From a virus: a stretch of DNA of 26,734 bases. Within the stretch, counting starts at the first letter, position 1; each line of letters opens with the position of its first letter. The stretch covers positions 1 through 26,734 of IMG/VR virus record IMGVR_UViG_3300046167_000217; one strand, written 5' to 3'. Shown piece by piece: positions 1 to 26,734 of this stretch. The notes beneath the pieces were generated by a model that saw only the letters and a list, made by a program, of their open reading frames with translations, was not told where the DNA came from and ran no database searches. Both the position numbers and the translations under genes were made by a program.

Positions 1-511
1 CTGCCTCAAACTGCATTTCTGTGTTTGTTGTTGCCACCGTCTGACGCCATTTGGCATTAGCCAGATCCAAATTATACTGCATGTTGGCGTAAAACTCTTG
101 GCGTGATTGCTCTAATCTTGCGTTAAACTCTCGCCCGTCATTAATTTCACCAGCATTGAACTTTTTCATCTGATTGATCTGCTCAGAGTTCTGCATGGAT
201 ATCTGTGCATTCATATTATCGTAATATTTCTGCATATCGTTGGACTGTTCTGCCCCAAACAATCGGGCAGCATTAATTGCAGCCTGATCATTAAACAGGG
301 CATCAACCATTGCCTGAGTATTTACAACTTCTGCCTGTTGCTCATTGGTCAGGTTAGCCATGTCCATTTGTAAGAACGATTTAGCATTCTGTACCGCTGC
401 GGCCTGTCGAGCATCTAAATTAGCTACTTCAAAGTTTGCAAGGACACTGGCCTTATTGACGATGGCCTGTTGGCGGTTATCTAGGTTCTTTGTAGTTAAG
501 GTCTGAAAGAA
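1..511 (-). CDS. Large virion structural protein, C-terminal segment (partial, out of frame with its N-terminus)
   Basis: This frame is open from about 511 down to the window edge with no stop, so the gene continues beyond position 1. The product is Gln/Asn/Ala-rich and helical, with repeated NLDxRQ/NLTNEQQ-type segments that look like a long coiled coil. It begins FFQTLTTKNLDNRQQ, a block I recognise from large structural proteins encoded near the lysis genes of marine podoviruses and pelagiphages. It directly continues the protein encoded at 513-1961, but one base out of frame: the upstream frame runs AEKEAAF then stops at 477. Skipping one base in 507-512 joins the two smoothly. The role (internal virion or tail-associated protein) is inferred from position and family resemblance. 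The fragment has no convincing start of its own. Confidence 0.7.
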
Positions 512-1961
512 AGGCGGCTTCTTTTTCCGCAATACCCAAGGTGGCTTCCATGATTGCATTAGACATGGCGGCAGTCTGTGCTGTCCCAGAAATACCTGAG
601 AATGCCATAGTCTTTGCAACATCACGGGAAAGTGCTTGCGCCCATGTGGGGATAATTGGTTCCCCCTTTGAATTTTTAAATTCGGCAGAGATAATTTCCA
701 TCTGCCCTAAGATAGTTGCCTTGCTATCTGTGTAGTTCCCTTGCCCTAATTTATCTGCAAGGAGCTTACCTCCAACTGTAGACGTATCAATAATCATACT
801 AATGTCTTGGGCAGCAAAATCGTTTAGTGCTTCTCCTGTGACACTTCGTGTGCCATCCGCATTAACGCCTGTCGCAGCGCCCTGCATATCGATCTGTTCA
901 GCATCTACCAGGTTCTCATCACGGATATTACCTATAGCTGCATCAACCGTGGTTTCATCCGTTCCTAGTTGGTTTGCGGTAGTACTAGCATCATAAGTTT
1001 CTGCCCCTGGGTTCGCCGTACTATCGACTGTAGAAGTATCACCCACGGTGCTGATATTTACCGCAGGATTTTCTCCTAACAGATAGTTAGGACTATTAGG
1101 ATCTAATAGTGTACCCGCTGTTGCTGGATCTAAATTAGGAACTTTATCTACTAAAGTTGCACCATTTGCTTTTAACCATCCCGCAGGATCATCGATGATA
1201 GCTTGGATCTGCTCGTTACTCGCAGCCATACCTGCTTCTTGGGCCATCTTAACAATTGTTTCAGCGCCCGTAGATGCGGCGGCACTACCATCCCCTGGAT
1301 TAGCATTATCCGCAGCTTCCTGCATAACCGCATCAGCTTCGTCATCCTTACCTTGATCACGAAGATCTTGAGCCATCTCTGCGTATCGGGTTTTAGATTT
1401 ATCGTATCCTTCATCTCCAGGGTATTTACCGTTTACATCCTGCGATAATTTATCAACAACCTTACCGCCTACGACATCAACCTCATACGGCATACCTAGG
1501 AAGTTGTACGAGTAAGACATTCCTCCTTCACCTGTTTTAGTGTAGACTTGCTGACCCTCAATAACCTTCTTACCATCAACTTCTGGGTCAATACCCGCTG
1601 CCCAGCCAGAAATCTTACCGATAACACTGAAAGGGTTAGCAAACCCTAGGAGCTTGTTAACTCCAGTGGAGCTAGGAGCAGTACCTTTAGGTACAAAGTC
1701 GTTGTTCTTAGTGCCTGAAATGTTATCGGAATTACTGGTGGTGTCGTTTGCAGAACCTGTGTATCCCTTACCATTATTGTCAGAGGAAGTCCCAAAGCTA
1801 CCATCAGAGTTTTGCTGAACCACCGTACCTGCATTACTACCACTGTCATACGTCAATGTACCGCCTACATAAGAAGCCCCATCGTTAGGAGTAAACGTAT
1901 TAGCCACACTCTCCGTAAAGCTATTACCACCGCCAAAATTATCTGCCCAAAAATCGCCCAT
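477..1961 (-). CDS. Large virion structural protein, N-terminal segment
   Basis: This 494-residue reading frame starts with ATG at 1961, overlapping the o-spanin stop as TGATG. The first 100 residues are rich in Gly, Ser, Asn and Thr. The C-terminal third contains PTWAQALSRD, SGISGTAQTAAMSNAIME and AEKEAAF, a block I associate with conserved structural proteins of marine podoviruses. The last seven codons after the FF/FL point (LSDLNYKEPR, stop at 477) are probably spurious. The natural continuation lies one base out of frame and runs to the window edge. The protein probably sits inside the capsid or in the tail, but nothing in the sequence shows an enzymatic activity. No signal peptide or membrane segment is seen. 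Confidence 0.75.
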   Translation of the reverse strand: MGDFWADNFGGGNSFTESVANTFTPNDGASYVGGTLTYDSGSNAGTVVQQNSDGSFGTSSDNNGKGYTGSANDTTSNSDNISGTKNNDFVPKGTAPSSTGVNKLLGFANPFSVIGKISGWAAGIDPEVDGKKVIEGQQVYTKTGEGGMSYSYNFLGMPYEVDVVGGKVVDKLSQDVNGKYPGDEGYDKSKTRYAEMAQDLRDQGKDDEADAVMQEAADNANPGDGSAAASTGAETIVKMAQEAGMAASNEQIQAIIDDPAGWLKANGATLVDKVPNLDPATAGTLLDPNSPNYLLGENPAVNISTVGDTSTVDSTANPGAETYDASTTANQLGTDETTVDAAIGNIRDENLVDAEQIDMQGAATGVNADGTRSVTGEALNDFAAQDISMIIDTSTVGGKLLADKLGQGNYTDSKATILGQMEIISAEFKNSKGEPIIPTWAQALSRDVAKTMAFSGISGTAQTAAMSNAIMEATLGIAEKEAAFLSDLNYKEPR

Positions 1962-2073
1962 CAGATCTTATCCTTTTCCTCATTACATCTACGGATACGA
2001 TCACGAAGGTAGATGTAGTTTTTGACAGCCTCATCGATTGCCGTAGCCTCGGCAGGGAAGACTTTCTAATTCG
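1961..2073 (-). CDS. o-spanin C-terminal segment, displaced by two frameshifts
   Basis: The lipoprotein frame stops at 2074-2076, but the following DNA still codes for a good Rz1-like tail. Skipping one base at 2076 gives DELESLP, and skipping one more at 2054 gives AEATAIDEAVKNY followed by IYLRDRIRRCNEEKDKI and a TGA at 1961-1963. That stop overlaps the ATG of the next gene as TGATG, the same tight spacing used elsewhere in this operon. The pattern (LP..A....DYA.LR..IR.C) is what I know from the C-termini of phage outer-membrane spanins. The segment has no start codon of its own and fills what would otherwise be a gap of about 110 nt. Corrected, the o-spanin would be 81 residues. Confidence 0.55.
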
Positions 2074-2208
2074 TCAGGCTAATTGGTTGTTGAACCGCTC
2101 ATCGTACTGCGCAATTTGAGGGCAGTAGATTTCAAGCTGGGTTCTATAGACCGTTCGAGCGCAGCCTGTCAGTAACAGACTTGCGGTCAGTAAGAGTATC
2201 ACTCTCAT
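2074..2208 (-). CDS. Rz1-like o-spanin (outer-membrane lipoprotein)
   Basis: The protein starts MRVILLLTASLLLTGCAR, a short lipoprotein signal peptide with lipobox LTGC and the acylated Cys at residue 16. The 5' part is embedded out of frame in the end of the i-spanin gene (overlap 2144-2208), the classic Rz/Rz1 arrangement. The frame can be extended upstream to 2262, but the ATG at 2206-2208 gives the proper signal peptide, so I chose it. In the family the o-spanin joins the i-spanin across the periplasm and fuses the inner and outer membranes at lysis, so the host should be Gram-negative. As written the frame ends after NNQLA (44 residues); the following segment shows that the true protein is longer and is broken by indels. 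Confidence 0.75.
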   Translation of the reverse strand: MRVILLLTASLLLTGCARTVYRTQLEIYCPQIAQYDERFNNQLA

Positions 2209-2383
2209 TTTCAGACATCGCCTTATAAAAATCAGACGCCTTTTTCTGCGCCTGTAGTTCATCCGTTAGAACTTTGTTCTTTTCTTTTGCCCGCCCTTTG
2301 ATCTGCCCGAAGACGTAGATAATGGGCAGGGCCAATGCTAAAGTGGCAATGATGTACATCTTAATTTTACCAAAGATGAACAC
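2144..2383 (-). CDS. Rz-like i-spanin
   Basis: This protein of 79 residues has one N-terminal membrane segment (about residues 9-26, MYIIATLALALPIIYVFG) followed by a charged helical region rich in Lys, Glu and Gln, ending TDRLRSNGL. That is the topology and the typical C-terminal tail of phage inner-membrane spanins. It overlaps the 3' end of the lysozyme gene by 17 nt and contains the start of the o-spanin in another frame. The cluster lysozyme, i-spanin, o-spanin forms the lysis cassette. It is anchored in the inner membrane with the coiled coil in the periplasm. Assignment rests on topology and context, not on strong sequence identity. Confidence 0.72.
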   Translation of the reverse strand: MFIFGKIKMYIIATLALALPIIYVFGQIKGRAKEKNKVLTDELQAQKKASDFYKAMSENESDTLTDRKSVTDRLRSNGL

Positions 2384-3113
2384 TAGTGGACGCCTTCTTT
2401 ATTATCTTTAAACGAGCGTATGCTGCCAAAGCGATACCGCCGATTGCACACACCAAGAAGATTGTTTTTAGCATAGGGGCGTAAGCTACCAGACCTTGTA
2501 TCTGCCCTGCTACTTCATTCATTGCGGTGGCTGCACCAGCGATCCCTGCACCCAGCCATTGTCTTTGACTTAGCAAGCGATTTAGGAGCTTCTGCGGTAG
2601 GTTTCTGAGCATCTGTGGCCCACCTTCATCAGAAGGTAGTTGTGCATCACGGGAGAAGATAGCGGCCTCTGCGGTGCGGCGGCGGGTTAGACCACGAAGC
2701 GGCGTTAGTTTGCCATCGACACGGGCTTTGTTCCAGCGCATAATCTGTTCAGGGCATTCGTCGTATTTTCCAGAGTTCAGACGCTTCAGCAAGGTTGATG
2801 TTCTGAACGCACCACCGCCTAAATTGAATACGAATGAGGTAAGGGAATCGTACTGTGATTGCGTCAAAGGTACATTAACGTACTTCTTAACAATCTTACC
2901 GTGTTCCTCTAGGTCTTCGATCAGGCGCATTTCGGAGTACTCTTTAGTCCACTTAACTCCAGAGCGTACCCCTTTGGTCGCCCCAAATCCGCAAGTCCAC
3001 TTTCCTGCGGGACAGCGATAGGCGTGTACCATCCCATCGTCTTTTAATTTGTGCAGACCCTCGAACTTTTTAACTAGTTCGACGCAGTCTTTTGATACTG
3101 TTGCTGGATGCAT
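2367..3113 (-). CDS. Lysozyme (GH24 endolysin) with C-terminal membrane segments
   Basis: Residues 10-155 match the T4/P21-type lysozyme fold: KKFEG with the catalytic Glu18, AYRCPAGKWTCGFG, SFVFNLGGGAF (93-103) and GLTRRRTAEAAIF (141-153). The position usually held by the catalytic Asp appears to be Cys34, six residues before Thr40, as in many phage lysozymes with CPAG motifs. Several extra residues (KLKDDGMVH) lie between Glu18 and that motif. After residue 180 come two hydrophobic stretches (about 187-205 and 214-234) and a basic end. This makes 248 residues against about 150-165 for a plain GH24 lysozyme. The tail could anchor or export the enzyme or act like a holin; no separate holin is seen beside it. 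It cleaves peptidoglycan at lysis. Confidence 0.88.
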   Translation of the reverse strand: MHPATVSKDCVELVKKFEGLHKLKDDGMVHAYRCPAGKWTCGFGATKGVRSGVKWTKEYSEMRLIEDLEEHGKIVKKYVNVPLTQSQYDSLTSFVFNLGGGAFRTSTLLKRLNSGKYDECPEQIMRWNKARVDGKLTPLRGLTRRRTAEAAIFSRDAQLPSDEGGPQMLRNLPQKLLNRLLSQRQWLGAGIAGAATAMNEVAGQIQGLVAYAPMLKTIFLVCAIGGIALAAYARLKIIKKASTSVHLW

Positions 3114-3116
3114 AAT

Positions 3117-4448
3117 TTATCCTGTTTGTGTGAATGGAGAGGCAAAGCCACTTGCTCGGCCCTGTAAGTCGCTCAACTCTTGGAGAGAGGTGCGAATGTT
3201 AATTGACGTTCCGCCCATTGATCGACCAGTGACATCAAATTTGTTGAGTAGCAGGTTGCCAGTGCGATCAACTGAGCGGTTTGTTGTGCCGCCATCTGCG
3301 TCAATGCTACTCGCAATAAGTTGACCACCATCATCAAATGAAGCGCCTAGTTGGCTAAACTTAGTACGCATTGCAGGTTCTAGATTTGTTAGGCGGGAAG
3401 CTGATCTAGCCTGATCACGGGCCTGTGTAATCTGTGAAGCATCCAGACCAGCTAGACCTTCAGCAAACTGTTCTTCCAAACCTACGGAGCGTTCTTGTAT
3501 TTCAGTAGTCAAATCTTCCTGACCAGTTTGAAGTGCCTGTGAATAATCACCGATATCTTCCCGCAGCTTCTCAGATTGATTGGCTTGTGCTTGAAAAATA
3601 TCATTGCGAGAGTTGGTTGCTAATTTCTGATCTTGCCCGTAGCGGTCAGTGTAATCATCAAAGCTGCTTATAAATTGATCCTGCCCCTGTTGCAGGGCTT
3701 CCTGATTTTGCATAGATTGGGCTGCATAAATATCGGCAGTGTCAGACATATTATCTAGATTTGTTTGCATATTAGCCTGACCGCCCAAGACGTTAGCCTG
3801 AGTTTGCGTCATCTGGTCTGAAGTGTTTGCAAATCCTTGATCCATAGCTTGACCAGCGGCAGCAAAGCTTGCGTCTGCTTGGGCAGCATTAGCTGTGCGA
3901 TTAGCCTGTGCATCAGTAAAGCCCTGTGCCTGATCAACAAATCCTTGATCGACTGTGCCTTGCAGATTGCTAGTGGCTTGATCAACCGTATCAAAGCGGT
4001 TTCCCATGTCCTGAAAGCCAGCGGTCTGGCCTTGACTTAGGTTGCTGAATTGCTGTTGTGACGCAGTATTATACTGGCCCAGCAAGTCCTCAATGGAAGC
4101 AAAACCTGTATTCACGTTAGATTTAATCTGACCAGTGTCGGCTAAGATGTTGCCAGTGTCACCTAGTACGTTTGAAAAACCTGCATCCATTGCCGCTGAC
4201 TTAGCTAGATCGGAAGTATCGATGGTAGGTGCGGGTGCTGCAACTGGAGGAGGTGCTGTAGTTGCGGTTGATGTAGCGCCAATATCCCCATCGGCATTCA
4301 TACCCGTAGTATCGGCAGCTAGACCTGTACCTGTAGTTACGGCAGTCGATGCGGGAGTCGCTGCGGGAGTACCGCCACCGCCACCTTTAAATACAATAAG
4401 TCCTGAACTTCGTGGGTTTAGATGGCGCATTATTGGGTTTAACAGCAT
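3117..4448 (-). CDS. Putative virion-associated coiled-coil protein
   Basis: The start was set at the ATG at 4446-4448 because AGGAG (4456-4460 on the complement) lies seven bases upstream; the frame is open for six more codons. The protein has 443 residues. Residues 20-90 are a Gly/Thr/Ala/Pro-rich low-complexity region. Residues 100-330 are Gln/Asn/Ala/Asp-rich with heptad-like spacing and repeats of the kind QGFxDxxxQ, predicting long helices. The C-terminus (GGTTNRSVDRTGNLLLNKF, LQELSDLQGRASGF) looks more ordered. I do not recognise a named family. The position between fibre genes and the lysis cassette, and the composition, suggest an internal or tail virion protein. The start lies one base after the upstream stop, so the two genes are translationally coupled. 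Confidence 0.65.
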   Translation of the reverse strand: MLLNPIMRHLNPRSSGLIVFKGGGGGTPAATPASTAVTTGTGLAADTTGMNADGDIGATSTATTAPPPVAAPAPTIDTSDLAKSAAMDAGFSNVLGDTGNILADTGQIKSNVNTGFASIEDLLGQYNTASQQQFSNLSQGQTAGFQDMGNRFDTVDQATSNLQGTVDQGFVDQAQGFTDAQANRTANAAQADASFAAAGQAMDQGFANTSDQMTQTQANVLGGQANMQTNLDNMSDTADIYAAQSMQNQEALQQGQDQFISSFDDYTDRYGQDQKLATNSRNDIFQAQANQSEKLREDIGDYSQALQTGQEDLTTEIQERSVGLEEQFAEGLAGLDASQITQARDQARSASRLTNLEPAMRTKFSQLGASFDDGGQLIASSIDADGGTTNRSVDRTGNLLLNKFDVTGRSMGGTSINIRTSLQELSDLQGRASGFASPFTQTG

Positions 4449-4449
4449 T

Positions 4450-4905
4450 CTATATCTCCTGGTCAAAAACGTAGTAGAGCGTCTTAAAGCTATTCCCGCT
4501 TCTACTTTTGAGGGGTTTCAACTTACGTTCCCAACCCTTGCGGCCCCAGACTTGCAAAGACTTGCAGCCGTTGTGTTTCGCAAAATCTTCTAGATTATGG
4601 AACTGATCCTTCATGTTGCGCACCGTATTATCGACAGAAGTGAGGCAAACAATGTGAAGGTGTTTGGTGTTTTCCGTGACTATAATTTTTGTCACCGTCA
4701 CACATGATAGTTTTTCATTGTGGTCTACTGTAGCCCAAATCTGAGCTTGATTGTTTAGTGCTAATTTGCAGATGTCGAATGAGGTTAGTTCGCCTATACC
4801 GTGGGCTAAAGCTCTATCAATATGCGGCTCTAATACCGTCCAATATCGTATTACATTTTGAGCTGTTAAGACGAACGACCTGTACTTAGCAGGAGTATCG
4901 TTCAT
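4450..4905 (-). CDS. GNAT-like (acetyltransferase-fold) phage protein
   Basis: This protein of 151 residues starts with ATG at 4905 behind a good promoter (4940-4968). Its C-terminal part contains CKSLQVWGRKGWERKLKPL followed by a Tyr-rich strand (TLYYVF). This resembles the last part of GNAT-fold proteins found among marine phage structural genes, where a G/RxGWExxL motif precedes the final strands. The central block (IWATVDHNEKLSCVTVTKIIV) would be the beta strands. The acetyl-CoA binding loop (Q/RxxGxG/A) is not obvious, so catalytic activity is uncertain and it may be a structural relative. It is the only gene of the tail and lysis block with its own recognised promoter. The stop is one base before the next gene's ATG. 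Confidence 0.5.
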   Translation of the reverse strand: MNDTPAKYRSFVLTAQNVIRYWTVLEPHIDRALAHGIGELTSFDICKLALNNQAQIWATVDHNEKLSCVTVTKIIVTENTKHLHIVCLTSVDNTVRNMKDQFHNLEDFAKHNGCKSLQVWGRKGWERKLKPLKSRSGNSFKTLYYVFDQEI

Positions 4906-4939
4906 TGTGTGTGGTTATACCTAGTTTAACAATATCACA

Positions 4940-4968
4940 ATTGTAGCACTTAGTTAAGGCATTAGCAA
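4940..4968 (-). promoter_or_regulatory. Extended -10 promoter for the GNAT-like gene and lysis block
   Basis: On the minus strand the elements are TTGCTA (4963-4968), a 17-base spacer, and TACAAT (4940-4945) preceded by TGC, an extended -10. The stretch TAACTAAGTGCTACAAT is almost the same as that at 25069 and similar to the capsid promoter at 16640. Transcription should begin near 4933, about 28 nt before the ATG at 4905. The site lies in the 70-nt gap between the fibre gene end and the GNAT-like gene. Confidence 0.65.
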
Positions 4969-4975
4969 GGGATAA

Positions 4976-6556
4976 TTAAACAACCCTTACCTTCAAATTC
5001 TGTGCTGCATTAGATGTAACCCTAACCGTTGTGCTGTCAGGGAAATCATAATCATAGTCAGTACCTAACACCGCACCTTGATTGAGTGACGCTGCATCGT
5101 AGTTGATTGTCACACCATCTGCCGTTGGGGTTGAAGCTGATGCAGTATCCATGCGCAGAGCAATAGCCAGATCAAGCGTATCACCTAGCGTGTAGTGATT
5201 AGGGTCAGTCACTGCGTCTAGCTGCGTCTTGTCCATGCGGTTAAACGCTTGTGCGCCTAGAGCTTCTTGGAGGGTGTAGAGTTCATCGTTTGTTGTACCA
5301 TTTACCCATGTTGCGCCTGTACCGTATTCTGAAAATGCGGTAGAAAATTGATAGGCTTTATTACCTGAGCGAGAGTGCGCCCATACCTTAGTTCCGTTTG
5401 CTACAAAACTAAAACCTTCAAAATTATAATCATTAGTTGTTTGGAAAGATAAAAAATTATTACTGTAAGTAGCAGTACTTACATCCCATGCAGTAGACAA
5501 ATTATATTCGTATATCCCTGCCCAAGGTGCAGACGTATTACCATTTGTATCATCACTGATAAACATTTTAGTACCAGTAGGATTAAATTGTACGGCTCTA
5601 GGTACTGACGCTTGAGGTGTTACAGTAAAGCTCTGACTTGCATAAGAAGCTGTACTTAAATCCCATGCTGTAGATAAATTGTATTTATAAACTGTTTCTG
5701 AAGAATACCCTATTATATAAAAAGCAGTACCATCGTCCTTAAAGGTTATACTTGTAGGGAAAGTTTCTTGACCATTTACGCTGAAATTTACGTTTGTATA
5801 AGAAGCAGTTGAAACATCCCATGCTGTAGATAACGTATATTGAAAAACAGCGTTTGTTTGATAACCTACAACAAACATTTTTGTACCATCAGGTTTAAAA
5901 TGTATTCCAGTTGGGGAATTGTCGGTAACATTAAAATTCTTACTTTCATAAGAAGCTGTAGTAATGTCATTCGCAGTAGACAGTGCATACTGCCATACTT
6001 GACCAGTACCAGTACCTATATGATAAAGTTTACTGCCATCAGGTTTTACAAAAATATCAAATCCTGATGACTCGCCTGTACCTCCTAAAAAATTAAGAGC
6101 AGTAACACCAGTATCATATGATCCACTAGCCATACTGTAACCTGAAGTTGTACCCGCATCACTATTATACTGCCATGTACCACTGTTATCCCGCACGATA
6201 GGACGCACACCAGAGCCTTCCTTGATGACTGACCATGTGGTTCTATCATCTGTAGAGACTGCGTAGTGTACTGTGCCATCACCCGCATCTTGGTCTGCTA
6301 CCATAGTGTTTATGTCGAGCCATGTAGACGTATCAATCTGACCGCCTGAGTTAGTGGTGGCTATGTGATATTGGGATGTGGGTAGAACAAAACTATTTGA
6401 AGATTCAGCATAAAGAGTAGCAACTTCAGAAGCCGACAGGTTCTTATTAAAAATACGAACTTGATCGTAGGTAGAATTTGAAACGTGGCCTCCATATCCT
6501 GTGCCAAACAAAATGCCATTTTGTTCGTGGCTATCACTTCTAATTTCTGTTAGTTC
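4976..6556 (-). CDS. LamG/beta-propeller tail fibre, C-terminal segment
   Basis: The readable frame continues the fibre encoded at 6540-8540 but is one base out of frame. It begins within the LamG domain (SDSHEQNGILFG, then YDQVRIFNKNLSASEVATLY, the typical last strand and end of LamG domains). The nearest in-frame start would be a TTG at 6511 with no convincing binding site, so this is not an independent gene. After the LamG end there are five repeats built on FxPDGTKMFVVG..VFQYxLSTAWDxSTAS, each about 50-55 residues. They probably form a five-bladed propeller. The last 90 residues form a beta-rich C-terminal domain. The role is likely host-surface glycan binding. The gap to the next gene holds a promoter. 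Confidence 0.7.
   Translation of the reverse strand, partial: ELTEIRSDSHEQNGILFGTGYGGHVSNSTYDQVRIFNKNLSASEVATLYAESSNSFVLPTSQYHIATTNSGGQIDTSTWLDINTMVADQDAGDGTVHYAVSTDDRTTWSVIKEGSGVRPIVRDNSGTWQYNSDAGTTSGYSMASGSYDTGVTALNFLGGTGESSGFDIFVKPDGSKLYHIGTGTGQVWQYALSTANDITTASYESKNFNVTDNSPTGIHFKPDGTKMFVVGYQTNAVFQYTLSTAWDVSTASYTNVNFSVNGQETFPTSITFKDDGTAFYIIGYSSETVYKYNLSTAWDLSTASYASQSFTVTPQASVPRAVQFNPTGTKMFISDDTNGNTSAPWAGIYEYNLSTAWDVSTATYSNNFLSFQTTNDYNFEGFSFVANGTKVWAHSRSGNKAYQFSTAFSEYGTGATWVNGTTNDELYTLQEALGAQAFNRMDKTQLDAVTDPNHYTLGDTLDLAIALRMDTASASTPTADGVTINYDAASLNQGAVLGTDYDYDFPDSTTVRVTSNAAQNLKVRVV
5330..6110 (-). repeat. Coding repeats of the fibre propeller, downstream array
   Basis: The DNA shows repeats of about 155-175 nt that include variants of CCCATGCTGTAGATAA on the plus strand (near 5486, 5660, 5816 and 5970). 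They encode the repeated YNLSTAWDxSTAS units and have diverged from one another. They are part of the gene, not a mobile or CRISPR repeat. Confidence 0.6.
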
Positions 6557-8540
6557 TAGCTGTTATTTCCGCTCCATCAACAAACAAAAAAGGGCGCTGA
6601 CCTGTACCGTTTACTGAGCCACAAACAATGTGATGCCAATTACCATCTGTAACATTTCCTAGCGGTATTGATCCGTAACCACCTTCGTCCCGGCGAAGTA
6701 TAAAATGAAATTGATTATCACTCTCCCAAGAAATTGTAGTACCATAAGTACTAACATTCTCTTTGAAGTCTACCATTCTATTATTAGCAGAAAGAAAGCC
6801 TGTAGTGTGTAATCGGAACCAAAAAGATACAGACCATGTACCGTTGTTAGGTTGGTTGTAGGGAATTGTAAAATCATTTCCCGACCCCGCTGTCCAAGAA
6901 TGGGTGCCATATTTCTTTACAGTAGATGAAAAAGCCGAACTCCCAGATGCGTTATAACTCCCTCCAGCATCATGCAATGTGTTGTCTAGGGTATGCAAAG
7001 AGATGGCGCTAGAATCTGAGAAGACATCAACCGTGCTTAATGTTCCCGCTTGAACAGACCCAGTAAACCCAATTCCATCAGCATCACCCGCTGACTTCAG
7101 CCCACGCATAGACCAAGAGCCTGACGCAATAGTGCTAGTGTCAGTAAAGGCTGAACCACCTGTGGTGTCATACGCACCAGCGGTACTTGTTAGTGTGACA
7201 TCACCGCCGTTGCCGACTATGCGCTTGCCTACGTCTGTAGATGCAAATGAGCCACTGCCTAGAGCTAGGGATGCCGCACCCACACTATACTCATGGAAAA
7301 ATGGATTTGTTGAAGGGCGATAGACTAACAAAAGATTGCTAGATTCTATTAGATATATTTGCCGTACATAATTTGTAGTTTCAGCTTGAACAGAAAAAGA
7401 ACCAACTAATGATGATATACTAGTGATGTCATAAGCAGTGCTTAAATTATATTGCAAAATACTGCCAGCACCCTGATCTGGAATAAGTAACTTTGTTCCA
7501 TCAGAAGATATAAATGGTGAAGTATCTGATACGTTATTAGCTGAAGCAAGAGTAGCGTTGCTTGTAAGGGTTGCACTTGTTAAATCAAAAGCAGTGCTAA
7601 GATTATATTGGTGTATGGTATCGTTATCATATCTAATTATATAAATCCTAGTACCATCACCATTAAATGTAAAACCGCCTGGAGCATTTGATGTAGCGGG
7701 TGTTACACTTAGCGTTGTAGCCGCACTTCCACCAATAGTGCTTATATCCCAAGCTGTGCTTAGCGCATACTGACGTATCTCTCTAGTAGTAGAATAAGTA
7801 TACTGAGTAAAAACTTTTGTACCATCATTACTAAAGTGCAAAGACTTAGTATACTGACTCAAAGTTGCTACTTGGCTGTGTGTTGCTGTTGTAATATCAA
7901 AAGCCGTAGATAGGTTATACTCTCTTACAGAACCGTTACTTGTGCCTTCTAGAACATAAAGTTTTGTTCCATCGGGCTTAAAAAAGAAACCTCCATCTGA
8001 ACCAGTAGCTGCGTTTGGAACATCAAGACTTCTAGAAGTATAAGCACCTGATGCAATAGAAAACGTACTACTAGGCGTCAACGTAGTAGCATACGCAGTG
8101 TTATGCAGTTCATAGTTAGACGCAGAAGCATTTACATCCCAAGCACCCTTAGAAACAATACCCACTTGCGGCACTTCTTTAGTAGCAGACACTACAGGCG
8201 CTGGGCTGATAGCTTGGGCCAGAGTAATGCTTGCAGTCTCACCAGAAGTGAAAGACTTGGTAAGGCTACCAGATGTAACACTGATGTTGTCTAGCTGTGT
8301 CTGTAGAGCAGAGGTGACACCATCAAGGTAGCCAATCTCTGTGCTGCTTACGTTGGCTACTACGGCTTGCTTACCATCTAGCTGTGTTTGTACGGATGTA
8401 TTAATACCAGCCACGTTGTTGAGGTCAGCCGCCGTAGCAGTGAGATCACTGATTTCTGATACACTAATAGCCCCATCTGCAAGGATACCTGTACCTGCGC
8501 CAGTGCTGATGAAGTCTGCTAAGTCTCTTGCTTTGGTCAT
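6540..8540 (-). CDS. LamG/beta-propeller tail fibre, N-terminal segment
   Basis: The start MTKARDLADFISTGAGTGIL is the N-terminal motif I know from tail fibres of marine phages. It probably attaches the fibre to the tail. The ATG at 8540 overlaps the previous stop as TAATG, with GGGAG upstream. Residues 40-100 are heptad-like (SVQTQLDGKQ, ALQTQLDN). Residues 170-400 hold four clear repeats of FxPDGTKLYVL..VREYNLSTAFDITTAT plus one degenerate copy. From about 560 there is a LamG (concanavalin-like) domain (GTWSVSFWFRLHT, DGNWHHIVC, RPFLFVDGAEIT) that is cut by a frameshift near 6551-6560 and ends in a false stop at 6540. The corrected fibre would be about 1,190 residues, running to 4976. It is a likely receptor-binding protein. 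Confidence 0.78.
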   Translation of the reverse strand: MTKARDLADFISTGAGTGILADGAISVSEISDLTATAADLNNVAGINTSVQTQLDGKQAVVANVSSTEIGYLDGVTSALQTQLDNISVTSGSLTKSFTSGETASITLAQAISPAPVVSATKEVPQVGIVSKGAWDVNASASNYELHNTAYATTLTPSSTFSIASGAYTSRSLDVPNAATGSDGGFFFKPDGTKLYVLEGTSNGSVREYNLSTAFDITTATHSQVATLSQYTKSLHFSNDGTKVFTQYTYSTTREIRQYALSTAWDISTIGGSAATTLSVTPATSNAPGGFTFNGDGTRIYIIRYDNDTIHQYNLSTAFDLTSATLTSNATLASANNVSDTSPFISSDGTKLLIPDQGAGSILQYNLSTAYDITSISSLVGSFSVQAETTNYVRQIYLIESSNLLLVYRPSTNPFFHEYSVGAASLALGSGSFASTDVGKRIVGNGGDVTLTSTAGAYDTTGGSAFTDTSTIASGSWSMRGLKSAGDADGIGFTGSVQAGTLSTVDVFSDSSAISLHTLDNTLHDAGGSYNASGSSAFSSTVKKYGTHSWTAGSGNDFTIPYNQPNNGTWSVSFWFRLHTTGFLSANNRMVDFKENVSTYGTTISWESDNQFHFILRRDEGGYGSIPLGNVTDGNWHHIVCGSVNGTGQRPFLFVDGAEITARTNRN
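7420..8040 (-). repeat. Coding repeats of the fibre propeller, upstream array
   Basis: Repeats of about 150-165 nt encode successive REYNLSTAFDITTAT-type units. They match the downstream array (5330-6110) in protein motif, suggesting duplication of a whole propeller on either side of the LamG domain. Confidence 0.55.
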
Positions 8541-10105
8541 TACGATATACTCCCTTGGGTAATAAGCAACTTCGTAGCTGACAACGCTTTACCTACTTCA
8601 CGCCCATCTATTACATTTGAAGATATAGTGGCATTATCTTGGAGGTAATGCTTTTTACCTGCACTTAAGTTTGATTGATTTTCACTTATGCCACTTAAAA
8701 CGGTTATTGTTCCTGTGGCCGAATTAGATATGGCTGATTCTGAGATACCAACCCAATTATTAAAGTTTGTAATTCCAACAGGATTACAAACAGTAGCATT
8801 TCCACGGTTACTATTAGCATTATTTATAGACAGAACGACAAGTCTATCTGAGTTAGTATCAATGACAGGTTCATTATACATATGATTTCCGGAGTCTGGA
8901 AGAAACGTGACTTCACCTACAAAATCTATAGATGTACCACTTACTTTACCCGCATTAACAGTTCCTTTGTCGCCCTCTCCGTCATCTCTAAAAGTTACAA
9001 ACGTAGCATCCGCATTGCTATCATAAATAGCCCTGATTTGTGTGGTATTACTTTGATTGAAAATAGATGTTGCACCAAAAGTTATAGACGTACCGCTGAC
9101 GGTTATGAGTTTAGCTTTGCCTTTATTAGTATCTCGTCCATCTCTAAACGCTACAACTATTTTATTAGCAGTAGAATCAAAGGTGACACCCATCTCTTGA
9201 TCTGGTTCTTCTGCATTAGTACCCGTCAAACAAAAAGTTGCTGGTGTTCCAAAGGTAAAACCACTTCCACCGTTAGTTCCTACGACTGCCATGCCTCTTC
9301 CATTAGCCGATGAAATGCCCCCATCAGTTTTAAAGAAAACTGCTTTATTGGAATTTGTATCGTAAACAACTCTGTTGTTTGCTGACTCAGTGTTGCCAAA
9401 AGGCAGAAAGGATTGACCATTTACCACACTAATAGATGTTCCGCTAACCGAGGCTGCAAGGCAACGCATGTAATTGGCGCTATTTGAAAATGTTACAATG
9501 ATAGTGTTAGTGTCAGGATCAAAAGCTGTATCTACATACCGTGCGGTATAAGCAAACAATGTAACGGTACTACCAAAACTTATGGACGTTCCACTGACTG
9601 TACCAACAGATGCTTTAAGGTGATCTGATCCTGCATCATCTTGAAAACAAATAACTACTTTATTGGAATTGGTATCAAACACTGCACTTATATAGTAACC
9701 TCTTTTATTAGTATTAGAATCATTAAAATTTACGGCTGTTCCAAAAGTTATAGAAGATCCACTAACACTTCCAACAACCGCCCAGCCTTCGCCGTTACCT
9801 GACCTATAAGCCACTACTACTTTATTAGAATTGCTGTCAAAAGTGCCAGTTATCCAATTAATGTCTTGCTCAACCTGTGTTGTGTTTCCAATCGCCTGAG
9901 TTGTTGTACTTACAGTTCCATCTGAATTTAAAGACACAAGAGCGCCATTAGCAATAGTACCAGAAGCTACTGCATCAAAGCTACCACCGCCGCCACCAAC
10001 ACCCGCCGTACCCAGCGCAGCTACAGTGGTTGCATCCACAGACGCAATATTAGTAAGCGCCCTGCTATCGTTTATGACGGTTGTGCCGCCTACTTTAATC
10101 GCCAT
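8540..10105 (-). CDS. Tail fibre with seven propeller-like repeats
   Basis: This protein of 521 residues starts MAIKVGGTTVINDSRALTNI, an N-terminus common in marine phage fibre proteins, with AAGGA seven bases before the ATG. After a glycine run (GVGGGGGSF, about residues 36-44) there are seven repeats of about 50 residues of the form FDSNSNKVVVAYRDxGN..G.A.VGTVSGTSISFG. This fits a seven-bladed propeller or similar beta repeat, probably carbohydrate-binding. The C-terminal 60 residues (LSAGKKHYLQDNATISSNV, KALSATKLLITQGSIS) resemble the end modules of other fibres. It is tightly packed between two other fibre genes, with 14 nt upstream and a TAATG overlap downstream. No enzymatic motif is seen. 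Confidence 0.75.
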   Translation of the reverse strand: MAIKVGGTTVINDSRALTNIASVDATTVAALGTAGVGGGGGSFDAVASGTIANGALVSLNSDGTVSTTTQAIGNTTQVEQDINWITGTFDSNSNKVVVAYRSGNGEGWAVVGSVSGSSITFGTAVNFNDSNTNKRGYYISAVFDTNSNKVVICFQDDAGSDHLKASVGTVSGTSISFGSTVTLFAYTARYVDTAFDPDTNTIIVTFSNSANYMRCLAASVSGTSISVVNGQSFLPFGNTESANNRVVYDTNSNKAVFFKTDGGISSANGRGMAVVGTNGGSGFTFGTPATFCLTGTNAEEPDQEMGVTFDSTANKIVVAFRDGRDTNKGKAKLITVSGTSITFGATSIFNQSNTTQIRAIYDSNADATFVTFRDDGEGDKGTVNAGKVSGTSIDFVGEVTFLPDSGNHMYNEPVIDTNSDRLVVLSINNANSNRGNATVCNPVGITNFNNWVGISESAISNSATGTITVLSGISENQSNLSAGKKHYLQDNATISSNVIDGREVGKALSATKLLITQGSIS

Positions 10106-10119
10106 CTTCGTATCCTTTA

Positions 10120-12879
10120 CTAGGTGATTGTTGCGTTAGAATTCACGTTGCCTACAACATCGAGGTTGCCAGATGCGTCCAGTTTCATTTTGTTTGAACC
10201 GCCTGTAGCGAAGTACAAAGAGCCGCCTGACTCTACGATTGTCCAGTTAGCCCAACCAACAGAGCCGCCGCCTGTCATCTGTAGGTTACCCGTGGTATGA
10301 ATCCGCACGGCCTCTGTATCAGACCCACTGCTCTCTCTGATTATCGCAAGATTACCACCAGTAGGGCCACTAGCGTGTAGCTTCCAACCATCCCCACCAT
10401 CAGGTACGTTATTTTGTGTTAGCTTGATCTGAGGTATATCTGTAGCTGGTTGAATTTCTAAGGTGGCATCGTTCATTGCAGTAACACCGATACCAACCCT
10501 GCCATTGCTGTCGATACGCATACGTTCTGTAGTTGATACATCAAAAGTAATACGGGGGGATGTGCCTGCACTACCTTCGTCCGCTGCAATATTTACAATA
10601 CCAGAACCATCTGTAGCTATCTGTGCATACGCATTCGTGTCTGTATCTTTTAGTTTTATTAAAGCAGTAGATGCTGCTACAGTCAGACCCTCGCTAGTGA
10701 TAGTCCCATTGACGTTCAGATCACCCGTCATAGTATCGCCAGCTACCTCAACGTAACGAGCATCTGCTTGTGTCTTAGTGTATGTATCAGCAACTACGAA
10801 TGTACCAAAGCCTACAATGTCTACCGTATCGCCTACCGCTGCACCTGATGATAAGACAATAGATGTACCGCTTGTAGCAGTGAAGTCTGTACCATTGATA
10901 AGCTTCACGCCGTTGAGGTAAGCATCGACATAGCCGGGGTCATACGTTGCAGCAAAGGCAGTCTGACCAGCGGTAGCAGTGTAAGTGTTACGGTTACTTG
11001 TACCATTCACAGAGCTTCCAGCGGCTTGCCAACCAGAGCCACCATAAACGTACATGATGTCAGTGGTAGTATTGAAATACAAAGCACCAGCTATAAGTGC
11101 ATCACCATCGTTGTCTGTAGCGGGGGCGGAAGACTTAGCGCCCAAGTAACGATCATCGAAGCTATCGTATGATGCGGCGGCAGATGTAGCTGAACTAGCA
11201 GCGGAAGTAGCAGAGTTACCTGCATTGGTTTCACTAGTGGCAGCGGCGGTAGCTGAAGCAGCGGCTGCATTGGCATTGGTTTGTGCAGAACTAAGACTGC
11301 CAGTAATCGTATCGACGTAGGTTTTTGTCACAGCATCATTTGCAGAGCTTGGTGCGCCCAGACCAGTAATCTTCTGGTTACCCATAGCGATAGCACCAGA
11401 CATCGTACCACCAGCCTTACCTAAGTAAGTAGTGTCAGAGAATGCTTTTGTGACTGCATCTTGATTGGCAGTCGGGTCACCTAGACCTGTAATCTTGCTA
11501 GTACCCATAGCAATAGCACCTGTCATAGTGCCGCCAGCCAGAGGTAACTTAGTAGCAATGCTGGTTGTTATTGTATTGGCGAAATCTGAATCATCCCCCA
11601 GCGCAGCCGCTAACTCATTCAACGTATCTAATGTACCGGGGGCGCTATCTACTAAATTAGACACCGCCGTATCAACGTCTACTTTTCGGGCTGCGTCATT
11701 TGCATTTACAGGTGCTGAAAGGTTTGTGATGGTAGCAGTCGTACCAGCATTCATATTCAGAGTGCCGTTGATAGTCACATCTGTGAATGAGGAAGTGCCA
11801 GAAGAGGCTGTTACATTACCCGCTAAGTTGCCTGTTACATTACCTGCTACGTTACCAGTGACATTACCTGCTACAGTGCCTGTAAGCGGCCCTACAAGGC
11901 TTGTACCTGTAATTGTAGTACCTGTTACGGCTGCGGGAGTTGTTGCGCCAACAATTGTACCGTCAATGTTACCACCATTAATATCTACCGTAGCAAGAGT
12001 GGCCTGACCAGACGTACTCACAGTGGTAAAGCTACCCGCCGCCGCAGTCGATGCGCCAATTACTGTAGCATCAATATTGCCGCCGTTTACGTCTACAGTC
12101 GCAAGCGTAGCAAGCCCAGTAGATGTGATCGTAGTACCTGTAATAGACGCAGGGGTAGAAGCTCCAATAGTAGTGCCATCAATAGCACCGCCGTTAATAT
12201 CTACTGTGGTTAGTGTTGTCGTTCCTGTAGCAGAAAGAGTAGTGAAGCTACCTGCAACAGCGGTGGTATTACCAATTACAGTATTATCTATTACCCCAGA
12301 ATTAAGATCTACGGATGTAATAGTCGTAGTTCCAGTAGCAGCTAAATTAGCGAACCCTGCATCGCCCGTTACGTTAAGTGTACCGCCAACAGCCACGTTT
12401 GTAGCCGCCGCAATTCCCCCACTGAGAAACAAGTCCTGAAAACGAGTAGAAGTATTACCCAGATCGATAGTGTCATTAGCAACAGGTAGTATTGCATTAC
12501 CGTTAGATACTTTTACTAACTCTTCCCATACCGCTGCGTTAGCAGAGTTAACGATACAGATATAGGTGCGGCCTGTTGTAGTATTCTGCCACATGGAGCC
12601 TACTACATAGCCCTGAGAGCTATCGTTGGTGGCTATAGGTGCGGCTGTGGCGTCCATTTTATTTAGACCGCCTACACCGCCATTTACGGCTGGCAAATAC
12701 CCAGAAACGGATGTCGCCAAAGGTATCTTAGGAGCATCACCTGTAGCGCCAGTATGTCCATGACCAGTTGTGCCGTGAAATGCGTCAGCTACCTGATTAA
12801 ACTCAGAATTAAGGGGAGGTGCAGTAATAGGCGACCCATTAATTATAGTGCCTGTGGACTGCCGTGTATAACCTGCCAT
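10120..12879 (-). CDS. Large tail fibre with beta-repeat shaft
   Basis: This is the largest intact gene at 919 residues. The N-terminus (MAGYTRQSTGTIINGSPI, FNQVADAFHGTTGHGHTG) is typical of marine phage fibres that attach to the tail. Residues 130-350 form repeats of about 40-45 residues (TLATVDINGGNIDGTxIG followed by TPAAVTGTTIT), then a short GNVTGNVAGNV tract. Between about 420 and 530 are two copies of AGGTMxGAIAMGxxKITGLG, each followed by AVTK. An Ala/Thr-rich helical region (TNANAAAASATAAATSE) follows. The C-terminal part includes TERMRIDSNGRVGIG, which in other fibres often precedes a chaperone domain, but none is present here. It ends NVNSNATIT. Function: receptor binding or tail spike. 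Confidence 0.8.
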   Translation of the reverse strand: MAGYTRQSTGTIINGSPITAPPLNSEFNQVADAFHGTTGHGHTGATGDAPKIPLATSVSGYLPAVNGGVGGLNKMDATAAPIATNDSSQGYVVGSMWQNTTTGRTYICIVNSANAAVWEELVKVSNGNAILPVANDTIDLGNTSTRFQDLFLSGGIAAATNVAVGGTLNVTGDAGFANLAATGTTTITSVDLNSGVIDNTVIGNTTAVAGSFTTLSATGTTTLTTVDINGGAIDGTTIGASTPASITGTTITSTGLATLATVDVNGGNIDATVIGASTAAAGSFTTVSTSGQATLATVDINGGNIDGTIVGATTPAAVTGTTITGTSLVGPLTGTVAGNVTGNVAGNVTGNLAGNVTASSGTSSFTDVTINGTLNMNAGTTATITNLSAPVNANDAARKVDVDTAVSNLVDSAPGTLDTLNELAAALGDDSDFANTITTSIATKLPLAGGTMTGAIAMGTSKITGLGDPTANQDAVTKAFSDTTYLGKAGGTMSGAIAMGNQKITGLGAPSSANDAVTKTYVDTITGSLSSAQTNANAAAASATAAATSETNAGNSATSAASSATSAAASYDSFDDRYLGAKSSAPATDNDGDALIAGALYFNTTTDIMYVYGGSGWQAAGSSVNGTSNRNTYTATAGQTAFAATYDPGYVDAYLNGVKLINGTDFTATSGTSIVLSSGAAVGDTVDIVGFGTFVVADTYTKTQADARYVEVAGDTMTGDLNVNGTITSEGLTVAASTALIKLKDTDTNAYAQIATDGSGIVNIAADEGSAGTSPRITFDVSTTERMRIDSNGRVGIGVTAMNDATLEIQPATDIPQIKLTQNNVPDGGDGWKLHASGPTGGNLAIIRESSGSDTEAVRIHTTGNLQMTGGGSVGWANWTIVESGGSLYFATGGSNKMKLDASGNLDVVGNVNSNATIT
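11810..11890 (-). repeat. Short tandem repeats encoding GNVTGNVAGNV
   Basis: Six imperfect units of about 12 nt (plus-strand variants of ATTACCTGCTAC) encode GNVTGNVAGNVTGNLAGNV inside the large fibre. Slippage here would change shaft length in steps of four residues without breaking the frame. Confidence 0.6.
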
Positions 12880-12882
12880 AGT

Positions 12883-14547
12883 CTATCTTCTCCCTGCCGC
12901 AGTAAATTCAAAGACCATACCTTGGATGCTAAATGACTCTGTCTGACCTACCGTCACAAAAGTCGCCTGTGCAGAAAATCCTGATCCCTGAATGTCACTG
13001 GTCATAATTGGTTTAGATGAGCCGCCATACAGTACGTTTGTGGCAGCATAATTAATGTTCCTACCATCGTATTGGGTAGGCGCTCCTGAAGATGTCTGTG
13101 AGTATGTGGATGGCGTTGAAACAGCCCCATCACCCCAATCGTAGGTCATGGAAAGTAACATTTCTAACGGGCCTTCTGCCCGAATGAATGTATTTATCTT
13201 TCGCATTATTTTGCGTTGTTCTGTCTCGCCAAAATCTAAATAAGGTGTAGCGTAAATACTTACGATATCTTCACCATTAAAGCTTATGCCGTCTTCTTGC
13301 TTGTATACTTTGCCGTCATAATCACCGTGCAATACGAACTCTGCGGTTCCAATGTATCCGCTAGTACAGCACGAAGCTCGAATACCTAAAAGTTCCCCAA
13401 ACTCCCAGCCAATCGAACCAGAGCTATTAGTTAAGCCGCCAATAATACCAAGACTATCGGCTGCTTCTGTAGTGTTATCACCGATAAAATACCTGACTTG
13501 AGACTTCGACCTAATGACAACGCCATTCAGTGCGGTCATGTCTTCGTTCTTAATAATATCGACTAGGGTGGCCTGTATTGGTTTACTTAATGTTTCAAGC
13601 TCCACATCGCCTATTCGAGAAGTTGAGGCGCAAGGTCTGAAGCCATCAGGTGCGAGGAACATTAGATCCCCGCCAATTTCCAATACGCTGTCCCTTGCCA
13701 CGCAGCCTACGTTTGCGGTGACCTGTGCTAGAGTAAAGTTACCAGAGCCATCTACCCCAATCTTTTTGATTGAGTTGCCGCCGAAGACGAATAAGTCATC
13801 CCGAAACGGTTTAATCTGTACTACATCAAAGCCAGAAGCCAGTTGTCCCGCACCCGCTGACGTAGTCCAAGTATACGGATCATTAGGTGCGCTATGTGCT
13901 ACTGCCGCTGCGGTAGCTTCATGGCCTGACAAGAACACATGGTTCTCAAAGACATCTACCAAAGCAGGGGCATTCAGCGCCTGTGGGCCACCCGCAGTAT
14001 TGTTTGCCGCATCGTATCCACCAGCGTGGGACGACTTAATCTCTTTCCAGTTGGCTCCGTTAAATACTATGGCGGGATTTACGCCGTCTACGAAGACGAT
14101 GTGGTTACCTGTGCCAAAGTTAAAAGTAGCGTGGCGCAGCTTATCTACAGTCAGACCGTTCAGGGTCATCGGGCGAGATACTGCGTGATCTAGTGTGTAC
14201 TTCCGCCAGCCAATTGATGCGGTGTAAAAGTAGAAGCTGTAAGTATTAGCTCCTGCATCCTGACGGGCGGCGATGATCTTAGTGGTATTCGTTACGTCTT
14301 CTTTAAAGATAGCCAGACCTAAGACCTTGCCCTGTCCTGTGGTCTGTCCATCAACCGTCACTTCGCCGTAGTCACTATCGAATTGTGAGTATCCTTCAAT
14401 ACGACGATAGCCCCCAAAGAGGCCAGGTTCGTAGTTAACAAGTCGTGTAGCTGATCCTGGTCTATTGTCCGAAAGATCTAGATGATTTTCGTTACTATTC
14501 AGACCACCACTACAAACTAGTTTGAAGGATTGGATTTGATCAGGCAT
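12883..14547 (-). CDS. Tail nozzle / tail tubular protein B-like
   Basis: This protein of 554 residues is beta-rich, with an N-terminus (SGGLNSNENHLDLSDNRPGSATRLVNYEP) typical of podoviral nozzle proteins (T7 gp12 or P22 gp10 type), which have a propeller. Motifs seen are GGYRRIEGYSQF, GTGNHIVFVDGVNP, PFRDDLFVFGGNSIKKIG, and LMFLAPDGFRPCAS. The gene follows directly on the adaptor gene (stop TAG adjacent to ATG), the order found in podoviruses. It would cap the portal-adaptor channel and hold the fibres. Whether T7 or P22 type is nearer cannot be decided by eye. No frameshift is visible. Confidence 0.7.
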   Translation of the reverse strand: MPDQIQSFKLVCSGGLNSNENHLDLSDNRPGSATRLVNYEPGLFGGYRRIEGYSQFDSDYGEVTVDGQTTGQGKVLGLAIFKEDVTNTTKIIAARQDAGANTYSFYFYTASIGWRKYTLDHAVSRPMTLNGLTVDKLRHATFNFGTGNHIVFVDGVNPAIVFNGANWKEIKSSHAGGYDAANNTAGGPQALNAPALVDVFENHVFLSGHEATAAAVAHSAPNDPYTWTTSAGAGQLASGFDVVQIKPFRDDLFVFGGNSIKKIGVDGSGNFTLAQVTANVGCVARDSVLEIGGDLMFLAPDGFRPCASTSRIGDVELETLSKPIQATLVDIIKNEDMTALNGVVIRSKSQVRYFIGDNTTEAADSLGIIGGLTNSSGSIGWEFGELLGIRASCCTSGYIGTAEFVLHGDYDGKVYKQEDGISFNGEDIVSIYATPYLDFGETEQRKIMRKINTFIRAEGPLEMLLSMTYDWGDGAVSTPSTYSQTSSGAPTQYDGRNINYAATNVLYGGSSKPIMTSDIQGSGFSAQATFVTVGQTESFSIQGMVFEFTAAGRR

Positions 14548-15237
14548 CTAGAATTTAATCCTAGTGTCTCTGATTGAGACATTGTTATTTATAAATAGTG
14601 TTTGCAGATCCTTAACGCCCTTCTCAAAGGCTATAAAAGCGACCTGGGCGGATTCCACGTTGTCTTTAAACATATATAAATGGTACAGCGCCCCATCGAT
14701 CAGGACGGTATCATAGCTTTCTGGAATACGGGTGACATCTGTTGCATTCGTGATGTCCGTGTAGTTCATAAAGTATCGAAACTTTATAGTGTATGCCTTG
14801 TTTGGGGAAGGACTCACGCCATATCCATTGCCGTGGCTTGGGAATACAAACTCTGGGATATCCCTACCTTCTGAACCAGCGGTATAGTCGGCGTCACGGT
14901 ATGTAGAGTACCATTCATCCTGCTCTATAAATTTAAGAGTTTTAAAACCTGCACCTAGATTATCGTCTGCTTGGATTTGAAAACTATTCCAATCCGCTAT
15001 TTTAAAATACTGAGGCCAAGTATATTCTGTTTGCCCTACAACTAAAGTATCCGTTTCTTCCGCAGCATTAAAAGGCCAACCAAACTCTGCCTGATTGATC
15101 TTAGCTACCGCTGCTTTAACGGCGTCTTTAACAAGTGCCTGAACGCCACGGACTGACCTAAAGTCAGCTTCCGCAATCTCCACCTCATTTAAGCGGCGAA
15201 GGGTTTGGTTACAAAGATCGATATAAGTAGTGGGCAT
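14548..15237 (-). CDS. Head-tail adaptor / tail tubular protein A-like
   Basis: This protein of 229 residues begins MPTTYIDLCNQTLRRLNEVEI. Helical N-terminal sequence, then WPFNAAEETDTLVVGQTEYTWP and beta strands, then the helix SYDTVLIDGALYHLYMF near the C-terminus, match podoviral adaptor proteins (T7 gp11-like). The context fits: capsid gene upstream, nozzle downstream. AAGG lies seven bases before the ATG. It would connect the portal to the nozzle. Family assignment is from pattern memory and order, not from a search. Confidence 0.65.
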   Translation of the reverse strand: MPTTYIDLCNQTLRRLNEVEIAEADFRSVRGVQALVKDAVKAAVAKINQAEFGWPFNAAEETDTLVVGQTEYTWPQYFKIADWNSFQIQADDNLGAGFKTLKFIEQDEWYSTYRDADYTAGSEGRDIPEFVFPSHGNGYGVSPSPNKAYTIKFRYFMNYTDITNATDVTRIPESYDTVLIDGALYHLYMFKDNVESAQVAFIAFEKGVKDLQTLFINNNVSIRDTRIKF

Positions 15238-15260
15238 AAGTTAACCTTAATAAAGTGAGA

Positions 15261-15279
15261 GGCAGGTACTTGACCTGCC
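15261..15279 (-). terminator. Hairpin after the major capsid gene
   Basis: GGCAGGT (15261-15267) and ACCTGCC (15273-15279) form a perfect seven-base stem with a five-base loop, 14 nt after the capsid stop. On the minus strand it is followed by TCTCACTTTATT, a T-rich but not pure T tail. It likely acts as a partial terminator that lets capsid mRNA exceed the downstream tail mRNA, or as a 3' stabiliser. Confidence 0.6.
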
Positions 15280-15292
15280 CCCCTAAGTAAGT

Positions 15293-15493
15293 TTATGCTA
15301 GGTTATAGTTAGCAGTGAACAACGCCTCTGGGCGAAGAACTTTTCTGCCATATAGTTGCATACCCCGAACAATATCACTAAATGTAGTAGGAGAACGGAA
15401 TGTCTCCACTTTAGCGATCTGGTCGGCTACTGCTACCGCACTATCGTGACCTGCAACCATCACAGAGAAGTTAGTCTCTGATCCCTGTTGAAA
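15293..15493 (-). CDS. Major capsid protein, C-terminal segment (out of frame)
   Basis: The frame encodes FQQGSETNFSVMVAGHDSAV followed by TFRSPTTFSDIVRGMQLYGRKVLRPEALF and ends NYNLA. This is the usual end of HK97-fold capsid proteins of marine podoviruses (a patterned F..IVRG...YG.KVLRPEAL tail). It follows the N-terminal part at 15471-16340 when one C is removed from the CCC run at 15494-15496: GNLGTA then joins FQQGSETN. Alone it has no start. A terminator hairpin follows 14 nt downstream. Length of the corrected protein would be about 348 residues. Confidence 0.78.
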   Translation of the reverse strand, partial: FQQGSETNFSVMVAGHDSAVAVADQIAKVETFRSPTTFSDIVRGMQLYGRKVLRPEALFTANYNLA

Positions 15494-16340
15494 GGGCTGT
15501 ACCGAGGTTGCCAACGTAAGGCAGATTGTTCGACACATAGACAGTAAAGTTACGGATCTTAGCTGGAAGCTTGCCGTTACGGATTTCATCCGAACCACCG
15601 AAATCAGCATTTATGAGCTTGCTCGATTCGTCGAGGAGGATTTCTGCTACTAGGGGTGAGATTACGATATAACGCCCGTCTGTAGCTACATTGGCCTCAT
15701 CCATCTTACGGTTGATGCGGTTCATAACAGCTAATGGTGAAGTAATACCACCTGCTCCACCGCCAGCGGCAAGTGGAATAGATGTCACTTCGCCAGCAAC
15801 GCCCAAGTCAGAACCACCAAAATCAGTGATGTCTAGCTTGTTAGCCGCAAGCAATTCATCTGTACCTGCGGCAGTATTAGCTACAGAACCAGATGTAGTT
15901 GTGTTCCGTGCCCACGAACCTGGTGTTTTCCAACCAGACATGTAACCAAGAACTTCCGCATCGAATGCGTCACGAAGATCATAGCCAGCACGATCACATG
16001 CTAAGTCCATGAAATTAATATGCGAATGCGCCTGTTCGATATCTGCCAAAGTGAATTGGAAGTAGTTGGCTTTATCTACAACCATCGTGAAATCGGTATC
16101 TGTAAGATCCTGTGTTGCCAGCGCAGTACCACGCTCAAGAGCGTTGATAGTGATCGAAGGCTCACGGATAATTTTCACTGAGTCACCGTGTGAGGCAATC
16201 TCACCGCTGTAATCAGTATTAGTTACAGCTTCCACCACTGAACTCTTGCGGAAAGCAAGCTGGGCTTTTTTGCTGTAAAGGATCGGCGAGAAGCCGCCTG
16301 TGTTCAGGTTGGTATAACCTGATGCTTTTGCGAATGCCAT
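15471..16340 (-). CDS. Major capsid protein, N-terminal segment (HK97-like)
   Basis: The start is the ATG at 16338-16340 (MAFAKASGYTNLNTGGFSPI) because AAAGGAGT lies nine bases upstream; a longer frame to 16472 covers leader DNA. The body contains YSKKAQLAFRKSSVVEAVTNTDY, ISPLVAEILLDESSKLINADFGGSDEIRNG and FTVYVSNNLPYVG. This is the order of an HK97-fold capsid protein: N-arm, E-loop and the conserved P-domain/A-domain end. The last residues ALSTGIRD are frameshift read-through. The protein forms the icosahedral head with the scaffold encoded upstream. A strong promoter and a long leader upstream agree with high expression. No separate protease is seen. Confidence 0.85.
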   Translation of the reverse strand: MAFAKASGYTNLNTGGFSPILYSKKAQLAFRKSSVVEAVTNTDYSGEIASHGDSVKIIREPSITINALERGTALATQDLTDTDFTMVVDKANYFQFTLADIEQAHSHINFMDLACDRAGYDLRDAFDAEVLGYMSGWKTPGSWARNTTTSGSVANTAAGTDELLAANKLDITDFGGSDLGVAGEVTSIPLAAGGGAGGITSPLAVMNRINRKMDEANVATDGRYIVISPLVAEILLDESSKLINADFGGSDEIRNGKLPAKIRNFTVYVSNNLPYVGNLGTALSTGIRD

Positions 16341-16633
16341 TAGATGTACTCCTTTTGGAATGGCAGGGCGAAACGCCCGAACAAACCCCGAAGAGGACAA
16401 TTTGGTGGCAGTGATATATGAGGGTGCGATTGCCTGATTAGTTGCAGCTAACAAGCAGACGGGCCTCACCACACTGGTGGACTAAACGTCAGAATTCTTG
16501 GGAATAGGCAGAACTAGAGGTAGACCGTGTGGTGGCTCTATTCTGTGATTTGAGAGATCAACTCTCAGAAGATATGTCTACTTACAAACGTATCTTCAAA
16601 GAGTTGTGGGTAGCAGTTATTGTCCTGCTACTC
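16341..16633 (-). promoter_or_regulatory. Structured 5' leader of the capsid gene
   Basis: About 290 nt separate the likely transcription start from the capsid ATG, with no gene inside. Several perfect short hairpins are present: GTAGCAG/CTGCTAC (16610-16631), GAAGATA/TATCTTC (16568-16597), TGAGAG/CTCTCA (16551-16567), CACCA/TGGTG (16467-16479) and GGGCG/CGCCC (16366-16378). The last lies just before the ribosome binding site. Such leaders may stabilise mRNA or control translation. No known riboswitch was recognised. The 44 codons in frame upstream of the capsid start show no protein-like sequence. Confidence 0.5.
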
Positions 16634-16639
16634 ACGTTT

Positions 16640-16668
16640 ATTATAGCACTTAACTATTTACATTGCAA
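16640..16668 (-). promoter_or_regulatory. Strong extended -10 promoter for the capsid operon
   Basis: Minus-strand TTGCAA (16663-16668), a 17-base spacer, and a perfect TATAAT (16640-16645) preceded by TGC. The stretch TTAAGTGCTATAAT resembles the promoters at 4940 and 25069. It sits immediately after the scaffold gene end (16670), overlapping its stop region, and serves the capsid gene through a long leader. Confidence 0.72.
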
Positions 16669-16669
16669 G

Positions 16670-17449
16670 CTATCTAGCTGCGCCTGTTAAATCATAGTTA
16701 AAGCTTCCTGTACGAACCGCTTCTTTAATAGCCTCTTCGTTTTTAGAAAACTCTGAGTCTGTCATGGACTCAATTTGACTTTCAGAAAATGCAGCACGTT
16801 GGTTGGTACTAGGTGTAGAACTAGAGGTACGTCCTACTGCCTGTGCAGCCGACCTGCTCTTAGTCTTACGCTTGCCTGTATCGGCTTTATATAAGTCAAT
16901 AGCACGGGCTGCTTCATTTGCATTGGTGTTATTCTTATATAAGGCATCCTGAATATACTTTGGCTGCATAGAAACCCATTCATGGAAGGACGGGTCTTGC
17001 CTAATCTGATTAAAGTCTGGATGAAGCTGTACAAGCTGTTGCTCTGCTTCTTTTCGGGTGAGTTTAGTTTCAAGCTGTCGTAATCCAGCCATCCGCTTCT
17101 CGCCTTCAGCCAGTGCCTCTCCTGCACGTTTCCTAGCAATCGTGTCCACGATCTTGGCAACATCTGGGTACTTCTTAGACCACTGATCAATCTCTTCATC
17201 CGTCTTAGGGAATCGGATCTGGCCCTTTGCCGCTTTTTCAAGCTGCGCCTTCATCTGTGCAACTTCTTGATCTTTCTGTTGCAAGAGTTGATGAGAGTGC
17301 CGACGAAGATCACCATACCGTTTTTTGTAGGTAGCATCTTCAGCGTCAGTTGGCTCTGGGCCACCTGCTTGTGCTTGTTGCTGTTGTGCCAATTCTTCCG
17401 AATATGTAAGACCGTTATCGTCTTCTTCTACACGTCTATATTTTGCCAT
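16670..17449 (-). CDS. Scaffold-like protein
   Basis: This protein of 259 residues starts MAKYRRVEEDDNG with GAGG five bases before the ATG. It is highly charged and helical. Residues 35-125 form a coiled coil (DQEVAQMKAQLEKAAKGQ, LRQLETKLTRKEAEQQL), and the C-terminal end (AFSESQIESMTDSEFSKNEE, AIKEAVRTGSFNYDLTG) resembles the capsid-binding end of phage scaffolding proteins. The gene lies directly before the capsid gene, the standard position. It probably directs capsid assembly and leaves the head afterwards. A middle segment (LHPDFNQIRQDPSFHEWV) is also seen in phage scaffolds I know. Confidence 0.72.
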   Translation of the reverse strand: MAKYRRVEEDDNGLTYSEELAQQQQAQAGGPEPTDAEDATYKKRYGDLRRHSHQLLQQKDQEVAQMKAQLEKAAKGQIRFPKTDEEIDQWSKKYPDVAKIVDTIARKRAGEALAEGEKRMAGLRQLETKLTRKEAEQQLVQLHPDFNQIRQDPSFHEWVSMQPKYIQDALYKNNTNANEAARAIDLYKADTGKRKTKSRSAAQAVGRTSSSTPSTNQRAAFSESQIESMTDSEFSKNEEAIKEAVRTGSFNYDLTGAAR

Positions 17450-17488
17450 TTTTGCCTCATTGGGGGCCGCTCTTTGGCGGGTAGCCCG

Positions 17489-18100
17489 TTAGGACATGAT
17501 CACCATTTTTTGTTTTTTGATCATGCCTGGTAGTTTGGATGTAGTGGGGTAGACCTCCTCGACTTCCTCATCATCATCCATCATGTCATCCACCTCTACG
17601 GCGGCGACTTCGATATCGACATCCTCTTCAGGAATATCGTCTTCTGCCTCAGTAACCTCTTCAGGTTCTTCAGCTTCCTCTTCACCTGCGTATTGAATAA
17701 GCCCCATATCAAACATGCCCATGAGGCCCATTTCAGCCTCTGCTTGCATATCCATGATATGTTTAAGTCCATGCCATTTGACCACGTTAGCGGGTAGAAC
17801 GTATTCACCTTCGCTAATCATTGCTTCGATATCATCCCGTACATTCTCTGCGCTGGAACCAACGGGAATAGGGTTACCTGATACGGGGTCTGACATCATG
17901 CCGCCGCAGGAACCATCACAGTCACCGCCGCAGTCGCATGGCATCCCGCCGTGATACATCTGCATCTTTTCATCGTTCTCTGGATCATCCACGTTAGCTT
18001 TCTGAACAGCCTCTCCACGGGCTTCTTCGTAGTCACTAAGCTTACCGTCTTTATCCAAGTCGGCTTTTTTCTGATCTAGTTGAAATCTATTATTAGCCAT
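17489..18100 (-). CDS. EF-hand and Cys-cluster acidic phage protein
   Basis: The start is the ATG at 18098-18100 (MANNRFQLDQKKADLDKDG), with AGGAAGG eight bases before; it overlaps the upstream gene by eight nt. The protein has 203 residues. Residues 14-25 form a canonical EF-hand loop (DLDKDGKLSDYE: acids at 1, 3, 5 and 12, Gly at 6). Residues 54-64 contain CDCGGDCDGSC, four Cys in 11 residues. Next comes SAENVRDDIEAMISEGEYVL with PANVVKWHGLK, a block I know from marine phage proteins encoded between portal and capsid. The C-terminal third is extremely acidic. It may bind metal ions; its role, perhaps a virion or assembly factor, is unknown. Confidence 0.6.
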   Translation of the reverse strand: MANNRFQLDQKKADLDKDGKLSDYEEARGEAVQKANVDDPENDEKMQMYHGGMPCDCGGDCDGSCGGMMSDPVSGNPIPVGSSAENVRDDIEAMISEGEYVLPANVVKWHGLKHIMDMQAEAEMGLMGMFDMGLIQYAGEEEAEEPEEVTEAEDDIPEEDVDIEVAAVEVDDMMDDDEEVEEVYPTTSKLPGMIKKQKMVIMS

Positions 18101-18479
18101 ATCCAAAGCCTTCCTGTGTGGTGATGCCTTTTTGAGAGGTGGCAAGACCACCAAGTGCATACTCTGGGGCATCGCCACCAAAGAAACCTACTACGTCATC
18201 TTTAATGTCCCCGGCATGAAACATTGCGTCTTTAATTCTGTCTTTAACGGTAATGTCTGAGCCGTCTTGCGGTGAGTACATATCGCTCTGGCCCGTGTAG
18301 AACTGTTGCTCTGTGAGGTCGGTGTTAAAGAGGTTTTGGGAGCGCCACTTGGAATACGCTGTAGCCGTAGGCTCATCTTCAAACATGGGCAGCTTCTCGC
18401 CCGTGTACATATCATAGGGGCCATTTTCATCATAATAGTCAAAGAGTTGTTTTAAGTCGTAAGGCTTGCCGTTAGCCAT
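18093..18479 (-). CDS. Hypothetical protein after the portal
   Basis: This protein of 128 residues has an ATG at 18479 that shares one base with the previous stop (TAATG). It is acidic and aromatic in the first half (DLKQLFDYYDENGPYDMYTG) and ends with FFGGDAPEYALGGLATSQKG. The Gly-rich end resembles sequence that in related phages precedes the conserved SEGEYV block, so the two adjacent genes may be functionally linked. I do not recognise a family. Position between portal and scaffold suggests a head-completion or structural role. Confidence 0.5.
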   Translation of the reverse strand: MANGKPYDLKQLFDYYDENGPYDMYTGEKLPMFEDEPTATAYSKWRSQNLFNTDLTEQQFYTGQSDMYSPQDGSDITVKDRIKDAMFHAGDIKDDVVGFFGGDAPEYALGGLATSQKGITTQEGFGYG

Positions 18480-18694
18480 TATTCTGCACCCTTAATCATT
18501 TCATCCCGCAACGTCTTAAATCGACGTAGTTCAGCAATAGCGCCCTGTATCTCCAAGACACGCTGATGATCCTTGGTGTTTTCCAGTTGCTGGTGATAAG
18601 CTGCTATCCGCACAGAGACATACTCATGCAACAAATCCATGTAGGTGGGAGTGTTCACCAACAGGAGCATTGATTTGCAGAACTGCTTATCCAT
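18479..18694 (-). CDS. Small conserved protein between portal and capsid genes
   Basis: This protein of 71 residues is mainly helical, with DHQRVLEIQGAIAELRRFKT and LRDEMIKGAE at the end. A similar short protein with an AELRRL..LRDEVI.G core follows the portal gene in many marine phages as I remember them. Its ATG overlaps the portal stop (TAATG) and its stop overlaps the next ATG in the same way, showing translational coupling. Function is unknown. Confidence 0.55.
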   Translation of the reverse strand: MDKQFCKSMLLLVNTPTYMDLLHEYVSVRIAAYHQQLENTKDHQRVLEIQGAIAELRRFKTLRDEMIKGAE

Positions 18695-18972
18695 TACTGT
18701 ACAGGCCCCTGTGGTGCTGCGTTAGGCGGTGCTGCTTGCTGTCCACCATTTGCTCCACCACCTTCACCTGTGAAGCCTTCTGCTCCTGGCTCTGGGGATG
18801 CTCCTGGGGCTATGTTACCGCCGCCTGTACCTGTGGGATCTTCTGGGTTAGGTGGGCCACCTTCTGCGGGTGCTGGCGGGCCTTCAGGCTGTGGCATCAT
18901 CGCTTGGATCTCTGCCATCATCTTAGCCTGTATAATGGCCTCACGTTGATCGTTCAGGATCTTGTCTTCGTC
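18694..18972 (-). CDS. Portal protein, C-terminal tail (fourth fragment)
   Basis: The frame reads DEDKILNDQREAIIQAKMMA then a Pro/Gly/Glu-rich end and stops at 18694. It continues the third fragment (REAASMDL-like end RELAASMDL) when one G is removed from the GG at 18972-18973. A frame open to 19023 exists but its first part (MLNTTTFCVSWQRRW) is read-through of the wrong frame. Disordered Pro/Gly-rich portal tails are common in this phage group. The stop is coupled to the next gene. Confidence 0.65.
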   Translation of the reverse strand, partial: DEDKILNDQREAIIQAKMMAEIQAMMPQPEGPPAPAEGGPPNPEDPTGTGGGNIAPGASPEPGAEGFTGEGGGANGGQQAAPPNAAPQGPVQ

Positions 18973-19324
18973 CAAGATCCATCGACGCTGCCAACTCACG
19001 CAGAACGTAGTCGTATTTAACAAATGGAGCCATCTGTTGGTTCTGCGTCATCTGCATAAACTGTAGCAGACGCTGACTGCGGATTTCATTACGCATCAGG
19101 CTTTCCGTACCTTTTGCTATAACTTCCAGATCTCCGACAAATTCCTTACTAAAATTAAATTGCATGTTAAAACTGAATAACGCCTTACCTAACGGAGAAA
19201 GTAAGTAGTCATCGATGTTTCGCACCACTGCTTTGATGTTAGCCTGTGCTGCACCCATCAGCATACTCATACCAGAAGCTGTACGGCCTACGCCCATCAC
19301 TCCTGTAGTACCGTGAGAGTAACT
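18941..19324 (-). CDS. Portal protein, third fragment
   Basis: The frame reads SYSHGTTGVMGVGRTASGMS then LMGAAQANIKAVVRNIDDYLLSPL and KEFVGDLEVIAKGTESLMRN. It continues the second fragment (DEATGIP) after removal of one T at 19325. The GVGRTASGMSMLMGAA block is the usual one in podovirus portals of the HMO-2011 kind. It ends RELAASMDL, after which the true frame changes again; the last residues GRRQDPERST are false. The MISHVSLLMRLQ start often predicted for this frame is not real. Confidence 0.7.
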   Translation of the reverse strand, partial: SYSHGTTGVMGVGRTASGMSMLMGAAQANIKAVVRNIDDYLLSPLGKALFSFNMQFNFSKEFVGDLEVIAKGTESLMRNEIRSQRLLQFMQMTQNQQMAPFVKYDYVLRELAASMDLGRRQDPERST

Positions 19325-20342
19325 ACGGGATACCTGTAGCCTCATCAGCAAGCTGACGTGACTTATCAAACATCATCATTAGTTCTTGGCTGACGTTAGG
19401 GAACTTGGTTCCGAAGATGGCCTGTCCTGGTGCGCCCGCTTGGCGTCTAAACACCTTGCCAGGGTACACGCTTAGATCCTGCCCAGGAACCAAATTTGTT
19501 TCGTCAATTTCAATCAGAAGGTTACCTGATAGCGCACCGTTATCTATCGCCATCCTGTAAAAACCGTTCATTAACAATTGGGTATCTTCCATATTCTCTG
19601 CAACACCAATTCCGAAGAATGAGTATGGATTCAACTCATACGGTACTGCGTGATAGGGAATACGGCTTGGTGTGAACGGATTTAGCACTAAACGCAGGAT
19701 TTGACCGTTACAGACCCATATATTGACCTGTATTTCGTCCTGATCCTCATATTCTTCTGGAATATCTAAATCAGCCTCTTCAGCCAATTCAGCGTCCATA
19801 ATACCCCAATATTCTAATACTTCGTAGCGATCTATCTGATCTGAACTAGCATTATCCTCTAATGCATCTTCCCAGTACTCTCTGGTGTAGCTGGGGCCAT
19901 AATCAATGGCTAATTCAATGCTTTCTTCCCGAAAATGTGGACGTTTCTTCAATCCACGCATCTGTGAACGGTTTAAACGATGACGTTGTACCGTATACTC
20001 AGCTTCTGCCATGTTTCTGGCGTCTGGATCAGGAAAGAAATCCCAAATACTAACAAATTCTACTTTTGGGATGGTTTCAAAGAGAGGATCGTAATCACCC
20101 TCTTCAGTCCACCGTGGATATTCCTTATCGTGGGCAAAAGGGCCTTTAATTAGGCCATGACCCAGCAATGCACACTCAAATGCCATAGAACGTAAGTGCT
20201 TAGACGCCTGAGATTCCTCAAGCTGGTCATGCATACGCTTTTCCATCTTCTGAGCGGCAACTTTAGCAGGTTCAAACGTAATAGAACCAGGATTTGTACC
20301 TGCACCCGCCTCAAGTTCGTCTTCGATAGGTTTAACTTCTCT
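19323..20342 (-). CDS. Portal protein, second fragment (core)
   Basis: The frame starts at about 20342 with REVKPIEDELEAGAGTNPGS, well upstream of the first ATG at 20246, and runs to a false stop at 19323. It includes EYTVQRHRLNRSQMRGL, IPYHAVPYELNPYSFFGIGV, AENMEDTQLLMNGFYRMAID and FDKSRQLADEATGIP. These are core features of large podovirus portals: the SFFGIG..ENM.DTQ..MN helix and the channel-lining helices before it. It joins fragment one by a missing base (20342-20355) and fragment three by an extra base at 19325. Confidence 0.78.
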   Translation of the reverse strand, partial: REVKPIEDELEAGAGTNPGSITFEPAKVAAQKMEKRMHDQLEESQASKHLRSMAFECALLGHGLIKGPFAHDKEYPRWTEEGDYDPLFETIPKVEFVSIWDFFPDPDARNMAEAEYTVQRHRLNRSQMRGLKKRPHFREESIELAIDYGPSYTREYWEDALEDNASSDQIDRYEVLEYWGIMDAELAEEADLDIPEEYEDQDEIQVNIWVCNGQILRLVLNPFTPSRIPYHAVPYELNPYSFFGIGVAENMEDTQLLMNGFYRMAIDNGALSGNLLIEIDETNLVPGQDLSVYPGKVFRRQAGAPGQAIFGTKFPNVSQELMMMFDKSRQLADEATGIP

Positions 20343-20848
20343 GAGTACACACCTAACTCTTTGGCAATCTCAGGACGCACGATATTACGAGGTACTTGGT
20401 AGTCTACGCCTACTTTATCTTTAACTTTTTCCGTTGTCAGGGAGTTAGGATCAAAATGTACAGCATCAGCCACGTTATTTGGGAATTTACGCTGCTCAAT
20501 ACCTAATGGATACTTACCTCCAGCAAAAAGTACGTCCACAACCTGTGCGTATGCGGCTAATACCTTAGTTTTTGTGATTTTAATAAATGCTTGGGACTTC
20601 TCAGTGTCAGTAAACTGTACATCTGCCCCGTATATACCACGGTAATTGCGGTATGCGGTCAGCCATCGGTCTTCGTCAGTGCGTCGATGGTCTTTTGACC
20701 TGCGAAACTGCCCGTCGATAAACGAAACAACCCCAGAATACTCTGTATTCTCCTGCTCTACGTCACCATCTTCTTCTAAAGCCACTACACGATCTGTTTC
20801 GGTAGCGTCTTCCATGTTAGAATTTTCTGGTCTGTCCATTAAAGCCAT
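20150..20848 (-). CDS. Portal protein, N-terminal fragment
   Basis: The gene starts at ATG 20848 (MALMDRPENSNMEDATETDR), four bases after the large terminase stop. Residues 40-165 contain FIDGQFRRSKDHRRTDEDRW, YGADVQFTDTEKSQAFIKIT and KTKVLAAYAQVVDVLFAGG, the expected N-terminal wing and clip helices of a portal. The frame is good to about ELGVY (20343-20355); the remainder, up to the stop at 20150, is Leu/Arg-rich and spurious. The true continuation is the next fragment. Corrected, the portal would be about 710 residues, suited to a podovirus. It forms the DNA channel and docks the terminase. Confidence 0.75.
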   Translation of the reverse strand: MALMDRPENSNMEDATETDRVVALEEDGDVEQENTEYSGVVSFIDGQFRRSKDHRRTDEDRWLTAYRNYRGIYGADVQFTDTEKSQAFIKITKTKVLAAYAQVVDVLFAGGKYPLGIEQRKFPNNVADAVHFDPNSLTTEKVKDKVGVDYQVPRNIVRPEIAKELGVYSEKLNLSKTNLRRVQVQILVLLRLNLLKLPLRRWKSVCMTSLRNLRRLSTYVLWHLSVHCWVMA

Positions 20849-20851
20849 ATT

Positions 20852-22708
20852 TTAGTATCCAAATGCTGAATCTGATGGTCTGTAAGTGCGTTCAGGTACG
20901 CCTCTACCCATATCGAAAGGTGAAAATGCCCTAGGTCGGCTCATTATTCCGTAGCGAACACTATCGTAGGCATGGTCGGTGGCGTATCTAGGATCGATGT
21001 CATCGCTACCCTTGGGATCAGATGGTATCGAAGGAAGATCCGCTATAATCTGTCGGCAAGTATCAAAGAAAACTATGCCAGGTTGCTCTGTAACTTCGTC
21101 CACTTTTAAGCGTTGGTGGAATTGGTTCTTTCCAGCTACCCTTGCTCCAGAGGATCTATCGCTAGGACGCCAGCGGCATCCCATGTTAATCATTTCCTCT
21201 GCAATGGAAGGGCCTATCTGCCCTCGGTTGTGCCAGCACGAGCTATCCAACACACCGTAGTTAATCCTGTCGCCTATCTCGGCTTCCATAACAGCGACTG
21301 CTAAGTCTTTGCCCGTATGCTTACTGAGATATAGCTCCCGATAAACGATCAGAGTTTCATAGGCAGGGTCTATTGCGAACCAGTGTACTGCACTCCACGA
21401 ACTATATCCGTAATCCGCTGATCTAAATCTTACCCACTCATCAGGTATATCGAAGGGTTCTACGACATGAACTGACTGTTTAAACTCAGGGAACGCAGCA
21501 CCATCTGCTACTGCCCAATCGCCTTCTAATAATTGCCGCCTTTGGTTCTCTGGTAGAGATAAAAGGTTGGCTTCATACGCACCGTCTTCTGTTAGGTACG
21601 GATTGTCGTATAGGCTTGCAGGAATAAACTTTCGATAAAATAATGGTTCACCAGCTTTTTCGTGTGTATCTGGGTACACAAGTGGTTTGCCTGTTTCGAG
21701 ATCTTGCGCCACAAACTTTTTGTTCGCAGGGGCAGGATCAATAAACATCTTCTTGACCCATTGATGCCCAGGTCCACCTGGGTTTGTTGTTGCCCGCATA
21801 TAAGTGGGCAGGTCAGGGTCTGTGGTCCGTAAGCGAGATCTTAGATAATTGAACGAATATGGTGTGGAATATTGGGTTAGTTCGTCTACCGCAATATAGG
21901 AGAAGGACTGCCCTTGGTAACGCATAACATCTTCGTCACGCTCAAGATATGTCATCCATAGTCTTGCTCCGCTAGGGAACGTCCACTGGCTCTTCTTCTC
22001 CTGCCATTTCGCTCCTGGGTACGCTTTCGGGTATAGTTCTTGTGATTTAAAAACCAACTCACGCAGTTCGTCGTTTGTACGGCGAAGGATGAGTCCACTG
22101 AATGCAGGATTTGAAAAATAGCGCAGGGGATCTGCGAGTAGAGCAAAACTTTTTCCTCCTCCCGCTGCGCCTCCGAATAACACTTCTCTTTCTGGTGCTG
22201 CAAGGAAGTCTGTCTGCGGCCCTGGATTGGGTGCGAATACGACTTCTTGGGTTTGTTTTTGTGAGGCAATGGAGCCAAAATCGAGTGTTTCAGATGCTGT
22301 TTTCTCTTCATCCGTACCTTCAAGTTTAGCCAGCTTCTTTTCGGTCATTGTCAGAACACGCTTGGCATCTGACTTCTTCCGCTTAACCGCAGCTAATGTC
22401 TTCTCTTCATGCGTCTTAGGGCGGGTCTTTCTACGCTTTTTAGCTAAAGACTTCTGACGCTTTGAATTAGGTCTACGCTCTTTCCAGATGTTGATAATGC
22501 CTTGATGGCTTATCTTCACACCTGTCTTCTCTGTTAACCAATCAGATACCCTGCGACTTGAGTGACCTTCCTCTAAACCATCTAGGGCTTCTTCTACCCA
22601 CTTAACCATTTCTGGATCAGGAATAGCTAATAGAGGATCATCAGGGCTTTCTTTGTAGGCATAGGGAAGTTTGGCGGTAACATTTATACGTTGTTTATTC
22701 TGCCACAT
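20852..22708 (-). CDS. terL: Large terminase subunit (packaging ATPase/nuclease)
   Basis: This intact protein has 618 residues from the ATG at 22706-22708; an earlier ATG at 22741 with a better ribosome site (AGGTGG) is possible. Residues 20-80 contain a winged/homeodomain-like DNA-binding part (EEGHSSRRVSDWLTEKTGVK, SHQGIINIW) followed by a very basic helix. The ATPase has Walker A GGAAGGGKS (179-187), Walker B IAVDE (272-276) and coupling motif ATTNPGGPGH (306-315). The nuclease part shows RSADYGYSSWSAVHW, GVLDSSCWH and a final DHAYDSVRYGI, typical of this family. It pumps DNA into the prohead through the portal and cuts concatemers. It overlaps the small subunit gene by 14 nt. Confidence 0.92.
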   Translation of the reverse strand: MWQNKQRINVTAKLPYAYKESPDDPLLAIPDPEMVKWVEEALDGLEEGHSSRRVSDWLTEKTGVKISHQGIINIWKERRPNSKRQKSLAKKRRKTRPKTHEEKTLAAVKRKKSDAKRVLTMTEKKLAKLEGTDEEKTASETLDFGSIASQKQTQEVVFAPNPGPQTDFLAAPEREVLFGGAAGGGKSFALLADPLRYFSNPAFSGLILRRTNDELRELVFKSQELYPKAYPGAKWQEKKSQWTFPSGARLWMTYLERDEDVMRYQGQSFSYIAVDELTQYSTPYSFNYLRSRLRTTDPDLPTYMRATTNPGGPGHQWVKKMFIDPAPANKKFVAQDLETGKPLVYPDTHEKAGEPLFYRKFIPASLYDNPYLTEDGAYEANLLSLPENQRRQLLEGDWAVADGAAFPEFKQSVHVVEPFDIPDEWVRFRSADYGYSSWSAVHWFAIDPAYETLIVYRELYLSKHTGKDLAVAVMEAEIGDRINYGVLDSSCWHNRGQIGPSIAEEMINMGCRWRPSDRSSGARVAGKNQFHQRLKVDEVTEQPGIVFFDTCRQIIADLPSIPSDPKGSDDIDPRYATDHAYDSVRYGIMSRPRAFSPFDMGRGVPERTYRPSDSAFGY

Positions 22709-23075
22709 CCTGCTTTGGCGGTAAGATAAACATGCCGCCACCTGTGTTACTTACTTCGATTTGTTCTTTCTTCACCAAGCCAGATCGATCTAATACTTCC
22801 CGTGCCGCTGAAATAGCGTTCCTTGCCCCCAGGGAACTAGGATCTTCTAGTACGTTAATAATTCCATACGCCGCTTTAGGGGCATTCATAGCCAACATCA
22901 GGGAGGCACGTTCTACAATCTCATCTTTCAGGGGGTTAACCACGTCAGATAGCCGGGTAGTAGAAGCGTAACCTGCAATGTTCATGGCAGCACGGATATT
23001 GCCCTGGGCCTCGCCCATAAGACAATCTAGGAAAGCTTGCTGCTTTTCTGAATATTCTTTCTCTATGCTGCTCAT
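22695..23075 (-). CDS. Putative small terminase subunit
   Basis: The start is the ATG at 23073-23075 (MSSIEKEYSEKQQAFLDCLM) with GAGG eight bases upstream and ATGA overlap with the preceding stop. It has 126 residues. A helix-turn-helix-like N-terminal part (KQQAFLDCLMGEAQGNIRAA, MNIAGYASTTRLSDVVNPL) matches the Terminase_2-like DNA-binding domain, and the helical middle (RNAISAAREVLDRSGLVKKE) the oligomerisation region. It ends GGMFILPPKQDVAE. It lies directly before the large terminase, which supports the call. It would recognise the packaging site. Confidence 0.75.
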   Translation of the reverse strand: MSSIEKEYSEKQQAFLDCLMGEAQGNIRAAMNIAGYASTTRLSDVVNPLKDEIVERASLMLAMNAPKAAYGIINVLEDPSSLGARNAISAAREVLDRSGLVKKEQIEVSNTGGGMFILPPKQDVAE

Positions 23076-23347
23076 CCCATTGTCCTCATGTATACGAACC
23101 CAGCACCGATAGATGCTGTAAACACTATCCACCAAATCCGTTCAAAGAATTGAAGCTTATGGCCTCTAGACGAAGTGATCTGGTCTAGCTTAACAATACG
23201 GTCCCACATAGCTTTCTGTTGATCGTCGATATTGTCCATACGCTTAAACACAGTAATCATACGCTCCTCCATTCGGGCGAGAGTAATGACTGCATTTGAG
23301 AGTGCGTCCAATTTGTCCTCAATTCTAGTGAGGCGATCTTCGCTCAT
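23072..23347 (-). CDS. Coiled-coil protein with C-terminal membrane segment
   Basis: This protein of 91 residues starts MSEDRLTRIEDKLDALSNAV and has a regular heptad pattern to about residue 60, then a single hydrophobic segment (IWWIVFTASIGAGFVYM, about 71-87). This layout is like XhlA-type proteins and small coiled-coil membrane proteins seen in many phages. It could act as a holin helper or as a membrane anchor; the position next to the terminases, not the lysis cassette, argues for caution. Start and stop both overlap neighbouring genes by four bases (ATGA). Confidence 0.55.
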   Translation of the reverse strand: MSEDRLTRIEDKLDALSNAVITLARMEERMITVFKRMDNIDDQQKAMWDRIVKLDQITSSRGHKLQFFERIWWIVFTASIGAGFVYMRTMG

Positions 23348-23589
23348 GCTTTCTTCCTCTTAGGTTTCCAATTTACCTTCTTGGAAGAAGTTTTCTTCTT
23401 AGTGGCGGCTTTACCCGCCTTGGTTTTACATTGAGCCATAGTGGGCCTACAGGCGGGGTAGGAACCACCACTCTTCTTAGACTTACGCCCACATGGGCCA
23501 CCTGTCTTACAGTTAACCCAGCCCTTACCGCCGTTCTGTCCGAACCACTTCTTTAGGCCGCTGCCGGTGCTACTTTTTTTTGCTGCCAC
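23344..23589 (-). CDS. Small basic Cys-containing protein (DUF5872-like)
   Basis: This protein of 81 residues starts with GTG at 23587-23589 and overlaps the preceding gene by 20 nt, in an A8 run that may hide an indel. It is very rich in Lys, Ser and Gly. The core GKGWVNCKTGGPCGRKSKKS followed by YPACRPTMAQC is a small Cys-containing motif I recognise from proteins of marine phages and giant viruses. It may bind zinc or nucleic acid. The C-terminus is Lys-rich. Function unknown. Confidence 0.6.
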   Translation of the reverse strand: MAAKKSSTGSGLKKWFGQNGGKGWVNCKTGGPCGRKSKKSGGSYPACRPTMAQCKTKAGKAATKKKTSSKKVNWKPKRKKA

Positions 23590-23737
23590 TTTTCTTACCG
23601 CCTATGTTGTAATTCTTAGCGCCAACCTTCCGACACTTAACCATATGACCGCTGCGGTATGCTGAGTTTTGCGGCATCGCCCTCGTTACTTTCTGGTAAC
23701 AAGCATCTTTCTTGGTTTTCTTTTTCTTAGCAGCCAT
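23570..23737 (-). CDS. Small basic protein (DUF5872-like, 55 residues)
   Basis: The ATG at 23735-23737 gives MAAKKKKTKKDACYQKVTRA, then SAYRSGHMVKCRKVGAKNY and a Lys-rich end with stop TAG at 23570-23572. The pattern DACYxKV....SAYxSGxxVKCRKxGAxN is one I know from conserved short proteins of marine phages. It is strongly basic and has two conserved Cys. It is one of a series of four to five small basic genes in a row. The stop falls in a homopolymer-rich stretch, so the exact C-terminus is uncertain. Confidence 0.65.
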   Translation of the reverse strand: MAAKKKKTKKDACYQKVTRAMPQNSAYRSGHMVKCRKVGAKNYNIGGKKSGSKKK

Positions 23738-23741
23738 CAGA

Positions 23742-23984
23742 TCACCAATTCTTACATGACCAGTAACGGGCCGTTAGTTTAGATTTAGCCGTGTCGCACT
23801 TATGTCTGGCACGGAATGACTTACGGCGTTTAGGATTGCTCTTCTTAATTTTCATCTCAGAGTCGCCATATCTGACGATCTTTTCCTTGCCATCTTCGCA
23901 AGCCTTAACAACAAACTTCTTAGGCCCATCTGGTGTGCGGCGGGGCTTGTTGCACTTCATCTTAGATTTATCGATCTTTGCCAT
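23742..23984 (-). CDS. Small basic conserved phage protein
   Basis: The start is the ATG at 23982-23984 (MAKIDKSKMKCNKPRRTPDG). An upstream extension to 24038 belongs to the membrane gene before it. It has 80 residues, with pattern KFVVKACEDGKEKIVRYGDS and SFRARHKCDTAKSKLTARYW ending SCKNW. This KCNKPRRTP...KSFRARH motif is widespread in marine phages and cyanophages in my memory, but has no assigned function. High basic charge and Cys/His residues suggest nucleic-acid or metal binding. The ribosome site is weak. Confidence 0.68.
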   Translation of the reverse strand: MAKIDKSKMKCNKPRRTPDGPKKFVVKACEDGKEKIVRYGDSEMKIKKSNPKRRKSFRARHKCDTAKSKLTARYWSCKNW

Positions 23985-23998
23985 GCTGACTTCACATC

Positions 23999-24450
23999 TT
24001 ATAAGAATATAAAAAAGGTAAGCGCCGCCTACCGCCATGCCGAAAATAAGAATAACCCCGGCGAAAATAGAGATAGCTTCTATTAGCTCTTCTCTTTCCT
24101 TCTGCCGCTGCTCTCTCAGCCGCTTTACGAGCTTTACGAGCCTGTCCCTGGTATTCTACCCAACTATCGTACAATCCAGGGCGTCCGTAGAGCCGCATAT
24201 GACTTTCAAGCTGGCGGCGTTGTTCTTTAATCTGATCTAGGGCTAGGAAGCTTTCAAAGTCGGCTGTATCTTTGCCCATGACCTTTTTAAATATAGACTT
24301 CTTATCACTCTCAGCTTTGTCTTTAAGACTGTCTTCTGCGCTTAAAAAATCACTGATAGATTTACCGCACTGAGCTAATTCTCTACCATTCTGTACCGCG
24401 TGATTTAATTACCCGAAGGCAGCATTAGCCATCGCAATTTCTGCAAGCAT
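23999..24450 (-). CDS. Membrane-tailed small protein broken by several indels
   Basis: The ATG at 24448-24450 (GGAGG five bases upstream) begins MLAEIAMANAAFG, stops at 24409-24411, then the same frame resumes with HAVQNGRELAQCGKSISDF and continues MGKDTADFESFLALDQIKEQ and YDSWVEYQGQARKARKAAER. A shift at 24111 leads to QRQKEREELIEAISIFAG and a membrane segment (VILIFGMAVGGAYLF). Adding a G at 24412-24414 and removing an A at 24404-24406 changes the stop region to FGVINHAVQNG. Marine phages carry a small protein with this layout (MLAELAAANAAF.VI....QNG.DL start, EEFMALEQI centre, membrane end) as I recall. The end at 23999 assumes one more T removed from the run at 24011-24016. Corrected length is about 150 residues. 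Confidence 0.6.
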
Positions 24451-24470
24451 TACCCCCTCCCCGAAGTATG

Positions 24471-24668
24471 CTAGATGTTTTGCCCCTTTATTTTAAAACA
24501 GTAGGGCTTGGTCACCATTTGCAGTCTATTCGCTGCGTATTTAGCGATCTTTAACATTTCTCCTGCACACTCGTTTCGAGTGGAGTAGAAAGTATTGGGC
24601 TTCATCTGTACGTCACAACTCGAAACATCGGTCACGGACATACAGAGAAGTAATACCCCAACAAACAT
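24471..24668 (-). CDS. Small secreted Cys-containing protein
   Basis: This protein of 65 residues starts MFVGVLLLCMSVTDVSSCDV, a short N-terminal hydrophobic stretch that looks like a signal peptide. The rest contains Cys residues (CDVQMKPNTFYSTRNECAGE, KPYCFKIKG) that could form disulphides. Similar small exported proteins exist in marine phages. The ATG shares a base with the previous stop (TAATG). Function unknown; it may act in the periplasm, for example in superinfection exclusion, which is only a guess. Confidence 0.5.
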   Translation of the reverse strand: MFVGVLLLCMSVTDVSSCDVQMKPNTFYSTRNECAGEMLKIAKYAANRLQMVTKPYCFKIKGQNI

Positions 24669-24811
24669 TATTTCTTCTTTTTAGAAGCCATGCCGCCGTA
24701 GCTGTAGCCAGGCTTCTTCTTCATAGCCATGCCACCGCCCATCATCTTAACTTTGGCTGACTTGCCCGCAGGGGGATTAGACGCACCACACTTTGCTTTA
24801 GTCATCTTCAT
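24668..24811 (-). CDS. Very small Lys/Gly/Met-rich protein (47 residues)
   Basis: The ATG at 24809-24811 gives MKMTKAKCGASNPPAGKSAK, then VKMMGGGMAMKKKPGYSYGG and a Lys-rich end. AGGGA is eight to nine bases before the start. Its 5' end overlaps the upstream gene by 14 nt and its stop overlaps the next ATG. Gly/Lys/Met-rich peptides of this kind are often found in marine phages. The composition suggests a disordered, nucleic-acid-binding or structural peptide. No family is assigned. Confidence 0.55.
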   Translation of the reverse strand: MKMTKAKCGASNPPAGKSAKVKMMGGGMAMKKKPGYSYGGMASKKKK

Positions 24812-25034
24812 GTTTTATTTCCCTATCAATATAATGATCTGCTTCTTCAACTGTCGTTGAGGCTTCATCGAACCCATAGAATTCATCGTAGCCACGAAAT
24901 ATAAGGTTCTCATCTTGTGCTTGGCGGGTAGAGATTAAACCTTCCTCTAGAAGATAATCCCTGACCTGCTCTAAACTAAGCTTCCTGCCTGTGGCCTGAA
25001 GAATAGCTGCACGAATGTATATGAGATTTACCAA
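24798..25034 (-). CDS. Hypothetical protein heading the small-gene/terminase operon
   Basis: This protein of 78 residues appears to start with TTG at 25034, with AAGGA upstream; no ATG precedes it in frame within the leader. The N-terminal half (LIYIRAAILQATGRKLSLEQ, VRDYLLEEGLIS) is a compact helical domain, while the second half is acidic and ends DREIKHEDD. It is the first gene after the promoter at 25069-25098. I do not recognise it. Confidence 0.55.
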   Translation of the reverse strand: MVNLIYIRAAILQATGRKLSLEQVRDYLLEEGLISTRQAQDENLIFRGYDEFYGFDEASTTVEEADHYIDREIKHEDD

Positions 25035-25068
25035 GGGCTTCCTTACTAGGAACTAACCCAATGCTTGT

Positions 25069-25098
25069 ATTGTAGCATTAGTTACATCCTATAGTCAA
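25069..25098 (-). promoter_or_regulatory. Extended -10 promoter for the small-gene/terminase operon
   Basis: Minus-strand TTGACT (25093-25098), an 18-base spacer, and TACAAT (25069-25074) with TGC before it. TAACTAATGCTACAAT is one base shorter than, but otherwise the same as, the core at 4940. Start of transcription near 25062, about 28 nt before the TTG of the first gene. A dyad lies just upstream of the -35 box. Confidence 0.65.
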
Positions 25099-25099
25099 T

Positions 25100-25125
25100 A
25101 CCATAGTAAATAAATTAGCTATGGT
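25100..25125. promoter_or_regulatory. Dyad ACCATAG...CTATGGT, possible operator
   Basis: Seven-base arms at 25100-25106 and 25119-25125 with a 12-base AT-rich centre, right beside the -35 box of the promoter at 25069-25098. A similar CTATGGTT half-site occurs in the dyad at 25412-25427. It is a plausible site for a phage regulator. Confidence 0.4.
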
Positions 25126-25183
25126 GCATTTTTAGGGTAGACAGTTCTGAAAATGTTGGTATACTAAAGTAGTTACGCCCAGG

Positions 25184-25197
25184 GTTATATATATAAC
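25184..25197. other. Perfect 14-base AT palindrome
   Basis: GTTATATATATAAC lies 10 nt past the DUF1127 gene end. It may be a binding site or part of a weak 3' hairpin; the sequence allows no firmer call. Confidence 0.3.
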
Positions 25198-25206
25198 AAC
25201 CTATCG

Positions 25207-25368
25207 TTATACTTCATTCACCCGATTTCGGATCTCACCTCTAGTGATACCCATATCCTTCAGTTGTTTATCCGACATGTTCTGTAAGATCCAATAATCA
25301 GCACGTCTTTGTTGATTACGTTGAATAGACTTCCAGACACCATTCAAGCTGCTAAACACATAGTTCAT
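25207..25368 (-). CDS. DUF1127 (YjiS-like) small protein
   Basis: The ATG at 25366-25368 has GGAG seven bases upstream; an earlier in-frame ATG at 25380 overlaps that site and is less likely. The product of 53 residues is MNYVFSSLNGVWKSIQRNQQ followed by RRADYWILQNMSDKQLKDMG and ITRGEIRNRVNEV. The pattern R-[A-x]2-x-L..MsDkqLkDmGiTRgeI is the DUF1127 signature. Alphaproteobacteria encode many such small proteins; in some species they affect RNA turnover and the response to phosphate or stress. A phage copy could adjust host RNA metabolism, which is inference. It is preceded by a palindromic promoter region. Confidence 0.8.
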   Translation of the reverse strand: MNYVFSSLNGVWKSIQRNQQRRADYWILQNMSDKQLKDMGITRGEIRNRVNEV

Positions 25369-25390
25369 AATATTCTCCATAGTTAAGTGT

Positions 25391-25430
25391 TTTGGTAACT
25401 ATATTATACCAAACCATAACTATGGTTACC
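25391..25430 (-). promoter_or_regulatory. Promoter with nested dyads before the DUF1127 gene
   Basis: On the minus strand TATAAT (25403-25408) is preceded by TGG, an extended -10; no good -35 is seen. Nested inverted repeats cover it: TTTGGTA/TACCAAA (25391-25397 and 25407-25413), AACCAT/ATGGTT (25412-25417 and 25422-25427) and GGTAAC/GTTACC (25394-25399 and 25425-25430). Such overlap suggests control by a repressor that covers the -10 box. Confidence 0.5.
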
Positions 25431-25431
25431 T

Positions 25432-25919
25432 CTATGGATTCCGAATACCCGTTATGCAGTCCGTAGCCTCTTCAACAGACATCTTAAACCATTCACCTCT
25501 ACGATCAGAGGCTACAGTATCTAACCGCTTATGCGCCTTAGATTCATCCTTACGTCTATCATCAGATGATATCGCACAATGCAGTACATAATCCCTAAGA
25601 GGACTAGAAGTCTGATAACTACTACAGCGATCATCAGCATCTATAGCCATACCTACCTTAACCCAATCAGGCCAAGCAGGATTAGAGATTACATAAACGT
25701 AACCTTCCTTCGTAGACGATAAGTTCTTAAAGCTAGAGAATGCAGCATCATTAAAACTCTTATAACGACCAGGCTTATGAAGAGGGTGAGACTGAGGAAT
25801 ATACTTACATCCACAAACATGCGGGTGGTATTTTTCTTAGTATGGGTATCTAATCTTTGCCTGTAACCAGAAGGGCTATAGTACCACAGTTCCCCGTCAA
25901 TCTCTCTGACCTCAGTCAT
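25432..25919 (-). CDS. T5orf172/GIY-YIG-like protein with Cys/His N-terminal segment, frameshifted
   Basis: The ATG at 25919 (MTEVREIDGELWYYSPSGYR) overlaps the upstream stop. After HTKK the frame breaks in an A5 run (25831-25835); one added A continues with YHPHVCGCKYIPQSH, then EGYVYVISNPAWPDWVKVGM, DADDRCSSYQTSSPLRDYVL, KAHKRL and RRGEWFKMSVEEA, ending ITGIRNP. This is the T5orf172/MUG113 branch of the GIY-YIG superfamily: GYVYV, KVG, the Arg of DRCSSYQ, and an EWF end motif. The usual catalytic Glu before the AH helix is uncertain. The HPHVCGC segment could bind zinc. Corrected length is about 162 residues. A Met at 25650 is internal. Function in phages (nuclease or DNA-binding) is unproven. 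Confidence 0.65.
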
Positions 25920-26232
25920 CAGTGACGTTAAAGAGATCCTCTACAGCCGATATGCTGTCTTCCATATTACGGGCTACTTCTCGTAGCTTCTCGCCCTGCC
26001 TCACTAACTCATGCGCCACAACATAAAGCTGCGTATAATCACCGCTATCAACTAGGAAATCTTTTACCGCATCTGTAACGCCAGATAACTCTACCCTAGC
26101 CTCATGCGGTTCCTCATCGTCACCTACATAAATTAACGCTACCAGGTAACAAATCCCGTGGTCATTAACCTCAATATCAATGTCCACGTTGGTTCCAACC
26201 GTTAAGGTCAGATCTGTGCTGTATTCACTCAT
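25912..26232 (-). CDS. Acidic hypothetical protein
   Basis: The likely start is the ATG at 26230-26232 (MSEYSTDLTLTVGTNVDIDI); ATGs upstream at 26236 and beyond have no better site. The product of 106 residues is strongly acidic with an N-terminal beta part (VDIDIEVNDHGICYLVALIY) and a C-terminal helix (VRQGEKLREVARNMEDSISA). I do not recognise the family. It is the first gene of this transcript and overlaps the next start by eight nt. It could be a host-interaction protein; acidic small proteins at the start of phage operons often are, but there is no direct evidence. Confidence 0.55.
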   Translation of the reverse strand: MSEYSTDLTLTVGTNVDIDIEVNDHGICYLVALIYVGDDEEPHEARVELSGVTDAVKDFLVDSGDYTQLYVVAHELVRQGEKLREVARNMEDSISAVEDLFNVTDD

Positions 26233-26273
26233 ACATAATCCACAAATCAAAAACAGGTTTCCCTGTACTGTGG

Positions 26274-26303
26274 ATATTAACTAAGTACCATAACTAGAGT
26301 CAA
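26274..26303 (-). promoter_or_regulatory. Promoter before the acidic gene
   Basis: Minus-strand TTGACT (26298-26303), 18-base spacer and TAATAT (26274-26279). The spacer contains TAGTTATGGT, the same ten bases found at the DUF1127 promoter. A small hairpin with a GAAA loop (ACAGG/CCTGT, 26253-26266) would lie at the start of the transcript. The -10 box is weak. Confidence 0.4.
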
Positions 26304-26307
26304 TAGT

Positions 26308-26321
26308 AACTTTGCAAAGTT
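26308..26321. promoter_or_regulatory. Perfect 14-base palindrome, possible operator
   Basis: AACTTTGCAAAGTT sits four bases upstream of the -35 box at 26298-26303. Its symmetry and position fit a binding site for a dimeric regulator. No second copy was found in the window. Confidence 0.4.
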
Positions 26322-26734
26322 TACATTTACCCGCTGCTAAGTTTTGCTAACTATTGTACGATGTTGACGGTTTCCAATCCTAGGACCCGCAATGCCGGGC
26401 CTGGTTTACGGTTACGATTTCCTGAAAATAGGTAGGGTTTGTATACGGTACGGGTACACCCCCCCCCTGGCACTCGCCCCCCTCAAAGAAAATAAAACCT
26501 AACAAATAAAATATAACAATAACAAGCAATTGCCCGGGTATTTAGTAGGGATTTAACATGCTGCAACCTTTTAGGTCGTGGGTTTACCCGGAAAAATAAA
26601 CAATATTAAGGGGCTAGGGTTTCAATTGGTTGCGGTAATTGGTCGAAGGGTTAAAGCCCTGGAAAAATGCACCAGGAAAACGCCCGGGAATTCTGTTGAT
26701 AGTTTTTAAAGGGCAGAGGGAAGGGCTTGGCGGT
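26322..26734. other. Contig-end stretch without genes, homopolymer-rich
   Basis: No frame of useful length or recognisable protein is present in either strand. The DNA has a nine-base C run (26459-26467), a six-base C run (26477-26482) and many doubled or tripled bases after 26520, unlike the rest of the window. It looks like a poorly resolved sequence end, or possibly a true non-coding terminus. A GC-rich imperfect hairpin (about 26381-26402) is the only structure seen. Confidence 0.5.

Follow-up and report, generated by a model that had tools for sequence, protein, structure and literature searches.

The minus-strand gene at positions 25207–25368 of the window (the whole 26,734-base IMG/VR record that was analysed) was found to encode a DUF1127 protein and to be preceded by a conserved promoter that overlaps a predicted hairpin over the ribosome-binding site. 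The explanation considered best, to which we give somewhat better than an even chance, is that the phage protein mimics and retunes the DUF1127 regulators of the host, its timing being set by the promoter-hairpin unit.

The open reading frame running from 25368 to 25207 on the minus strand encodes the protein MNYVFSSLNGVWKSIQRNQQRRADYWILQNMSDKQLKDMGITRGEIRNRVNEV (53 aa plus stop codon). The original prediction had assigned it to DUF1127 and had named a profile search as the test of that assignment. When this search was run, the Pfam model PF06568 matched the window protein over model positions 1–37 of 37 with 37.3 bits (E = 2.2e-9), compared to a curated cut-off of 23.3 bits. The C-terminal core of the family (L..L.D..L.DIG..R) was present, in the window protein in the version DMGITR, and in an alignment of 21 phage members residues R22, L28, L36, D38, G40 and R43 were invariant. 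The ATG at 25368 was preferred as the start codon because it is preceded by the Shine-Dalgarno sequence GGAG at 25375–25378 (minus strand), which was located by sequence and folding; an alternative in-frame ATG at 25380 would overlap it. Orthologues were present at the same place in isolate phages and in IMG/VR contigs, the best within IMG/VR being up to 84% identical, and the gene is therefore a conserved one and not a chance reading frame. That the gene is phage-encoded was likewise supported. The predicted structure of the phage protein consisted of one long helix and two short ones (mean pLDDT 82); it gave no significant match in the PDB, and a profile of the phage members retrieved no relative of solved structure. 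A PHROG search with the window protein produced nothing significant, phrog_26566 was matched by 16 of the 21 aligned phage members, and no family was matched in NCBIfam. A match to the influenza NS2 model in Pfam was weak and under its cut-off, and was discarded.

Judged by its sequence, the window comes from a marine HMO-2011-type podophage of Roseobacter-type bacteria, nearest to roseophages CRP-235 and CRP-3. Phages like these two are HMO-2011-type podophages (PMC9038755, PMC6918029). The terminase/portal DNA was 73% identical to that of CRP-235 over 43% of the query, and 72% identical to that of CRP-3 over a smaller part, while the tail protein was 70% identical to its CRP-235 counterpart. 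Membership of the HMO-2011 type is based on the terminase, portal and tail genes, which are homologous and identically ordered; the replication genes, including the DNA polymerase, lie beyond the window fragment. The DUF1127 gene was located a few genes before the terminase, on the same strand, in CRP-2, 3, 13, 207, 212, 235, 603 and 738. Each of the 11 isolated RCA-Roseobacter members examined has it a few genes before the terminase small subunit, and the CRP-13 and CRP-207 copies overlap the beginning of the small subunit gene. The CRP-13 gene (locus L003, 5483–5647) is absent from the annotation of its record. By gene number and coordinates, ORF47 (gp47) of CRP-3 was identified as the orthologue of the window gene, and gp69 of CRP-603, which is annotated as DUF1127 in GenBank, is a further orthologue at the same place. 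The published accounts of these two genes, as far as their accessible text goes, include neither the family-wide presence nor the promoter unit nor the hairpin.

Few small-protein families of bacteria are as large as DUF1127, and whether its members act on RNA or on protein is debated (PMC12501420). The small host members CcaF1, the A. tumefaciens SDPs and YjiS of E. coli and Salmonella resemble the window protein in being small, basic and made up mostly of the domain, and differ from it in that the latter is phage-borne, belongs to a lysine-shifted clade and has a phage promoter and leader. CcaF1 of Rhodobacter sphaeroides binds RNA and promotes the RNase E-dependent maturation of CcsR RNA (PMC10253847). 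The sensor kinase PhoR is bound by the Agrobacterium SDPs and by E. coli YjiS, loss of host DUF1127 proteins raises the expression of phosphate uptake genes, and cross-species complementation among host members has been reported (PMC12501420). Since a Rhodobacter DUF1127 protein complements the Agrobacterium phosphate defect, the RNA and PhoR roles may both hold. By analogy with these proteins, mimicry of, or competition with, host DUF1127 is the favoured role for the phage protein. The small, basic, helical protein would bind a partner of host DUF1127, namely a PhoR-like sensor kinase or an RNA/RNase E complex; we put a protein target at about even chances, RNA at clearly lower ones, and any other partner at low ones.

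The role in host RNA metabolism that had been suggested for the gene is one of two live options. In its strict form, the protein would be a CcaF1-like RNA-turnover factor that binds host or phage RNAs and guides RNase E. We hold this to be possible but not probable. CcaF1 comes from the same host family and binds RNA, and the window protein is itself basic (6 Arg, 3 Lys, net +4). However, arginine averaged 10.3% in the phage group versus 13.9% in the host members, with lysine higher in the phages (only the domain of each host protein was counted), Rfam scans of the window and five related loci matched no family at the gathering threshold, and YjiS was found to have no RNA association (PMC11707872).

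The promoter unit has the form GCATAnCGGGTAT-N33/34-TGnTATAAT and is sited almost only ahead of DUF1127. In the window, on the minus strand, the upstream element GCATAACGGGTATT occupies 25444–25457, 35 nt before TATAAT, with constant spacing in 23 loci. The extended -10, TGGTATAAT at 25403–25411 (minus strand), lies within the hairpin, and both its position and the motif TGnTATAAT were kept in most relatives. Transcription is predicted to start at 25396 (minus strand), the seventh base past the -10 hexamer, based on the usual spacing. The combination of GCATAnCGGGTAT and TGnTATAAT was common to most of the 23 compared loci, at a spacing of 34–37 nt; CRP-13 had no recognisable upstream element. 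Scanning IMG/VR with CGGGTAT-N33-40-TGnTATAAT and pooling the result with other loci gave at least 122 sites. DUF1127 followed 33 of them, 31 from the IMG/VR scan and two from isolates picked for DUF1127. Among the matches listed, the gap was 33 or 34 in all 33, and none of the 63 sites with a gap of 35–40 preceded DUF1127. A looser pattern, relaxed in its spacing and last base, occurred six times in 16 complete phages, each time before DUF1127, and the reversed control pattern did not occur in the same 16. The upstream element itself was found about once per genome. In 397 genomes of the host family the phage promoter was seen twice, which was taken as chance, so there was no sign that it had arrived with a host gene. 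A generic -35/-10 scan returned fewer promoters than in shuffles and was uninformative. The VtlR motif CAATGCAGCCATGCA of Brucella DUF1127 genes (PMC12595884) was considered and rejected, as it does not resemble the phage element. The interval 25069–25125 of the window (minus strand), between DUF1127 and the next gene, holds a second promoter-like site, TTGACT-18-TACAAT with TG, and an inverted repeat (25100–25125).

The hairpin encloses the extended -10 of the DUF1127 promoter and reaches into the ribosome-binding site. Its outer stem in the window is a perfect 9-bp pairing of the 5' arm CCATAGTTA (25417–25425, minus strand) with the 3' arm TAACTATGG (25377–25385, minus strand), the latter holding the first two G of the Shine-Dalgarno sequence, and an inner stem surrounds TATAAT. 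The inverted repeat was found in most loci, the Shine-Dalgarno sequence pairing with sequence at or upstream of the -10; the arm sequences vary among phages and their complementarity is kept. Perfect stems holding the Shine-Dalgarno sequence exceeded shuffles across 33 upstream regions less than 80% identical to each other, 13 of them at p < 0.05, with a Fisher combined p of 2.6e-10 that is optimistic because the regions are related. For stems of at least 6, the 5' arm began at or upstream of the predicted transcription start in 28 of 28. In eight isolates the folding z averaged −2.6, versus −0.4 at 116 starts of other genes in these phages; two of the eight scored low, their folding having been taken from an annotated start too near the Shine-Dalgarno sequence. 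Openness of the Shine-Dalgarno sequence was 0.11 at DUF1127 and 0.47 at the 116 other starts. The folding z of the window was −2.9.

A palindromic promoter belonging to the gene itself had been part of the original prediction. The gene does have its own promoter, and that promoter shows dyad symmetry, but the short palindrome ACCATA-AC-TATGGT at 25413–25426 (0.02 expected by chance in the window, for a pattern picked post hoc) was not kept in most relatives. What is conserved is the larger inverted repeat, one arm of which holds the Shine-Dalgarno sequence. A hairpin enclosing promoter and ribosome-binding site would describe the structure better than a promoter that is itself a palindrome.

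Such a hairpin probably times the production of the protein. The unit GCATAnCGGGTAT-N33/34-TGnTATAAT would drive transcription, probably with the help of a factor at the upstream element, and in the window the 5' arm lies upstream of the -10 and would therefore be missing from the locally started transcript. More generally, if transcription starts about 7 nt past TATAAT, the 5' arm would be excluded wholly or largely. The locally started leader, without its 5' arm, would be translated, and read-through mRNA from upstream genes would fold over the Shine-Dalgarno sequence and be translated poorly. The protein would then be made only when the local promoter fires, like the products of T4 genes e, soc, 49 and I-TevI, whose promoters lie in the DNA coding for the 5' strand of the helix that closes the ribosome-binding site (PMC3014915). 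The first two G of GGAG had a predicted openness of 0.00/0.01 in the read-through mRNA of the window and of 0.28/0.58 in its local transcript; with just this half of GGAG paired, only a modest effect is predicted for the window. The predicted difference was nil in loci L107, L078, L165, L155 and a few others, and reversed in L007, L023 and L164. Because DUF1127 comes first in the run of genes toward the terminase and structure genes, its promoter may also start or boost this operon.

In T4 gene e, long transcripts fold and lysozyme synthesis is reduced about 100-fold, while transcripts from the late promoter lack the 5' portion (PMC3014915); PMC2988022 is a second source for the T4 precedent. 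The window phage resembles gene e in the Shine-Dalgarno helix predicted for long transcripts, partial in the window, and in a local promoter within or 3' of the 5' strand, which from the predicted start site would leave short transcripts without that strand. It differs in the gene concerned and in its promoter, which is of the sigma70 extended -10 kind plus an upstream element where T4 has a late promoter; the roseophage switch is predicted from sequence and folding. A host DUF1127 gene, duf1127_1 of Sinorhizobium meliloti, is controlled through its mRNA leader and ribosome-binding-site pairing, transcription being attenuated via an upstream ORF (PMC12218461). The predicted phage leader, unlike that one, is only ~30 nt long and has no upstream ORF.

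The inverted repeat could instead be a DNA operator at which a dimeric regulator of phage or host represses across the -10, the Shine-Dalgarno sequence falling in an arm by chance. Repressors commonly work on promoters placed inside a dyad, the dyads of the window are nested and include the short palindrome, several of these phages have integrases, and CRP-3 can lysogenise (PMC6918029); an inverted repeat whose sequence changes in step would fit as well. However, the distance between the arms differs widely among phages and the 3' arm still holds the Shine-Dalgarno sequence, the arm sequences are unrelated between phages, and the window contains no second short-spacer ACCATA/TATGGT dyad. We therefore regard an operator as rather doubtful.

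Upstream of the promoter, and outside the DUF1127 unit, lies a T5orf172-like endonuclease gene (25435–25919, minus strand), recognised by Pfam on its 3' part and split in two broken frames, 25435–25650 and 25692–25919; its orthologue is intact in loci L010 and L016. Depending on the phage, the slot before the DUF1127 promoter holds T5orf172, endonuclease VII, HNH or no recognised nuclease (L010 4430–4936, L012 4096–4932, L017 601–1068, L019 802–1212, L021 4458–4898). Upstream of the slot, positions 26251–26734 of the window have no annotated genes and contain short blocks (~30–140 nt) conserved between phages. Counterpart gene-free stretches were seen in L002 (3099–3851), L005 (453–1310), L006 (601–1373) and L008 (1391–2196). 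Rfam, at its gathering threshold, matched nothing in these stretches of the window, L002, L005 and L006, and no tRNA genes were found in nine loci other than the window.

That three unrelated nuclease families fill this position, and that some phage pairs lose their similarity at the element or up to ~20 nt ahead of it, could mean that GCATAnCGGGTAT was kept as an insertion or target site of the adjoining free-standing endonucleases and is no part of a promoter. The element is present, though, behind genes not recognised as nucleases (in L018, judged by Pfam; in L023, a short unrelated ORF), and its spacing to the -10 and to DUF1127 is fixed. This account is unlikely, and from its conserved place before the -10 the element is likely an activator site or an upstream promoter element.

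Pfam-profile searches of whole records found DUF1127 in all 11 isolated roseophages of the HMO-2011-type group and in none of five relatives, HMO-2011, HTVC033P, HTVC103P, RHph_N3_13 and phiM6, whose hosts are SAR116, Pelagibacter, Rhizobium or Sinorhizobium. A published comparison of three RCA phages with HMO-2011 lists CRP-3 ORF47 among three genes that the RCA phages alone carry (PMC6918029). The suggested bearing of the gene on host range agrees with both results. Beyond this group, DUF1127 was confirmed by Pfam between MazG and ribonucleotide reductase in the Cobavirinae CRP-4, CRP-5, SIO1, ICBM1 and P12053L, and also in CRP-6, CRP-7, Sinorhizobium phage phiM12 and Agrobacterium phage Atu_ph07; CRP-114 scored 22.7, slightly under the cut-off of 23.3. 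Weaker matches, by tblastn alone, were obtained in Ochrobactrum phage vB_OspM_OC, Rhizobium phage RHph_I1_18 and the Methylophilales phages Melnitz, those in RHph_I1_18 and Melnitz being annotated as DUF1127. In SIO1 (NC_002519; L270, 2459–2641), a classic marine phage, the gene between MazG and ribonucleotide reductase carries no annotation. A literature search that covered journals other than subscription ones found no paper on any phage DUF1127 protein. As DUF1127 occurs in unrelated phages of similar hosts, its uptake has been recurrent. It is very improbable that the gene is a passenger, a host gene acquired by chance with no role in infection: it is small, has no known phenotype and belongs to a family common in the hosts (the phage profile matched 376 of 397 host-family genomes), but all 11 isolates still carry it although they diverge widely, most of them with the promoter conserved, and DUF1127 also turns up in several unrelated groups of phages that infect these hosts.

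In a tree from a short alignment, the HMO-type phage proteins grouped apart from 16 sampled host proteins (support 96/97), one host genus, with ~38% GC in the stretches read, nesting inside the phage group; separate clades for phages and this genus were not rejected by the AU test (p = 0.18 and 0.21). In this genus the DUF1127 gene has ordinary chromosomal surroundings. Transfer between the phages and the genus, in either direction, is possible. The proteins of L047 and L153, from other phage contigs, fell outside the phage group yet share the promoter. The phage-like DUF1127 genes of the low-GC genus (L206, L240–L242 and L239, 4725–4865) encode 46–52 aa. In four of its loci DUF1127 adjoins a gene for an SDR-type oxidoreductase, plus a transporter gene where the locus extends, and one genome has a second DUF1127 copy elsewhere.

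The conserved promoter-hairpin unit and the recurrence of DUF1127 across phages are more informative than the RNA reading. As a tentative wider view, which we would not rate as probable, unrelated phages of DUF1127-rich hosts may repeatedly have acquired DUF1127 to get hold of a host hub (PhoR signalling or RNA turnover). The HMO-2011-type roseophages would time it in the manner of T4 gene e, from a promoter that heads the genes for packaging and structure and is governed by one phage-specific upstream element. By retaining a small DUF1127 copy, phages would point to the part of the protein that matters and would offer a natural gain-of-function test, and the leader would be a simple timing device outside T4.
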